Positions 1 to 64,000 of a stretch of DNA of 64,000 nucleotides are shown here, piece after piece; the stretch's first letter is position 1, and the number at the start of each line of letters is the position of its first letter. Source of the DNA: Flavobacteriales bacterium (lineage in GTDB: Bacteria > Bacteroidota > Bacteroidia > Flavobacteriales > Schleiferiaceae). Under the pieces are notes generated by a model. The model was not told the DNA's origin and searched no databases. It saw only the letters and a program-made list of their open reading frames with translations. Both the position numbers and the translations under genes were made by a program. Where the stretch lies: positions 868,001 to 932,000 of the forward strand of contig CP051243.1 of assembly GCA_017795025.1 (NCBI GenBank), in the 5' to 3' direction.

Positions 1-3000
1 CACAATAGCATCATCATCTATAAACCAGTAGCTAGTGCCATTTAGATTGTCTTTCAATCCTATTCTTTGAGGAAGGGCAAATAGGACAAATCGCTCTGGC
101 AGGTTGCTGACTTGGTGATGGAAACGGTAGACTCCTTTATCGAGTAAATGAAATTGATCGAGGAGTTTATCCTCTAATAAGCAGGTATAAGCTTGGGTCG
201 CATCTGCCGAAAGGCGGATAGAATAGAAGCCCGTTTTTGAAGCTTCAAATCCAATTTTAAGACCCTGACTTAAAGCACTTTCAGGAAGACTGTTAATGGC
301 TACAGGCTTATCTATGGCGAGACTGTAGAAATTTAAATGTTCGGCTGCATTCTTAAGTTTAGCAGCATCCCATTCTTCTTCAAATTGAATTTGGGCGCGA
401 GAGTCTACTAGTATATGTAAGGCATCTTTTTGGGAACCTTTTTCACTTACTACGCTCAAGCTAAATTGTTGCTTACCTTTTTTCTGTACCACTTGTTGAT
501 GACTTAAACTGCGTTGATTAGGGTCGAAGCTGAAGCCATTTAAAGATTGCGCAGAATCGGTGCGAATAAAAAAGCCTTGAAGCGGTGCCAAATAACGCGC
601 TTCGAGATCGCCAATATCAAGTTGGGTATTGTATTGCTTATAAGTAGTGCCATTCCAAACGTACACGGTTTTATAGCTACCCGGAATACTTTGCCCTTGC
701 ATATCGTAAACGGCATGGTAGGGGTTAGCAAGGAAGTTCCAACCGTCATTGATTTGCGAAACATAGGTGTTAAACTGGGGCTGACTGGTGTAGGAAAGGT
801 TTAAATGGAACAGACTATCGGCTGCTCTCAAATCACCACTCACATCAATGGTGGCAGGGAAATCATCGACCAAGAAATTCCCAAAGGCATTTTCACCGGC
901 CGCTACCGCATAGCCAATACCGGGCTCTAAAAAGGAAGCGGTATCACTTGGACATTCCCATTGACCGGAGCTCGCATTCCAAAAGTAGATGCTTCCGCCA
1001 TTAGCGCCTGCATTGATAAAGGTTTGCGGATTGGCTAGATCGCGAACTTTAGTGCGAACAGGAACTCCTAAATGAAACCAACGAATGCTAGTATCTGCCG
1101 CACGTAAAACCCCTTCTTGCCTGATTATACCTCCTCCGGTAATTTCGCCTTGGATTAAACGGGCGTAGCTGCCATTGGTATCGGCTTCGAGGATAATGCT
1201 TCCTGAGTTCTCGAGTAGTGAATCTACCCTTAAACCAGCATTGGCCCGTATGCGCATCTGTGCATCGCGGTGCAATACAAAGTCTTGGACCTCCACACTC
1301 GCGTCAATAATAGGATGGTTGTTTTGAGGAGAAACAAATACCTTACTGCTGCGTGTGGGCACTTTGGTATCACTCCAATTAAGCGGGTTATTCCATTGGC
1401 TGCCGGCCGCACCAGTCCAAGCCACTCCATCAAACTCATAGCAGCCCTGGTCCGGATTTAATGGGGGGCGGTCTCTTCCCAGTCGATCTTGGATGTTGGC
1501 AAGGCCTATACCTTGACCATTGGCGGCAGGATTCATCGGCAAGAGATGATCATTCCCAATAAATTGTGGGTCAAGGAATAGTGAATTGGCATCTTTACTA
1601 CTAGCCGTTTGAAAGGCTGCTAAATCAGCAATATTCACCGCGGCATTAAACCCACTCTGGGTTTGAAAAGGACTTGCTGAGGAGGAGTAAAAAAGATTGT
1701 AATCGGAATCGGCAAAACTTTGATTCACATCCGCACGGCTGGTATAGAAACATACTCCATTGGGATTAACGATGATATTATTTCGAGCCTGCCAAGTATT
1801 GGGAGCGTAAAAGTTTTGCAGACCTACAAAGTTGCTGTTGTTTCCTAAAACATTGATGCTGTTGTAGTAAAGGCTTACAAATCCGCAGCTTACTGATATT
1901 CCGGCGCCATAGCCGAAGGATGAATTAACCGAAACTTCATTGTTCCAAATTTTAGCTGGTTGGTTGCTGTTTCCTGCACTAAAACTGGCGCTATAGATGG
2001 CATTGATGCAGTTCGCCGTGCTATTAATAATTTGATTGTTCGCAATGGTGAAAGGATACCCTGAGCTAACTATTCCATTAAAATTACCTCCTGCGGGTCC
2101 TAAAATAAGATTATTGAGCACCTGTATTTCGGAACCATTATTAAGATCTATGGCTGTCCCGGTTTGACCCTCAAATTCATTAAAAGCAACTTTAATCCTG
2201 CTACCTGCTGCGTCTATGCCATGGCTTCCATTCGTAAATCTGTTGTGGCGAATTTTAGCATCATCACAATCGTTACAGGTAAGAAGAGCGTAGCGTGCCT
2301 TAATGGCATTAGTGTTATTCGGTGCATTGCTGAGACCGGAGACTTGACAGGAGTCGAGCTCGAAGCGCGGACAACTTCCATCCATCCAAAAAACACGACC
2401 GTAATTCGCTTGAGTATTAGTAAACTCTAGGTCTACAAAGCGCAAGTTTGCAGTACTGCTAATGTGGAGTACATAATTAGAGTCGGCATGGGAAGGCGAA
2501 TAGCTAAGTTCAGCTCCTGAGCCATTACCCAAAAAGCTCACTTGGAATTGATTCATTCCTTCGTAAGTGCCAAATTCCAGTTGCTCAACATAGCTACCCT
2601 TACCCACATAAAAGTTCACATCGCAAACTATTCCCCTGCGATGAATATCACGCACCGCCGCCTCAAAGCTGCCGTAATCGGCATTTATACTTTGACCGAT
2701 GGTGTAATTTCCGCACATGGGTAAAGGAGCCTCTTCCACTACAGTATCAACTTTGCTTAAGTAGGCATCAAAGATTTGATAGAGACCTCCACGACGATCG
2801 GCAGTTCGAATACTTTCGTCGAGTGCCGTTTGGATGGTGCGAAAAACAAAACGTATCGATTTACCATCAATATCTGCAAGGAGGGAATCCTTAATGCTTA
2901 AGGCGCTTGGGTCTGTGATATTTGGATACGGGATAAGAGGACAAGGGTCGCTAAAACCACCAATGCTATCAAATAAATATCCATACCTATTGTAGGCAAT

Positions 3001-4740
3001 GTGGAGGTCGAAATCGGGCATACGACCTTTAAAAATCACCTGGTTGTTTATTAGAATTTCATAAAAAGATTCAGCTCGCACATCATTAGGTCGAACCGTA
3101 AACCACTCTTCGTAATGACGAACTTCCTTTTCATTCTGATAAGACCAATTTTCGTCCCGAACATCATCTTCTAGACCAATGGCTCCAAAGCGAAGTTCTA
3201 TATCCTCAAAGCTTAATCCAGCGGCGCTAAGGGCAGCGGCAGTTGCGGAAAATCCTTGATAAGCACCAGTTCCCTTGATACCCGCATTAACATTGGGTTT
3301 AAGGTTCTCATAATCACTACTAGCTAAATAATAGTAGGCCGTATCTATAGAAATAATTGGCCAGTTTCCCGGTACTACATGACCCCTGTTCTGAGGTTCT
3401 AAAGCATTATTGGTCTGGGTATTAAAGCCCACAGCGCCATACTTCTTATTTCCCAAACCTTCAATTCCGATATAGGAACCGACCGGATTTAGGGAATCAT
3501 AGTACCAGCGTTCTATACCGTGCTCACAACTAATCCAGATTTCATTTTCGTAGAAGGTCATTGCCTGGTAACGCGATGGAGCGAGGGTACCATTATTATT
3601 GTACTGTATGGCGGATTGCTTAAATCCAAATAAATGGTATGTGGCGGGGTCCCCATTATAGGTGGTTGGTACCTGATACATCGCTTTATAAGCGTTTACC
3701 TCAGCTCCGTTTATCCCTAAAGTCCATAAAGCTGTATCCGGATCGAGATAAAGCTTACGGGTAAAATCCGGCAAGTTGGTGTAGATATGGTCGAAGGTGT
3801 AGCCTGGGTGGGACCAACCACGCACAAAATCGGCAATCTGATGGAGTTGATGCAAGGACCAATTACTGTTATCAATATAATACAAACCACCTCCATCAGA
3901 ACTCACATAAACTCGGTTTTGACCATCTCTTAAAGCGCGAATATTTGCAGGAGCATAGTAAGCTTGAGTGGCATTGTACCAAGGGGCATCCAAATGAGAC
4001 CAATACTCCCAAACATTGGTTAGTGGGGTGTACACGCGTAAGAGGGACCTATCATTTGTGAGGTTAGTGATATGCCCGGTAAGCAAAAGAATTCGATTAT
4101 TGGCATCATAGTCAAGCTCAAATACTCTTTTACTTGTGTGCGGATTACCATGCGCGCCAAAATTTACCACCGGAGGATTAAAAGTGCTAAACTGACCATT
4201 GTTGGCATCGAGTTTAATTAGTCCTTCCTCACAACCAAACCAAATATGACCATAGCCGTCTTCTACCATAGTATGAACCGCACCTTTATTTGGAAAGTTG
4301 TTTAACGAGATATGCCGGGCACTAAAAACACCATTATGATAGATCAGCAGCGGCGGGGCATTATTCATGTCAGAAGTATTTCCCGCTTTCGGTAGAAACC
4401 AGATACTGCCACTACTGGTCTGATAAATTTTATTAACGCTAAAAGAGCTCCATTGGTAAGCAGAGCCCCCCACGGTTATTACCGGAAGTCCCGTATTTGT
4501 AAAAGGATAATCCCAGTTTCCATTGGGCAAGCGCCGACTTATGGGCTTACCATTTAAACTTGGACTACTAAAAAACTGGTGGCCTACCCATAAAGTGCCA
4601 TCAGACTCCATCAATATATCGCTACATCCATTATTGCCGAGGCCATTGGCCGTAGTGAAGGTTTCAAGGGCATTATGTTGGCCCCAAAGAATGCTTACGT
4701 TTATAAGAATCAGCAGTTTTAGGATACTAAACTTATTCAT
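1..4740 (-). CDS. Giant secreted surface protein, propeller plus beta-helix (3' end outside window)
   Basis: The frame starts at ATG 4740 and stays open for 1580 codons to the window edge; I read it in stretches and saw no stop. It begins with a signal peptide (hydrophobic run ending ILWGQ). Residues up to about 400 hold propeller-like repeats such as TLWVG and GSIWF, as in two-component-regulator propellers. From about residue 670 the text YTIGQSINADYGSFEAAV opens a right-handed beta-helix region with many N-rich turns (NNEV, NNIIV, NNQI) and a NPLNW repeat module. The fragment resembles extracellular T9SS cargo, in which a sorting domain would be expected beyond the left edge. Function unknown; adhesion or polysaccharide contact is inference. 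The small plus-strand frames opposite it look like shadows. Confidence 0.85.
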   Translation of the reverse strand, partial: MNKFSILKLLILINVSILWGQHNALETFTTANGLGNNGCSDILMESDGTLWVGHQFFSSPSLNGKPISRRLPNGNWDYPFTNTGLPVITVGGSAYQWSSFSVNKIYQTSSGSIWFLPKAGNTSDMNNAPPLLIYHNGVFSARHISLNNFPNKGAVHTMVEDGYGHIWFGCEEGLIKLDANNGQFSTFNPPVVNFGAHGNPHTSKRVFELDYDANNRILLLTGHITNLTNDRSLLRVYTPLTNVWEYWSHLDAPWYNATQAYYAPANIRALRDGQNRVYVSSDGGGLYYIDNSNWSLHQLHQIADFVRGWSHPGYTFDHIYTNLPDFTRKLYLDPDTALWTLGINGAEVNAYKAMYQVPTTYNGDPATYHLFGFKQSAIQYNNNGTLAPSRYQAMTFYENEIWISCEHGIERWYYDSLNPVGSYIGIEGLGNKKYGAVGFNTQTNNALEPQNRGHVVPGNWPIISIDTAYYYLASSDYENLKPNVNAGIKGTGAYQGFSATAAALSAAGLSFEDIELRFGAIGLEDDVRDENWSYQNEKEVRHYEEWFTVRPNDVRAESFYEILINNQVIFKGRMPDFDLHIAYNRYGYLFDSIGGFSDPCPLIPYPNITDPSALSIKDSLLADIDGKSIRFVFRTIQTALDESIRTADRRGGLYQIFDAYLSKVDTVVEEAPLPMCGNYTIGQSINADYGSFEAAVRDIHRRGIVCDVNFYVGKGSYVEQLEFGTYEGMNQFQVSFLGNGSGAELSYSPSHADSNYVLHISSTANLRFVDLEFTNTQANYGRVFWMDGSCPRFELDSCQVSGLSNAPNNTNAIKARYALLTCNDCDDAKIRHNRFTNGSHGIDAAGSRIKVAFNEFEGQTGTAIDLNNGSEIQVLNNLILGPAGGNFNGIVSSGYPFTIANNQIINSTANCINAIYSASFSAGNSNQPAKIWNNEVSVNSSFGYGAGISVSCGFVSLYYNSINVLGNNSNFVGLQNFYAPNTWQARNNIIVNPNGVCFYTSRADVNQSFADSDYNLFYSSSASPFQTQSGFNAAVNIADLAAFQTASSKDANSLFLDPQFIGNDHLLPMNPAANGQGIGLANIQDRLGRDRPPLNPDQGCYEFDGVAWTGAAGSQWNNPLNWSDTKVPTRSSKVFVSPQNNHPIIDASVEVQDFVLHRDAQMRIRANAGLRVDSLLENSGSIILEADTNGSYARLIQGEITGGGIIRQEGVLRAADTSIRWFHLGVPVRTKVRDLANPQTFINAGANGGSIYFWNASSGQWECPSDTASFLEPGIGYAVAAGENAFGNFLVDDFPATIDVSGDLRAADSLFHLNLSYTSQPQFNTYVSQINDGWNFLANPYHAVYDMQGQSIPGSYKTVYVWNGTTYKQYNTQLDIGDLEARYLAPLQGFFIRTDSAQSLNGFSFDPNQRSLSHQQVVQKKGKQQFSLSVVSEKGSQKDALHILVDSRAQIQFEEEWDAAKLKNAAEHLNFYSLAIDKPVAINSLPESALSQGLKIGFEASKTGFYSIRLSADATQAYTCLLEDKLLDQFHLLDKGVYRFHHQVSNLPERFVLFALPQRIGLKDNLNGTSYWFIDDDAIV

Positions 4741-4920
4741 AGTGGGTTGATTTACAGTCCAAAACAACTAATCCTACCCCTGTGATTTCAGACAGTTTAG
4801 AAAGTGGTTTTACTTTTTTAGAATTCGGTTGGCCTTCGAAAGAATTTGGTATTCGACTAAGATTGCTGTCCGAAAGAGATTTTCTTTGCTGTGCTAATTG
4901 AAGGCTACCCCTCAGCAGAG

Positions 4921-5817
4921 ATGTTCCAAATCTTGAAAAGATTATTCCGTACCAAAGTTTTACATGCCATTGTGCTTGGGCAGATAATAATTAATATCCC
5001 CATTCTCCTCTTTCACTTTGGAGGAATCCCCTTTATAATCGAACTACAGCTAGCTTGGTATTGGAAGTTACTTTTGGTACTACTGCAGCTGGGTATTGGT
5101 TTTGTAATTTCTCTTCGCTATTGGCAGTTTATGATTACCCGCTGGCGTTTAAAGGCCTTTTCTATGGTAAAGCAAGACGATTGGTTACTGCTAAAAGATT
5201 GGGCAAAACGCAGCTATTTATTGCATGAAGATGGCTCAGCTTGGGATGATTTGGAGAGAAGAACCGCTGGGGAGCATGAGGTCCTATCGGAAATAGAGGA
5301 GCTTTTACAACATTTTGAGATTATGGAGCTCGACAAGTTAAACCTTGAGTTTCCTTGGCGAATAGAATATCGAATTAAAAAGGGGGATGCCATTTTGGAA
5401 CTCAGCCTGCGTCTTCTTTTTGGTGTTTTTGGTATCTACATGTGCTTTCAAGAACAATGGTTTTTAGGTCCCCTCATTTTACTTGTTATCCTGATCCTCG
5501 GCAATAAACCGGCTTTTTATAAATATGCCTTCTCGCGCCAAGCGGTCTTAGGCCTCAGTGAAAATGGCTTCGATTTATTACTTCCTCACAAGATTTATAT
5601 CCCCTGGTCGGAAGTGGTAGAGATCCAATTCCACTTTCAAAACCCCGAAATAGAAATTCATTTTTATCAATCTGGTAAAAGGTCGAAAGTCAATATTAAA
5701 CTGGGAACTTATGCCATTCCAGCACCGCGAGATTTTTTACGCTTAGTTCAGGTGTATTGGTATCGTTACTCCAATTACGCCGATAAACTAAGGCAAGAGT
5801 CTGCTTCCTCAAATTAG
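4921..5817 (+). CDS. Membrane protein with YcxB/PH-like C-terminal domain
   Basis: The product is about 298 residues. I start it at ATG 4921 (MFQILKRLF), not at the in-frame GTG 4891, because the hydrophobic segments follow the ATG directly. Two membrane segments lie at about residues 13-32 and 42-62. A charged cytoplasmic stretch follows, then another hydrophobic pair near 160-195. The C-terminus (LSENGFDLLLPHKIYIPWSEVVEI onward) resembles the YcxB-type PH-like fold, where a Trp in a PWSEV context is common. The role is unknown. It lies 44 bases before a three-gene cluster on the same strand and may be cotranscribed with it. Confidence 0.65.
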   Translation: MFQILKRLFRTKVLHAIVLGQIIINIPILLFHFGGIPFIIELQLAWYWKLLLVLLQLGIGFVISLRYWQFMITRWRLKAFSMVKQDDWLLLKDWAKRSYLLHEDGSAWDDLERRTAGEHEVLSEIEELLQHFEIMELDKLNLEFPWRIEYRIKKGDAILELSLRLLFGVFGIYMCFQEQWFLGPLILLVILILGNKPAFYKYAFSRQAVLGLSENGFDLLLPHKIYIPWSEVVEIQFHFQNPEIEIHFYQSGKRSKVNIKLGTYAIPAPRDFLRLVQVYWYRYSNYADKLRQESASSN

Positions 5818-5861
5818 CTCTTGCCTAGTGTTGCAGGACCAAGCCTTTCGTAACTTGCAGT

Positions 5862-6311
5862 ATGAAACTTGCTAAATCATCCCAAGATTTTAAGAAGTCC
5901 AAAGAAGCCAAAGTTTGGCTAAAACTGGAAGCCTTGCTGGCCGAAATCGAAAACCGAGATCTAACCGAAAGTCTTCGGACAGAGCTTAATGGAATAATAA
6001 ACAGCTTAAACGACCATTTCCCATCGGAAAAGGAACAGGTTAAAGCGGCGCAAAAATCGTATCATTATCTATTAAAACAGCTGGAAAAGGAAATGAATTT
6101 AGTGGCTAAGAATCATCACCGTACGCGATGGTTGGCTTTGGGGATGACCGTCTTCGGAATCCCCATCGGTATCGCCCTTTCATCTTCCTTGCAAAACATG
6201 AGCTTTATTGGAATTGGTTTACCGATTGGCCTCGCGGTAGGAATTGCCGTGGGAAGTAATCTCGATCAGCAAGCGGCTAAGGAAAATCGGCAATTAAATA
6301 TTGATCTATGA
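5862..6311 (+). CDS. Hypothetical two-helix membrane protein
   Basis: This encodes 149 residues that I do not recognise. The first 85 residues are charged and helical (KSKEAKVW, EKEQVKAAQKSYHYLLKQLEKEMNL) and look like a soluble coiled or bundled domain. Two hydrophobic, glycine-rich segments follow at about 90-110 and 113-132 (GIGLPIGLAVGIAVGSN), then a short charged tail. Its stop overlaps the start of the next gene in ATGA, so the two are very probably translationally coupled. Function cannot be assigned. Confidence 0.7.
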   Translation: MKLAKSSQDFKKSKEAKVWLKLEALLAEIENRDLTESLRTELNGIINSLNDHFPSEKEQVKAAQKSYHYLLKQLEKEMNLVAKNHHRTRWLALGMTVFGIPIGIALSSSLQNMSFIGIGLPIGLAVGIAVGSNLDQQAAKENRQLNIDL

Positions 6312-7060
6312 GGTTACTTGTTTTTCTTTTAATGTCTATTTTTTTGGGAGCCTGCACCCCTAATAAGGGAGCACAGCAGACCTCGACAGAGCCTGTTTCG
6401 AGTAAAACGGAAAGCCTGACCTTCAGCTCAATAGAGCGCACAAAAGCCATGCGGCGCGTTATGTGGCAGGGAGAGTTGGCTGCCGCCATTCGTTTCGACA
6501 CTGTGCTAAACAAAAAGGAGCATTACTATGGACTAGGCCCTTTGGAGGGTTTGCAAGGAGAGCTTTTGATCCTAAACGATACGCTGTACAAATCCACCTT
6601 CCTAAGCGCGGATAGTATGAAGGTGGAAATAGCCCCGGAAAGTGGAGCGCCATTTTTCGTTGGCAGTCGGGTAGCAACTTGGAAGGCAATTGAACTATCC
6701 GACTCTGTGCTTGGCATTAAAGACCTTGAACAGTTTTTACTGGCGCGCTTCGACTCAAGCGCTCGTTTTGCCTTTCGGCTGAGGGGAAGTATTGCTTATG
6801 CCGAAATTCATTTGCAAAACTTGCCAAATGGCGCCGTAGTGCGATCACCAGAACAAGCACACGCTGGACAAAGGACTTACCATCTGCATGAGCAGAATGC
6901 AGAAATCCTTGGCTTTTTTAGCACCCAAGATCAGGGCGTTTTTACCCATCATGATTCCTTCTTACACCTTCATTTAATTTCCGAAAACCGAAATTGGATG
7001 GGGCATCTCGATTCTTTAAGAATTAAAAAAATGCATTTGGAAATAGGTCTTAGTCCTTGA
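6308..7060 (+). CDS. Predicted lipoprotein, function unknown
   Basis: The product is 250 residues with a type II signal peptide: hydrophobic LLVFLLMSIFLGAC and lipobox Cys16. The mature part has no motif I recognise. It contains alternating beta-prone segments and a repeated LDSLRIKKMHLEI-type end that suggests an all-beta domain. A CHRD-like feature is possible (HLQNLPNGAVV and FLHLHLISEN are compatible), but this is weak. It overlaps the upstream membrane protein gene by four bases. Confidence 0.7.
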   Translation: MRLLVFLLMSIFLGACTPNKGAQQTSTEPVSSKTESLTFSSIERTKAMRRVMWQGELAAAIRFDTVLNKKEHYYGLGPLEGLQGELLILNDTLYKSTFLSADSMKVEIAPESGAPFFVGSRVATWKAIELSDSVLGIKDLEQFLLARFDSSARFAFRLRGSIAYAEIHLQNLPNGAVVRSPEQAHAGQRTYHLHEQNAEILGFFSTQDQGVFTHHDSFLHLHLISENRNWMGHLDSLRIKKMHLEIGLSP

Positions 7061-7092
7061 TTATTAGTATCTTCAGCTGTGATTTAATTGGG

Positions 7093-7494
7093 ATGAAAGA
7101 GGAAATTGATCTAAAAATCATTTTGCCTGTCAGCGTGAAGAGTCTATACGAGGCTTGGCTCGACAGTGATTTACATTCTGCCATGACTGGTGCACTAGCC
7201 TCCGTAAGCAATACCCAAGGTGCAGCCTTTAGTGCCTGGGATAATTACATTCATGGACGCAATCTCGAATTGCTCCCGCATAAAAAGATTGTGCAATCTT
7301 GGCGTACCTCCGATTTTAAACAAGGAGAACCCGATTCATTCTTAGAGTTGAGCTTTAAGCCTGTTCCTGCTGGCACCGAGCTTCACTTGTTGCATAAAGA
7401 GCTACCGGCTGGGAGTCGAGCGCAGTATTTACAAGGATGGCAAGATTTCTACTTCAAGCCTATGCAAGCTTTTTTTGAGGTAGGAGGGGAATAG
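7093..7494 (+). CDS. AHSA1/SRPBCC-family protein
   Basis: This encodes 133 residues of the START-like (SRPBCC) fold, AHSA1 branch, a family that binds hydrophobic ligands or is related to the Hsp90 activator Aha1. Diagnostic stretches are FSAWDNYIHGRNLEL, KIVQSWRTSDF and LHKELP, followed by the C-terminal helix GWQDFYFKPMQAFF. I chose ATG 7093. The in-frame TTG at 7057 would add 12 residues that do not resemble the family and would overlap the preceding stop. No signal peptide is visible, so it is probably cytoplasmic. The ligand is unknown. Confidence 0.8.
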   Translation: MKEEIDLKIILPVSVKSLYEAWLDSDLHSAMTGALASVSNTQGAAFSAWDNYIHGRNLELLPHKKIVQSWRTSDFKQGEPDSFLELSFKPVPAGTELHLLHKELPAGSRAQYLQGWQDFYFKPMQAFFEVGGE

Positions 7495-7502
7495 TATACG
7501 CC

Positions 7503-8078
7503 TCAATACCCAAGGATCCTTTTCAATCTTCTCATATTTGAGGACCTTCCGAAATTTTCGGTACGCTGCTGATTTCCTAAGAAGAAGTGTTCGTTGCATT
7601 GAAAGCAAAGCTTTGCCAAACCATTGATTTCACCTCTTTTTTTAAAGATGAGAATGTCGCGATAAATGGGTTCGCAAGCCGCTGCCCAAAGACTGTCGTT
7701 TTCAGGACTATAGGCGAAAATCTCATTTAATTCAGGATATAGCTCGCTTCTCAGTCTCATGGCTTTATAGCCATAATCACTTGGCCTGTAGCCACTTTGC
7801 CAGGCGCTTAGGGTAGAAGGAGCGTCTTTAAGGAGAATAGTAGCCAACTTGGCTAGGCTATCATTCTTCCTCGAGTTATAGTGTTGGTATAAGGTGAATA
7901 CGGCTGTATCGCTTGGCTCATAATGGTAATGTATGACCTCATCAAAATCGAAATAGCTCTTGGAAGCGGAAGTACAGGAATTTAGAAGGCCTAAGCAGAG
8001 CATCAGCAGGCTTCCTAAAATGAAATGTTCTCTCAATTCACCTAAACCAAGTTTATGCATGGGCTGCGGCTGTTTCAT
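7503..8078 (-). CDS. Predicted lipoprotein, function unknown
   Basis: The product is up to 191 residues. The N-terminus reads MKQPQP... then a hydrophobic run ending LGLLNSC, a plausible lipobox at Cys35 (Cys29 if translation starts at the second Met, 8060). The rest is helical, with a Cys pair (LAKLCFQCNEHFF) near the C-terminus. It is short of family signatures. It converges on the AHSA1-like gene and leaves only eight bases between the stops. Its promoter would share the 8079-8180 gap with the gene at 8181. Confidence 0.6.
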   Translation of the reverse strand: MKQPQPMHKLGLGELREHFILGSLLMLCLGLLNSCTSASKSYFDFDEVIHYHYEPSDTAVFTLYQHYNSRKNDSLAKLATILLKDAPSTLSAWQSGYRPSDYGYKAMRLRSELYPELNEIFAYSPENDSLWAAACEPIYRDILIFKKRGEINGLAKLCFQCNEHFFLGNQQRTENFGRSSNMRRLKRILGY

Positions 8079-8180
8079 GACAAGGGTTATGAATCATCTT
8101 GGCTTAGGTGGTACCCTAGGCTCATTGCTCTAAAATAATTAAATTCCAAGCGAAGTAAATCAAACCTTAAAACTTAAAGT

Positions 8181-8720
8181 ATGGATAGCGCCTTAAAAAC
8201 GATGATTGCCAATATGCCTGAAAAAACGGGGAAGTCTTTAGAAGATTGGCATAAGGTTCTTAGCAAGCAGGGATTTGAGAAACATGGACAGGCGGTTAAG
8301 TTTTTAAAGGCTGAGCATGCAGTTAGTCATGGTTTTGCGAATACGATTGTGGCGCTTTTCTTTCAAAAAGACAGTTCGGCCGAGGATTTGGTGGAGGCGC
8401 AATACAAGGGCAAGGAGAGCCTGTATCCCATTTATTTGGCCCTAATTGATTTTGTAAAAACGCTAGGTGCCGAGGTGAATATTGTGCCCAAAAAAACCAG
8501 TGTGAGTATTGTTCGTAAGCGGCAGTTTATTTTAATAAAACCTGCGACCAAATCTCGACTAGACTTAGGTTTTAAGTTTAACAATCGACCCAATGGAGAG
8601 CGTTTAGGCGATTCGGGTCCTTTTGGTACCATGTGCAGTCATCGCGTTATTTTGCAAGGCCTCGAAGAAGTAGATGATGAACTAAAAACCTGGATAAGAG
8701 AAGCATTTGAAGAGGCCTAA
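8181..8720 (+). CDS. DUF4287 / DUF5655 domain protein
   Basis: This encodes 179 residues. The first 60 (MIANMPEKTGKSLEDWHKVL ... KAEHAVSHGFANTIVA) match the DUF4287 pattern, which recognisably carries a TGKSLEDW motif and an HGxAN helix. The remainder (VKTLGAEVNIVPKKTSVSIVRKRQFILIKP ... GFKFNNRP) matches DUF5655, a small domain often found alone or fused to DUF4287. No catalytic role is established for either. There is no signal peptide, so it is cytoplasmic. It stands alone between two minus-strand lipoprotein genes. Confidence 0.8.
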   Translation: MDSALKTMIANMPEKTGKSLEDWHKVLSKQGFEKHGQAVKFLKAEHAVSHGFANTIVALFFQKDSSAEDLVEAQYKGKESLYPIYLALIDFVKTLGAEVNIVPKKTSVSIVRKRQFILIKPATKSRLDLGFKFNNRPNGERLGDSGPFGTMCSHRVILQGLEEVDDELKTWIREAFEEA

Positions 8721-8755
8721 GCGCCTTTGTTTAGAGAGCTTATTTTCGGGCCAAA

Positions 8756-9403
8756 TCAATAACCACTTTTAAGCAAGTTCTGCGCTTCGTAGCGCAAAAT
8801 CTTTTGAAAGTATTTTATCTCCAAAAGGCTATCAGGATTAGCTAGGCTTTGATTCAGCGCGCTACATCGTTGCATTAGACTATCTTCTGGAAAGCGGAAA
8901 TACATCTCATAAACGCTAAACTCGGCCCATTTACGAATGACGAGACTGTCTTTATTGGACAAATAGGAGCGGAACACCTCGGGTTGATTAGAAATGAACG
9001 CCAAGCAATAGCGCCCCATCACTTCCGATAATGCTCCATCAGCTTGATCCAAAATTCGATCAAAAACCCTGAGGTAAAAGTCGAGCTGATTCCCTTCAAT
9101 ATATTTTAAAGTGTCTAAAAGGCGAAAGGTTACCTTATTGTCCAAAGGCTTTAAATCACCACTTAATATCAACTTCCCTAAGCTATCTGAGCTCAGGTCA
9201 TTGAGGTAGTAATAATGATTAGGGTCGCGAAGGCTGTCTAGAGGCACATCCTTAAGATCTCGCTCGTCTTCCACTATGGTCGGTTCTAATGAATTTTCTT
9301 GGCTCGGCTTTTCTATTTTTCGGGACGTATCCGCCGGCGAAGGATGATTAGTCTGGCAAGCAATAAAGAAGCTAAGAACTAAAATGAGTTTCAGGTACTT
9401 CAT
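8756..9403 (-). CDS. Predicted lipoprotein, function unknown
   Basis: The product is 215 residues. A clear lipoprotein signal peptide ends SFFIAC (Cys16). A low-complexity Ser/Pro/Glu linker follows, then a helical domain with repeated aspartate-rich turns (DLKDVPLDSLRDP, DLSSDSLGKLILSGD). No family is recognised. The start codon overlaps the stop of the upstream T9SS gene in ATGA, so the pair is cotranscribed. This raises the possibility that the lipoprotein works with, or anchors, the secreted partner. Confidence 0.7.
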   Translation of the reverse strand: MKYLKLILVLSFFIACQTNHPSPADTSRKIEKPSQENSLEPTIVEDERDLKDVPLDSLRDPNHYYYLNDLSSDSLGKLILSGDLKPLDNKVTFRLLDTLKYIEGNQLDFYLRVFDRILDQADGALSEVMGRYCLAFISNQPEVFRSYLSNKDSLVIRKWAEFSVYEMYFRFPEDSLMQRCSALNQSLANPDSLLEIKYFQKILRYEAQNLLKSGY

Positions 9404-10485
9404 ATTTTAACCAAAAGGCCTTTGATGATTTTTGCCTGGGCTTGCACTCGATATGAGTAGGTCCCCTTGGCGAGATCGGCAATATCGATAAGCACACCAC
9501 TGTTAAGCCATTCATCCCTTACTTTACGAGCGCGTGAGTCGTAAAGCTCGAAATGAATTGGTCCCGAAATACGCGTGGTGATGCGTAGTACACCAGTGGT
9601 AGGATTGGGGAAAATGGCAATCCCTACTGGATTGGGCTTCGGTTCTGGTTTGGGCGTTTTGTAGCGATCGGGAACTCCGGGCTTATAACTACCAAGGTCG
9701 CTATACATGTATTGACCTATTTTTTGCGGAATCACCTTTTCGAGATAGGAAGAATCATTTTTGAAGCTAAACACTAAAATTGAACTGGGATGCACATCCG
9801 CCGTGGGACCTAGTCCTAGGTATAAGGAATCATTGTAAAAAGTCATCCCATATAGGTTTAAAGAGCCCAAACTATCTTTTAATGGATAGGAAGCCACCAC
9901 GGCTCCACTGCTGTCAATAAAGGTGAAGGAATCTATCTTTTTATAGGGCTCTCCAGAAGGAAAACAAGCTCGGCCTAAACTGTCGACCGCTACATCGGCC
10001 CCCTGAAAGTTCGGGGATTCTAAGATTTTCTTAAGTCTAAATCCATCGTAATGATATACATGAACTAAGCCAATCGTTTTGGTCACATTTAAATAGATGT
10101 TTCGGCCATAACCGCCCATGCCAACAACCCTATATGGAATACTATCCATGGGGTATTCCTGCCAATTTTGACCATCCCAAAAATTATATTTCTGACTTTG
10201 GAAGTTTTGGACAATAAAGGTTTCTATATACCCATTGGGACCGTCGGCTATTTGAGCGATAGCTAAGCTTTGATAATTGGTGACTAAGCTTCCTTGAGGA
10301 TTAAAGACGGACTTCCCATCAGGTTGCCAATGGTAAAGGGAATCATCAGTGGCAATCCAGATGCAATCCTCACAATCCTTTATTTCTTGAACTACCTGTG
10401 CTTGCCCAAGATTTGGGAGCATATAAAAAGCGGAAAGCCAAAAGATAGTAATCAGCAGTTTCGGCATACCCACGAATTTAATCAT
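9400..10485 (-). CDS. T9SS type A sorting-domain protein
   Basis: The product is about 361 residues from ATG 10485. An upstream ATG at 10512 and a downstream one at 10467 are also possible; the latter directly precedes the signal peptide MPKLLITIFWLSAFYML. The N-terminal part has short beta-propeller-like repeats (IWIATDDSLYHWQPDG), as in two-component-regulator propellers. The C-terminal 75 residues are a T9SS type A sorting domain: IFPNPTTGVLRI, ELYDSRARKV, LAKGTYSYRV and a basic end LLVKI. It should be exported and attached to, or released from, the cell surface. It is coupled to the lipoprotein gene downstream. Confidence 0.85.
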   Translation of the reverse strand: MIKFVGMPKLLITIFWLSAFYMLPNLGQAQVVQEIKDCEDCIWIATDDSLYHWQPDGKSVFNPQGSLVTNYQSLAIAQIADGPNGYIETFIVQNFQSQKYNFWDGQNWQEYPMDSIPYRVVGMGGYGRNIYLNVTKTIGLVHVYHYDGFRLKKILESPNFQGADVAVDSLGRACFPSGEPYKKIDSFTFIDSSGAVVASYPLKDSLGSLNLYGMTFYNDSLYLGLGPTADVHPSSILVFSFKNDSSYLEKVIPQKIGQYMYSDLGSYKPGVPDRYKTPKPEPKPNPVGIAIFPNPTTGVLRITTRISGPIHFELYDSRARKVRDEWLNSGVLIDIADLAKGTYSYRVQAQAKIIKGLLVKI

Positions 10486-10584
10486 TTTACAAATTGATGA
10501 AAGGGCCCTCATTACCTATTAGAGCCCAAAATTTATAAAGGGTTGCATCGCTTTGAATGGAAACTGCTCGAGCAGGGGATAGCT

Positions 10585-11220
10585 CTAAATGGCTTCTTTA
10601 ACCCGTTTTAGGTTTTCCTCCAGCGCTTCTAAATTCTGATAGCCGCGTGCCAACAAATAGGCCTTATCCTTCTCCTGATAAACAAGGGTTGGAAAACCGC
10701 TGATGCCCCATTGTTTCACAACTTCAAACTCTTTGCGCACCAAATCCAAACGGTCCTTATCTACCATCAATTTCATAAAGTCCTTGGCATTCATCCCAAA
10801 GTCTTCGGCACAATGACCAAAGGTGGCCGCTTGAGCAGGAGCTAATCCTTCTTGATAAAAGGCTTCTTGCATACGCTTGGCAAAGGCCAGGGCATTGTCA
10901 GGTTGGTAGGTTCTAAAGGCCGCCATGGCTAAAGCTCCAGGCAATGAACTTAACTGAGCTTCCCCTTTATCCAAAAGCGCGTAAAACTCCTTACTAAAAG
11001 GACGTCCACTCATTTCCTCGATTCTTGGGAAGGCCTCGCGAATACCTTGGGAGAGGTCGCCAATAGGACCTTCTTTTTCGCCTAAAACCATACCCCCGCT
11101 CATTACACGAAAGTCGATATCTTCCTTATGCCTCTCGTAAAATTGATGCATGTTCGCACTAAAGCCATAACACCAAGAGCAGAGGACATCAAAAACATAA
11201 TAAATTACCGGTCTTTCCAT
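10585..11220 (-). CDS. DsbA-family thioredoxin-fold oxidoreductase
   Basis: This encodes 211 residues. The active site is CSWC (Cys14 and Cys17) after the first strand YYVFDVLCSWCYGF. The cis-proline region reads GISGFPTLVY, as in DsbA/FrnE-type thioredoxin-fold proteins. There is no signal peptide, so the protein is predicted to be cytoplasmic, like FrnE or 2-hydroxychromene-2-carboxylate isomerase relatives. The intact CxxC supports a thiol redox role; the substrate is unknown. It stands alone upstream of a T9SS gene and downstream of xseB. Confidence 0.85.
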   Translation of the reverse strand: MERPVIYYVFDVLCSWCYGFSANMHQFYERHKEDIDFRVMSGGMVLGEKEGPIGDLSQGIREAFPRIEEMSGRPFSKEFYALLDKGEAQLSSLPGALAMAAFRTYQPDNALAFAKRMQEAFYQEGLAPAQAATFGHCAEDFGMNAKDFMKLMVDKDRLDLVRKEFEVVKQWGISGFPTLVYQEKDKAYLLARGYQNLEALEENLKRVKEAI

Positions 11221-11286
11221 GTGTTTATTTTGGGCTGCAAAGGTAAATATTGCTTAGGCTTTGGCCAGATGGTTTGGCGCATTGAT

Positions 11287-11490
11287 TTACAGTCCTAAAT
11301 CTTTAATTACGGTTCCTACTTCTTTCTCGGTATCACGTAGTTTTTCATGGCAAAGCTTTAGGAGCTCCGAAGCACGTTTTACCTTTTCGCTAAGGCTATC
11401 TACCGATATTTCTTCGTTTTGTAGGGCCGCCATAATAGTTTGTAATTCTTCAAAAGCAGCTTCATAGCTTAATTTCTCTTGGTCGTTCAT
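11287..11490 (-). CDS. xseB: Exodeoxyribonuclease VII small subunit
   Basis: The product is 67 residues, normal for XseB. The family pattern is plain: LSYEAAFEELQTIMAALQNEEISVDSL, then KVKRASELLKLCHEKLRDTEKEV, two antiparallel helices. XseB subunits bind XseA to form exonuclease VII, which degrades single-stranded DNA from both ends. Its start overlaps the xseA stop in ATGA, so the two are translationally coupled and the subunits are made together. Confidence 0.95.
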   Translation of the reverse strand: MNDQEKLSYEAAFEELQTIMAALQNEEISVDSLSEKVKRASELLKLCHEKLRDTEKEVGTVIKDLGL

Positions 11491-12869
11491 TTCGTATCAA
11501 TTTTTAAAACCCTCGATCGTAATCGACCATCCTTTAATTGGGTTTCAATTTCTTGTTCGAGTTCAATTTCAGTTACGGAGCGAATACTTTTTCCATCCTT
11601 GCGGGTAATGGAATAGCCCCTTTCCAAAGTGCGCTCCGGTTTAAGCAAGTCGAGTCGATCTTGCAGGTGGATTAAATCTTTTTGGAGTCGTTCCATCTGG
11701 GCCTGACCATAACGGTTAAGATCCTGTTGAAGTCCTTCCAACTGTTCTTGCTTAGCTTTAATAAAGGTAAGTGGCTTCTCTTGAAATTGCAGGGCTAATC
11801 GCTCTAATAAACGTTCATTAGTCCTTAAGCCATCTGCCGAAAGGCGTACGAGCACACCGGCACTATTGTGCACTCTACCGCGATGTTCCCGAATTTGGGA
11901 TAGAGGGATTAAGCTCAGTTTTTCGCTAAAAGCTAAAATCATTTGCCGCTCCAGTTGAATAATATCTTTACTCTTATGTTGCAAGGATTCGGCTATTTGC
12001 TGCAAGGAAGCTTCAAAGGCCGCCATCTTATCCAATAAATGGTCGGCTAGGGCAGTGGGCGTTTTATGGGCTTTATAGGCTACAAAATCGAGAATACTCC
12101 AATCGCTTTCGTGCCCAATGCCCGTTTCGATGGGTAGGGGAAAATTGGCCGCTGCCCGACAAAGGGCCTCATCATTAAAAGCATCTAAATCGAGGCTCGA
12201 ACCACCACCGCGAATAATGGCAATTAAATCATAATTTTCGATTGGGATCTGCAGAAGCGTTTTCCGGATCAGGTCGGCCGCCGCTTGTCCTTGCACAGGA
12301 ACCGGAAATAAATCGGCCTGTAAGCGATAACCGAATTCATTTTCGCGGAGGTGCTGAATAAAGTCCTGGTAAGCGGCAGCGCCCTCAGAGCTGAGGATAG
12401 CAACCCTTTGGTAGACCATGGCACCGCTTAGTTTCTTTTGGGTTTGCAGTAAGCCCTCTTCGCGCAATCGCGCTAAAGTTTCGCGTTTACGTTTTTCTAA
12501 TTCTCCTAAAACGAAACTGAGGTCGAGGTCCTTAATAAGGAGTTTTAGTCCGTACAGCGGGTGGTAATCAATCATCACCCGCAGCACTAATTCCTGTCCG
12601 GCCGCTAATAAATCTTTTACCTCGGCACCATGACGATCTGAAATCTGTTCAAAGTCCAATTTCCAGATAACGGCTTGCATGGCGGCCAAGCGTGTACCGT
12701 CTTTCTCCTGAACCAATTCGAGGTACCAATGCCCGCTGCCGGCCATCTTAACCTGAGCTATTTCGGCTTTTAGCCAAAAGCTTTGCTGGCCAATTCGATC
12801 ATCGAGGAGGCGTTTTATGGACTGACTGAGGGCCAGGAGGCTATAAACCTTGGGACGGTTTTCGGACAT
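11487..12869 (-). CDS. xseA: Exodeoxyribonuclease VII large subunit
   Basis: The product is 460 residues, close to the usual length. The N-terminal OB-fold domain spans about 1-105 (KVYSLLALSQSIKRLL ... FWLKAEIAQVKMAGSGHWYLEL). The catalytic domain follows with AIIRGGGSSLDLDAFNDE and IETGIGHESDWSILDFVA, the conserved core of the family. A long coiled-coil stalk then runs to LERGYSITRKDGK near the C-terminus. It is the nuclease subunit of exonuclease VII, acting in mismatch and recombination repair. It is followed by xseB in a four-base overlap. Confidence 0.95.
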   Translation of the reverse strand: MSENRPKVYSLLALSQSIKRLLDDRIGQQSFWLKAEIAQVKMAGSGHWYLELVQEKDGTRLAAMQAVIWKLDFEQISDRHGAEVKDLLAAGQELVLRVMIDYHPLYGLKLLIKDLDLSFVLGELEKRKRETLARLREEGLLQTQKKLSGAMVYQRVAILSSEGAAAYQDFIQHLRENEFGYRLQADLFPVPVQGQAAADLIRKTLLQIPIENYDLIAIIRGGGSSLDLDAFNDEALCRAAANFPLPIETGIGHESDWSILDFVAYKAHKTPTALADHLLDKMAAFEASLQQIAESLQHKSKDIIQLERQMILAFSEKLSLIPLSQIREHRGRVHNSAGVLVRLSADGLRTNERLLERLALQFQEKPLTFIKAKQEQLEGLQQDLNRYGQAQMERLQKDLIHLQDRLDLLKPERTLERGYSITRKDGKSIRSVTEIELEQEIETQLKDGRLRSRVLKIDTK

Positions 12870-12948
12870 GACAAGCGAAGGTAGTTTTTGCTTCTCGAAA
12901 ATTAAAGGAAGATTAAAGTCTTTAAAGCTAGGAGTCTTTTATTACTTG

Positions 12949-12956
12949 TACTTTTG
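12949..12956 (+). promoter_or_regulatory. Predicted -7 promoter element for the SulP gene
   Basis: TACTTTTG matches the Bacteroidota -7 consensus TAnnTTTG exactly. It lies 23 bases before the ATG at 12980, which leaves a short leader. A TTG-type -33 element is not obvious. Confidence 0.45.
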
Positions 12957-12979
12957 CCGCCCTTTAAGCGAAATACTCT

Positions 12980-14572
12980 ATGCGGGAATTTATAGCCAAA
13001 CAAAAAGCCAATTTACAGAGCGATATTTTTAGTGGATTAACCGTGGCCTTGGCCTTGGTACCGGAGGCGGTGGCCTTTGCCTTTGTGGCTGGGGTGCCTC
13101 CCATGGTAGGATTGTATGCGGCTTTTATGATTGGCCTTATCACTTCCATTTTTGGTGGACGTCCTGGAATGATTTCGGGTGCTACCGGCGCTTTGGCGGT
13201 GGTAATGGTAGATTTAGTGGCCGAGGGCAATGCCATGGGGCCCGAAGGGACAAATGCCGGTCTGTATTATTTATTTGCCACGGTGATTCTAATGGGAATT
13301 ATCCAAATGCTGGTCGGGGCCTTAAAGCTGGGGAAATTTGTACGACTCATTCCCCATCCGGTAATGATGGGTTTTGTGAATGGACTGGCGATTGTCATTT
13401 TTATCAGTCAGCTAGGAATGTTTACCCAACGAATAGCCGGAGAAAAGGTCTGGTTAGAAGGCTATGCCCTTTACCTAATGGTCGGCTTAGTACTGCTCAC
13501 TATGGCCTTGATGCATTTTTTACCGCGATTAAATAAGAAGATCCCCGCCGGATTAATTGCCATCGTAGCGGTTTCCGCTTTGGTAATATTAACTGGATTT
13601 GATGTGGCTACGGTAGGGAGCTTTATCCGCGACAGCGGAGGAAATGGATTACAAGGCAGTTTACCCGATTTTCAAACTGAGATTTTTAATGTAGTGCCCC
13701 TAAATTGGGAAACCTTGCAGTTTATATTCCCTTATGCCTTGATTTTGGCGGCGATAGGACTCATTGAATCTTTAATGACCTTGAATTTAATAGATGAGCT
13801 TACCGAGACCCGAGGAAGCTCCAATAGAGAATGTTTGGCTCAAGGTGGCGCCAATATCGTTACTGGATTATTTGGTGGTATGGGGGGCTGTGCAATGATC
13901 GGACAATCTATTATCAACATTAAAGGCGGAGGAAGAACCCGCATCTCTGGTGTGGTGGCATCGGTAACCTTACTGATTTTTATTCTCTTCGCCGCACCGC
14001 TAATTGAGCAGGTTCCCATTGCCGCCTTGGTTGGGGTTATGTTTATGGTAGTGATTGGAACCTTTGCTTGGAGCAGCTTCCGCATCTTGCCAAAAATTCC
14101 TGTTAGTGATGCTATTGTGCTTATTGCGGTTTCGGTTTTAACGGTGCTTTTCGACTTAGCCGTAGCAGTATTAGTTGGAATCATTTTAAGTGCCTTGGTC
14201 TTCTCTTGGGAAAACGCCAAACGTATTCGCGCCCGCAAGCATATTGAAGATGACGGCACGAAAGTGTACGAAATTTGGGGACCGCTGTTTTTTGGCAGCA
14301 TTAGTGCCTTTAAATCAAAATTTGATCCTGCGGGAGATCCCGATAAGGTAGTTATTGATTTTATGGAGTCTCGGGTTTCGGATCACTCTGCCTTAGAGGC
14401 TTTATTTACCTTAGTAGAAAAGTATCAGGCCATAGGTAAAACGGTAACCATTCGCCATTTGAGTAAAGAATGTCAGCAGTTAATGATTAAAGCTTCCCCA
14501 AAACTGGCGGCAGTGATTGAGGAAAACATCGACGATCCGCGTTACCATGTTATGACCCAAGTAATGCAATAA
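12980..14572 (+). CDS. SulP-family inorganic anion transporter
   Basis: The product is 530 residues. It has the SulP layout: about 12-14 membrane segments (residues 20-410) starting with the signature region SGLTVALALVPEAVAFAFVAGVPPMVGLYAAF. A cytoplasmic STAS domain follows at about 430-525 (VVIDFMESRVSDHSALEALFTLVEKY). Family members move sulfate, bicarbonate, chloride or organic anions; the substrate cannot be told from sequence alone. It overlaps cvfB by one base (TAATG), indicating a shared transcript. Confidence 0.9.
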   Translation: MREFIAKQKANLQSDIFSGLTVALALVPEAVAFAFVAGVPPMVGLYAAFMIGLITSIFGGRPGMISGATGALAVVMVDLVAEGNAMGPEGTNAGLYYLFATVILMGIIQMLVGALKLGKFVRLIPHPVMMGFVNGLAIVIFISQLGMFTQRIAGEKVWLEGYALYLMVGLVLLTMALMHFLPRLNKKIPAGLIAIVAVSALVILTGFDVATVGSFIRDSGGNGLQGSLPDFQTEIFNVVPLNWETLQFIFPYALILAAIGLIESLMTLNLIDELTETRGSSNRECLAQGGANIVTGLFGGMGGCAMIGQSIINIKGGGRTRISGVVASVTLLIFILFAAPLIEQVPIAALVGVMFMVVIGTFAWSSFRILPKIPVSDAIVLIAVSVLTVLFDLAVAVLVGIILSALVFSWENAKRIRARKHIEDDGTKVYEIWGPLFFGSISAFKSKFDPAGDPDKVVIDFMESRVSDHSALEALFTLVEKYQAIGKTVTIRHLSKECQQLMIKASPKLAAVIEENIDDPRYHVMTQVMQ

Positions 14573-15411
14573 TGGAATTAGGAAAGATAAATAAGCTAAT
14601 TGCGCAACGGATGGCACCCCAGGGGATGTACCTCGCAGATGCCGATGGAAATGAAGTGTTGCTCCCCAATAGCAGGCTTCCTCAACAACCTAAAACAGGC
14701 GAAGAGTACGAAGCTTTCGTGTATCGTGATTCGGAAGAACGCCTTATTGCTACCTTGGAGAAACCCAAAGCGGAAGTAGGCGAAATCACCTGCTTGGAAG
14801 TGATGGACGAAGCGCCTTTTGGATACTTTTTGGATTTAGGCTTAGACAAGCAAATCCTCTTACCAAAGCGCGAAATGCGGGATGATCTTAAGGTAGGTGA
14901 CTATGTTGGAGTCCTTATTTATGTAGATAGCATAAGTGAACGGCTGGTTGCTTCCGCTCGATTAGACCGACATTTTAATCGTGAAATCGATGGCTTAAAT
15001 GAGGGGGATGGAGTAGAGGTGCTCATCCTAAAAAAGGACCGACTGGGTTTTGTGGTCACTTTTGGTGATAAGTTTCAAGGGATGCTGTATTTCAACGAGG
15101 TTTATCAAAACTTGAAACCGGGTCAACGCATTAAGGCTTATATCCGTAAGCTCCGCACTGATGGTAAGGTTGATTTAATCCTACAAGCGGAAGGAATGCA
15201 ACATGTGGAGCCTAGTGCCCAGGTTATTTTAGATAAGCTAAAAGCGTCTAATGGATTTTTAGCCCTGCATGATAAATCCGATCCAAACCTTATTCAGAAA
15301 GAGCTTCAAATGAGTAAGAAGACCTTCAAAAAGGCGATTGGTACCCTTTACAAGAAAAAGCTCATCAGCATTAGCGAAGAAGGAATTCGTTTAGAAGGCG
15401 AGCCTAATTAG
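14572..15411 (+). CDS. cvfB: CvfB-like S1 RNA-binding protein
   Basis: The product is 279 residues, the usual CvfB length. It holds three S1-type domains (about 1-65, 70-135, 145-205) followed by a winged-helix end (LALHDKSDPNLIQKELQMSKKTFKKAIGTLYKKKLISI). Characteristic pieces are GEYLDL-like FGYFLDLGLDKQILLP and LVASARLDRHF. CvfB-type proteins bind RNA and influence gene expression; the family was first named for a virulence role in staphylococci. It is translationally coupled to the SulP gene and is followed by a terminator. Confidence 0.88.
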   Translation: MELGKINKLIAQRMAPQGMYLADADGNEVLLPNSRLPQQPKTGEEYEAFVYRDSEERLIATLEKPKAEVGEITCLEVMDEAPFGYFLDLGLDKQILLPKREMRDDLKVGDYVGVLIYVDSISERLVASARLDRHFNREIDGLNEGDGVEVLILKKDRLGFVVTFGDKFQGMLYFNEVYQNLKPGQRIKAYIRKLRTDGKVDLILQAEGMQHVEPSAQVILDKLKASNGFLALHDKSDPNLIQKELQMSKKTFKKAIGTLYKKKLISISEEGIRLEGEPN

Positions 15412-15450
15412 GACTGCCCGATTTTAGGTAAATCCGTAGTAAAACAGCAT

Positions 15451-15486
15451 AAAAAAACCGGCCTCCTAGGGGGACCGGTTTTTTAG
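15451..15486. terminator. Bidirectional rho-independent terminator
   Basis: An inverted repeat pairs AAAAAACCGG with CCGGTTTTTT around a G/C-rich loop. The A tract on one side and T tract on the other allow it to stop both cvfB and the convergent clpC. Confidence 0.85.
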
Positions 15487-15504
15487 TTCTATTAAGGCTT
15501 TGAA

Positions 15505-18102
15505 TTACTTCTCCGCTTCTTGTTGGGTCTCGGTATCGCTATCGTCGGCTGACTGCTCAGCTTTCTGAACCGCAACGGAAATTTCCGCTTTTTCATCCTT
15601 ACCCTTAAGGCTAATTTTTATCGTATCGCCTTCTTCAATTTCAGAATTGATGATTTGCTCTGCCAATGGATCTTCTACGTATTTCTGAATGGCTCGCGCT
15701 AAGGGGCGTGCACCATACTTTTCGTCAAAGCCTTTATCGGCAATATAGAGCTTGGCATCCTTGGTCATTTCAACCTCATAGCCCAGTTCATTAATTCGGC
15801 CGTAAAGCTTGCGGAGCTCTATGTCGATGATTTTCACAATGTTCTCTTTACTTAGGGTATTAAAGAGAATCACATCATCAATACGGTTTAAGAACTCGGG
15901 CGCAAAGGCTCTTTTAAGGGCGGTTTCAATCACACTCTTTTCCAGATCACTTTTCCCTTGTTCACGTGCCGAGGTTCCAAATCCAACTCCCGTTCCAAAG
16001 TCTTTCAACTTACTGGTACCAATATTGGAAGTCATGATGATAATGGTATTCTTAAAGTCCACTTTTCGACCTAAACTATCGGTCATATGACCATCATCTA
16101 AGGCTTGTAAAAGCAGGTTGAATACATCGGGGTGCGCTTTTTCGATTTCATCTAAAAGCACTACTGAATAAGGCTTGCGGCGTACTTTTTCGGTAAGCTG
16201 ACCGCCTTCTTCATAACCCACATATCCGGGAGGGGCCCCTACCAGTCGAGATACAGCGAATTTCTCCATATACTCGCTCATATCTACCCGCACTAGGTTA
16301 TCCTCGCTATCAAAGAGCGAACGGGCAAGCTCCTTAGCCAATTGGGTTTTACCCACACCCGTAGGTCCAAGGAAAATAAAGGAACCAATGGGTTTTTTGG
16401 GATCTTTTAATCCGGCCCGGTTCCGTTGAATAGCCTTTACAATTTTATCAACCGCTTCATCCTGACCAATGATTTGGGATTTCATATCCTTGCCCATGCC
16501 AGATAAGCGCTTGCTTTCTTGTTGTGCTACTCTTTGCACCGGAATTCCGGTCATCATAGCCACTACTTCCGCTACATTCTCTTCCGAAACTGTTTCCCGG
16601 TTTTGCTTCACTTCTTCTTCCCAGCGAGCTTGCGCTTCTTGAAGTTGATTCTCGATGTTTTTCTCATCATCGCGTAAGCGGGCAGCTTCTTCGTATTTCT
16701 GTTTTTTAACGACTTGGATTTTTTGCTGACGAATGTCTTCCAAGCGTTTTTCGAGGTCCATCACATCCTGAGGAACGTGAATCGAAGTAATATGCACTCG
16801 GGATCCTGCTTCATCGAGGGCATCAATCGCTTTATCGGGCAAATGACGATCGGTAACATAACGGGCGGTAAGACTCACACAAGCTTTTAAAGCTTCTTCG
16901 GTGTAGTTTACATTGTGGTGATCTTCATAGCGATCCTTAATGTTGTGAAGAATTTGCAAGGTTTCTTCAGGATTGGTAGGGTCTACCATCACCTTTTGGA
17001 AACGACGCTCAAGGGCACCATCCTTTTCAATATGCTGACGATATTCATCGAGCGTGGTGGCACCAACACATTGGATTTCACCTCTCGCCAAGGCAGGTTT
17101 AAACATATTGCTCGCATCAAGCGAACCAGTTGCTCCACCCGCACCAACAATGGTGTGAAGCTCGTCGATAAAGAGGATAATATCATCGTTCTTTTCCAAC
17201 TCGTTCATGAGGGCTTTCATACGCTCTTCGAACTGACCGCGATATTTTGTTCCGGCTACTAGGGAGGCGAGGTCTAAGGATACCACCCGCTTATCAAATA
17301 AAACACGTGATACTTTACGCTTAATAATGCGTAAGGCCAAACCTTCGGCTATTGCCGATTTACCCACACCGGGATCACCTATTAAAAGCGGATTGTTCTT
17401 TTTACGACGGGATAGAATCTGCGATACGCGTTCAATCTCTTTTTCACGCCCTACCACGGGGTCTAGCTTTCCTTCTTCGGCCATCTTGGTGAGGTCGCGA
17501 CCAAAATTGTCGAGCACCGGAGTTTTGGTTTTACCTTCACTCTTGGCCTTGCCAGCATTACCACTGCCAAAACGTCCTCCTTCATTACCACCTCCCGCAA
17601 ATTCGTCATCATCGTCGCGGTATGGACTTTCACTACGAGGGCTTTTGGTTTGATCCCATTCACCATCAAACATCGATTGGTATTCGACCTTCACGCTATC
17701 GTAATCAATATCATACTTGCGTAAGATGCGCGCTACCGGATCATCATCATTGCGTAAGATGCACAATAATAAGTGGCTAGTGCGTATGGTGCTAGAACCA
17801 AAAAGCTTGGCTTCTAAGAAAGTGGTTTTTAAGGCTTTTTCTGCCTGTCGGGTAAGAGGAAGATGCTTTTTGGTGCTTACCTGGCCTGAAACATTTGGCG
17901 CACTAATCGCTTCAATTTGTCGGCGAAAGGCGGCTACATCAACACCCAAGTCTTCTAATATTTTAATTGCAGAGCCTTCACCTTCGCGGATTAAGCCTAA
18001 CATTAGATGCTCAGTGCCAATATAATCATGACCCAAACGGATCGCCTCTTCCTTACTGTAACTAATCACGTCCTTTACACGTGGGGAAAAATTCTCATCC
18101 AT
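15505..18102 (-). CDS. clpC: ATP-dependent Clp protease ATPase subunit ClpC
   Basis: The product is 865 residues. Two Clp N-terminal repeats lie at about 1-150, starting [21 protein letters not shown]. The first AAA domain has Walker [14 protein letters not shown] and FIDELH. A UVR-like coiled segment follows ([22 protein letters not shown]), which marks ClpC rather than ClpA or ClpB. The second AAA domain has [15 protein letters not shown] and [13 protein letters not shown]. ClpC unfolds proteins for ClpP. A low-complexity D/S/G-rich linker near residues 155-190 and an acidic C-terminal tail are lineage additions. A Bacteroidota-type promoter lies upstream at 18170-18177. Confidence 0.97.
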
Positions 18103-18169
18103 AATTTTTACTCAGGGAAATTCTGAAGAGGGAAGGTACTAAGATTATGCCACAGCACGACCCTCATAT

Positions 18170-18177
18170 CAAAAGTA
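18170..18177 (-). promoter_or_regulatory. Predicted -7 element of the clpC promoter
   Basis: On the minus strand this reads TACTTTTG, an exact TAnnTTTG match. A TTG lies 22 bases upstream on the same strand, compatible with a -33 element. It is about 70 bases before the clpC start. Confidence 0.45.
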
Positions 18178-18288
18178 CTTTTTACTTGATAGGAGACTTC
18201 AATCAATTTGGTGTTTTATCAACATTAAAGCTTCGAAATTGTGAGTAAAATTAGGTGATACAGGCACGGAAGCCCCTTGGCAGAAGGT

Positions 18289-18296
18289 TATATTTG
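18289..18296 (+). promoter_or_regulatory. Predicted -7 element of the gyrA promoter
   Basis: TATATTTG matches TAnnTTTG and lies 36 bases before the gyrA ATG. No well-spaced -33 TTG is visible, so this rests on the -7 box and its position. Confidence 0.4.
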
Positions 18297-18331
18297 ACTT
18301 TTGCATAATCTACAAATAAAGTACTGACAGT

Positions 18332-20887
18332 ATGGCTGCAGATGAGCGTATTATTCCGATCAACATTGAGGAGGAAATGAAATCCTCCTACATCGATTAT
18401 TCGATGTCGGTGATCGTATCTCGCGCCCTTCCCGATGTTCGCGATGGCTTAAAGCCCGTGCATCGCAGGGTGTTATTTGGGATGTACGAATTAGGCGTAC
18501 TATCCAATCGTCCTTATAAAAAGTCCGCACGTATCGTGGGGGAGGTATTAGGTAAATTCCACCCACACGGCGATTCTTCTGTATATGATACCATGGTTCG
18601 TATGGCCCAGCCTTGGAGCTTGCGCTATATGATGGTTGATGGTCAGGGTAACTTCGGTTCTATCGATGGTGACCCACCCGCAGCAATGCGTTATACAGAG
18701 GCGCGCTTGCGTAAAATCTCTGAGGAGATGTTGGCCGATATCGACAAGGAAACAGTTGATACCCAATTAAACTTTGATGATACCATTCATGAGCCCACGG
18801 TTTTACCAACTCGGGTTCCGAACTTATTGGTAAATGGGGCTTCTGGTATCGCTGTAGGTATGGCAACGAACATGCCTCCACACAACCTTACCGAATCCAT
18901 TAATGCGATTAACGCTTACATCGATAACCGAGATATTACTATCGAGGAATTGATGAAGCAGCACATTACCGCTCCTGATTTCCCAACTGGTGGTACCATT
19001 TATGGCTATGATGGTGTTAAAGATGCTTTTGAAACCGGTCGTGGTCGAATCGTACTGCGGGGTAAAGCGGAAATCACGGAAGTTAAAGGCCGTGAAGTAA
19101 TTATCGTTACCGAGATTCCCTATATGGTGAATAAGGCGGAAATGATTAAGAAAACCGCCGACCTGGTTAATGATAAGAAGATCGAAGGAATCTCCGACAT
19201 CAAAGATGAGAGTGACCGTAAAGGAATGCGGATTGTGTATTACTTGAAGCGTGATGCAGTACCCAATGTGGTGCTAAACATGCTGTATAAGTATACGCAA
19301 CTGCAATCTAGTTTTTCGGTAAACAATATCGCATTGGTGAATGGTCGTCCGGTTCAATTGAACCTTAAGGACATGATTCATCATTTTGTGGATCATCGTA
19401 TCGATGTGGTTATACGCCGCACAAAATACGAGCTTCGCAAGGCCGAAGAACGCGCACATATTTTGGAAGGCTCAATCATTGCCTCCGATAATATTGATGA
19501 AGTTATCCAAATCATCCGCTCTTCAGCGAGTCCTGATGAGGCGCGTGATCGCCTGGAAAAACGTTTCGAATTATCCGAAATTCAGGCTAGAGCGATTGTG
19601 GATATGCGTCTGCGTCAGTTAACTGGACTAGAGCAAGATAAACTTCGTTCGGAGTATGATGAGTTAATGAAGACCATCGAATACCTTAAGCGTATTCTTA
19701 ACGAGGAAGACCTTCGAATGACCATCATTAAGGAGGAGCTTGAAGAAATTCGTGAGAAGTACGGCGATGAACGTCGCACCATGATTGACTATGCAGGCGG
19801 TTCATTAAGTATTGAAGATATGATTCCGGATGAAGAGGTAGTAATTACCATTTCACATGCCGGTTATATTAAACGTACCAGCCTAAGCGAATACCGCAAA
19901 CAAGGTAGAGGAGGCGTTGGTCAAAAAGGTGTGAATACCCGTGATCAAGACTTTATCGAGCACATCTTTGTCGCTACCAATCACAATTACCTTTTATTCT
20001 TCACCGAATGGGGTCGTTGTTACTGGTTACGCGTATTTGAAGTACCCGAGGGAAGTAAAGCCAGTAAGGGACGCGCGATTCAGAACCTTATCAATATTCC
20101 GCTCGACGATAAGTTGCGGGCCTTTATTAATACCAAGGATCTTCGCGACGAAGAATATGTAAACTCCAATTACATCGTAATGGTAACTCAAAAAGGAGTT
20201 ATCAAGAAAACCAGTTTGGAGGCCTATTCTCGTCCACGGTCTAACGGTATTAATGCCATTACCGTAAGAGAAGGAGACATGCTTCTTGAGGCTAAATTAA
20301 CCACGGGCAACGACGACATATTGATGGCCGTTAAAAGTGGTAAAGCCATCCGCTTTAACGAGAATGCAGTACGTTCCATGGGACGTAACGCAAGTGGCGT
20401 AAGAGGCGTAAGCCTTGCCAGTGAAGCGGATGAAGTAGTTGGCATGGTTACCATCCCCGAATCCCTTCAAGAGGAAACCTCCATCTTAGTAGTCTCCGAA
20501 CACGGCTATGGAAAACGCAGTCAACTCGAAGATTACCGAATTACCAACCGCGGTGGTAAAGGAGTAAAAACCATCACGGTAAGTGAGAAAACCGGTGAGC
20601 TGGTTGCCATCAAAGCGGTAAGCGATGAGGATGATTTAATGGTCATCAACAAGAGTGGAATTATGATTCGTATCGGCGTTTCCGATTTACGAGTTATGGG
20701 TAGAGCCACTCAAGGGGTTAAGCTTATTAATCTCCGTAAAAACGATACCATTGCCTCAGTAGCCAAAGTGCCAGCGGCCGATGAAGAAGAATTGGAAGAT
20801 GAACTAAACCCTGATGCTACGGCAGAGGGAGGTACTCCCACCCAAACAGAAGGTGATTCCAAGGATACGCCTAGTACCGAAGAATAA
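18332..20887 (+). CDS. gyrA: DNA gyrase subunit A
   Basis: The product is 851 residues. The breakage-reunion domain starts after [23 protein letters not shown]. The catalytic tyrosine is Tyr121 in [10 protein letters not shown]. The quinolone-binding positions equivalent to E. coli Ser83 and Asp87 are Ser82 and Asp86, the unmutated residues. The C-terminal beta-pinwheel contains the GyrA box as [10 protein letters not shown] (about residue 530), which favours GyrA over ParC. The last 40 residues are an acidic disordered tail. It lies alone, divergent from clpC, with a terminator directly after it. Confidence 0.96.
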
Positions 20888-20908
20888 ATACCCCAATAAG
20901 TACCGAAG

Positions 20909-20936
20909 ACCTCCTTTTTTAAGGAGGTTTTTTTTT
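20909..20936 (+). terminator. Rho-independent terminator of gyrA
   Basis: A perfect eight-base stem (ACCTCCTT / AAGGAGGT) with a TTTT loop is followed by a run of T residues, 22 bases after the gyrA stop. Confidence 0.9.
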
Positions 20937-20963
20937 AGACTTTTGCTCTACATTTTACTCTGC

Positions 20964-23390
20964 ATGAAAGGGAAGGGGTTTCTTATAATTGGCCTTTGCT
21001 TGCTATTCGGGATGCAAAGCTTAAAGAGCCAAACCAGCATTTCCGGTGTGATTAATGGTTATAATACCTTAGTAGCACGGTTTCCGGGAAGCTGTGGTGA
21101 TACTATTATCGTAGCTAGCCTTCCCACCTACAATGTTGGTGACTTATTAATGTTCTACAATCCAGCAGGGGCTACTTTCGATACGAGCTTTTCTGCTTCT
21201 TTTGGCGATAGCATTAACCTCAATAACAGCGGCCGCTATGCCTTTGCTTATGTAAGCCAGGTGAGTGCGACCCTACTAATGGTCCTAGATCGAAGTATTG
21301 GTCCCGCTTTTGGCAATGGTAGCATGGTTATTCGGGTTCCAGAATATTCTTATGCCGATGTAACGGCTACCCTTACGGCCCCCAATTATCAAAATGGTCA
21401 AGGCGGGCTTTTAGTGTTATCCGCAAATAAGTTGCGCCTTTCGGCAGATATTGATTTAAGCGGAAAAGGGTTTGAAGGAGGCTCCGATGGACGAAATATG
21501 GGTTACTCTTGCGCCGCTTCGGCTTATCGGTATCCGAGTGGGAATAATGGTGGTGCGCCCAAAGGGGAAGGTATTGGAAGTATTCCTTCGAATATGGCCA
21601 ATGGTCGCGGACATGCTTTAAATGGTGGCGGAGGTGGAAATAACCACAATGCCGGTGGAGGTGGCGGCTCCAATGGAGGAGCCGGAGGTCAAGGTGGTGA
21701 CGAATGGAGTGGATGCTCCCCCAGTGCTAGCAATGGTGGTTTAGGCGGTGAGCCTTTGATAAGTAATGACATCAGTCGTTTATACCTCGGTGGCGGAGGT
21801 GGTTCTGGTCATAATAATGTTAGTGGCCTTACTTCCGAAGGAGGTCGAGGGGGCGGTATCGTACTCCTCTTAGTAGATACCCTAATTGAAAATGGCGGCA
21901 GTATTATTAGCGATGGAGAGGTAGGGAAATCCATATCCAGTGGCGCCGAAGGAGCAGGTGGTGGCGGTGCTGGGGGTACCATCGTATTAACGGGACCCAA
22001 TATTACTGGCAGCCTTAATTTATATGCACGGGGCGGTTTAGGTGGTAATTGTACGGGTGGATCCGCCGGTCCTGGCGGTGGTGGTGGCGGAGGTGTTATT
22101 TGGCGTCCCTCACCAAGTTTAGCAATTGGTGCCACTCTCGTAAACGGTGGGAATGCGGGTCACCTCAGTAACATAAATAACAACTATGGTAGCACCGATG
22201 GTGCCAATGGTTTTATTCGCTCCAATCCTAATATTTCTCGGCCGCAAGCCTTTTCTGGTGGAGGGTCTATACCTCGCAACTTCCTGGGTAATGATACTAC
22301 CATTTGTGCCGTAGATTCCCTGCAACTTACTTCTCTATTTGGTACTTCTTATTTATGGAGTACCGGCGATACCAGTCAAATTATCTATTCCCAAGGGGCT
22401 GGGACCTACTGGGTTCAAGTGCAAATAGGAGGCTGTGTTTACACCGATAGCATTCGTATTAATAATTTCCCGGGCGGAACCGGAAGCTTCCTGGGTCCCA
22501 ATAAGACTTTATGCCTCGGAACGAGCCTAAGCTTGAGTACTAGTATAAATGGTAATTATTTATGGAGCACTGGGGCCACCACGAACGCTATTACCATTAG
22601 CTCTGGCGGTTGGTATTGGTTGGATATCCAAACCGGAGCCGCTTGCCCGGTGCGAGACTCTATTTTTATTACCGAAGATGATTTTGCTGCTACCGCCATT
22701 TCAGTGGATACCACCATCTGCGTAAGCGAAGGGTTTGAATATACCTACCCGGTAATTTGGCAGGTATTTTGGCCTGATGGTAGTTCTGATGCGAGCTTCA
22801 CCTTTCGGAATAGTGGCAGCTTCCTCGTTTCGGTTTTTAATGAGAATGGCTGTGAGCGCAAGGATACCTTTAATATCAGCACTACTGGAAATGACTCGGT
22901 TGTGGAACTTTTCACCAATAGTGATACCACTGTTTGCCTAAGTGATGGTTATCCTGTTGACCTTAGTTTTTTGAGCGGGGAGCTATTTTGGAATGATGGA
23001 CGAGGTTCTAAGGTGCGAACCTTGTATGACAGTCGTCGCTGGATTGTTCGATACGAAGAGGGTTGCCTTTCTACGCGGGACACGCTAGACCTCGAAGTGA
23101 TAAACTGTGATACCTGCACCTTCTTTATTCCAAATGCCTTTTCTCCAAATGGAGATGGACTAAATGATGTGCTTAAGCCCATAAGCTCCTGCGATTTGGC
23201 CATGCAATCGATTCGAATATTTGATCGATGGGGCGAGCTTATTTTCGAAAGTGAGGATCCCAATGCAGTTTGGGATGGGACCTTTAAAGGGGCAAATTGC
23301 ATGCAGGGCATTTACCTTTACGACCTTCAGTACCGTCTTCCTTTTCAGCAGGAAAAGCGCTTACAGGGAACCATATTCTTAAGGCATTAA
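20964..23390 (+). CDS. Glycine-rich surface protein with gliding-motility-associated C-terminal domain
   Basis: The product is 808 residues from ATG 20964. The open frame extends upstream to 20814, but that part lies inside gyrA and its terminator. A signal peptide is present (MKGKGFLIIGLCLLFGMQSLKSQ). Residues of about 170-430 form a glycine-rich region with repeated GGGGG blocks, resembling glycine-rich polypeptide domains of secreted adhesins. Two or three short repeats read LWSTGDTS / LWSTGATT, the familiar adhesin-type beta modules. The last 85 residues are the type B T9SS domain (FIPNAFSPNGDGLNDVL, IRIFDRWGELIFES, VWDGTFKG). Predicted to be cell-surface, possibly adhesive. Its stop overlaps that of the next gene. 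Confidence 0.9.
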   Translation: MKGKGFLIIGLCLLFGMQSLKSQTSISGVINGYNTLVARFPGSCGDTIIVASLPTYNVGDLLMFYNPAGATFDTSFSASFGDSINLNNSGRYAFAYVSQVSATLLMVLDRSIGPAFGNGSMVIRVPEYSYADVTATLTAPNYQNGQGGLLVLSANKLRLSADIDLSGKGFEGGSDGRNMGYSCAASAYRYPSGNNGGAPKGEGIGSIPSNMANGRGHALNGGGGGNNHNAGGGGGSNGGAGGQGGDEWSGCSPSASNGGLGGEPLISNDISRLYLGGGGGSGHNNVSGLTSEGGRGGGIVLLLVDTLIENGGSIISDGEVGKSISSGAEGAGGGGAGGTIVLTGPNITGSLNLYARGGLGGNCTGGSAGPGGGGGGGVIWRPSPSLAIGATLVNGGNAGHLSNINNNYGSTDGANGFIRSNPNISRPQAFSGGGSIPRNFLGNDTTICAVDSLQLTSLFGTSYLWSTGDTSQIIYSQGAGTYWVQVQIGGCVYTDSIRINNFPGGTGSFLGPNKTLCLGTSLSLSTSINGNYLWSTGATTNAITISSGGWYWLDIQTGAACPVRDSIFITEDDFAATAISVDTTICVSEGFEYTYPVIWQVFWPDGSSDASFTFRNSGSFLVSVFNENGCERKDTFNISTTGNDSVVELFTNSDTTVCLSDGYPVDLSFLSGELFWNDGRGSKVRTLYDSRRWIVRYEEGCLSTRDTLDLEVINCDTCTFFIPNAFSPNGDGLNDVLKPISSCDLAMQSIRIFDRWGELIFESEDPNAVWDGTFKGANCMQGIYLYDLQYRLPFQQEKRLQGTIFLRH

Positions 23391-24169
23391 GATAGGAAGC
23401 CTAAGCTGATCCGATTAAATTCGTCAGGCTTTTCTACATTAACTACATGTCCACATTGCGGAATTACCGCTAACTGCAGGTGCGCTACTTGCAGCTGGCC
23501 CAAAACTTTTTGTATGGCCGGTAAAAACATATGGTCTTCATCGCCCATTACATACAAGGTTGGATGATGCGTCGTTTTGGTACGATGACCACTTAGCAAT
23601 GGATTGATTTCGGTTGCCAGTCGAAACCAACGAATAAATTCTTTTTGGTAGAGCTTTTTCGCTTCCCGTACAAAGAGCGAGCGCGATTCTTTATGCTTTT
23701 TCTTGGGCATTATTACCCAGGCAAATAGCTTGTAGAGTAGGATGTAGGGCACCACAGACTTAAAGAGCACGCCCATCCGCATGAGCAACTGCGAACGAAA
23801 GTTGAGTTTAAGGATGGCACCGCCCATAATCATTTTGGAAACGCGATCAGGGTGATTCTCGGCGATTTCGCGAATGATGATGGTACCTAAGGAGATACCT
23901 ACAAAATGGGATTGTTGAATATTTAAGTCATCTAAAACTTCGATTACATCCTTGGCAATGTCATCGAAGGTATAGCGTGGGAAGTTTTGCCAATGCAGAT
24001 GCTGCTTGGAGCCGCCATGACCGCGGAGGTCGACCATCAAAACATTGAAAGCCTCCTGAAATTCACGCACTTGACGAAACCAAATTGCCGAACTTCCGCC
24101 CGCACCATGTATGAAAGTAACCCATGGTGTGCTTTCTTCAGGATGCTTAAATATTTTATAGTGCAACAT
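23387..24169 (-). CDS. Alpha/beta hydrolase
   Basis: The product is 260 residues. The fold is clear: oxyanion region FIHGAGGSSAIW, strand LMVDLRGHGGS, and nucleophile elbow GISLGT with Ser93. The acid lies in YVMGDEDHMF and the histidine in PQCGHVVNVEKPDEF, so the triad is complete. It has no signal peptide. The family covers esterases, lipases and C-C hydrolases; the substrate is not predictable. Its stop codon shares bases with the convergent adhesin-like gene. Confidence 0.88.
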   Translation of the reverse strand: MLHYKIFKHPEESTPWVTFIHGAGGSSAIWFRQVREFQEAFNVLMVDLRGHGGSKQHLHWQNFPRYTFDDIAKDVIEVLDDLNIQQSHFVGISLGTIIIREIAENHPDRVSKMIMGGAILKLNFRSQLLMRMGVLFKSVVPYILLYKLFAWVIMPKKKHKESRSLFVREAKKLYQKEFIRWFRLATEINPLLSGHRTKTTHHPTLYVMGDEDHMFLPAIQKVLGQLQVAHLQLAVIPQCGHVVNVEKPDEFNRISLGFLS

Positions 24170-24264
24170 GTTTATAATAACAGGGCGGACTTCGTCCGGT
24201 TCATGAAGCTAATTTGAGGCTAAATGATAAATTTGTGACCACATATTAAAAAAAATATTCACTG

Positions 24265-24975
24265 ATGGGTAGAGCCTTTGAGTATCGTAGAGCAGCGAAA
24301 GAGAAAAGATGGGGTAAGATGTCGCGGTTATTTCCGCGTTTGGCAAAGGCCATAACCATGGCGGCCAAGGAAGGAGGAGAGGATCCGGATACCAACTCAG
24401 CTTTGCGAACTGCCATTGCCAATGCCAAGGCCCAAAACATGCCCAAGGACAATATTGAACGGGCCATTAAGCGCGCCAGCGGAAATGATGCCGCCACCTA
24501 TGTGGAGGTAAATTATGAAGGTAAGGGCCCACATGGGGTATTAGTTTATGTAGAATGTGCGACCGATAACACCACTCGCACCGTGGCTAATGTGAAATCG
24601 TACTTCAATAAATCGGGCGGGCAAGTAGTTCCTAATGGTTCCTTAGAGTTTATGTTTGATCGTAAGGCGGTTTTTGAGATTGCCAAGCCTGAGGATTTTG
24701 ATGCTGAAGAATGGGAGTTAGAGCTTATTGACGCTGGGCTAGAGGATATTGAAGTAGATGAGGACTCAGTGTATATCTATGGGGATTATACGGATTTTGG
24801 TACGCTATCTACTGCCCTTGAAGAGCGTTCGGTAGAAGTGAAAAACGCCAGTTTAAAACGCTACCCAACTACCGAGGTGGAGTTTGATGAAGAGCAGAGT
24901 GCCGAAATTGAAAAGCTACTCGATAAATTAGATGATGACGACGATGTTCAGGCGGTGTTTACCAATATGGCCTAA
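24265..24975 (+). CDS. yebC: YebC/PmpR-family DNA-binding or translation-associated protein
   Basis: The product is 236 residues, the typical length. It opens with [21 protein letters not shown] and has [16 protein letters not shown] and [19 protein letters not shown], the signatures of the family. An acidic C-terminal tail ([13 protein letters not shown]) is usual. Members have been described as transcription factors; more recent work on the family reports help to ribosomes at difficult peptide sequences. It stands alone, five bases from the convergent peroxidase gene. Confidence 0.95.
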
Positions 24976-24980
24976 ATCGT

Positions 24981-26030
24981 TTAATTATAAGGATTAGCAA
25001 AGCTCGTATCACGAATAAAACTGCTATCCGTTAAAGTTTTTAAAAAGGCCAATAGGGCCTTTTTTTCTTGACTGCTTAAATGCACCCCTCCACGGTGGGC
25101 ATATTGCATTTTACTATCAATATTATAGGGTTCTTGCACCGATTCGCTGTAAAAGTCAATAAGCTCTTCTAGCGTTTTGAAACGTCCGTCGTGCATATAG
25201 GGCGCTGTAAAAAGTAAGTTTCGCAGGGAAGGAACCTTAAACCAGCCAGACTGATCAAGCCCATTACTCCGTCCTTTTCCACTGTCGGGGTATGCAGCCG
25301 AATGAAGCGCGGCATTTAAACCATTATTACTAAAACTCAAGTTGGTGGCTAAGGCATTAGCATCGGTAGAATGACATTGCTGGCAATCACCCTTGCTTTG
25401 GAGGTTGGCAATTTGAAATCCTTGATATTCCAAAGCACTAAAGTAGGCCTCACCACGAAGCACTTTATCATACTTTGAATTTTGCGAGAAAAGAACACTT
25501 TGAAAAGCAGCAAGGGCTTGGCAAATGAGATTACTGTCGATGGGTAAATCGCCGTAGGCTTCATTAAATAGTTCTTGATAGCGTTTACTTCGCAGCACTT
25601 TTTTTTCGGCCAAAGTCCAATTCAGATTCATTTCATCCGGATGCCGAACAGGATGCAGGGCTTGCTCGGCTAAGCTCTCGGCTCGACCATCCCAAAAGAA
25701 GGAGGGATACCAGATAAGGTTAAAAAGGGGCGGGGTATTGCGGCTCATGAGCTTGCCACTTATCCCTCTGCTAAAGCGCATTTCACCATCTGCGAAAGCA
25801 TATTCTTGTTGGTGACAGCTACTACAAGAAAAGGTACTATCGGCACTAAGAATGGGATCGTAAAACAAAAATCGTCCTAATTTAACCTGAGCTTTAGTAG
25901 GCACCTTAAAGTTATCGGGAAGGCTAGGGAAAAGTTTTAGCTCCGGAATGGGCCAAAGTTCATGTTGATGGTCTTGCCGAAATGAAACTAAGCAGAGTAT
26001 AAAGCCCGAAAAAATGAAGAACCGTTTCAT
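24981..26030 (-). CDS. Di-heme cytochrome c peroxidase family protein
   Basis: The product is 349 residues. Two c-type heme motifs are present: CSSCH (Cys69-His73) and CQQCH near residue 217. The family order is intact (LGRFLFYDPILSAD, SCSSCHQQEYAFADG, SRNTPPLFNLIW, TAPYMHDGRFKTLEELIDFY). A signal peptide opens MKRFFIFSGFILCLVSF. Bacterial di-heme peroxidases of the CcpA/MauG group reduce hydrogen peroxide or oxidise proteins in the periplasm. It is translated from a TAATG overlap with the upstream T9SS gene, so the two are one unit. Confidence 0.92.
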   Translation of the reverse strand: MKRFFIFSGFILCLVSFRQDHQHELWPIPELKLFPSLPDNFKVPTKAQVKLGRFLFYDPILSADSTFSCSSCHQQEYAFADGEMRFSRGISGKLMSRNTPPLFNLIWYPSFFWDGRAESLAEQALHPVRHPDEMNLNWTLAEKKVLRSKRYQELFNEAYGDLPIDSNLICQALAAFQSVLFSQNSKYDKVLRGEAYFSALEYQGFQIANLQSKGDCQQCHSTDANALATNLSFSNNGLNAALHSAAYPDSGKGRSNGLDQSGWFKVPSLRNLLFTAPYMHDGRFKTLEELIDFYSESVQEPYNIDSKMQYAHRGGVHLSSQEKKALLAFLKTLTDSSFIRDTSFANPYN

Positions 26031-26941
26031 TAGGGTTGAAGGATAATGCGAAACTCTTCCTTCTTTAAGTTGCTGTTTATGCGCAAAATGTAGGTGCCAG
26101 CCGCTTGATCACTAAGGTCGATACTAAATTTTGTAGGACTGAGCCCCCAGCGTTTAATCACCATGCCTTTTAGGTCTACCAACTCAATCGACTCAATGTA
26201 TTGAACCGTGCCCGTTTTTCGAGCACTGATGTTCACTATTCCCTTGCTGGGATTAGGACTAAGCTGCAGGAAGGCATCGGTTTTATTTTCGTTGATGGTA
26301 TGAAAAGCGGTTAAGTGAGCCGAAAAATTATCAAGCATCCAACCGTCTTGCTGACTATCAAGGCTGTCGCTAATAATCTGATATCTGAAGTAAACCGTAT
26401 CGCTCGGACTTACTTGCCAGAGCCAGCTTAAATCTAAACAAACCCAAACATTATCGCGGTCGCTTAAGCCGGTAAAGCCCCAGCGCCCGTGATGTTGTTT
26501 TACATTGGCGCTATCAAAACCAAACACGTTGTAGACGTAATTATTATCGAATATATTGGACCAGGCCGCTGTATCGGAAGTGCGAAACTCGACGAAGCCA
26601 AAATCTTTGTCCTCTTCCAAATCAAGGGACTGCACCCACTCGATTGCCAATATTCCATTGTTAAACCAATTAAGGCCAATGGGCACTATAAAAGTAGAGG
26701 TATCATTAATCGGATAGCTAAGCGCAGTATCAGTAAGAATTGCTCGCGGTTGGGTGAAGGCGGTATTAAATCGAAGCTTGGAAGGCCTGCCTATCTGCCA
26801 AATACCAGTAGTATCGAGCTTTGGGAAAAGGGAATTCGATGCGGATGTATCGGCTCCATCAAAATACTGCTGAAAGGAGGTTTGTGCCTTTAAAGAAAAA
26901 CAGAAAAGAAAAACGATGCAGAGGCTAAGGGTTTTGGTCAT
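26030..26941 (-). CDS. T9SS type A sorting-domain protein paired with di-heme peroxidase
   Basis: The product is 303 residues with signal peptide MTKTLSLCIVFLFCFSLKAQ. The N-terminal 200 residues look like a jelly-roll domain of the MAM/concanavalin type (WFNNGILAIEWVQSLDLEEDKDFGFVEF ... DGWMLDNFSAH). The end is a T9SS type A domain (LSPNPSKGIVNIS, ELVDLKGMVIKRW, AAGTYILRI, FRIILQP). It shares a one-base stop/start overlap with the peroxidase gene downstream, suggesting related roles at the surface. What it binds is unknown. Confidence 0.87.
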   Translation of the reverse strand: MTKTLSLCIVFLFCFSLKAQTSFQQYFDGADTSASNSLFPKLDTTGIWQIGRPSKLRFNTAFTQPRAILTDTALSYPINDTSTFIVPIGLNWFNNGILAIEWVQSLDLEEDKDFGFVEFRTSDTAAWSNIFDNNYVYNVFGFDSANVKQHHGRWGFTGLSDRDNVWVCLDLSWLWQVSPSDTVYFRYQIISDSLDSQQDGWMLDNFSAHLTAFHTINENKTDAFLQLSPNPSKGIVNISARKTGTVQYIESIELVDLKGMVIKRWGLSPTKFSIDLSDQAAGTYILRINSNLKKEEFRIILQP

Positions 26942-27133
26942 GTCCAGAATTTACCTCTAAGGTAAAAGAATCCCTACGAAAAATAGGGCGACTCCTTCAA
27001 TTAAGCATTTCCTGGGGCCAGCAGAACTTTTTGTGGCGATTTACTCAGTTCCGAAGTTAAACTAAGGTGCATCGTTATCCCATCGGAAAAAATAAACTGA
27101 TCATTCATTGGGCTCTAACATGGCTTAAAGGTA

Positions 27134-27715
27134 TTAAGCGCTCGGCTGATAACGATAATGACCAATGATCTGATAATCGAAAAGCATATCCTCAAGTTCC
27201 TGTCCGGCCCCGATATTATGCACAATTAAAGGCCGGTGGTCGCTATTAAAGTAGGCACTAACAATTCCGATGTGTAAAATTCCTCCTCCGAGATTCCAGC
27301 AAACAATATCACCGGGTCTATAATCCCTTGACTGCTTGGAAGCGGGCAAACTTTCGGCAAAACGATTAAAGAAGCACATTAAATTAGGCACACGCCGGTG
27401 ATCGATATTCGGATCGGGTTTACTCAAATTCCAGTTTTTGGGGTAAATGGGAAAGTTGGCCGACATATCCTGATGCACCAATTCTTGGAGATCGATACCC
27501 AGGCTTCGATAGGCTCGAATTACAACATCCGTGCACACGCCTTTATTGGCAGGAACATCCCCCATGGGATAGTCGATATTAAAATAAGAAGGATCGTAAA
27601 CTACTTCCTGTCGGGTAAGCTTGTAGGCGGCTTCAGCTAATTGATAGCCAAAGTCTTCTTTTTGACCACCGCTAAAGAGGTTTAAGCTTAGGGCCAGAAT
27701 TAAGAATCTCGTCAT
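27134..27715 (-). CDS. DUF1287-family secreted protein
   Basis: The product is 193 residues. The DUF1287 pattern is clear: YDPSYFNIDYPMGDVPANKGVCTDVVIRAYRSLGIDLQELVHQDM, then RPGDIVCWNLGGGILHIGIVSA and IVHNIGAGQELEDMLF. The Cys in GVCTDVV and the late His in HIGIV are consistent with an NlpC/P60-like papain fold, so amidase or peptidase activity is likely but unproven. A short signal peptide (FLILALSLNLFSGG) is present. A 192-base gap (26942-27133) downstream holds nothing I recognise. Confidence 0.85.
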   Translation of the reverse strand: MTRFLILALSLNLFSGGQKEDFGYQLAEAAYKLTRQEVVYDPSYFNIDYPMGDVPANKGVCTDVVIRAYRSLGIDLQELVHQDMSANFPIYPKNWNLSKPDPNIDHRRVPNLMCFFNRFAESLPASKQSRDYRPGDIVCWNLGGGILHIGIVSAYFNSDHRPLIVHNIGAGQELEDMLFDYQIIGHYRYQPSA

Positions 27716-27751
27716 GGCCCTATAACGCGAGAAGCTAATTTTTCATTTCAT

Positions 27752-27785
27752 AAAAAAAGCCACCTTTTCGGGGTGGCTCAAAAAT
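27752..27785 (-). terminator. Rho-independent terminator of the DUF2892 gene
   Basis: A seven-base stem (AGCCACC / GGTGGCT) is followed, in the minus direction, by seven T residues. It lies about 18 bases after the stop of the gene at 27803. Confidence 0.85.
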
Positions 27786-27802
27786 TTTAAAGGGGGAGAG
27801 GT

Positions 27803-28075
27803 TTAAACTTCAAGCATCTGTTTCTTAGAGAAGTAAGGACTGCCATAAATGTCTACTTCCTCTTGACTTAAAGTGTGAATGCGAAAGAGGTGACAAATCG
27901 GACAGTAAGCCGAAAGGGCACTAATCATGATGACTCCCGAAAAAATGCTGATGCTTAATCCGACCGGGTCGGCTGATGCTCCATTAAAGAGCCAAAGCCC
28001 GATAATGAGTAAAAAGAAGGAGAAGAAAAAACGAACACGGCGGTCGGTACGACCAATATTCCTGCTACTTTTCAT
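27803..28075 (-). CDS. DUF2892 (YgaP-like transmembrane) protein
   Basis: The product is 90 residues from ATG 28075. The longer frame to 28108 adds 11 residues not found in the family. The family order is present: RNIGRTDRRVRFFFS, a first membrane helix, SISIFSGVIMISALSAYCPICHLFRI, where the CPxxxxxxI end is typical of YgaP-like membrane domains. The extra Cys (CPIC) is noteworthy. It is inner membrane; in other species the domain accompanies rhodanese (sulfur transfer) modules, but no rhodanese is encoded here. Confidence 0.82.
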   Translation of the reverse strand: MKSSRNIGRTDRRVRFFFSFFLLIIGLWLFNGASADPVGLSISIFSGVIMISALSAYCPICHLFRIHTLSQEEVDIYGSPYFSKKQMLEV

Positions 28076-28221
28076 TTGTTTGGGATTTAGAGCCCCCTCC
28101 AAATCCATTACTAAAGTATCTAAAAATCTTAATGAAAAATTGCTACTGAGACGCTTTGTTTATGAATGATTAAAAATCGGTGTTGAATAGATTAAGCTAA
28201 CAATAGCTTGTTAATGAATGA

Positions 28222-29097
28222 TTATCCAAATTGAACGGAGGTCATGGTTAAGGCACCAGCAACAGGCTTATCATTAAAAATACGAAGGTCTTCTTTCGCA
28301 TCTTTTAGTCCTAGGGAGTAGATTAAAGGAATAAAGTGTTCGGTACTGGGAATGGCTAAGTCAAAGGCCTTGCCCTGTTTCCTAAAGTTGATGAGGGCTT
28401 TATCATTACCAGAAAATAACAATTCCCTCATTTTAGCCTGCGCCTCAGTCGCCCAATCGTAGGCAAACTGCTCATTTAATCGGTCCCATGCGGTGAGCCC
28501 CAGGTTATGAACCATATTACCAGAGCTGATTATCAGCACCCCACGTTCGCGTATATCACTTAAAGCTTGGGCCAGTTGGTAATGATACTCAGGACCTTTA
28601 CGATAATCAATACTTAACTGTATCACGGGGATCTTAGCTTCAGGGTATAGGTGTTTGATAACCGACCAGGTGCCATGATCGAGTCCCCATTTATGATCGA
28701 GCTTTATTTCATACTCGGCAAGTCCATCTGCAATGGCCCCAGCTAATTCTGGATCGCCCGGGGCCGGGTATTCAACTTCGTGCAGGGCTCTGGGGAAGCC
28801 GCCAAAATCGTGAATGGTCTTTGGCTTAGGCATGGCGGTTACCATTGTCCCTGCGGTTTCCCAGTGCGCAGAGATGCATACAATTGCCCTCGGTTGCGGA
28901 ATATTTTGACCCGTTTGCCGCCAAGCTTTTACAAATTCGTTCTCTTCAATTGCATTCATGGGACTACCATGACCAAGGAATAAAACGGCTTGCTTAGGAC
29001 CTTTTTTCCAATTTCTTGAACTGCTGTATAATGTTGATAGACTCATGATGCTTAAAGTGGCTAAACCGCTTAGCCTTAAAAAATTCTTGCGATTCAT
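28222..29097 (-). CDS. ygiD: Extradiol ring-cleavage dioxygenase, YgiD-like
   Basis: The product is 291 residues of the class III extradiol dioxygenase (LigB) family. Metal-binding histidines sit in FLGHGSPMNAI and ISAHWET, and the later LDHGTWSVIKHL and SSGNMVHNLG match YgiD/DODA, which cleave 3,4-dihydroxyphenylalanine in plants and some bacteria. Unlike E. coli YgiD, it has an N-terminal hydrophobic segment (FLRLSGLATLSIMSLSTLYSSS), suggesting export or anchoring. The physiological substrate here is unknown. Confidence 0.88.
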   Translation of the reverse strand: MNRKNFLRLSGLATLSIMSLSTLYSSSRNWKKGPKQAVLFLGHGSPMNAIEENEFVKAWRQTGQNIPQPRAIVCISAHWETAGTMVTAMPKPKTIHDFGGFPRALHEVEYPAPGDPELAGAIADGLAEYEIKLDHKWGLDHGTWSVIKHLYPEAKIPVIQLSIDYRKGPEYHYQLAQALSDIRERGVLIISSGNMVHNLGLTAWDRLNEQFAYDWATEAQAKMRELLFSGNDKALINFRKQGKAFDLAIPSTEHFIPLIYSLGLKDAKEDLRIFNDKPVAGALTMTSVQFG

Positions 29098-29292
29098 CTA
29101 TCAAATATAATGTTCAAACATTGATTCATGGTTTCAGAAAAGCTTTTAGCCTATTAGGCCGCTGGATAAAAATAGTATAGCCAAGGGGCTTGTTTTAAGT
29201 TTCTTGGCCTGATAATTGCTTTTAATTTAACACCAGCTGGAATCAATCAATTACAGGTCTTAACCCCACATGTTTAATTAAAATTCCAGTAT

Positions 29293-30072
29293 ATGTTTCG
29301 AAAAGTCTTTGTGTTTGCCATTGGTATAATGGTGCTCTCTTCTTGCGCAATTATTGCCCCCGGAGAAGTAGGGGTAAAGCGAACCTTAGGTAAGTTAAAA
29401 CCGAAGGTTTACCAACCAGGAGTGGTTGGCGTAAATCCCTTTGTAAGTCGAATTGTACGGGTTCCTACCCGAACCGTAAACCTCGAGGTGAGATTAAATT
29501 TACCTTCTAAAGAGGGGCTTAACGTTCTCTCCGAAATTTCAATTCTATATCACATTAATTCGCAGAAAGCTCCCGAATTAATTGAAACCGTAGGGGAGGA
29601 TTATGAAGATATTATGATCCTTAGTGTATTTCGCTCGGCTGCTGCCGATGTGTGCTCTCGCTTCTTAGCCAAGGATATGCACAGCGGACAAAGAGCAGTT
29701 ATTGAAGGGGAAATTCGATCTCATATGGATAGTCTCTTAGCGGATCGAGGTTTTGTGATTGAATCGGTGCTTTTAAAGAGTATCAGTTTGCCTCCTGGCT
29801 TATACGATGCTATCGAAACCAAATTGGAAGCTGAGCAAATTGCGCAAAGAATGGAGTTTGAACTCGAACAAGAGCGACTGGAAGCCCAGCGTAAAAAGAT
29901 TGAAGCACAAGGGGTTCGGGATGCCCAACAGATTTTAGCCGAAGGTTTAAGTATTGAGATTATTCAATGGCGCAGCTTGGAGGTTTTAGAAAAGCTCTCC
30001 GCTTCGCCCAACGCCAAGCTAATCATTACCGATGGTCAAGCCCCCGTATTGATAAACCCAGATTCAGAATAA
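29293..30072 (+). CDS. Prohibitin/SPFH-family lipoprotein
   Basis: The product is 259 residues. An N-terminal lipobox (IGIMVLSSC, Cys18) precedes the SPFH/prohibitin domain: APGEVGVKRTLGKL, VPTRTVNLEVRLNLPSKEGLNVLSEISILYHI, then the coiled coil KLEAEQIAQRMEFELEQERLEAQRKKIEAQGVRDAQQILAEGLS. Prohibitins form ring or cage assemblies on membranes. Lipid anchoring instead of a transmembrane helix places this one in the periplasm or on the outer membrane. A strong terminator follows. Confidence 0.9.
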   Translation: MFRKVFVFAIGIMVLSSCAIIAPGEVGVKRTLGKLKPKVYQPGVVGVNPFVSRIVRVPTRTVNLEVRLNLPSKEGLNVLSEISILYHINSQKAPELIETVGEDYEDIMILSVFRSAAADVCSRFLAKDMHSGQRAVIEGEIRSHMDSLLADRGFVIESVLLKSISLPPGLYDAIETKLEAEQIAQRMEFELEQERLEAQRKKIEAQGVRDAQQILAEGLSIEIIQWRSLEVLEKLSASPNAKLIITDGQAPVLINPDSE

Positions 30073-30116
30073 AAGAAAGGGCCCTAAATTGATTTTTAGG
30101 GCCCTTTAATTTTTTA
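30073..30116. terminator. Bidirectional rho-independent terminator
   Basis: A perfect 13-base inverted repeat (AAAGGGCCCTAAA / TTTAGGGCCCTTT) with a six-base loop and T/A flanks serves both the SPFH gene and the convergent T9SS gene. Confidence 0.9.
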
Positions 30117-30128
30117 GAGAAAAGCGGA

Positions 30129-30893
30129 TTACAGTTTCAAAAAGCGCTCTTCTATTTTCTGACCGTTTTCGGTAGTTCCAGTAAGAATGTAAATACCACT
30201 TGGGAGCTCAGCTAAACGGAGCTCTGCTTTTTCGGCATTCGGTTTTTCACTTAAAATCATTTGACCAGCCTGGTTCCAAACTTGAAGGTTGTTGATGTTT
30301 TCAGAAGCAGTGATAGTGGCTAAGTCATTAACTTGAGTAGGGAAAAAGCTCCAGTCAATGCTTTGCAATTCCTCTTCCGAAAGTAAGGCCGAACCGGTAT
30401 TTCCTACCACGATTTGGGGCTGGTTGGTTTCGAAGGCGGTGCTTTTTACCACTAATTCTAAATTGGCTTTCAATTCTAATAAAATCCAACCGTAGAAATA
30501 GTTGTTGTTAGAACCGGCCACACGAACACCGATATAGAATTCATTTCCACCAGCAATATCTTTATTGGCTGCTGAGGCAATGTTGGCATTAGAGGCTAAC
30601 CAGTTTTTTCCGGCGTTCACTAATTTTCCGATAAACAAATTTTCGGTGTAGTTGCCACTGGCCTGACCAGCAAACTGCACATTAGCACCAGTAACGCTAA
30701 TAACATAATCGCTTGCACCACTTCCGCTGCTGCTAAAGGTGATATCATCATTCATGTCACCGTCGAGGTCGAAGGATAAGGTGGCTCCAAAAGCCATGGT
30801 TAAATCGGGAGCGAAATCGTTATAAACAACGGTCGCATTTAAAGTGGGCATCACAAGCCCGATAGCTAAAGCAAGAGTAAAAAGCTTTTTCAT
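30129..30893 (-). CDS. T9SS type A sorting-domain protein
   Basis: The product is 254 residues with signal peptide MKKLFTLALAIGLVMPTLNA. The N-terminal part is beta-rich (TLSFDLDGDMNDDITFSSS) and looks like a short, single-domain secreted protein of the PEP-CTERM or LamG type. The C-terminus is a T9SS sorting domain (WSFFPTQVNDLATI, LQVWNQAGQMIL, LPSGIYILTG, ERFLKL). The usual PNP is replaced by PTQ. Function unknown. Confidence 0.82.
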   Translation of the reverse strand: MKKLFTLALAIGLVMPTLNATVVYNDFAPDLTMAFGATLSFDLDGDMNDDITFSSSGSGASDYVISVTGANVQFAGQASGNYTENLFIGKLVNAGKNWLASNANIASAANKDIAGGNEFYIGVRVAGSNNNYFYGWILLELKANLELVVKSTAFETNQPQIVVGNTGSALLSEEELQSIDWSFFPTQVNDLATITASENINNLQVWNQAGQMILSEKPNAEKAELRLAELPSGIYILTGTTENGQKIEERFLKL

Positions 30894-30980
30894 TTTATAG
30901 GATTCAAAATTAAGCTTCGAAAATACCGATAATTAGCCAGTCATACTACTCATGCCAAGGCATTTATGAACAGTCTATTA

Positions 30981-31571
30981 CTAATTGCGGAAATCGCTTA
31001 ATTCCCTTTCCTCCCAGTTGTCTAATGGGAAGCCATAATACTTTAAGAGTCTTATAAAAGCTTTGTAACGATCTATCTTCTGGTAATTGTTGATATGCTC
31101 TCGATCGTAAGTTATTTGCACCGCCAGTTGATTGAAATATTCTTGCCGTCCTTTTGGGAGGGAGAACGTGTCTACCTCCGATTGATAGCAGCGGTAAAAA
31201 CCAGGTTCAAATGTCAATAAGCCTAAGTTATAGGTTGTTCCACCTCCAAAGTGTGGACATTCAATAAGCATAGTATCTTCGGCTCTTATCAATACCCAAA
31301 CAAAGTCGTTGTACACCACGGAGCCTCTAAGCCTGTAGGTTTTGGTCGAATCATGGTAAAAGCTAGACTTATAGATATTGGGATTTCCGCAAGGACTTAA
31401 ATCAGCTTTCCAAGAGGCATAACTTAATTTATAAGTCTCGCAAAACCTTTGATAATCTACCGGTCCATTTTCATCAATTAATTGAAAGTGGGCATAGACC
31501 GTAAAGGAAGGCTGCGCCACGGCCTTAATGTTGCATAAAAGTGATACTAATAAGATTAATTTCCATTTCAT
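30981..31571 (-). CDS. Hypothetical secreted protein
   Basis: The product is 196 residues with signal peptide MKWKLILLVSLLCNIKAVAQ. The mature domain is rich in aromatic residues and contains two Cys pairs (ETYKLSYASWKADLSPCGNPN, IECPHFGGG, FYRCYQSE). No family is recognised. It starts eight bases after the stop of the vWA gene, so the two probably form an operon. Confidence 0.65.
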   Translation of the reverse strand: MKWKLILLVSLLCNIKAVAQPSFTVYAHFQLIDENGPVDYQRFCETYKLSYASWKADLSPCGNPNIYKSSFYHDSTKTYRLRGSVVYNDFVWVLIRAEDTMLIECPHFGGGTTYNLGLLTFEPGFYRCYQSEVDTFSLPKGRQEYFNQLAVQITYDREHINNYQKIDRYKAFIRLLKYYGFPLDNWEERELSDFRN

Positions 31572-31579
31572 GCTTAAAG

Positions 31580-32743
31580 CTAAGGCTTAAGAATCAACTT
31601 GCGCTGATCAAACTGCTTGCCTTGATATACTGCCCTAATCACATAAACCCCAGGGCTTTGGTCCCTAAGGTCTACCCTCAATTCGAGGGTTTCGGATTTA
31701 TAGGAGCGCACCAGGGAACCCGATTGATTGTAAATACTCACTTCTAATTCCTTGGCCTCATAAAAGCGGAGATTGGATAGGCCGGTACTAGGATTTGGGT
31801 ATATAGACTCAATTATGGGGGTTTGGTCGGAATACTTGCTTTCCCCAGCACCTTGAAGTTTTCGAAGACCAGGGTGAATAATAATGGGGTAGAAGTTCAT
31901 ACGAACCTTATCACGACGGCTTAAACGAACTATATCTCGAAGGGTGTAGGTGGTTTTTTCGTCTTCATGACTGGCTGCATCGCCAATCAAAATTATCATT
32001 CGCTTGCTACGGGATTTGAAAAAACCTTCTTCCATAGCGCGATGCAATCCATCGTACACAGATTCGCGGGTATCGCCACCATTGCTGTGCTTGAGGCTGT
32101 CTAAATAAGGCGTAATTCCCTCGTGGTTTGTGCCAAATTCCAGGTAATTATACCAGCCCAAGGTATCCTGATGTTTATCCGCATAAGTTGCTAAGGCCAA
32201 TCGGCTATTCGGATATTTCTTTAAACCATCAAGAATATCCTTGATTCCCGACCGCACATCATCGATGTCGTCTTTCATGCTGTTAGTGCGATCTAAAACA
32301 ATCAGTAGGTCCAATTCATCCTGACCGTGCTCCTCAATTATGTCACTAATTACGGATTGAATCTCATCGCTGGCAGCCAATAACTTTAATTGGCCTTGGG
32401 TAGTAGTGGCCAAATCTCTAAACTGTTTGAGCAAGCGTGGCGCTACTGAAGCTTCTGTATAAAGGGAGGGAACATTAACCTTTAGGTTAAACTTGTTTTG
32501 ATAAACCTTTAGGATGGAATCTTCATTGGGCGGTTTAATTTCAAACTTGGAACTGTCGGCGGTTTGCAGGCCACTTAGTACTTCCCGTAAGGAATCGAAT
32601 TTGTAACCCAGTTCCTCCTGAGCCCGCAAAACATCTTGATGCTCGGCCATGGAGACCCATTCCTCTTGATCGGGATCAATTTGGCAGGCGGCAAAAATTA
32701 AGAATACAGAAAATACAGCGTAGCGAAGTAGATTGGAAGGCAT
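31580..32743 (-). CDS. Lipobox-bearing von Willebrand factor A protein with T9SS sorting domain
   Basis: The product is 387 residues. The N-terminus carries a lipobox (FLIFAAC, Cys20). A vWA domain spans about 140-290 with the MIDAS start LLIVLDRTNSMKDD and further LALATYADKHQDT and MIILIGDAASHEDEKTTYTLRDI, the metal-ion-dependent adhesion set. The C-terminal 75 residues are a T9SS type A domain (IYPNPSTGLSNLRF, YNQSGSLVRSY, SPGVYVIRA, KLILKP). Having both a lipobox and a T9SS signal is odd; see findings. The next gene downstream is in the same operon. Confidence 0.85.
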   Translation of the reverse strand: MPSNLLRYAVFSVFLIFAACQIDPDQEEWVSMAEHQDVLRAQEELGYKFDSLREVLSGLQTADSSKFEIKPPNEDSILKVYQNKFNLKVNVPSLYTEASVAPRLLKQFRDLATTTQGQLKLLAASDEIQSVISDIIEEHGQDELDLLIVLDRTNSMKDDIDDVRSGIKDILDGLKKYPNSRLALATYADKHQDTLGWYNYLEFGTNHEGITPYLDSLKHSNGGDTRESVYDGLHRAMEEGFFKSRSKRMIILIGDAASHEDEKTTYTLRDIVRLSRRDKVRMNFYPIIIHPGLRKLQGAGESKYSDQTPIIESIYPNPSTGLSNLRFYEAKELEVSIYNQSGSLVRSYKSETLELRVDLRDQSPGVYVIRAVYQGKQFDQRKLILKP

Positions 32744-32866
32744 TGTAAAATAGATTGGTTCCTAAAGTCAACGCTGCCCATTCAAGCTTTAGTATTATTC
32801 TGCTATGGATAAAATTTTAAACTAAAGAAACTCAAAGCGAGAGTCACCCGATTTTATTGCTTAGAA

Positions 32867-34483
32867 TCAGCGCTTTATGAATTTCCTTACCGCTATGCGG
32901 CCTTCCGAATCCTGAATATGAAAAAGGTAAACCCCAGGCGATAATGCGCGGATGTTCAATTGATTTTGTCCGCTGTAAAGCTTCCCATCAAGCAGGCGCT
33001 CGCCCCCTAAGTTATAAATGGTGTAATGAGCTTGTTCTTCCTTCCAGCTAATAAGAATACTTCCGTGGCTAGGATTGGGGTAAAGCTCGAATGGCAGGCT
33101 TTCAAAAGTCTGAGATTGACCAAGCAAATTACTACTGCAGGTGTAATTCAGCTGGTTCCAAAAGTCGACTAGGCTGTCGTTTTGAATTTTAAGTTTATCG
33201 ACCGCAGCGATAGGATTAGCATCGTTTAGATCGAGGCTAAAATGCAGCACCAAATCGAGGCAAAGAGTATCAGAAGGTGCTAAAGCTTGTGGATTAAAAT
33301 TGAGAAGCTGTCGTTTATCGCCGTTGTTTAGCGGTGAGCAATACCAATTTTCCTGGTCGTTAAAGGCCCAATTGCTTTTGGTGGCAAATCCCGTAGGGTC
33401 GTAGCCATCACCATTAAAAATAGAGAAGGGTCCAGATGGGCTTTCTGCCCTTAAGGGCATAGCGTTTTTCCAATGGTTTCGCATCAAGTTGTACCATTCG
33501 TTTAAGAGGAAAGGATCGGTGGTGGCCGCAGGAATGTTAAACCCACCACTGTTATTGTAATACATGCCGCCGGAGGCCTCTCCTTGCAAAACCGCAAAAC
33601 CCACGGCAGGAGGGTTTAAACCAAAGCCGTTGGCCCCTTCATCGAGCGAATCGGCATTATAGGTATAAGAGAGCTTACGTACTGAGTCCGTGCCACAGAT
33701 ATCATCAAAGGCATTGCCGAGGTCACTGTCATACCACTGACTAGCATAAACGGTATCCAAAGTTTTATTGGATCGGTTTACAATTCGGTAATTTAAAAAG
33801 ATGGCATTTCCCGCATGAGCATTTGTGGCGGCATTAAAGGCATACAGCTCAAGGTGAACTTCAATACCTAAAGGGGTTAAGCTGGATTCGGGATTATAAC
33901 GGGCATCATCATTAAAAATGCAATACAAACTTTGATCGCCTTTTATTTCAGGGAATTCCCCTGCAAGTGGCTCATAAATTTGATTACCGTTTAGATCGGC
34001 GAAGGGCGCCAATAACCAAGCTTCACCATTTGTGGTGTCACCATGAGCAGGCCAATTTAAAATCTCAGGAAAGGCCTGATATCCGCTATCCTGGTAATGA
34101 TTAATATGATGCTCAATCATGGATCGATGCATTTTCCAAACGCGATTGTAACGATTGGTAAAGGCTGTATTGTAGGTGTTGGCTTTAGGGCCATAGCGAA
34201 AGTCGGTGCTGGGATAGGAAGGGTTTCCGGCCAGATAATAGGTTTGGGTAGCGGCTAATAAGGTGTCGCCTCTTTTTGCAGCTAACCAAAGGTGACCCGT
34301 ATACATCAAACCATTTCCGGTAGGTCCCCCCACTTTTAGTAAACCCCAATTCCCATCACTTTGAAAGAGACTACCATTGGCATTTAGGGTGCATTCTAGT
34401 CCGTTTAAATCGATTTTTTCGGAAGATTGAGCAAAGCTGATTACAAGTAGGGTACTAAGAACTGAAGTAAAGATGGTTTTCAT
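32867..34483 (-). CDS. T9SS type A sorting-domain protein, large secreted
   Basis: The product is 538 residues with signal peptide MKTIFTSVLSTLLVISFAQS. The main part resembles the secreted Bacteroidota family that opens with YTGHLWLAAK and contains repeated NGD/DLNGNQIYEP calcium-loop-like segments (ADLNGNQIYEPLAGEFPEIKGDQSLYCIFND). The end is a T9SS domain (LYPNPSHGSILISW, IYNLGGERLL, SPGVYLFHI, VRKFIKR). It is probably a surface-exposed protein; ligand and activity are unknown. Confidence 0.82.
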   Translation of the reverse strand: MKTIFTSVLSTLLVISFAQSSEKIDLNGLECTLNANGSLFQSDGNWGLLKVGGPTGNGLMYTGHLWLAAKRGDTLLAATQTYYLAGNPSYPSTDFRYGPKANTYNTAFTNRYNRVWKMHRSMIEHHINHYQDSGYQAFPEILNWPAHGDTTNGEAWLLAPFADLNGNQIYEPLAGEFPEIKGDQSLYCIFNDDARYNPESSLTPLGIEVHLELYAFNAATNAHAGNAIFLNYRIVNRSNKTLDTVYASQWYDSDLGNAFDDICGTDSVRKLSYTYNADSLDEGANGFGLNPPAVGFAVLQGEASGGMYYNNSGGFNIPAATTDPFLLNEWYNLMRNHWKNAMPLRAESPSGPFSIFNGDGYDPTGFATKSNWAFNDQENWYCSPLNNGDKRQLLNFNPQALAPSDTLCLDLVLHFSLDLNDANPIAAVDKLKIQNDSLVDFWNQLNYTCSSNLLGQSQTFESLPFELYPNPSHGSILISWKEEQAHYTIYNLGGERLLDGKLYSGQNQLNIRALSPGVYLFHIQDSEGRIAVRKFIKR

Positions 34484-34596
34484 AAGGCGGCATTATGTAC
34501 CATAGTCGTTTACCTTAACAAGAGGTTGTCTAAAAACCTTTACCTTCGCAAGAAATGACACATGAAGGAGGAGAAGTCTAAGTCCTAAATAAGGGT

Positions 34597-35721
34597 TTAT
34601 TCGAGGTCTAGGTCTTTGCGGAGGCGCGCATCGAAGGCCCAAGGGAAATCCTTGAGGTTGATGGTCGTGGACATCAACAGGAACACATCGGTTTGGTTTA
34701 TCAGGCTGTCCAAATCATATTTATTGGGATCGCGCGGTGCATCTTCCCAATCATATTTTAATGCGCGTTTATTGTAATACCAAAAGAAGGGTGCCTCAAA
34801 GAACTTAGCGGCCAAGCCATTGCCATACATCTCGTAAAAGAAGCTATCGGATAGCACTAATATCCTTGGTTTTTCGCCCGAGCTCATCCGGTACTTTTGG
34901 TAAGCTAAGGCCTCTTTTCCTAAGGGATACAGCAAGTTTATAGCCTCCTCCAAATCCATCTCTACCTTACGGTAGTCCTGACTTTGATAAATGGTATCTA
35001 CTAGCATCTGAGGGGGATTTAGACTTGAGTTCTGTCTTAGATAGTGGGCGATAGAGTCCATCGCTTGATTCATGCCGTAAATGCTCCAATGGATACCCGT
35101 TTTTGGGAACAAAGGATAGCGAGATGATTTTCCAATTTGCGCATAATGGGCTTTAAAATCGATGTAAGGAATTGAGTCCTCTTTTAAGCGCTGTAACCAT
35201 TTATGGTAATTGTTCCTGCGGTTTTCACTGTTTGGCTCAAGTCCAAAAACCTCGGGGTAGGTACTCACCTTATCGGGCGCCAAAACCAAGAGGAGCACCT
35301 TTCCCTTTTCTTTTAAATAGTGATGGAAGGATTGAAGCGTTTTAAAGCGTTGTTCAATTTCAATATCGGTTTCGGGATTTAGTCCTTGCCAGGCATTTAA
35401 ATACTTCTGCCCAATTAGTTGCCCATCCTTAGCCATGGAGATGCCATCGTGAAACACTTCACCATAAATAGAGTAGTGAATTTGATTGTGTAAACGGGTT
35501 AGGTCCGGACGATAGCCAAAATTCGCTTTATGGTATTTTTCGAAGTCGTTTTGAAAATTGCCAGAAAGCCAGTTTTCGATACTCCATTGGGGAGGGGCTT
35601 CATCTGCGAAAGCGCCTTGCAAGGGCTTTACTTTAGGGAAGCCAAGCTGCTGCTGAGTTTGAATGGCTGCTACCAGCAAAAGGAGTAGGATGACGAATAT
35701 TTTAGGCCAGGCACGCTTCAA
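34597..35721 (-). CDS. AlgX/AlgJ-like (SGNH hydrolase fold) O-acetylation protein
   Basis: The product is 374 residues, anchored or exported by one N-terminal segment (IFVILLLLLVAAIQTQ). The family set includes FEKYHKANFGYRPDLTRLHNQIHYSIYGEV, VLLVLAPDKVSTYPEVF, TGIHWSIYGMNQAMDSIAHYL and ILVLSDSFFYEMYG. These match the AlgX/AlgJ group, where a catalytic Ser sits in the LVLSDSF motif and a His in HWSIYG. Such proteins transfer acetyl groups to surface polysaccharides outside the inner membrane. It overlaps the MBOAT gene by four bases and must act with it. Confidence 0.85.
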   Translation of the reverse strand: MKRAWPKIFVILLLLLVAAIQTQQQLGFPKVKPLQGAFADEAPPQWSIENWLSGNFQNDFEKYHKANFGYRPDLTRLHNQIHYSIYGEVFHDGISMAKDGQLIGQKYLNAWQGLNPETDIEIEQRFKTLQSFHHYLKEKGKVLLLVLAPDKVSTYPEVFGLEPNSENRRNNYHKWLQRLKEDSIPYIDFKAHYAQIGKSSRYPLFPKTGIHWSIYGMNQAMDSIAHYLRQNSSLNPPQMLVDTIYQSQDYRKVEMDLEEAINLLYPLGKEALAYQKYRMSSGEKPRILVLSDSFFYEMYGNGLAAKFFEAPFFWYYNKRALKYDWEDAPRDPNKYDLDSLINQTDVFLLMSTTINLKDFPWAFDARLRKDLDLE

Positions 35722-37151
35722 AACCGGAAGTAAATAAAGGGGTTAAATCCGCTACTGCTAATCCAGCTTAAGGAAAGAATAACAAAGGTCAAACTCAGCA
35801 CACTCCGCCCCAATAAGGCCGGGAAGGATTCACGACCGCCTTTAATTCGTAAGCTGGGTACTAAGGGTAAAAAGGAGAGCAGAATGGCCATGCTTAAATG
35901 AACACTTTCAAAGTTTTTAAGTCCGAGGTTTAGGTTTTGCCAGCTTCCGCTGAAAAGCAGTTGATAATAGTCGCTAATTCTCGAGAAATCCTCAATCCTA
36001 AAAAGCACCCAAGCCATCATAACTAAAAAGAAGGTGCTTGGCAGTTTGATGAAATTAGGAATTCTAAGGGCCCATGAATGATGTTTAAAGAGGCGTTCGA
36101 TAACCAATAGTAAACCATGAAGGGCGCCCCAAAGCACAAAATTCCAGGCCGCCCCATGCCACAGTCCGGAGGCGAGGAATACCACCCAAAGATTGAAATA
36201 AGTACGCCTTGGACCTTTTTGATTTCCGCCTAATGGGATGTACAGGTAATCGCGCATCCATGCCCCTAAAGTGATATGCCAACGGCGCCAAAACTCCGTA
36301 ATACTTTTAGAGGTATAAGGATGGTTAAAGTTTTCGGGAAAGTGAAACCCTAACATTCGACCCAAGCCGATTGCCATATCCGAGTAACCGCTAAAGTCGA
36401 AATAGATTTGCATGGTATAGGCGATGATGCCAATCCAAGCTTGCGGACCACTAAGCTCGCTTAAATTTCCGTCTATAAATCGATCGGCTATGCCCCCACA
36501 AGGATTAGCAATTAATACCTTCTTAGCTAGTCCCAAGGCAAAACGTTCAAAGCCCACAAAGAGATTAACCGATTTACGGCTGCGCTCCCGAATTTCCTTA
36601 GCGATACTCGAAAAACGCACGATCGGCCCGGCAATCATTTGGGGAAAAAGGAAAATGTAAAGCAGGTAATCCGTGGCTTTTTCGAGGGGTTTTACTTTTC
36701 GCCGATAAACATCAATGGAATAGGTGAGGGTTTGAAAGGTGTAAAAGGAGATCCCAATGGGCAGCAGAATATTTAAATGTAGGGCTTCGGGAAGGATACC
36801 CCAATTACGAAGCATCGCGCTAATGCTTTCTACAAAAAAACCGGTGTACTTAAAATAGAAAAGCAGACCTAGGTTAAGGAGGATAGATAAGCTTAACCAA
36901 GACTTTCGGCGACGGTCCTTGGTACTGCGATGCAAGGCATTAACCAGATGATAGTCGATATAGGTGGAGAGCAGTAAGATGAAAACGAACTTTGGCGCAC
37001 CCCAGGCGTAAAAGGCGATAGAGATAAGCAGTAATACGGGGTTCTGCCATTTTTTAGGCAGCCCAAAATACAGCAGCAAGGCGGCTGGAAGAAAAAAGAG
37101 GAGGAAGGTTATACTGCTAAAAACCAAGGCTACAAATTTGGAGCAGGGCAA
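35718..37151 (-). CDS. MBOAT-family membrane O-acyltransferase
   Basis: The product is about 477 residues with ten or so membrane helices. The first helix starts near SSITFLLFFLPAALLLYFGL; an in-frame TTG at 37127 would give a start that fits the family better than ATG 37151. Key motifs are FWRRWHITLGAWMRDYLYIPLGGN and ASGLWHGAAWNFVLWGALHG, the latter with the conserved MBOAT His. It passes acetyl groups across the membrane to the AlgX-like partner encoded next to it. No polysaccharide synthesis genes lie in this window. Confidence 0.9.
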   Translation of the reverse strand: MPCSKFVALVFSSITFLLFFLPAALLLYFGLPKKWQNPVLLLISIAFYAWGAPKFVFILLLSTYIDYHLVNALHRSTKDRRRKSWLSLSILLNLGLLFYFKYTGFFVESISAMLRNWGILPEALHLNILLPIGISFYTFQTLTYSIDVYRRKVKPLEKATDYLLYIFLFPQMIAGPIVRFSSIAKEIRERSRKSVNLFVGFERFALGLAKKVLIANPCGGIADRFIDGNLSELSGPQAWIGIIAYTMQIYFDFSGYSDMAIGLGRMLGFHFPENFNHPYTSKSITEFWRRWHITLGAWMRDYLYIPLGGNQKGPRRTYFNLWVVFLASGLWHGAAWNFVLWGALHGLLLVIERLFKHHSWALRIPNFIKLPSTFFLVMMAWVLFRIEDFSRISDYYQLLFSGSWQNLNLGLKNFESVHLSMAILLSFLPLVPSLRIKGGRESFPALLGRSVLSLTFVILSLSWISSSGFNPFIYFRF

Positions 37152-37288
37152 AACTACTAAAGCCCTTTGCTTTCTATTTATTTAAGGCATCACAATTACG
37201 GGGATTAGTAAAAAAAATAATGATGATTAATGCCTCCGCATTGATAGGTAAAAGACTTTCCGAATTTTTAAAAGGCCGCTTTTATCCG

Positions 37289-37296
37289 TAACTTTG
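37289..37296 (+). promoter_or_regulatory. Predicted -7 promoter element of the PAS/GAF gene
   Basis: TAACTTTG matches TAnnTTTG exactly and lies 51 bases before the ATG at 37348. No -33 TTG is visible at normal spacing. Confidence 0.35.
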
Positions 37297-37347
37297 AGAG
37301 TAGTTGTAGTTGTCGCGTAAAGGGGGGGCGCGAGGAAAAAGTTTAAG

Positions 37348-40300
37348 ATGGAAGAAGTAGGTGAATATAGCACAATAGACTTCTTTAATTCTGCCCCCCA
37401 AGCCATGATGCTCCTAAATGAGGCGGGATATATTTTAGAAGTAAACCATCTTGCCAAGAAAGTACTTGAGCCCGCTGCCCATGATATTTCTGTGGGGATG
37501 CCCTTTTCTGACATTATTTGGTTTAGGCGCGGTGAAAAAGGAACTATCTGTAAGGAGGATTCGGCACTATTAAAAGCAATTAAAGAAGGGGAGCCAATTA
37601 AAGACACCATCAGGGCCTTGCGCCTAAAGCATGATGGTTATTTTCTCTGGTTAAAAATTAGCGCTTGCGCTATTGGCGATACCAAAACAAGCAAGAACAA
37701 CATCATGGTTTGCCTCCATGATATTAGTCAGGAGGTAGCCATGCAAGAGGCTTTAAACCATCGTACCGCTGGTCAGCAGTTGTTTTTAAAAATTTCCAGG
37801 CGCTTGCATTATCTTAGAGAGGACCATGAAATTGAGCAGGTCCTGAAAGAGATTCTTCACGAAGCAGGGCAGATGTTTCATTCTGATCGCTGCTTTCTTT
37901 ATCACCATAAGGCAAACCGCATATTATCAAAAGGATTCTTCACTTGTGAGCAGGGAGATTACTCTCCCAATTCCTTCCTTAGCAGTCAGAAACTTTTCCA
38001 AACCTTTAAAGAAGACTTTGAGAAAGGCGAAAAGGAAGCCCAAAGTTTTTGGCTAATTGATGATATGAAGTCTAAGGTTGACTTCTTTAATAAGTACAAG
38101 GAGGAAGAAGGATTAAAGACAAGTTTGGTGCTTCCGATTTTAAGCATGAAACAAGAGTGTGTGGGGATTTTGGGATTTGAGACAATCGAGCAAACAATTG
38201 CTTTTAATCCAACCGATGGGAGAGGGGTTGAATTTTTGGCGGATATCATTGGGGCCTTTTTCGATCGCTACCTCAAGGCTTGGAACCTAAGAGAACGCGT
38301 AAAAGAAATGCGCTGTTTGGATCAGGTAAACCAGCTAATTCTTAATAATTCGGCTAAGTTTCAAGATTACCTTCAAGATTTGGTAAACCTCATTCCTCCC
38401 GGTTTCCTTTATCCTGATAAAACCTTAGTACGTTTAAAAGCGGGAGATCTGCAAGTAGAAAGCGGTAAGCTTAAGAAGCCTGGAAAATTCCATCAAAAGG
38501 GTTTAAAGCTTCGCGGCTACGAGGACTGCTTTTTAGAAGTTTTTTTAGAAGAGGGGCTTAAGTTCTTAAAGGAGGAGTTTGATTTAATAGAAAGGATTGC
38601 CACGGCCATCGAACGAGAGTGGGAGCGTAGTGAAAACCTGAGAGAGCTTGAGATCAATCACGAACGCTTGCAGCATTTAGCCGAATCGGAAAAGTTTTAT
38701 GTGATTAGGGTGAATATGCAAGGAGAAGTAACCCATTACAGTAGTAAATATGCTGAGGATAACCGCTGGATTTTGGAGGAATTGGGCCGCAAAGGAATGC
38801 AAAACCACATGGCTCTCGACACTATTTGCGACTATCATCATGAACTAACGCAAGAAACAGTAGCTAAATGTTTGGCCTCTCCCGGAAAAATATACTCCGT
38901 AATTTTAGATAAGCCCGCTCCAAACGATACTATACGGCATACCTTCTGGGAATTCGTAGCGCTTGTGAATGAGAATGGTGAACCTAAGGAAGTCCAATGC
39001 ATGGGTATCGATATTACTGATATTGAGCAAAGTAAAAGAACCTTAGAGCGTTTTAAGGAGATTTCTGATAGTTCAACGAATGCCTCTCTAATCTCAGACA
39101 TCAACGGAAACTTAGAGTATGTTAATGAACAGTTTTGCCGCCTAACCGGACTAAAGAAGGAGGATATTATCAATAGAGAAGGAACGGCCATCTTCCATCC
39201 TGATTTTTATGAAGAAAGGCAGGCCATTCGCAAGGAGCTTGCCGAGAAGGGTAGCGTTGAGAATAGGGAGGTAGATTTTAAATTCTCGAATGGTAAGAGG
39301 TTAACCTTTCTCTTTACGGCAAGGGTTATTAAGTCAGCAAGGGGGAATTGGATTTATTATTCCTTATTGGACATTGACCAGCGCAAGAAGCAGGAAATTC
39401 AACTGCGTGAGCAAAAGCAGCGTTTACAAGCCGTATTAGAGGCTATTCCCGATAGCATTTTTGTATTAGATCGGCAGGGCACTTATTTAGAGTATTATCC
39501 CGGTACGCATGAATCAGTAACTGATCAATCGCATCTGATTGGCCTACATGTCTATGATGCCCACAAACCCAACTATGCCGAGGAGATGTTAGCCAAGATA
39601 GAACTTTGTATCCAAGAGCGCAGAGCACAAAAAATGCGTTATAGCAGAAAGTTAAGCACCGGGAGAAATTGGTATGAAGTTACTTTTACCATGATTGACG
39701 AAAATCGCGTCCTAAAATTGGTGCAAAACATCACCTTCCAAAAAGAACACGAAGAGCAATTACAGCGCTTTAATATCGCGATTCAACAAAGTCCGGTAGG
39801 AATTATTATCACTGGCCTAGAAGGGTATATAGAGTACGCCAGTCCTTCCATGGAAAAAATTTCTGGCTACAGTCCAAAGCAATTGGAGGGCATGTCAACT
39901 CGCCTTTTCTCCTCCGGTAAAAATGATCCCGAGCTCTATAAGGCTTTATGGTCAACTATAAAAAATGGCGAATCCTGGGAAGGAGAGCTCTTGAATAAGA
40001 ACCGAGATCAGGTTTACTATTGGGAGCGCTTATCCATAACCCCAATTAAAAATGCCGATAGTGAAATATATAAGTATATGGCCTTAAAGCAAAACGTGGA
40101 TAAGGAGCGCAAAACGCAACAGCAGCTTATTAAGCAGAAAGAAATTTTCCGCGATATAGCTCATGCCCAATCCCATGAGGTTAGAGCACCTCTAGCGCGA
40201 ATTTTAGGTTTGATTGAGGTGATGAAGACAACTCCTTTACATGACGATGATCTTCGCCGGGAGCTCATGGATAAGCTTTTAATAAGCGGGGAAGAATTGG

Positions 40301-40359
40301 ATACTATAATTCGACTTACCGTAGAAAAAGTGAAGGAAGCAGAGAAGATGTATGATTAA
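37348..40359 (+). CDS. Multi-PAS/GAF protein with DHp helices but no ATPase domain
   Basis: The product is 1003 residues, with no signal peptide or membrane segment. Order: PAS (about 8-118), GAF (about 150-310), a middle region, then four PAS domains (about 450-560, 575-690, 700-810, 815-930). The last 60 residues are a DHp dimerisation helix pair with the H-box SHEVRAPLARI (His about 943), then LDTIIRLTVEKVKEAEKMYD and the stop. HATPase_c motifs (N, G1, G2 boxes) are absent, and the next gene is on the other strand, so none is lost by frameshift nearby. It cannot phosphorylate itself. Related DHp-ended proteins occur in other flavobacteria. Confidence 0.88.
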   Translation: MEEVGEYSTIDFFNSAPQAMMLLNEAGYILEVNHLAKKVLEPAAHDISVGMPFSDIIWFRRGEKGTICKEDSALLKAIKEGEPIKDTIRALRLKHDGYFLWLKISACAIGDTKTSKNNIMVCLHDISQEVAMQEALNHRTAGQQLFLKISRRLHYLREDHEIEQVLKEILHEAGQMFHSDRCFLYHHKANRILSKGFFTCEQGDYSPNSFLSSQKLFQTFKEDFEKGEKEAQSFWLIDDMKSKVDFFNKYKEEEGLKTSLVLPILSMKQECVGILGFETIEQTIAFNPTDGRGVEFLADIIGAFFDRYLKAWNLRERVKEMRCLDQVNQLILNNSAKFQDYLQDLVNLIPPGFLYPDKTLVRLKAGDLQVESGKLKKPGKFHQKGLKLRGYEDCFLEVFLEEGLKFLKEEFDLIERIATAIEREWERSENLRELEINHERLQHLAESEKFYVIRVNMQGEVTHYSSKYAEDNRWILEELGRKGMQNHMALDTICDYHHELTQETVAKCLASPGKIYSVILDKPAPNDTIRHTFWEFVALVNENGEPKEVQCMGIDITDIEQSKRTLERFKEISDSSTNASLISDINGNLEYVNEQFCRLTGLKKEDIINREGTAIFHPDFYEERQAIRKELAEKGSVENREVDFKFSNGKRLTFLFTARVIKSARGNWIYYSLLDIDQRKKQEIQLREQKQRLQAVLEAIPDSIFVLDRQGTYLEYYPGTHESVTDQSHLIGLHVYDAHKPNYAEEMLAKIELCIQERRAQKMRYSRKLSTGRNWYEVTFTMIDENRVLKLVQNITFQKEHEEQLQRFNIAIQQSPVGIIITGLEGYIEYASPSMEKISGYSPKQLEGMSTRLFSSGKNDPELYKALWSTIKNGESWEGELLNKNRDQVYYWERLSITPIKNADSEIYKYMALKQNVDKERKTQQQLIKQKEIFRDIAHAQSHEVRAPLARILGLIEVMKTTPLHDDDLRRELMDKLLISGEELDTIIRLTVEKVKEAEKMYD

Positions 40360-40402
40360 GTCCGTCTTATTTTATGCAAAGAAGCCCTTTTTAAGCCTCT
40401 TA

Positions 40403-40510
40403 TTAATGGCTAAATAAAGCCATCGATTTTAGCACCGTTTGACCTACTCCCCAAATAAGCGGTAAGCCTACGATAGTCCAAAAAAGGGCGATTTTCAATT
40501 TAGTGCTCAT
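40403..40510 (-). CDS. Small subunit of the OFA-type MFS transporter (35 residues)
   Basis: This is a short frame: ATG at 40510 overlaps the MFS stop (TAATG), and the stop is at 40405-40403. It encodes 35 residues, MSTKLKIALFWTIVGLPL followed by IWGVGQTVLKSMALFSH. The W-x-x-VG-PL-WGV pattern and the K-x-x-x-LF end resemble the small single-helix proteins annotated as MFS transporter small subunit next to OFA-type carriers. The spacing and size fit. It is translationally coupled to the transporter and should sit in the inner membrane with it. Role is inferred from family position only. Confidence 0.75.
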   Translation of the reverse strand: MSTKLKIALFWTIVGLPLIWGVGQTVLKSMALFSH

Positions 40511-41865
40511 TATTGGTATTTAAAGTACTTTGAAGGAACTGGTTTGACTAATAAATTGGCTATCAGTCCCATAACAAGAAGACCCGCCATGATATACATG
40601 GTAATGCTGTAGGCTTCGGCCGGAGGTAGCCCTAATTTATTTATTTGGTAAGCGCGCATGTAATTGATCAAAACCGGACCTAAAACCGCGGCCAATGACC
40701 ATGCGAGCAATAGTCGTCCGTGAATAGCGCCCACTTGTCGCGTGCCGAACATATCTTTTAAATAAGCAGGAATGGTCGAGAATCCGCCACCATACATGCT
40801 GATGATAAGCGCAAAACACGCGATAAAAAGGACTACGCTCCCTATTTTCCCGGCATAGGGCACCAAGATGTACAGCAGGGCGCCAAACACAAAGAAAATG
40901 CTGTAGGTATTTCTACGACCTATCTTATCCGATAACGAAGACCAAAGAAAACGGCCCAGCATATTGAAAATACTGAGGAGTCCAACAAATCCGCCAGCCG
41001 CGGCAGCGCCTACCACCATATGCTGCGGAACACTTTGGGCAGAAAACATTTCCTGAATCATCACCGAGGCTTGCCCGAGTACTCCAATTCCTGCAGTTAC
41101 ATTTAAACCTAAAACAGCAAACAATAGATAAAACTGCGGTCTGCGTATCGCGGTATCGGCATCTACATAAGGGTCTTTTTTAGGTTTGCTTTCGCTCTTG
41201 TTTTGGCTACTTTCCTCATGAGGGAGACGGATGGTAAAAACGCCAAACATCATAAACACCAAATAAATAAGGCCCATGGATAAAAAGGTTTCCCAAACTC
41301 CGGCCGAACTACTACTGCGGTAAAAATCCATCAGGCCAACTGCCATAGGGGAAGCTATCATTGCTCCGCCTCCAAAGCCCATTATCGCCATACCGGTTGC
41401 CATGCCAGGCCGGTCGGGGAACCATTTAATAAGGGTAGACACCGGCGAAATGTACCCGAGGCCTAAACCGATGCCGCCTAAAAAGCCCTGACCTAAATAA
41501 ACCAACCAGATGTTGTGCATGTAAATACCAAAGGAGGCTAGCATAAATCCGCCCGATAAGCAAAGGGCCGCTGCGAACATAGCTTTACGTGGACCAACCC
41601 GTTCCAGCCATTTCCCGAAAATTGCCGCCGAAGCGCCCAGGGTAAACAGGGCAATGGAGAATATCCAACCGAGAGTAGTTAATTCCCAGTCTCCAGTTGC
41701 CGTGTGGTCGAGGCCAATTAAGCGGGTCATAGGCTTATTAAATACGCTGTAGGCATAGATGTGACCAATACAGAGATGGATGGCTAAGGCCGCGGGAGGA
41801 ACTAACCAGCGATTATAACCGGCGGGCGCAATGCTGCGCTCTCGATCCAAGAATTTAAAAGCCAT
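40510..41865 (-). CDS. OFA-type MFS transporter
   Basis: The product is about 451 residues from ATG 41865 (MAFKFLDRERSIAP, the family-typical start). The longer frame to 41883 adds six unusual residues. Twelve membrane helices are predicted. Family features are AIHLCIGHIYAYSVF, GLGYISPVSTLIKWFPDRPGMATGMAIMGFGGGA and the repeat LGRFLWSSLSDKIGRR. The group includes oxalate/formate antiporters and monocarboxylate carriers; the substrate here is not determined. The downstream small gene overlaps it by one base. Confidence 0.88.
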   Translation of the reverse strand: MAFKFLDRERSIAPAGYNRWLVPPAALAIHLCIGHIYAYSVFNKPMTRLIGLDHTATGDWELTTLGWIFSIALFTLGASAAIFGKWLERVGPRKAMFAAALCLSGGFMLASFGIYMHNIWLVYLGQGFLGGIGLGLGYISPVSTLIKWFPDRPGMATGMAIMGFGGGAMIASPMAVGLMDFYRSSSSAGVWETFLSMGLIYLVFMMFGVFTIRLPHEESSQNKSESKPKKDPYVDADTAIRRPQFYLLFAVLGLNVTAGIGVLGQASVMIQEMFSAQSVPQHMVVGAAAAGGFVGLLSIFNMLGRFLWSSLSDKIGRRNTYSIFFVFGALLYILVPYAGKIGSVVLFIACFALIISMYGGGFSTIPAYLKDMFGTRQVGAIHGRLLLAWSLAAVLGPVLINYMRAYQINKLGLPPAEAYSITMYIMAGLLVMGLIANLLVKPVPSKYFKYQ

Positions 41866-41953
41866 GCTTAGTTGATTTAGCAACGAAGGTAGCAGGCGAC
41901 CAGAAGGATAAAAATGACTTTTGGCAGGCCCGGAAAATAATAGGCCCGAGTGC

Positions 41954-43252
41954 TTATTGAATTATAATGCCTTGGTGATAGTGGGTGTCCTCCGCTTGGA
42001 GGTTCAAGATGTAATTCCCGGCGGCCAAAAATTGAATCGGTAGCTCGATAGTTAAGGAAGTGCCTGAGAAGCTTTGCTCCATTACGATTCGCTGGCTGTA
42101 ATCCCGAATTTGCAAATTGATTTCGGAGTCTCTATACTTTGCCGGAATTTCGATTTGAATATTATCCTGAGCCGGATTAGGATAAACATGAAAGTTTGGT
42201 ACTTCCCAAGTTCGTTTCGCGGTTTTGACCAAACCGGGACTATACATTACCTTAGGGCTATAATCGGAAATATCCATTTCACAGTGTAGCTCTGCTGCTT
42301 GCAGATTTTGGTCCGAAATTAAGGGACCTAAATAATGGTTACTAACGGCTATCATTCGGGCTGCTTGACCTGGGCTAAAGCTTTGTCGACAAACATCGCC
42401 TTTATAATCCATGTGATTGCTGCGGAGGGCGGGGTAGCTGCCCATAAAGCCTGGACAAGCATCACGCGGTTCAAACTCGCAAGAATCGTTGGCAATGGAA
42501 TTACTGTAAGGTGGGGTGTCGGCTATCTTATCACCAGGCTGCTGACAGGAGTTTTGAAAGATATGCGCCAAGCCAAGATAATGCCCCACTTCGTGCACCA
42601 AAACGTCGCCATCATTTAAGCGACCCGGGCGGTTGTGTAGATGTTGATGGAGTAGAACAATATGCTGATAGGGGCTGGATACGGTGCTCCAGCCATGGAT
42701 ATCGGTAGAATAACTGGCAAAGCTTCCTTGTTGGGCCGACTCGCTAATAACAATCACTAAAAACTTGGAGTGATCTAAGCCAGTCATGTCATGAATGTAC
42801 TGGTCGTTAAAAGGCAAATGATGACTGGCATCCCGGTTAATGTAAAAAATACCCAGACCTTTTTCGCCTTGCTTGCTGGGCTCCACTACCTGCTCTACAT
42901 AATTAATATCGGGAGCCGACGGAAGGGGGAAAGCCTGATTTTGATTGGCTCGGGCAATGCAAAACTGAATGCGCTGATTGGGATTATAGACTTGAATATC
43001 GGCAAACTGCTGATTGAGCCAATCCAATTGGAATTGCAAATCGGCCGGACTGTAGTCTAATTGAATTTTAGGATCAGGATTGTCGTCGACAATGTAAAAC
43101 ACCACCGGAATGGTGATTTGCTCTTTCTGATTTTTCGCGCTTAATAGCTGGTCGTTTAGATGCTCCGAAACCGTTGAAGTGCCACACCACTGGGCATTGA
43201 GGGTGCAGCCCCATGTTAAAAGCAGAATAAGCAGATAATAAGCGTTTCGCAT
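41954..43252 (-). CDS. M43-family (pappalysin-like) metalloprotease with T9SS domain
   Basis: The product is 432 residues with signal peptide YLLILLLTWGCTLNA. The zinc motif is HEVGHYLGLAH (His220, Glu221, His224, His230), the extended HExxHxxGxxH of metzincins. A Met-turn-like NHMDYKGDVC follows, with conserved Cys residues (Cys pairs in SCQQ, DSCE, DACP) as in family M43. The C-terminus is a T9SS type A domain (VYPNPAQDNIQIEI, RDYSQRIVMEQ, AAGNYILNLQ, GIIIQ). It is predicted to be an extracellular protease. Confidence 0.92.
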   Translation of the reverse strand: MRNAYYLLILLLTWGCTLNAQWCGTSTVSEHLNDQLLSAKNQKEQITIPVVFYIVDDNPDPKIQLDYSPADLQFQLDWLNQQFADIQVYNPNQRIQFCIARANQNQAFPLPSAPDINYVEQVVEPSKQGEKGLGIFYINRDASHHLPFNDQYIHDMTGLDHSKFLVIVISESAQQGSFASYSTDIHGWSTVSSPYQHIVLLHQHLHNRPGRLNDGDVLVHEVGHYLGLAHIFQNSCQQPGDKIADTPPYSNSIANDSCEFEPRDACPGFMGSYPALRSNHMDYKGDVCRQSFSPGQAARMIAVSNHYLGPLISDQNLQAAELHCEMDISDYSPKVMYSPGLVKTAKRTWEVPNFHVYPNPAQDNIQIEIPAKYRDSEINLQIRDYSQRIVMEQSFSGTSLTIELPIQFLAAGNYILNLQAEDTHYHQGIIIQ

Positions 43253-43364
43253 CCAGTCGATTGTTGAGCGCTTCGAAGATAGTGATATTCGGGAATTGGG
43301 TATGGTTTATCATTCTAACCTTCAACAAGATGTGGAAGGCCAGATAATTAGTGATTAGCGTTGG

Positions 43365-43406
43365 AAAAAAAAAAGCCGCAGCGATTTCTCACTGCGGCTT
43401 TTTTTT
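43365..43406 (-). terminator. Terminator of tRNA-Leu
   Basis: On the minus strand an eight-base stem (AGCCGCAG / CTGCGGCT) with a ten-base loop is followed by ten T residues. It begins four bases after the tRNA-Leu discriminator. Confidence 0.9.
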
Positions 43407-43409
43407 CGG

Positions 43410-43493
43410 TGCCCAGAACAGGATTTGAACCTGCACGGCCATAAGGCCACCACCCCCTCAAGATGGCGTGTCTACCAATTCCACCACCTGGGC
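43410..43493 (-). tRNA. tRNA-Leu (anticodon GAG)
   Basis: The minus strand folds as a class II tRNA of 84 bases. The acceptor GCCCAGG pairs with TCTGGGC (one G-U). The anticodon stem CCATC/GGTGG holds loop TTGAGGG with anticodon GAG. A long variable arm (GGCC...GGCC) marks Leu, and a T-arm with TTCAAAT is present. The terminal CCA is not encoded. It reads CUC and, by wobble, CUU. Confidence 0.96.
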
Positions 43494-43500
43494 TTGGTTT

Positions 43501-43556
43501 GGTACTGAGATTTGAGTAGTGAGATTTGAGACTCGTCTACTCAAAATTTCGGTACC
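43501..43556. repeat. Imperfect inverted repeat between the tRNA genes
   Basis: A nine-base arm TTTGAGTAG (43511-43519) has its exact complement CTACTCAAA (43537-43545). Outer GGTAC/GTACC arms (43501-43505 and 43552-43556) extend it imperfectly. The left half also holds a direct duplication of TGAGATTTGAG. It resembles a small mobile or processing element; function unknown. Confidence 0.6.
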
Positions 43557-43557
43557 A

Positions 43558-43586
43558 TTAAAAAAAGCTCCCAGGGGGAGCTTCTT
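43558..43586 (-). terminator. Terminator of tRNA-Lys
   Basis: On the minus strand the stem AAGCTCCC / GGGAGCTT with a short loop is followed by a T tract, four bases after the tRNA-Lys end. Confidence 0.8.
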
Positions 43587-43589
43587 CTG

Positions 43590-43662
43590 TGACTCAGCAG
43601 GGGCTCGAACCCTGGACCCTCTCCTTAAAAGGGAGATGCTCTACCAACTGAGCTACTGAGTC
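43590..43662 (-). tRNA. tRNA-Lys (anticodon TTT)
   Basis: The minus strand folds as a 73-base tRNA. Acceptor GACTCAG pairs with CTGAGTC. The anticodon stem TCTCC/GGAGA holds loop CTTTTAA with anticodon TTT. A D-arm AGCTCAGTTGGTAGAGC and a T-arm with TTCGAGC are present. CCA is not encoded. It reads AAA and AAG. Confidence 0.97.
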
Positions 43663-43689
43663 GTTGTATACCCCTTTGTTTTGGGGCTG

Positions 43690-43697
43690 CAAATATA
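43690..43697 (-). promoter_or_regulatory. Predicted -7 promoter element of tRNA-Lys
   Basis: The minus strand reads TATATTTG, an exact TAnnTTTG match, with a TTG 21 bases upstream as -33. It lies 28 bases before the tRNA-Lys 5' end, the spacing expected for a short leader. Confidence 0.55.
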
Positions 43698-43805
43698 AGG
43701 GCAATCTTTTAACTTGTCCAAGGGCAAACTTGAAAAAATTCTTATCAATTTTCATCATCGGCTCAATAGCTATTGCATTCCCTTTATTCGCAGTAATTTA
43801 GCCTC

Positions 43806-44315
43806 ATGAAAATTTCGCTCCTTGGTTATATGGCTTCCGGGAAAAGCACCCTGGGCCGCGCCCTCGCCGAATCCCTAGGCCTGCCATTTAAAGATTTAGA
43901 CCAATTAATAGAAGCTCGCACTGAATCCTCCGTTTCGGAACTCATCCTAAATAAAGGAGAGCTGTATTTCCGAAACTTAGAGCGTGAAATCCTATTGGAA
44001 ACCCTCGCCGAAGATAACTTTGTTTTGGCCCTGGGCGGAGGTACTCCTTGCTACTTCGATAATATGGCCGTGCTTAACTCCAATTCGGTTACCGTTTACC
44101 TCGAGCGCTCTATTCCCGATCTGTACAATGTCTTGGCCATCGATAGGAGAGAGCGGCCCCTAATAGCCCATCTCGCCAAGGAGGATTTAAAAGATTTTAT
44201 CGCCAAGCACCTTTTTGAACGTCGCGAGTTTTATGAACAAGCAATCTTTAAAATACCCCAAGAACAAAAAGGGCTAAACGAACGTCTGGAAACCCTAAAG
44301 AACTACTTGCAATGA
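43806..44315 (+). CDS. aroK: Shikimate kinase
   Basis: The product is 169 residues, typical for AroK. It has the P-loop GYMASGKST (7-15), the shikimate-binding DLDQLIE, the lid-region FRNLEREIL, and ALGGGTPCY. It phosphorylates shikimate in the common aromatic pathway. Its end overlaps the next gene by four bases (ATGA). Confidence 0.95.
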   Translation: MKISLLGYMASGKSTLGRALAESLGLPFKDLDQLIEARTESSVSELILNKGELYFRNLEREILLETLAEDNFVLALGGGTPCYFDNMAVLNSNSVTVYLERSIPDLYNVLAIDRRERPLIAHLAKEDLKDFIAKHLFERREFYEQAIFKIPQEQKGLNERLETLKNYLQ

Positions 44316-44899
44316 AAAGCAGCCTTCATATCCTCAAAGAAATCATTTCGGAGCGCCGAACTTTAAAGCCTCAGGACTATAGCTCCGAAAAGGTGGATGA
44401 TCAGTTTATTCAACAAATATTGGAGCAAGCCAATTGGGCACCTACGCATGGCTATACCGAACCATGGCGTTTTGTAGTGTATAAAGAAGAGGGCCGTAAT
44501 CGGCTAGGGGAGTTTTTAGCCAAGTACGATCAGCCCGATCCCGAATCAGAAGGTTTTAATGCCCAACGTTACCAAAGATTAGCCGATCGACCAATGCAAG
44601 CTTCTCATGTTATTGGTATCGCAATGGCCGCCAATACCAATCCTAAAATCCCAGAGGTGGAAGATCTTTGTGCCGTAGCAATGGCGGTGCAAAATATGTG
44701 GCTAATGAGTCATGCCCTCGGCTTAGGAGCTTATTGGAGCACGGGCAAGGTGGCCTTTAGTGAGGAATTTCGAAACTTCATGGGCTTTGATGATAGTCAC
44801 CAAAGTTTAGGCTTATTCTACATCGGTAAACCCAATCGAGATAATCCGCAGGGTCGACGCATTAGCGGCATCGAAACAAAGGTTCGCTGGGAAAGCTAA
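44312..44899 (+). CDS. Nitroreductase-family protein
   Basis: The product is 195 residues. Family signatures are SERRTLKPQDYS, ILEQANWAPTHGYTEPWRFVVY, VEDLCAVAMAVQNMWLMSHALGLGAYWSTG and LFYIGKP, which form an FMN-binding, NAD(P)H-dependent fold of the NfsB type. Some members are annotated as nitroreductase or dihydropteridine reductase; the natural substrate is unknown. It is translationally coupled to aroK, though no link in function is known. Confidence 0.9.
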   Translation: MKSSLHILKEIISERRTLKPQDYSSEKVDDQFIQQILEQANWAPTHGYTEPWRFVVYKEEGRNRLGEFLAKYDQPDPESEGFNAQRYQRLADRPMQASHVIGIAMAANTNPKIPEVEDLCAVAMAVQNMWLMSHALGLGAYWSTGKVAFSEEFRNFMGFDDSHQSLGLFYIGKPNRDNPQGRRISGIETKVRWES

Positions 44900-44902
44900 A
44901 CC

Positions 44903-46306
44903 TTATTCAAATAAAACCCCCGCGGCAGCCCTTAACTTGGCTTGCACAAACTTCCATTTGGCCTCGGTTTGAATCAGCTTTAAGCGACTGTCAATGTATT
45001 TTAGTTCCCGAGAGTTCACTAAAAACAGAGAACTTTCACCGTTGCGAAACTTTACGTTTTCCGCATCTAAAAGGCGTTTGTAATTAGCTACCATTTGACG
45101 GGCGCTTTGCAGCTGACTGCCTACTAAGCCGGCTTCCGCTTCTAAGGCTTCCACCTTATTTTGGATTTCCAAACGCTTGAGCTCTAACTCCAATTCACTC
45201 TCCTGAATTTTAAGTTCCGATTTTAAAACTTCACCGCGTCCTTTGCGTAAAAACAGCGGGAAACTGGCCTTTACGCCCCAAGTGTAATTATCGGGGGAAT
45301 ACTCGGCGAAGAAATCGTTTTGAGTAGGCTGATTTAAAAACTTGTAATTCACGGTAAGCTCCGGCTTGAGCTGTTCAATATTTAAGCGGCGGTCAATATC
45401 CAAACGATCAATCTTTAGGCGGTAGGCATTAAGAGCCGGATGATTTTCGAACCAATTCGCGGGCAAAGGAGCCAGACCAGCGCCTAAGTCAAACTCGGGA
45501 TAAACTGAATCGGCCACCTGCAGAGGAATGGTGCCATCCATCCATAAATAGGTGTTTAAGGTATTGCGACGAGTAATAAGTTCGGCCTTAGCCGCTTGGT
45601 ATTTAATATCTCGATCTTGAACTTGTATGGCCGACTCTAAAGTATCGATCAAGGGTTTGTCGCCAATTATCGCCTGACGTTTAATCCCTTCAAAGCGAAA
45701 TTTAGCCTGCAATAAGGCCTCCTGGTATACCTTATACTCTTGATAGGCGGCATACCAATCCCAATAAGCGCCCAAGGCATCCTCCAGCAATTGGTTGAGT
45801 GCCAAATCAATTTCAAAGGCGGCTGCTTCTTCTAAGAGGCGGGCTTGCTTTATGGCGGCCCGACGTTCGTCGATAAACAATCCCTGACCTAAGGTCCAGC
45901 TTACATCACCGTACCATAAGCCACTGGCGGGCACCGTATTTTGGTTATTCAAGTAAATACCATCATTTAACTCGTAACCCGCCTTAGCTTTAAGACCAAA
46001 CCATGCTGGGATTTCCAATCCTGAGTTTTGTAAGGTGTAGTACTCGTTCTCTTTAAAGCGCTTCTGACTCACATCACTAAAAAGCTTGGGGTCAAAATTC
46101 CCACTAGCTTTTAAGCGCGCTGCACGGGCTTGTTCTTTAATTAAGCGCGCCTTTTGCGCCAAAGGATGATGTCGCTCCACAATGCTTAGGAAAGTGTCTA
46201 CAGGCAAAGCACTAGGCGGGGCAGGGGTAGATTGCCCATCTGCCGAAAGGCCTAAAGCCAATAACACGACTATGAGGGCTAGTCTATTTCTTAGCTTTCG
46301 ACTCAT
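44903..46306 (-). CDS. TolC-family outer membrane efflux protein
   Basis: The product is about 467 residues from ATG 46306 (MSRKLRNRLALIVVLLALGLSADGQ, a clear signal peptide). The longer frame to 46444 runs into the preceding gene. The long coiled-coil helices and paired EYKVYQEALLQAKFRFEGIKRQA / LDAENVKFRNGESSLFLVNSREL repeats are characteristic of TolC-type channels. It overlaps the HlyD gene by 23 bases, and the two are cotranscribed. It is the expected outer membrane exit of the ABC exporter. Confidence 0.88.
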   Translation of the reverse strand: MSRKLRNRLALIVVLLALGLSADGQSTPAPPSALPVDTFLSIVERHHPLAQKARLIKEQARAARLKASGNFDPKLFSDVSQKRFKENEYYTLQNSGLEIPAWFGLKAKAGYELNDGIYLNNQNTVPASGLWYGDVSWTLGQGLFIDERRAAIKQARLLEEAAAFEIDLALNQLLEDALGAYWDWYAAYQEYKVYQEALLQAKFRFEGIKRQAIIGDKPLIDTLESAIQVQDRDIKYQAAKAELITRRNTLNTYLWMDGTIPLQVADSVYPEFDLGAGLAPLPANWFENHPALNAYRLKIDRLDIDRRLNIEQLKPELTVNYKFLNQPTQNDFFAEYSPDNYTWGVKASFPLFLRKGRGEVLKSELKIQESELELELKRLEIQNKVEALEAEAGLVGSQLQSARQMVANYKRLLDAENVKFRNGESSLFLVNSRELKYIDSRLKLIQTEAKWKFVQAKLRAAAGVLFE

Positions 46307-47657
46307 CCTTAGCAGTTTTTGCGTCGTTTTCAGGAAGGTAGAAGTCGGCCGGGAAACCATTAATCTGTCGCCAGATTTCGTACCATACTTGTACATCATT
46401 AAGTAAGGCGAAGGTTTTAGCTCCGGCCCCCGGACGAATTCCATCGGGCCATGGCTCGGACTCAGGGTCGGGAGATACTAAAATGCGATACATGCCATTT
46501 TCGGAAGTAAAATTGTCGATAGCGACAATGCGACCGCCAAAGGTACCTACGGAAACGCCCGGCCATCCGCTAAAGAAAATCGCAGGCCAGCCATCAAACT
46601 GAATGCGGACTTCTTCGCCTACGTGCATTAAAGGATAGTTAAGCGGACGTACATACATCTCGATGGCCAATTCGTAATCGGCCGGCATGATGGTTACAAT
46701 TTGCTCGCCTTCCTTAACCGTTTCGCCAATACCCGTTTTTACGGCGCGGGTAATGTAGCCGTCTTGGGGTGCGGTAAGGTAATACTGACTGGTCCGCATG
46801 GCGTAGTTACTATATTGGTTCTCCAATTTTGTAACCTCTGCCTCAGTCCCATACATTGAGCTTAATGTGGCAAAACGCTCGCTTTCAGCTTTAGAGATCT
46901 TGCTCTCATAATCGGCGGCTATCGCATTAAGCTCTACTTGGGCGTTAATTAACTCATTGCGGGCGGCTAGGAGCTTACTTTCTTGTGCCACTCGTTTAGC
47001 GGTGGTCTCCTGCAGTTTTTGCCGACGTTTTTCCAAGTCGGTACGCGAGTATAAACCTTGATTAAATAGCGTGTCCATCCGCTGCATCTGCGCCTTGGCG
47101 ATATCCTCATTGGTTTGCGCCGCTACCAAATCGATAGAGTCGGCCACTACCTTTAAGCGACTGATCTTAATTTTGTTTTGGGCCTGCTGCCGTTTTAAGC
47201 GCAAATTCTCGCGTAAGGCTCTAACTTGTGTTTCAAGTGCCCGCGCTTTTTGATCGTAGTTCTCCTGGGAGTTCTTTTTCGATTTTATCTGCGCATCGGT
47301 ACGCTCTAAAAGTCGGGGATCGAAATATTCATTTTTCGTTTCCGAGATGTACAGCAGGGTGTCGCCTTTGCGTACAAAATCGCCTTCGCCCACGTACCAT
47401 TTCTCAATTCTACCCCCAATTACCGATTGTAAGGTTTGGGGTCTTTTTTCGGGCTCCAGAGAGGTCACAAAGCCTTTAGAACGAATATTTTGCGTCCAAG
47501 GCAGGAATAGGAAGCCTATCATAATCGCAAAGAAAATAAGGTAAAGGCGTTTGCGACTTTTTCGTAAACGAGCCTCATCGAGAAACACGCGCATACTCGA
47601 AAAGCTGCGGCGGTTAATCTTCTCCGCCACGGTATTTTTAGGCGATATATTTAGCAT
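46284..47657 (-). CDS. HlyD-family periplasmic adaptor protein
   Basis: The product is 457 residues. One membrane helix lies near residues 38-56 (LYLIFFAIMIGFLFLPW). The lipoyl-like halves flank a long coiled coil (IGGRIEKWYVGEGDFVRKGDTLLYI; DGYITRAVKTGIGETVKEGEQIVTI; KARALETQVRALRENLRLKRQQ). A beta-barrel follows, with RIQFDGWPAIFFSGWPG. It links the ABC inner membrane protein to the TolC channel. It overlaps the ABC gene by seven bases and the TolC gene by 23. Confidence 0.9.
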   Translation of the reverse strand: MLNISPKNTVAEKINRRSFSSMRVFLDEARLRKSRKRLYLIFFAIMIGFLFLPWTQNIRSKGFVTSLEPEKRPQTLQSVIGGRIEKWYVGEGDFVRKGDTLLYISETKNEYFDPRLLERTDAQIKSKKNSQENYDQKARALETQVRALRENLRLKRQQAQNKIKISRLKVVADSIDLVAAQTNEDIAKAQMQRMDTLFNQGLYSRTDLEKRRQKLQETTAKRVAQESKLLAARNELINAQVELNAIAADYESKISKAESERFATLSSMYGTEAEVTKLENQYSNYAMRTSQYYLTAPQDGYITRAVKTGIGETVKEGEQIVTIMPADYELAIEMYVRPLNYPLMHVGEEVRIQFDGWPAIFFSGWPGVSVGTFGGRIVAIDNFTSENGMYRILVSPDPESEPWPDGIRPGAGAKTFALLNDVQVWYEIWRQINGFPADFYLPENDAKTAKDESKAKK

Positions 47658-49357
47658 GGCAGATCGTTTTTAAGTTCTTCATAAGTACCCTGCTTTACAA
47701 TGCGGCCACCTTCTAAGATGATAATGCGGTCCATTCGTTTAAGGGAAGCTTGGTTGCAAGTAGCCATAATAACCGATTGTCCACAGTCGAAGCACAGATG
47801 GTCAAGCCAACGCGCCCGGGTAGCTTCATCCACATCAAACCAATTGTCTTCCAACAATAATAAACTGTGCGTACCGGCCAAGCTACGCGCCATAAGTAAA
47901 CGGTTCCGTGTGCTGCTAGCTAAGCCTAAGCCACCGGTAGGCAATTTGGTGTAAATGCCTTTCGGCAGATCCTCAATAAAATCCTTAAGTCCCACTAAGT
48001 CTAGGAGTTGCAGGACTTGTTCCTCCGTTACACTTTCCCGACGTAATCCGATATTATCGAGAATGGAAGCCTCGAAAATTTCTTCCTGACGAAGATTATC
48101 GCCAATTAAGCTGCGTAAACCTTCCAGTTTTATTTTGGCGTAAGGAATATTGTTATACAAAATGCTACCCTCGTAACTGTCGAATAAACCAGCAATTAAC
48201 TGCAAGAGAGAGGATTTTCCGGAGGACATCGCGCCGGTAATTCCAATTTTCTCTCCATGATTGATTTCAAGATTGAGATCACTTAGGATCCGATGGCCCC
48301 ATTGTGGAGAATTAAGATTCAAGTTTTTGATTTTCACATTTAAACGCGAACCGTTTTCCAAATCAATCTGATCGTCCTCTTCGTGATTCTCCAGTTCTAA
48401 ATCGGTAACCTTACCCAGTTTCTCCAGGCCGGTTAGTACATCGTATATGGTTTCGATGCTATACACCAGTTTCTCTACCGAAGAAATAATTTGCACAATT
48501 ACAATTTCGGCGGCTACAAACTGACCAATGTTCATTTGCTGATCAAATACGAGGAGACCACCTAATAAAAGCAAGCCCCCGGCAATGAGCACCTTAAAGA
48601 ATATAAGGGAAGAGTACTGACGTACTAAAACCGAGAAGTGGGAACGACGAGAGCGTAGGTATTTAGAGCTCAGGCGATCGGCCTGCACCATCGGTAAGTC
48701 TGTTTTCCCTGCCATCTTAAAGGTGGAGAGGTTACGACCCAATTCTTCTAACCAAGAAACAACCTCATACTTATTGTTACTTTCTTCTAAGCTGGTTTCT
48801 AATCCTCGGCGCGAAGTGAGACGGAAGAAAATAAGCAGCACGAAAATGAGGAAGAAGCCAAAGGCAATAAAGAAGGGGTGGTAGAGGGAGAGTAGAATTA
48901 ATCCGAACAAAATTTGCAAACTGGCCACCGAAAAGTCGAAAAGCAGTTTGTACAATCCCTTTTGGACCGTGAGTACATCAAAAAACCGGTTGATTAATTC
49001 CGGTGGATAGTAATTTTTAAGGGCGCTGAGCTTTATGCGTGGTATACGGTAAGCAAATTCTATGGAGGCGTTTACAAATAAGCGCTGTTGAATGCGTTCC
49101 GCTACGCTCAGCTGAAAGATTTGAAAAATACCCGCAAGCGCCAAGCCCACTAATACCACGATAACCAAAACAACCCAGGCGGTGGAGGTGGTGCCACTTT
49201 GGATTAAGTTGATAATCGCCTGAATACCAAGGGGTATAGAGAGCGAAAGTAAACCGTTAAATAGCGCATAAACGTAGATATTACCAATATCCTTACGCTC
49301 GGTGGCGAGCAGCTTCCAAAAACGCTGCAATGGAAGTTTAGGATCTTTTAGTGCCAT
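47651..49357 (-). CDS. ABC exporter (fused membrane and ATPase domains) with degenerate ATPase motifs
   Basis: The product is 568 residues: five or six membrane helices (about 20-305), then a nucleotide-binding domain. Walker A is intact (GAMSSGKS, Lys381) and the Q-loop Gln is present (LRQEEIF). The signature is LASSTRNR where LSGGQRQR is normal (about 479). Walker B reads LLLLEDNWFD where D-E is normal (Glu503-Asp504), and the switch histidine is a cysteine (ATCNQAS, Cys534). No peptidase C39 domain is present. It forms an operon with the TetR, HlyD and TolC genes. Whether it hydrolyses ATP is uncertain; see findings. Confidence 0.9.
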   Translation of the reverse strand: MALKDPKLPLQRFWKLLATERKDIGNIYVYALFNGLLSLSIPLGIQAIINLIQSGTTSTAWVVLVIVVLVGLALAGIFQIFQLSVAERIQQRLFVNASIEFAYRIPRIKLSALKNYYPPELINRFFDVLTVQKGLYKLLFDFSVASLQILFGLILLSLYHPFFIAFGFFLIFVLLIFFRLTSRRGLETSLEESNNKYEVVSWLEELGRNLSTFKMAGKTDLPMVQADRLSSKYLRSRRSHFSVLVRQYSSLIFFKVLIAGGLLLLGGLLVFDQQMNIGQFVAAEIVIVQIISSVEKLVYSIETIYDVLTGLEKLGKVTDLELENHEEDDQIDLENGSRLNVKIKNLNLNSPQWGHRILSDLNLEINHGEKIGITGAMSSGKSSLLQLIAGLFDSYEGSILYNNIPYAKIKLEGLRSLIGDNLRQEEIFEASILDNIGLRRESVTEEQVLQLLDLVGLKDFIEDLPKGIYTKLPTGGLGLASSTRNRLLMARSLAGTHSLLLLEDNWFDVDEATRARWLDHLCFDCGQSVIMATCNQASLKRMDRIIILEGGRIVKQGTYEELKNDLPC

Positions 49358-50030
49358 AGTTCAGTATACTGGATGTCATGGTTTCGATAAATTGAATCAA
49401 CTGCTCGTCTTTACGTTCACAGTCGGTAATGGAAGGCATATGCTCCCCAAAGAATTTTTGCAAGTGATTGGCTTCTAAAAGCGTAGAGGCCAAGGTACGA
49501 GGATGTTTGAAATCTGGATTAATATCACTAATAATGCGCACCAAGCGCTCAATAAGGTTTTTGTAATTCTGGAAGTAGCCATTCTTGTTTTCTAGATCCA
49601 CTTCCTTGGTTAAAAAGGTCTTGGAGGATTCAGAAATCACAATCCGCTGCAACAATTCTTCATTTATATGCGAAAAGTTTTGGTCTTGCTTTACGGTTTC
49701 GCAAATAGCTGTAATACAATTACGGAGCTGGTCTTCGCTGGTGGCCACATTAGCCGTTGCAAAAGCCACCCGATACTCTAGCCAGGCCCAATACCAAGAA
49801 ATTAAGTAAAGAAGAAGTTTGTGTTTGTTTTCAAAGTACCGATAGATCGTACTTTCTGGGGAGCCAATGGCAGCTCCTAACTTCTTGAAGGTGAAGCTCT
49901 CAAACCCCAAGTCATCAATTAGAATGATGCTTTGTTCTACAATGCGCTTCCCTAAGTCAGAACTTTCGGGGTCCTTCACAAAGAGCTGCTCCGGAATTTG
50001 AATCTTTAAATTACTTAGTAGTTCTCGCAT
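49338..50030 (-). CDS. TetR/AcrR-family transcriptional regulator
   Basis: The product is 230 residues. The HTH spans about 28-75: IVEQSIILIDDLGFESFTFKKLGAAIGSPESTIYRYFENKHKLLLYLI, typical of TetR (recognition helix SPESTIYRYF). The remaining helices form a ligand domain with no recognisable ligand. It overlaps the ABC gene by 20 bases and is first in the export operon, so it probably controls its own operon. A 13-base dyad lies in its promoter at 50057-50069. Confidence 0.9.
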   Translation of the reverse strand: MRELLSNLKIQIPEQLFVKDPESSDLGKRIVEQSIILIDDLGFESFTFKKLGAAIGSPESTIYRYFENKHKLLLYLISWYWAWLEYRVAFATANVATSEDQLRNCITAICETVKQDQNFSHINEELLQRIVISESSKTFLTKEVDLENKNGYFQNYKNLIERLVRIISDINPDFKHPRTLASTLLEANHLQKFFGEHMPSITDCERKDEQLIQFIETMTSSILNYGTKRS

Positions 50031-50056
50031 ACTCAGTATTTACAAACGCAAATATA

Positions 50057-50069
50057 ATAGTATTACTAT
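50057..50069. promoter_or_regulatory. Candidate TetR operator inside the export-operon promoter
   Basis: ATAGTATTACTAT is a perfect dyad (ATAGT / ACTAT with three central bases). On the minus strand it lies just upstream of TATATTTG, an exact -7 TAnnTTTG match, and downstream of a TTG 21 bases from it. A bound repressor would block RNA polymerase. The binding protein is inferred. Confidence 0.5.
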
Positions 50070-50144
50070 CAAAACTGCAAGTTTGACCATTTGTTTACAG
50101 CAAGGACAATTTTTTTAAGCATTTTTGAGGCCTAAAAAACTGCT

Positions 50145-51386
50145 ATGGACCTCTTTTCCATTTTCGCGGCTCTAGCCACTCTGGCAGCGCTTTTTGCTTA
50201 TATCAACACCCGTTATTTAAAATTGCCATTTACCATTGGACTGATGGTTTTGGCCATGGGCTTTACCTTAATCGTAATGGCCTTAGGTTCTATGTTCCCT
50301 CTAATATTGAAGGATGCCAAAGCCATTTTGCTGGGGCTCGATTTTAAATCCTTGCTATTAGATGTAATGCTGAGTTTCTTGCTTTTTGCGGGAGCCTTGC
50401 ATACTAAGTTGGATGCCTTGCAAAGGAATAGAGGCCCGATATTGATGCTGGCCACCTTGGGCGTGGTTCTATCCGCTTTTCTTATTGGAGGCATGGTTTA
50501 TGGCTTATTGCTTTTGGTTGGTAACCCTATCGACTTTTTATACTGTTTACTCTTTGGTTCTTTGTTAGCCCCAACCGATCCCATCGCCGTGCTGAGTATT
50601 TTAAAGGAAGCCAAGGCCCCAAAAAATTTGGAGGTTAAAATTGTGGGCGAGTCTTTATTTAATGATGGTGTAGGCGTAGTGGTTTTCTTGGCTTTATTTT
50701 CCTTAGCCAAAAGCGGTGCGGAGGATATCCATTTTAATGAAATCGCCTTCCTTTTCCTAGAAGAAGTAGGGGGTGGTATTGCTCTAGGCTTGGCCGGTGG
50801 TTATTTAGCCTTTCGGCTGATGCGTACCATCAATCACTATGAAACGGAGGTTATGATCACCTTGGCCTTAGTGATGGGTTTATACACCTTAGCCTCGTCC
50901 TTGCATTTTAGCGGACCTTTAGCAGTGGTGGTTGCCGGCTTGTTTATTGGCAATCGTTCGCCCAAAGCGGCTTGGAGCGCCGATACTCAAAGTTATATCG
51001 ACAAGTTTTGGGAGTTATTGGATGTCTTACTCAATGCGATACTTTTTGTATTAATTGGCCTCGAGTTGTTGGTGGTCGATTGGGACGGACTCTATCTTAT
51101 TTTAGGCCTAGCAGCGATTCCCATTTCCTTATTGGCGCGGTATTTAGCGGTTTTAGGTCCGGTGGAGTTTTATAAAAAACGATTAGAGTTTGTTCCTAAA
51201 ACGGCCTTCCTCCTTACTTGGGGCGGCATCCGAGGTGGTATCTCCATTGCCTTGGCCCTTAGTTTAGAACCGAGCATGCACCGCGACCTATTTCTTACTA
51301 TGGCCTATATCGTGGTGGTCTTTGCTATCGTAGTGCAAGGCTTAAGTTTGGGACCGGTTTTAAAGAAACTTCTGGCGAAAGCCTAA
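50145..51386 (+). CDS. CPA1-type cation:proton antiporter
   Basis: The product is 413 residues with about twelve membrane helices. It has [48 protein letters not shown], the NhaP-type ion-binding core with Asp/Asn pairs. The later [24 protein letters not shown] is also conserved. It exchanges Na+ or K+ for H+. It is divergent from the tetR-led export operon and shares the 50031-50144 gap with it. Confidence 0.92.
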
Positions 51387-51416
51387 ACAAATCTTAGCGA
51401 ATGGACTTAAATCGGA

Positions 51417-51968
51417 GTGGAATTTAAAGAGCTGGAAGAAAAATTAAAGGCCGATTGGGGTCGTGCCTCGGTAGACAAGCGACATCCATGGCGTTATCCT
51501 GTTTTCGCTACTGCAGATGGCACTCAGCCCCAGCAACGAATCGTGGTGCTCCGAAAATTTATTCCCGCAAAGTGGGAGTTTTGGTTTTATACGGATTACC
51601 GCAGTCAGAAGATTTCGGATTTAAAGGAAAACCCAGCCGTGGCCTTACACTTTTACCATCCACGCCAGCAAATTCAAGTGCGGCTCCAAGGTAGATCGTA
51701 TATCGAATTTCAAAATGAGCTCAGCGCAAGCGAATTGGCTACCCTTCCCGAAAACCAAAGAAGTGACTATCAGTCTGCTCTAGCCCCAGGGAGTCCATTA
51801 ACAGAGGATATGGAGGAAGGGCCCGCTGCTGCAGCCGATCATTTTTGTGTGCTCCGCTTTGAAGCCCAAGCTCTCGATTATTTAAAGTTAAGCCGGGAAG
51901 GGCATTTTAGGGCTAAGGGAGAGGAGCAAGCGAATGGTTCATGGGAATGGATGGAGGTTCAGGCCTAA
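51417..51968 (+). CDS. Pyridoxamine 5'-phosphate oxidase-like protein
   Basis: The product is 183 residues, with a GTG start at 51417; no in-frame ATG occurs upstream without a stop. The split-barrel FMN-binding fold is recognisable: GRASVDKRHPWRYPVFATADG, RIVVLRKFIPAKWEFWFYTDYRSQKISDLKENPAVALHFY. The substrate is unknown; it is not clearly PdxH. It converges on the gene at 51965 with overlapping stops. Confidence 0.82.
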   Translation: MEFKELEEKLKADWGRASVDKRHPWRYPVFATADGTQPQQRIVVLRKFIPAKWEFWFYTDYRSQKISDLKENPAVALHFYHPRQQIQVRLQGRSYIEFQNELSASELATLPENQRSDYQSALAPGSPLTEDMEEGPAAAADHFCVLRFEAQALDYLKLSREGHFRAKGEEQANGSWEWMEVQA

Positions 51969-52738
51969 TCAAATTGCTCTAAAAAGCCTTCCAATTCCCG
52001 GTCTTTCATGTAGCGTCTGAAGCAAGCTTGTACCGAAATTAAAAACTCATAATCATTGAGTTGATTCATATTAACCGGCACGTACTTGCAATAAAACATA
52101 AAAGCTTCCAATTCTTGTCGGCTCAAACCGGTCATGCGCATAACGGCACTGCGATTATTCGATTCTTCCAGCTTTTCGCGATAAGCATCCTCAGCCTTAA
52201 GCTGGGCTAATTTGCGCAGCTGTTTGGGCTTGGAACCAAACAAATTGTATAAATACTCCGCGGGATTACCAATGCCCGCCTTAATAATTTCGGGATCCTT
52301 TATTTCCCGATTAGAGGGGATATTCGGCTTTTTTAAGCGTATCTCCTTGGGCTTATTGGTGGTGAGCTCATAGCTAAAAACGCTCACTTCGGCTAAGAGG
52401 TAATTTTGTTCCTCCATGGCAACAATTACTTCCGACAGATTGATGCTATCATTTTCGTAAATAAAATAGAAGTACTTGTAGGCTATATTGGAGAAGATGA
52501 TACTGTCGCCTTTTTGGAGTTCAATTTCGAAATAGCCATTTTCGTCGGTAATGCTCCCTTGCAGGCTACGCTTGTTAATCACGTGTACGCCGGGAACAGT
52601 TTCTTTACTGTTTCCATCCAAGACCCAACCATCGAGGGTTTTCTCGAGGCTATCATTTTGTGCAAAAAAGGGCAGGGCCAATAGGATTAGGCCTAGGGTG
52701 AATAAAAGGGAGCGTGTATCTTTGGGCTTTTGCAACAT
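51965..52738 (-). CDS. Carboxypeptidase-like regulatory-domain protein
   Basis: The product is 257 residues from ATG 52738. An ATG at 52747 would add three residues. Signal peptide: LLFTLGLILLALPFFAQ. Residues of about 30-110 form a carboxypeptidase-regulatory-like domain (LDGWVLDGNSKETVPGVHVINKRSLQGSITDENGYFEIELQKGDSI), the fold that also begins SusC/TonB plug proteins. The C-terminal half is helical and unknown. It is predicted to be in the periplasm or outer membrane. Confidence 0.8.
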   Translation of the reverse strand: MLQKPKDTRSLLFTLGLILLALPFFAQNDSLEKTLDGWVLDGNSKETVPGVHVINKRSLQGSITDENGYFEIELQKGDSIIFSNIAYKYFYFIYENDSINLSEVIVAMEEQNYLLAEVSVFSYELTTNKPKEIRLKKPNIPSNREIKDPEIIKAGIGNPAEYLYNLFGSKPKQLRKLAQLKAEDAYREKLEESNNRSAVMRMTGLSRQELEAFMFYCKYVPVNMNQLNDYEFLISVQACFRRYMKDRELEGFLEQFD

Positions 52739-52767
52739 GTTTATCATAACGCTACGAAAATAGGTTT

Positions 52768-54462
52768 ATGTCAGACGATAAGAAAGTCATTTTTTCGATG
52801 AGCGGGGTTACCAAAACCTATGCTCAGAATAATAAAACCGTTTTAAAAAATATTTACCTCTCTTTCTTCTATGGAGCAAAGATTGGCATCTTAGGTTTAA
52901 ACGGTTCCGGTAAATCCACTTTATTAAAAATTATTGCCGGAATAGAGAAGAACTACCAAGGAGATGTGGTTTTTTCGCCAGGCTATAGTGTAGGCTACCT
53001 CGAGCAAGAACCGGAATTAGACGAATCTAAAACGGTATTGGATATCGTTAAAGAAGGTGCCGCAGAAACGGTAGCCATTTTAGAAGAATACAATAAGATT
53101 AACGACGACTTCGGTTTGCCAGAGGTGTATGAGAATCCTGATAAAATGGAGAAGCTCATGGCACGTCAGGCCGAATTGCAAGATCGTATTGATGCCACCA
53201 ATGCCTGGGAGCTGGATACGATGTTAAACCGCGCTATGGACGCTTTACGCTGTCCGGAGCCAGATACCCCAATCTCGGTTTTATCTGGTGGGGAACGTCG
53301 TCGGGTAGCCCTTTGTCGTTTGTTAATTCAACAACCCGATGTTTTACTTCTCGATGAACCTACGAACCACTTGGATGCCGAGTCGGTACTTTGGTTAGAG
53401 CAGCATTTGCAGCAGTATAAGGGCACCGTTATCGCGGTAACGCACGACCGTTATTTCTTGGATAATGTGGCCGGTTGGATTTTAGAGCTCGACCGTGGCG
53501 AAGGAATTCCCTGGAAAGGCAACTACAGCTCTTGGCTCGACCAAAAGTCGAAGCGTTTGGAGCAAGAAGAAAAGCAAGCCAGTAAGCGTCGTAAGACCTT
53601 AGAGCGTGAATTGGAGTGGGTGCGAATGAGCCCCAAAGGCCGACAGGCAAAAGGAAAAGCGCGCTTAAACAACTATCAGGATTTGCTTAATCAGGAGCAA
53701 AAGGAACGCGAAGAGAAATTGGAAATCTTTATTCCCAATGGACCGCGATTGGGTACCAATGTTATTGAAGCAAAAGGAGTACGCAAGGCCTTTGGCGAAA
53801 AGCTGCTGTACGACGATTTGAACTTTAACTTGCCACCGGCGGGTATTGTAGGAATTATTGGACCTAATGGCGCGGGTAAAACCACCATTTTCCGAATGAT
53901 AATGGAGCAGGAGGAACCCGATGCCGGTAGTTTCGAGGTAGGGGATACCGTAAAAATATCTTACGTAGATCAAAGTCATAAAGACTTGCTTCCCGAGAAA
54001 AGCATTTACGAAGCCATCTCTAATGGGGATGAGGAAATTTTGGTGGGAGACCGCAAGTTAAACGCCCGGGCCTATCTCAGTCGATTCAACTTCGGAGGCT
54101 CCGATCAAAGCAAGAAAATTGGCAGTCTATCGGGGGGGGAGCGTAACCGTTTACACCTGGCCATGGCCCTTAAAGAAGGGGGTAATGTATTGCTTTTAGA
54201 CGAGCCTACTAACGACTTAGATGTTAACACCTTACGAGCATTAGAGGAAGGTTTAGATAACTTTGCGGGCTGCGCGGTAATCATCTCTCACGACCGTTGG
54301 TTCTTGGATCGGGTATGTACCCATATCCTTGCCTTTGAAGGCGATTCGAACGTGTACTATTTTGAAGGAAGTTTTAGCGATTACGAAGAAAACAAGAAGA
54401 AACGTTTAGGAGATTTAGAGCCTACCCGAATCAAGTACCGTAAACTTCTTAAGGATCAATAG
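52768..54462 (+). CDS. ettA: Energy-dependent translational throttle protein EttA (ABC-F)
   Basis: The product is 564 residues, full length. Two ABC domains each have all key motifs: GLNGSGKST and LSGGERRRVAL with LLLDEPTNHLD in the first; GPNGAGKTT and LSGGERNRLHLA with LLLDEPTNDLD in the second. A basic linker of the EttA type (KSKRLEQEEKQASKRRKTLERELEW) joins them. No membrane segment is present. It binds the ribosomal E site and throttles translation when energy is low. It is coupled to the glycosyltransferase gene. Confidence 0.95.
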   Translation: MSDDKKVIFSMSGVTKTYAQNNKTVLKNIYLSFFYGAKIGILGLNGSGKSTLLKIIAGIEKNYQGDVVFSPGYSVGYLEQEPELDESKTVLDIVKEGAAETVAILEEYNKINDDFGLPEVYENPDKMEKLMARQAELQDRIDATNAWELDTMLNRAMDALRCPEPDTPISVLSGGERRRVALCRLLIQQPDVLLLDEPTNHLDAESVLWLEQHLQQYKGTVIAVTHDRYFLDNVAGWILELDRGEGIPWKGNYSSWLDQKSKRLEQEEKQASKRRKTLERELEWVRMSPKGRQAKGKARLNNYQDLLNQEQKEREEKLEIFIPNGPRLGTNVIEAKGVRKAFGEKLLYDDLNFNLPPAGIVGIIGPNGAGKTTIFRMIMEQEEPDAGSFEVGDTVKISYVDQSHKDLLPEKSIYEAISNGDEEILVGDRKLNARAYLSRFNFGGSDQSKKIGSLSGGERNRLHLAMALKEGGNVLLLDEPTNDLDVNTLRALEEGLDNFAGCAVIISHDRWFLDRVCTHILAFEGDSNVYYFEGSFSDYEENKKKRLGDLEPTRIKYRKLLKDQ

Positions 54463-55325
54463 TGCGCTTTAAGCTGCTGTATCATTGGCGGAAATTTTGG
54501 GCCGGTCTGCAAAAGGCAAAGCCGGTTCAAAAATCAGCTCCCTTGTGTATTGCAGCCGTATTTAAAAACGAAGCCCCTTTTTTAAAAGAATGGATTGACT
54601 TTCACCTCGCGCAAGGGGTGCAACGGTTTTATTTGGCCGACAACTACAGTGAGGATGACCCCGAAAGCGTTCTCGCGCCTTACATTGAGCGCGGTCAGCT
54701 TTTTCTTTCAAAAACAGCGAGTACGAAGATGGACGAGCGTATTCAAGCCCAAGAGCTGAATACCTTGCTTAAACTGATTGAGGCAAAGGAGGGAGCGCAT
54801 GTTTGGCTAGCAGTAGTTGACATTGATGAGTTTCTTTTCAATCCTAAGGCGACCTCTATTCCCGAAACCTTAAAACCCTTTGAAGAGCAGAACCTAGCGG
54901 CGGTGGTAGTTAATTGGTTGATGTTCGGGCATTCTAATCTTCCCCACTTGGATCCGAATAAAAGCATGTTGCAGCAATTAAGCTGGCGGGCCCATGTTTC
55001 TCTCGGTGAACATAAAATGGTGAAGCCCATCCTATACCTGGCTAATCAAGCAGGGTTTATCGAAGGTCCACATACGCCCATAGTGAAAGGGAAGGCGCGA
55101 CTATTACACGCCAATGAGGTAGAATATCAAGCCGCTGATCCGCAGATCATTCATGCGCCATTGCGCATCAATCATTACTGGTACCGCAGTATGGACTATT
55201 ATGAATCGGAGAAACGAGCCAAGCGCCGTGCTTTTGGCGATGAGCGTTTCGGGAAAAGGGAAGCTGATCATATTAAAGCTTGCAACTACGAAGAGGACAA
55301 GGCCATTTTAAAGGTGATGCCCTAA
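54462..55325 (+). CDS. GT92-type (GT-A) glycosyltransferase
   Basis: The product is 287 residues with a GTG start overlapping the ettA stop (TAGTG). It opens CIAAVFKNEAPFLKEWIDFHLAQGVQRFYLADNYSEDDP, the family 92/GT2-like start that binds the nucleotide sugar. The metal-binding motif is DIDEF (Asp120, Asp122). Residues near the C-terminus (INHYWYRSMDYYESEKRAKRRAFG) match the same family. The sugar and acceptor are unknown; cytoplasmic side of the membrane is likely. Confidence 0.85.
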   Translation: MRFKLLYHWRKFWAGLQKAKPVQKSAPLCIAAVFKNEAPFLKEWIDFHLAQGVQRFYLADNYSEDDPESVLAPYIERGQLFLSKTASTKMDERIQAQELNTLLKLIEAKEGAHVWLAVVDIDEFLFNPKATSIPETLKPFEEQNLAAVVVNWLMFGHSNLPHLDPNKSMLQQLSWRAHVSLGEHKMVKPILYLANQAGFIEGPHTPIVKGKARLLHANEVEYQAADPQIIHAPLRINHYWYRSMDYYESEKRAKRRAFGDERFGKREADHIKACNYEEDKAILKVMP

Positions 55326-55394
55326 TGCCCTAGAAACCGTTAATAAGATTCTTTTTCGCGGTTTCGGATGCGCTGTGGAAGCTTTTATTTTTGA

Positions 55395-57931
<2,537 letters not shown>

Positions 57932-57933
57932 GA

Positions 57934-58818
57934 ATGACACAATTTATAGGTACTGGTGTGGCCCTGGTTACGCCTTTTGATAAAGACTTAAACATAGATT
58001 TTAATGCGCTCGAGCGCCTGGTAAGCCATTGCATTGAAGGAGGCGTGAATTACTTGGTAGTGATGGGAACCACTGGTGAAAACCCCGTTCTATCTAAGGA
58101 AGAAAAACGCGCTGTTTTAGATGCGGTGATTGAAGCTGCTGCCGGACGAGTTCCCATTGTTTACGGGGTTGGTGGCAACCACACTGGAGCTCTGGTTAAG
58201 GAGTTGGAAACCTTCAATTTTAAAGGGGTTTCAGCAATTTTAAGTGTTTCTCCTTACTACAATAAACCTACCCAGGAAGGAATCTATCAGCATTATAAAA
58301 CTTTAAGCGAGCATTCACCCTTACCGATAATATTATATAATGTTCCCGGCAGAACGGGCTCCAATATTAGCGCCCAAACCACTTTACGCTTAGCACATGA
58401 TTTTGAAAATATCATTGCCATTAAGGAGGCGAGTGGCGATTTAGATCAAGTGATGAAAATCATCAATGAGCGGCCTAAGGACTTTTTAGTGATTAGTGGA
58501 GATGACAATCTTACCTTGCCTCTAATCGCCATCGGGGGGAACGGGGTTATCAGCGTATCGGGACAGGCCTTTCCTTCGGTTTTCACCGAGATGGTTAATC
58601 AAGCCTTAAAAGGAAATGTAAGGGCCGCTCGTCCGCTACATTACCGTTTATACGAGTTAACCAATATGCTTTTTGCGGAGGGGAACCCTGGTGGGGTAAA
58701 GGCTGCCTTGGACTTGCAAAATGTAATCGAGCCCTATATGCGCCAACCTCTATGGCCCATTAGTAAGGACTTGCGCTCGGCATTGGAAACCGAGATGAAC
58801 AAACAAGGCCTACTCTAA
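57934..58818 (+). CDS. dapA: 4-hydroxy-tetrahydrodipicolinate synthase
   Basis: The product is 294 residues from ATG 57934. The longer frame from 57883 lies within the preceding gene. The active site is complete: Thr46-Thr47 (MGTTGEN), Tyr135 (LYNVPGRTG) and the Schiff-base lysine Lys164 (IAIKEASGD). It condenses pyruvate with aspartate semialdehyde in lysine and cell-wall diaminopimelate synthesis. It is last in the ligA operon and is followed by a terminator. Confidence 0.96.
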   Translation: MTQFIGTGVALVTPFDKDLNIDFNALERLVSHCIEGGVNYLVVMGTTGENPVLSKEEKRAVLDAVIEAAAGRVPIVYGVGGNHTGALVKELETFNFKGVSAILSVSPYYNKPTQEGIYQHYKTLSEHSPLPIILYNVPGRTGSNISAQTTLRLAHDFENIIAIKEASGDLDQVMKIINERPKDFLVISGDDNLTLPLIAIGGNGVISVSGQAFPSVFTEMVNQALKGNVRAARPLHYRLYELTNMLFAEGNPGGVKAALDLQNVIEPYMRQPLWPISKDLRSALETEMNKQGLL

Positions 58819-58838
58819 AAACGAATTTCATTCTTTCG

Positions 58839-58880
58839 AAACCTCCTTAAGACCTTAAATGGCTTAAGGAGGTTTTTTTT
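58839..58880 (+). terminator. Rho-independent terminator of dapA
   Basis: A perfect 13-base inverted repeat (AAACCTCCTTAAG / CTTAAGGAGGTTT) with an eleven-base loop is followed by a T run, 20 bases after the dapA stop. Confidence 0.92.
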
Positions 58881-58946
58881 GCTCTCAAGTCACTGCTCTG
58901 ATTTACAGTGTGTTTGAAAACTGAATGTTAGAAATACTTGTCTAAA

Positions 58947-58964
58947 TGTAAAATATATTATACA
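58947..58964. promoter_or_regulatory. Operator-like site 1 of the XRE operon
   Basis: TGTAAAATATATTATACA is a near-palindrome with TGTA and TACA ends. It is identical to site 2 at 17 of 18 positions and begins 21 bases before it, two turns of DNA. It is most likely bound by the small XRE regulator encoded at 59487; this is inference. Confidence 0.6.
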
Positions 58965-58967
58965 CAG

Positions 58968-58985
58968 TGTAAAATATTTTATACA
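58968..58985. promoter_or_regulatory. Operator-like site 2 of the XRE operon
   Basis: TGTAAAATATTTTATACA agrees with its own reverse complement at 14 of 18 positions. It lies 26 bases before the ATG at 59012. It overlaps a weak -7-like box (TACATTTC, 58982-58989; last base differs from consensus). Confidence 0.6.
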
Positions 58986-59011
58986 TTTCACCCATAATAA
59001 AATGAAATACC

Positions 59012-59497
59012 ATGACATTATTGTTTCCCAATCGCTTGAAAGCATTTAGTCGGTTTATGTTCTACTTCAGTTTTCTGTTTGGAGTGGTTTACCTGGTTTT
59101 CTTAGAAGGTGACCAGCAAATCGAGGCACTCTTCACCATTCAGGTACCCGCATTATTAAGTGCCGAGTTATTTGGCGATCTTAAGGCGGGTTGGCAATGG
59201 GTAGAAGCCATGGTGATTGATGAGTTTCTCAGTGTGCTGATCATTGTATTTGGTATCCTTGCGGGATTTTCGCGAGAGAAGCATGAGGATGAGCTGATCG
59301 ACAAGATGCGAAACGACAGTTTACGCTGGAGCCTATTCATTAATTATGGTTTCCTATTGCTAACCCTCTTGGGTGTTTACGGCATGATTTACCTAAGCTT
59401 TATGTTTGCGCAGCTTTTTCTTATCCTCTTTTTGTTCAATATCATTTTTGATATCAAGCTATTTCGTCATTATAAATCGGCCGGAAATGAAGAATAA
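59012..59497 (+). CDS. Hypothetical four-helix membrane protein
   Basis: The product is 161 residues. Hydrophobic segments lie near residues 14-31, 70-87, 106-126 and 128-150. Between the second and third is a charged loop (FSREKHEDELIDKMRNDSLRW). I do not recognise the family; related genes paired with small XRE regulators occur in Bacteroidota. It overlaps the XRE gene by 11 bases and sits behind two operator-like sites, suggesting a membrane sensor or target controlled by the regulator. Confidence 0.75.
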   Translation: MTLLFPNRLKAFSRFMFYFSFLFGVVYLVFLEGDQQIEALFTIQVPALLSAELFGDLKAGWQWVEAMVIDEFLSVLIIVFGILAGFSREKHEDELIDKMRNDSLRWSLFINYGFLLLTLLGVYGMIYLSFMFAQLFLILFLFNIIFDIKLFRHYKSAGNEE

Positions 59498-59675
59498 GAT
59501 TCGCGTATACCGCAGTATTCACAAGGTTTCGCAGCAGGATTTGGCCGACCGTCTAAAGGTTAGCCGACAAACCATTAATGCCATCGAGAATGATAAGTAC
59601 TCGCCTTCTTTAGAGTTGGCCTTGAAAATGACGAAACTCTTTGATTGTAAGGTGGAAGATTTATTTGAACTCTAA
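59487..59675 (+). CDS. Small XRE-family HTH regulator
   Basis: The product is 62 residues from ATG 59487 (MKNKIRVYRSIHKVSQQDLADRLKVSRQTINAIENDKYSPSLELALKMTKLFDCKVEDLFEL, given here in segments: HTH QQDLADRLKVSRQTINAIE). It is a bare XRE domain close to the YgzD/YozG type, with no ligand domain. A longer frame from 59406 overlaps the preceding gene and adds unlikely residues. It probably binds the two 18-base sites upstream of its operon. Confidence 0.9.
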   Translation: MKNKIRVYRSIHKVSQQDLADRLKVSRQTINAIENDKYSPSLELALKMTKLFDCKVEDLFEL

Positions 59676-61331
59676 TTAGCGGAACCACCACCAAAGGAAG
59701 AGCACTATGGCAATGAGCAGCATACTGCCCAAGGCTTCTAAGGATAGACCTTTCCGGGCTTTGGTTTCCGGTAAATCGGCTAATTCCAATTCACGACTGG
59801 GTGCAGCACTACTTAAGCTTACTACAACCATTACTGCGATGCTAATCACAAATAGGAAAATGGCATAGTGCAAGAAGTTCATGCTTACCAAGCTGTTAAG
59901 CAGGCTTCCTTCCCTTAAAACTAATCCAGAGCTTTGGGTTTGGAATTCCAGTACTAGCCTGCCAATACCGAGGACAAAGCCGGTCCATAAGGCCGCTAAG
60001 GCTCCTTTACCATTTATTCGTTTGTAAAAAATACCCAGCAAAAAAGCCGCTGCAATGGGCGGCGAAATATAGGCCTGTACGCTTTGCAAGTATTTGTAAA
60101 TACCACCGCCTTCGGTTAAAGCGCGCATAAAGGGAATCCAAGCTAATCCTACGATTACCAAAACTACGGTGGCTATTCGACCAACGTTTACGAGTTCTTT
60201 TTGACTGGCTTCGGGTCGCCAAGACTGGTAGAAGTCAATAGTAAATAGGGTAGAGGTACTATTAAATACGCTGGATAATGAGCTCATTAAAGCCGCTAAA
60301 AACCCGGCGACGATGAGGCCTTTAATACCCGTAGGCATCACTTTTAAAATTAAGGCGGGCAAAGCGGCATCGGTAGTGCTGCGAATTTCGCCGGTTAAGG
60401 GATTTTCGATGCTAAATAAATTGGGATATTCAGTTACCGAAAGTGCATAGGCGATAATGCCCGGGAAAATAAAAATGAACAGGGGGAGCAATTTTAGGAA
60501 ACCTCCGAAAAGCGTGCCCCGACGGGCGGTTTCGATGTTTTTAGCGGATAGCACCCTTTGTACGATAAATTGATCGGTACACCAATACCATACCCCTAAA
60601 ATGGGGGCCCCAAGCAATACGCCGGTCCAGGGATATTCCTCATTGCGCCACAAGCTTATAAAAGTGTCGGCATTCGGGGCATTCGCATCAATTGCTATCA
60701 AGACCTCATTCCATCCGCCAATCGCTTGCAAGCCAAAATAAGTAGCCGCAAGTCCTCCTAAAATGAAGATGATACTCTGGATCATGTCGGTATAAATCAC
60801 CGCTTTTAATCCACCAAATACAGTATAAATACCAGTAGCTATTACTGTGATTAAAGCCCCGGTCCAAAAGGGAATACCCAATAAGACCTCAAAAACCAAA
60901 GCACCAGCGAAGATGGTAAAGGAGATTTTGGTAAGGACATAAGAGATAATAGAAATTAAGGAGAGGTAGGTGCGTGCACCTCGGTTATACCGCTTTTCTA
61001 AAAACTCGGGCATGGTAAACACACCACTGCGAATGTAAAAGGGCACAAACACCCATCCTAAAAGCAAAAGAATAAGCGCCGCTAAAATTTCAAATTGAGC
61101 TTCGGGAAAGGCCCCACGAGCGCCTGCCCCCGATAAACCGATAAGATGTTCACTGCCGATATTGGAGGCAAATAAACTGGCACCAATAGCAAACCAGCCT
61201 AAATTTCGTCCTCCTAAAAAATAGGCGGATGAATCAGTAGCTTTTCCTTTCTGTTGCCAGGTAACCCAGGCGGCGATTCCAAATATCAGTGTAAAATAGA
61301 GGCCGATAATCCAATAGTCGAGTCCCTGCAT
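59676..61331 (-). CDS. Sodium:solute symporter (SSS family)
   Basis: The product is 551 residues with about fourteen membrane helices. It has the SGLT-type start YWIIGLYFTLIFGIAAWV, FFLGGRNLGWFAIGASLFASNIGSEHLIGLSGAG and the sodium-site region AALMSSLSSVFNSTSTLFTIDFY. Sugar is a common substrate of this branch, but it is not proven here. It directly abuts the XRE gene, which ends at 59675, in convergent orientation. Confidence 0.92.
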   Translation of the reverse strand: MQGLDYWIIGLYFTLIFGIAAWVTWQQKGKATDSSAYFLGGRNLGWFAIGASLFASNIGSEHLIGLSGAGARGAFPEAQFEILAALILLLLGWVFVPFYIRSGVFTMPEFLEKRYNRGARTYLSLISIISYVLTKISFTIFAGALVFEVLLGIPFWTGALITVIATGIYTVFGGLKAVIYTDMIQSIIFILGGLAATYFGLQAIGGWNEVLIAIDANAPNADTFISLWRNEEYPWTGVLLGAPILGVWYWCTDQFIVQRVLSAKNIETARRGTLFGGFLKLLPLFIFIFPGIIAYALSVTEYPNLFSIENPLTGEIRSTTDAALPALILKVMPTGIKGLIVAGFLAALMSSLSSVFNSTSTLFTIDFYQSWRPEASQKELVNVGRIATVVLVIVGLAWIPFMRALTEGGGIYKYLQSVQAYISPPIAAAFLLGIFYKRINGKGALAALWTGFVLGIGRLVLEFQTQSSGLVLREGSLLNSLVSMNFLHYAIFLFVISIAVMVVVSLSSAAPSRELELADLPETKARKGLSLEALGSMLLIAIVLFLWWWFR

Positions 61332-61376
61332 GTTTGGTACTTATGGTTGTAAGTACAATAATACAAAATGCGCCTG

Positions 61377-61997
61377 CTAAATTTCTTGCATCGGAGCAAT
61401 ACGGTCGAAACCACGGTAGGCCTTATTGGCAGTATACTCTAAATAGGGTAAGAGGAAACGATCAACCAATCCCGGAAATTCATCATCACCCGAGTTTATG
61501 AAAAAAGTGACCACGTGATTATTTATCTGAGCGACTAAGAGGGTGGCAAAGACTTTATTTTCAAAGCTGTACTCGGCAACAAAATGGAGCTCTCCCGGCA
61601 GGTCATATTTTCGCAATTCCCTTTCGGTAACTCCTTCATGGTTTAAGGCATTGGCAAAGGCCTCCACATTTTTCGCAAGGGTTGCTTCTGCTTCGCTCGC
61701 ACTAGCTTCTACCTCTAAAATATAGGTGTAGATGGTATGGCGATTAAAAGGGTCTTTTTCGTTGTCGTAGCTGTATTCCAACATCCCCGTTCCATCGTAA
61801 AACCGGGTATATTTATCCTCAAGGTAGTCCTGGTTAAAGCCCACACTGATATCCTCGTAAAAATTGTCTAAATCGGATATACTGGGTACGTGATTGGACA
61901 TATCGCTTGGAATGTCTTGATAAACTTTACAAGAGCTAGTTCCTAAAATAAGGCCGAAAGCCAATCCCATTAAGCTGTAAATCTTACTCTTCTGCAT
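61377..61997 (-). CDS. Predicted lipoprotein, function unknown
   Basis: The product is 206 residues with lipobox LILGTSSC (Cys23). The mature part is charged and helical (ASASEAEATLAKNVEAFANALN) and ends in a beta-rich segment (LVAQINNHVVTFFINSGD). No family is recognised. It overlaps the BatD-like gene by 14 bases and is the second gene of that transcript. Confidence 0.7.
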   Translation of the reverse strand: MQKSKIYSLMGLAFGLILGTSSCKVYQDIPSDMSNHVPSISDLDNFYEDISVGFNQDYLEDKYTRFYDGTGMLEYSYDNEKDPFNRHTIYTYILEVEASASEAEATLAKNVEAFANALNHEGVTERELRKYDLPGELHFVAEYSFENKVFATLLVAQINNHVVTFFINSGDDEFPGLVDRFLLPYLEYTANKAYRGFDRIAPMQEI

Positions 61998-62535
61998 ATT
62001 TTTTAAAGTATACCAATAGTTCTTCAGGGCTAAATATGTTCACCACCACCCATTTGCCTTCTACATTCTTTTCCACTAGAGCTTGATCCCCTAATAATGA
62101 AATGCGTAGGTCGGCATTCGTGCGCAGTTCCTCAATAAGCTCCTCCTTGCCGGTTGGCTTTGGTTTTGGCGGAGCCAAATCCTTAACCTCAAACTGCACG
62201 GTTTTGCTTTTAATTTTTTCACCATCCACCCAAATAGCGGGGGATTCAATTTCAAATTTCCCTTCCTGCATCGGGTGATAAATGAAGGTATAGGAACTTT
62301 GGTGGGTAGTACGTCCCTCTTTGATTTCCATCGAAATGGAACGGCTAGTAGCAATAAGGTATTCGTCATTGACCGCTAGTTTCCCAAGGCTGTCAGCGAG
62401 TGCATCTACTGTAAATTTGAAAATCACAGCTTCTAAACCTTCAGAACCCTTTTTATAGGTAATGGAAACCTCTAGGTTTTGCGCCTCTAATTGGAAAAAT
62501 GGGACGATTAAAAGCAGTAGAAATTTATATTTCAT
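61984..62535 (-). CDS. BatD-like secreted protein
   Basis: The product is 183 residues from ATG 62535 (MKYKFLLLLIVPFFQLEAQ, a signal peptide); the longer frame adds eight residues. The mature part matches one immunoglobulin-like BatD repeat: RTTHQSSYTFIYHPMQEGKFEIESPAIWVDGEKIKSKTVQFEVKD. Full BatD proteins are much longer and have a membrane anchor; this has a single domain and no anchor. It may be an isolated periplasmic relative. No BatA, BatB or BatE gene lies in this window. Confidence 0.65.
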   Translation of the reverse strand: MKYKFLLLLIVPFFQLEAQNLEVSITYKKGSEGLEAVIFKFTVDALADSLGKLAVNDEYLIATSRSISMEIKEGRTTHQSSYTFIYHPMQEGKFEIESPAIWVDGEKIKSKTVQFEVKDLAPPKPKPTGKEELIEELRTNADLRISLLGDQALVEKNVEGKWVVVNIFSPEELLVYFKKYAEE

Positions 62536-62713
62536 CAGGGCGCGGCGATTAGATTTCAAATATAGGGGCTATCCTCGTATGGCCATTCATTAAAAAGGTC
62601 AGAATCTCTTTAACTGCGATTTTCATCAAATGGTCGACTAATCACCTGAATTTCATCGATTATAGGCTTTAAGCTAAAGATGCATTTCGGACCTTTAGCG
62701 CAAAATAAAGCAG

Positions 62714-63628
62714 ATGCAAACCATTTTAGGCGCCGGTGGAATTATCGGTACAGAACTGGCCAGAGTTTTACCTGAGTATACCGATAAAGTAAGACTGGTG
62801 GCCCGAAACCCAAAGGCTGTTACTGGGAAGGAGGAATTATTTAAGGCTGATTTAAGCGATGCTGAGTCGACCCTAAAAGCAGTAGCCGGTTCGGAAGTCG
62901 TATATCTCTGCGTGGGCTTGAATTACCATTTACCGACCTGGCAAAAAATGTGGCCCATTATCATGCAAAATGTAATCGAGGCCTGTGCCAGTCATCAAGC
63001 TAAACTGGTGTTTTTCGATAATATCTATATGTATCATCCATCCGAAATTGGGGATATAAGAGAAACCTCTGTGAAAGATCCACAAACCGGAAAGGGGAAA
63101 GTACGACTGCAAATTTTGGAATTACTTTGGGCGGCACATCATGCCGGACGTATCCAAGCCACTGTAGCTCGCGCCGCCGATTTTTACGGTCCTAATGCAG
63201 GAAGTGTGAGTGTTTTAAATGAAGGCGTATTAAAGCCCTTAAAACTAGGTAAAGCGGCCAATTGGTTTGGACGCACCGATAAGAAGCACTCTTTTACCTA
63301 CACCATTGATGCTGCTAAGGCAACCGCCATTCTCGGAAACTCAGATATAGCTTGGGGCGAAGAATGGCATTTACCCACCGCCAAAAACCCCCTTAGCGGT
63401 GAAGAGTATATCCAAACTTTAGCCGCCCTAGTTGGTGCTAAACCCAAAAAGCAGGTAGCGGGTAAATTCATATTGGGAATATTAGGACTCTTTAATCCCT
63501 TGATGAAGGAGTTTGTGGAAATGCTGTATCAATACGACCGCGATTATATTTTCCACTCCGATAAATTCGAGCAAGCCTTCGAATTTGAAGTTACCCCTTA
63601 TAGCGAAGGCCTTAAGACCATCGTTTAA
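62714..63628 (+). CDS. NAD-dependent epimerase/dehydratase family protein
   Basis: The product is 304 residues of the atypical short-chain dehydrogenase type. The nucleotide-binding start reads ILGAGGIIGTELA, then VVYLCVGLNYHLPTWQKMWP, FFDNIYMYH and a later VARAADFYGPNAG. The usual YxxxK pair is not obvious where expected (FFDNIYMYHPSE), so catalytic activity is unsure. Similar proteins are often annotated as NAD(P)H-binding or epimerase. It stands alone on the plus strand. Confidence 0.8.
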   Translation: MQTILGAGGIIGTELARVLPEYTDKVRLVARNPKAVTGKEELFKADLSDAESTLKAVAGSEVVYLCVGLNYHLPTWQKMWPIIMQNVIEACASHQAKLVFFDNIYMYHPSEIGDIRETSVKDPQTGKGKVRLQILELLWAAHHAGRIQATVARAADFYGPNAGSVSVLNEGVLKPLKLGKAANWFGRTDKKHSFTYTIDAAKATAILGNSDIAWGEEWHLPTAKNPLSGEEYIQTLAALVGAKPKKQVAGKFILGILGLFNPLMKEFVEMLYQYDRDYIFHSDKFEQAFEFEVTPYSEGLKTIV

Positions 63629-63724
63629 AATTCGTATTCCCATTGGGAATAAAGGGTTTAATTCCTGAAGCAGCCCTGTTTTTATGGGCTTATTTTCTCA
63701 ACTTGCGGCTCATAAATTTAAGCG

Positions 63725-64000
63725 GTGCGAAAGTTTTTTAGATTCTTAAAAATGTTGGGGTATTCCATTTTAGGGCTGATTGTTTTGTTGATCCTGGCCG
63801 TTACTTTATTCTTAAATTTTGCACCAGCGATTGGTGAAACTCCGAAGGGAAAGGATTTGGAGCGCATAGCCCAATCACCTCATTGGCAAGATGGTAAGTT
63901 TGTTAATCTCATCCCCACTTCAGAAGGCGAACTAAAAGATGTATTTGGAACCCTTGCCGATTTTTTCACAGCAAAGAATACCAGTCCGAAGGATAGCCTG
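63725..64000 (+). CDS. MBL-fold metallohydrolase (UlaG-like), N-terminal part
   Basis: The frame opens with GTG at 63725 (an ATG at 63752 is the alternative) and stays open for 92 codons to the window end. It has a membrane helix (YSILGLIVLLILAVTLFLNF), then APAIGETPKGKDLERIAQSPHWQDGKFVNLIPT. This N-terminal pattern is typical of the UlaG-like MBL-fold hydrolases of Bacteroidota. The metal-binding motifs would lie beyond the edge. Confidence 0.7.
   Translation, partial: MRKFFRFLKMLGYSILGLIVLLILAVTLFLNFAPAIGETPKGKDLERIAQSPHWQDGKFVNLIPTSEGELKDVFGTLADFFTAKNTSPKDSL

Follow-up and report, generated by a model that had tools for sequence, protein, structure and literature searches.

The window, i.e. 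the whole stretch of 64,000 nucleotides of DNA that was analysed, comes from a Flavobacteriales bacterium (contig CP051243.1, positions 868,001 to 932,000) and carries on its minus strand an operon in the order TetR-ABC-HlyD-TolC, with overlapping gene ends. The four-gene export operon described around the ABC gene in the first-pass annotation is thus present, and the ABC gene, referred to here as the window gene, is its second gene. The features of the locus are as follows.

49338..50030, minus strand: TetR-family regulator, operon gene 1
47651..49357, minus strand: half transporter of ABC-exporter fold with a degenerate nucleotide-binding domain, 568 aa (Pfam ABC_membrane and ABC_tran, model)
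48398..49333, minus strand: transmembrane domain (TMD), residues about 9-320, the highly conserved portion
48878..48880, minus strand: His160 at the TM3-TM4 turn, family-conserved, not seen in the outgroup
48713..48736, minus strand: coupling helix 2 region with Arg208 (208-215), altered in TMD-only relatives
48506..48508, minus strand: Glu284 in TM6, candidate proton-coupling residue
47666..48340, minus strand: degenerate nucleotide-binding domain (NBD), residues about 340-564 (Pfam, model, alignment)
48209..48235, minus strand: Walker A GAMSSGKSS (375-383), Lys381 retained, as in 164/164 of the degenerate class
48089..48091, minus strand: Q-loop position, Arg423 replacing the Gln found in 34/34 of the outgroup
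47900..47923, minus strand: signature position, LASSTRNR (479-486)
47846..47863, minus strand: Walker B strand LLLLED (499-504), E503-D504 where D-E is normal
47756..47758, minus strand: switch position, Cys534 replacing His
46284..47657, minus strand: HlyD-family periplasmic adaptor, 457 aa, overlapping the end of the ABC gene
44903..46444 (ORF), minus strand: TolC-family outer membrane factor

For the TolC-family gene, a signal-peptide-like start at the Met at about 46306 is likelier than the opening of the ORF at 46444. Since HlyD and TolC genes stand beside the ABC gene, export is presumed; HlyD was found at 216/227 family loci and TolC at 162/227, with short flanks in many loci. The neighbours offer no usable clue to the substrate, and the recurrent flanking genes outside the operon are confined to sub-sets of loci. 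Pfam matches of the window protein at E <= 0.001 are limited to ABC_membrane (28.8 bits against a cut-off of 28) and ABC_tran, and no peptidase domain was found by Pfam. A monomer model of the protein (pLDDT 85.4) has six long TM helices, a coupling helix at 210-215 and an NBD; in Foldseek the best whole-chain match was TmrAB (6rai_B, TMq 0.88), and HlyB (8dck) was matched with a TMq of 0.90.

The first-pass annotation had proposed a degenerate motor in which Walker A and the Q-loop were kept while the signature, Walker B and the switch residue were altered. The relevant columns could be anchored on an outgroup of 34 exporters, which were selected for having a P-loop and the signature S-x-G-[EQ], so that both motifs are fixed there by construction; the outgroup has Gln at 423 in 34/34, Asp at 503 in 34/34, Glu at 504 in 33/34 and His at 534 in 34/34. 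Walker A, with its Lys381, is indeed retained. The Q-loop is not, as the invariant Gln of the outgroup aligns with Arg423, and the Gln earlier taken for it is the residue that follows. LASSTRNR does replace the normal LSGGQRQR, in the sequence as in the alignment, Walker B reads E503-D504 in place of D-E, and the switch histidine has given way to Cys534. The window protein is therefore without all four of signature, catalytic Glu, switch His and Q-loop Gln, and at the A-loop it has Ser350 where 32/34 of the outgroup have Tyr. The five nearest homologs (L014-L018, 81-89% identical), checked for normal motifs, carry the same LASSTRNR and LEDNWFD, which rules out a local mutation and an assembly or sequencing error; a degenerate motor is strongly supported. 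At position 534 these five have Asn, Cys being found only in the window protein among the six.

Relatives were sampled in several ways. The first 80 loci were found in named genomes by peptide patterns of the query, and are biased towards query-like motifs because one of the patterns lay on Walker B. For the survey of the phylum (E <= 1e-60), 30 of these loci were then made into a full-length profile, and 99/392 sampled genomes had a member of the family; four surveys at family level found members in 66/151, 139/150, 101/120 and 35/81 genomes, the first three including 24, 52 and 25 matches that, judged from the match rows, have the shape of a TMD alone. The member set was drawn from 236 rows above 250 bits in a TMD profile, of which 225 were kept after six truncated rows, three partial or frame-split ones (L218, L258, L280) and two duplicates (L095, L213) were dropped; the cut-off also excluded L139, the P-loop-less L221-L223, and L247, whose gene lies in two frames. 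By hand, L024 and L253 (D-E, without the His) were moved to the degenerate class, L138 and L140 were counted as near-canonical, and L137, of the basal clade, was left in the degenerate class.

Ser480, Gly482, Glu504 and His534 occur jointly in two of the 178 NBD-bearing members, or in 3/182 when L139 and L221-L223 are added; L139, with LSTGQ, D-E and His, is the most canonical member and falls below the 250-bit cut-off. The degenerate class, to which the window gene belongs, is the largest (n=164) and retains hardly more than Walker A. It has an acid at 503 in 143/164, Glu504 in 22/164, Ser480 with Gly482 in 8/164, Gln at 422-423 in 9/164 and His at 533-535 in a single sequence; the absence of the full set from this class is partly by construction, as D503, E504 and His534 served to define it, and the count over 178 is unaffected. 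The near-canonical class (n=8) has D-E in 8/8 and His in 6/8, the signature Ser/Gly in 2/8 and the Q-loop Gln in 0/8. In the tree, which is one FastTree run, support is 0.93 for the near-canonical clade, 0.97 for the Bacteroidota family and 0.48 for the split between near-canonical members and the rest. As far as motifs can tell, decay of the motor is family-wide and not local to the window gene. A description of this family was not found in the open-access PMC literature.

Ordinarily an ABC exporter is better conserved in its NBD than in its TMD. The outgroup follows this rule, with a mean identity of 0.263 for the TMD and 0.460 for the NBD and a higher TMD in 0.5% of 190 pairs (about 1). In the degenerate class the values are 0.554 for the TMD and 0.343 for the NBD, with the TMD higher in 3000/3000 sampled pairs, and in the near-canonical class 0.544 and 0.425. 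Because the TMD is also higher in 27/28 near-canonical pairs, the inversion would be partly older than the loss of motifs. The median ratio of NBD dN to TMD dN is 1.85 in the degenerate class (421 pairs), 1.06 in the near-canonical class (3 pairs) and 0.75 in the outgroup (52 pairs); dS is saturated for pairs that involve the window gene. Conservation, as read from these alignments, is inverted in the family, the TMD standing above the NBD.

Some members have gone further. A clade of five (L155, L211, L212, L214, L215; support 1.0) has lost or altered its P-loop, and so have Aureibacter L286, L221-L223, and L254, where the Lys is replaced by Arg. In 47 checked sequences from three families the NBD is absent altogether, and these proteins terminate 2-10 aa past the TMD profile; downstream of all 47 genes lie HlyD and then TolC genes in the same orientation. 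The 47 form a single clade (support 1.0) that branches from within the degenerate class, which by parsimony corresponds to one loss of the NBD, and their neighbours in the tree are Rhabdobacter, Arundinibacter, Persicitalea, Telluribacter and Runella, with a support of 0.78 for the sister relationship. The median dN/dS of TMD-only genes is 0.211 (63 pairs). Two of their products, L129 and L126, match only ABC_membrane at a Pfam E <= 0.01. The monomer model of L129 (pLDDT 84.0) is devoid of TM0 helices and aligns with TmrAB over 321 residues (Z 26.9, rmsd 2.7) and with HlyB over 326 residues (Z 26.9, rmsd 3.7), so that the TMD-only model has the TMD fold of an ABC exporter. At the level of sequence, the family is a graded series from near-canonical members to degenerate ones with a P-loop, to those in which the P-loop is gone or altered, and to those in which the NBD is absent.

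L129 as a query also led to 18 plasmid records and to plasmid-borne relatives in Sphingomonadales. The P-loop is absent in 10/10 Sphingomonadales copies, and TMD identity exceeds NBD identity in 45/45 of their pairs; eight of the records are annotated, and there the gene precedes an adaptor gene (HlyD family, labelled 'biotin/lipoyl-binding' in L287) and a TolC gene. The node that joins Sphingomonadales and Bacteroidota has a support of only 0.37, so that the link between the two phyla rests on eight residues that are common to both and rare in the outgroup: F94, N123, F126, K133, H160, K196, Q279 and E284.

The last of these is the sole charged residue of the TM core common to all groups, with TM-core limits that are approximate and set by hand. 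Glu284 is found in 162/164 members of the degenerate class (Asp in the other two), in 47/47 TMD-only sequences, in 6/6 of a further group, in 8/8 near-canonical members and in 10/10 Sphingomonadales copies, as well as in L139 and L221-L223, and in 3% of the outgroup. Its presence in all near-canonical members means that it is not a product of NBD loss. It is a candidate coupling site in the membrane. His160 is absent from 2/8 near-canonical members and from L139.

It is concluded that the NBD is no longer a hydrolysing motor in most of the family, hydrolysis being probably absent to judge from the residues lost. The reading to which we give about an even chance is that of a tripartite exporter of ABC fold in which transport would be independent of hydrolysis by its own NBD, with the proton gradient as the most likely source of energy. 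The window protein would form the inner-membrane part, next to the HlyD adaptor and the TolC channel, and its TMD homodimer may transport by alternating access, and protons would be taken up by Glu284 in TM6, perhaps together with His160. The P-loop is strictly kept in the branch to which the window gene belongs, which suggests that ATP is probably still bound and that the NBD may have a regulatory part, sensing ATP or acting as a clamp; elsewhere in the family the P-loop, or the whole NBD, has been lost. Proton drive, ATP sensing and the direction of export are what we infer, the first from a likeness to SbmA and to MsbA without its NBD, as described in PMC13316013 and PMC4979069. The proton gradient, an option that the first-pass annotation did not consider, fits best.

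The first-pass annotation had also allowed for partnership with another ATPase, and the NBD might be replaced by a canonical ATPase or ABC half-transporter from another locus, either in a heterodimer or in a hexamer of mixed make-up on the HlyD ring. Heterodimeric exporters in which one of the sites is degenerate are a familiar kind (PMC7756269), generic ABC exporters abound in TMD-only genomes (14-34 other ABC NBD matches each at 1e-15), and ICL1, a likely NBD contact, is still conserved in TMD-only proteins (0.64). Against this, the operon holds one ABC gene and no paired half-transporter gene, and a second family member was not found in the window genome, where the next best matches have 21-26% identity over long spans. 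In 20 TMD-only genomes, the best matches of a family NBD profile were full-length generic exporters of at least 588 aa (E 1e-51 to 3e-44), weaker than the E 3e-66 to 6e-94 seen in four genomes that do have an NBD-bearing member, so that these 20 genomes hold no recognisable orphan NBD of the family. Matches of this profile near L236 and L241 were rejected as an ABC-F-like protein, the name being read from the sequence, and one near L129 as a distant, unrelated ABC NBD. Furthermore, TMD-only proteins have a pairwise identity of 0.61 over the whole TMD and of only 0.34 in the coupling-helix-2 region (205-222), the corresponding values of the degenerate class being 0.56 and 0.46; Arg208, present in 96% of that class, is left in five TMD-only sequences. 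Neither the operon, nor the genome, nor the orphan search supports partnership, and a generic ABC partner is unlikely.

It is also rather unlikely that ATP binding without effective hydrolysis drives transport, be it as a power stroke of binding or by gating a facilitator down the gradient of the substrate. The strict P-loop of the degenerate class, where Lys381 indicates that nucleotide binding still matters, would agree with it, and ATP is long-lived at degenerate sites elsewhere (PMC7756269); it is, though, inapplicable to the P-loop-less and TMD-only members, which share the operon, and would thus require two mechanisms in one family. The same relatives fit poorly with a regulated or very slow true ATPase, the other option raised in the first-pass annotation. 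The acids at 503 and 504 and the signature residues that persist in parts of the degenerate class speak for it, but in the 164 such residues never come together with His534, all three are missing from the window gene, and the NBD evolves faster than the TMD; we regard it as quite improbable. A dead or dying operon, as NBD erosion and the split genes in G607 (L258) and G681 (L247) might suggest, is scarcely credible given a TMD strongly constrained at full family depth, open frames, intact partner genes and a TMD-only clade that spans three families under the dN/dS given above. Observations counted against the preferred reading are the Lys381 of all 164 degenerate members, the Glu284 of near-canonical ones and the ICL1 of TMD-only proteins; the single conserved acid in place of a six-Glu ladder, the many generic ABC NBDs, the inverted conservation of near-canonical pairs and the members without His160 are counted likewise.

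The wider claim is held more tentatively, at somewhat less than an even chance: that two phyla share a natural series from a near-canonical exporter, through forms that only bind ATP and forms without a P-loop, to an NBD-free, proton-driven exporter on HlyD/TolC, separate from SbmA, with its intermediates alive and a single coupling Glu. The claim bears on the route by which a primary, ATP-driven pump turns into a secondary one, for which SbmA provides an end point and YddA an inferred start. Since many stages of decay coexist here with an unchanged operon, each step could be compared side by side. If the claim is true, many Bacteroidota and Sphingomonadales proteins that bear the annotation 'ABC transporter ATP-binding protein' are probably not ATPases, and HlyD/TolC conduits would be able to serve an ABC fold without a motor.

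Among known systems, the exporters of type I secretion and of the PCAT and NHLM types (HlyB, PCAT1) are alike in fold and in their HlyD and TolC partners, and differ in that the family has lost its NBD motifs and scores below the cut-offs of the NCBIfam exporter models listed (25 of 146; the best, TIGR03796, at 190.6 against 853.3 bits). TmrAB, TM287/288 and TAP show a similarly degenerate Walker B, signature and switch, but there a partner supplies the consensus site, whereas no same-family partner gene accompanies the window gene. For MsbA-MD, which is without an NBD, proton-coupled transport has been reported (PMC4979069). Like LmrA-MD it is an ABC exporter TMD without an NBD; these are laboratory truncations, while the 47 checked sequences of the family are natural. 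A further comparison is with SbmA/BacA (SLiPT), described in PMC13316013 as an ABC-exporter TMD fold without an NBD that derives from a full ABC transporter, with membrane glutamates for which proton-coupled transport is proposed; some glutamates of the SbmA ladder are already present in YddA. Both have this fold without a working NBD and a conserved membrane glutamate, and Glu284 is older than the decay, as are the ladder glutamates found in YddA. On the other hand, there is one conserved Glu within the approximate TM core here and a ladder of six in SbmA, HlyD and TolC are neighbours here, intermediate stages of NBD decay survive, and the window protein retains a degenerate NBD, its absence being limited to the 47 TMD-only relatives. 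Pfam SbmA_BacA had no match in the window protein (E <= 0.001) or in L129 and L126 (E <= 0.01). The 50 matches listed for the TMD-only model by VIA-align and by Foldseek include no SbmA structure, which speaks neither for nor against a likeness. The family is best read as distinct from SbmA/BacA, though it would work alike.

Some genomes carry several copies of the family, and the two forms, TMD-only members without an NBD and full-length degenerate members with decayed NBD motifs, can stand together: G593 carries three copies (L269-L271), two TMD-only and one full-length degenerate, G561 carries one of each, and both copies of G655 (L262-L263) are TMD-only. In the locus L258 (G607, 3846-6040) the TMD lies in one and the NBD in the other of two overlapping frames, as if a recent frame break had parted them; the gene at L247 (G681) is likewise broken across two frames. 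A distant branch (L221-L223, family of G045) has no P-loop, adjoins an HlyD gene and retains Glu284, the candidate proton-coupling residue of TM6. Some members (L131-L134 and L141-L143) bear an extra N-terminal stretch of about 150-260 residues, which had no match in a Pfam scan (E <= 0.01) of L131, L133, L141 and L142; the fifth protein scanned, L139, is practically without such an extension.

In the window, the TetR gene (49338-50030, - strand) is flanked by a divergent gene:

50145-51386, + strand, membrane protein ORF

By its sequence, this ORF reads like a cation:proton antiporter. Among plasmid-borne relatives, the operon of L287 (1362-3914, Sphingobium plasmid) comes after a DUF2309 gene and before a divergent LysR-type regulator. 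The plasmid search with the TMD-only query L129 found a related gene, at 38% to the query, on four Riemerella anatipestifer plasmids (H4-H7), where its annotation reads ABC transporter ATP-binding protein.
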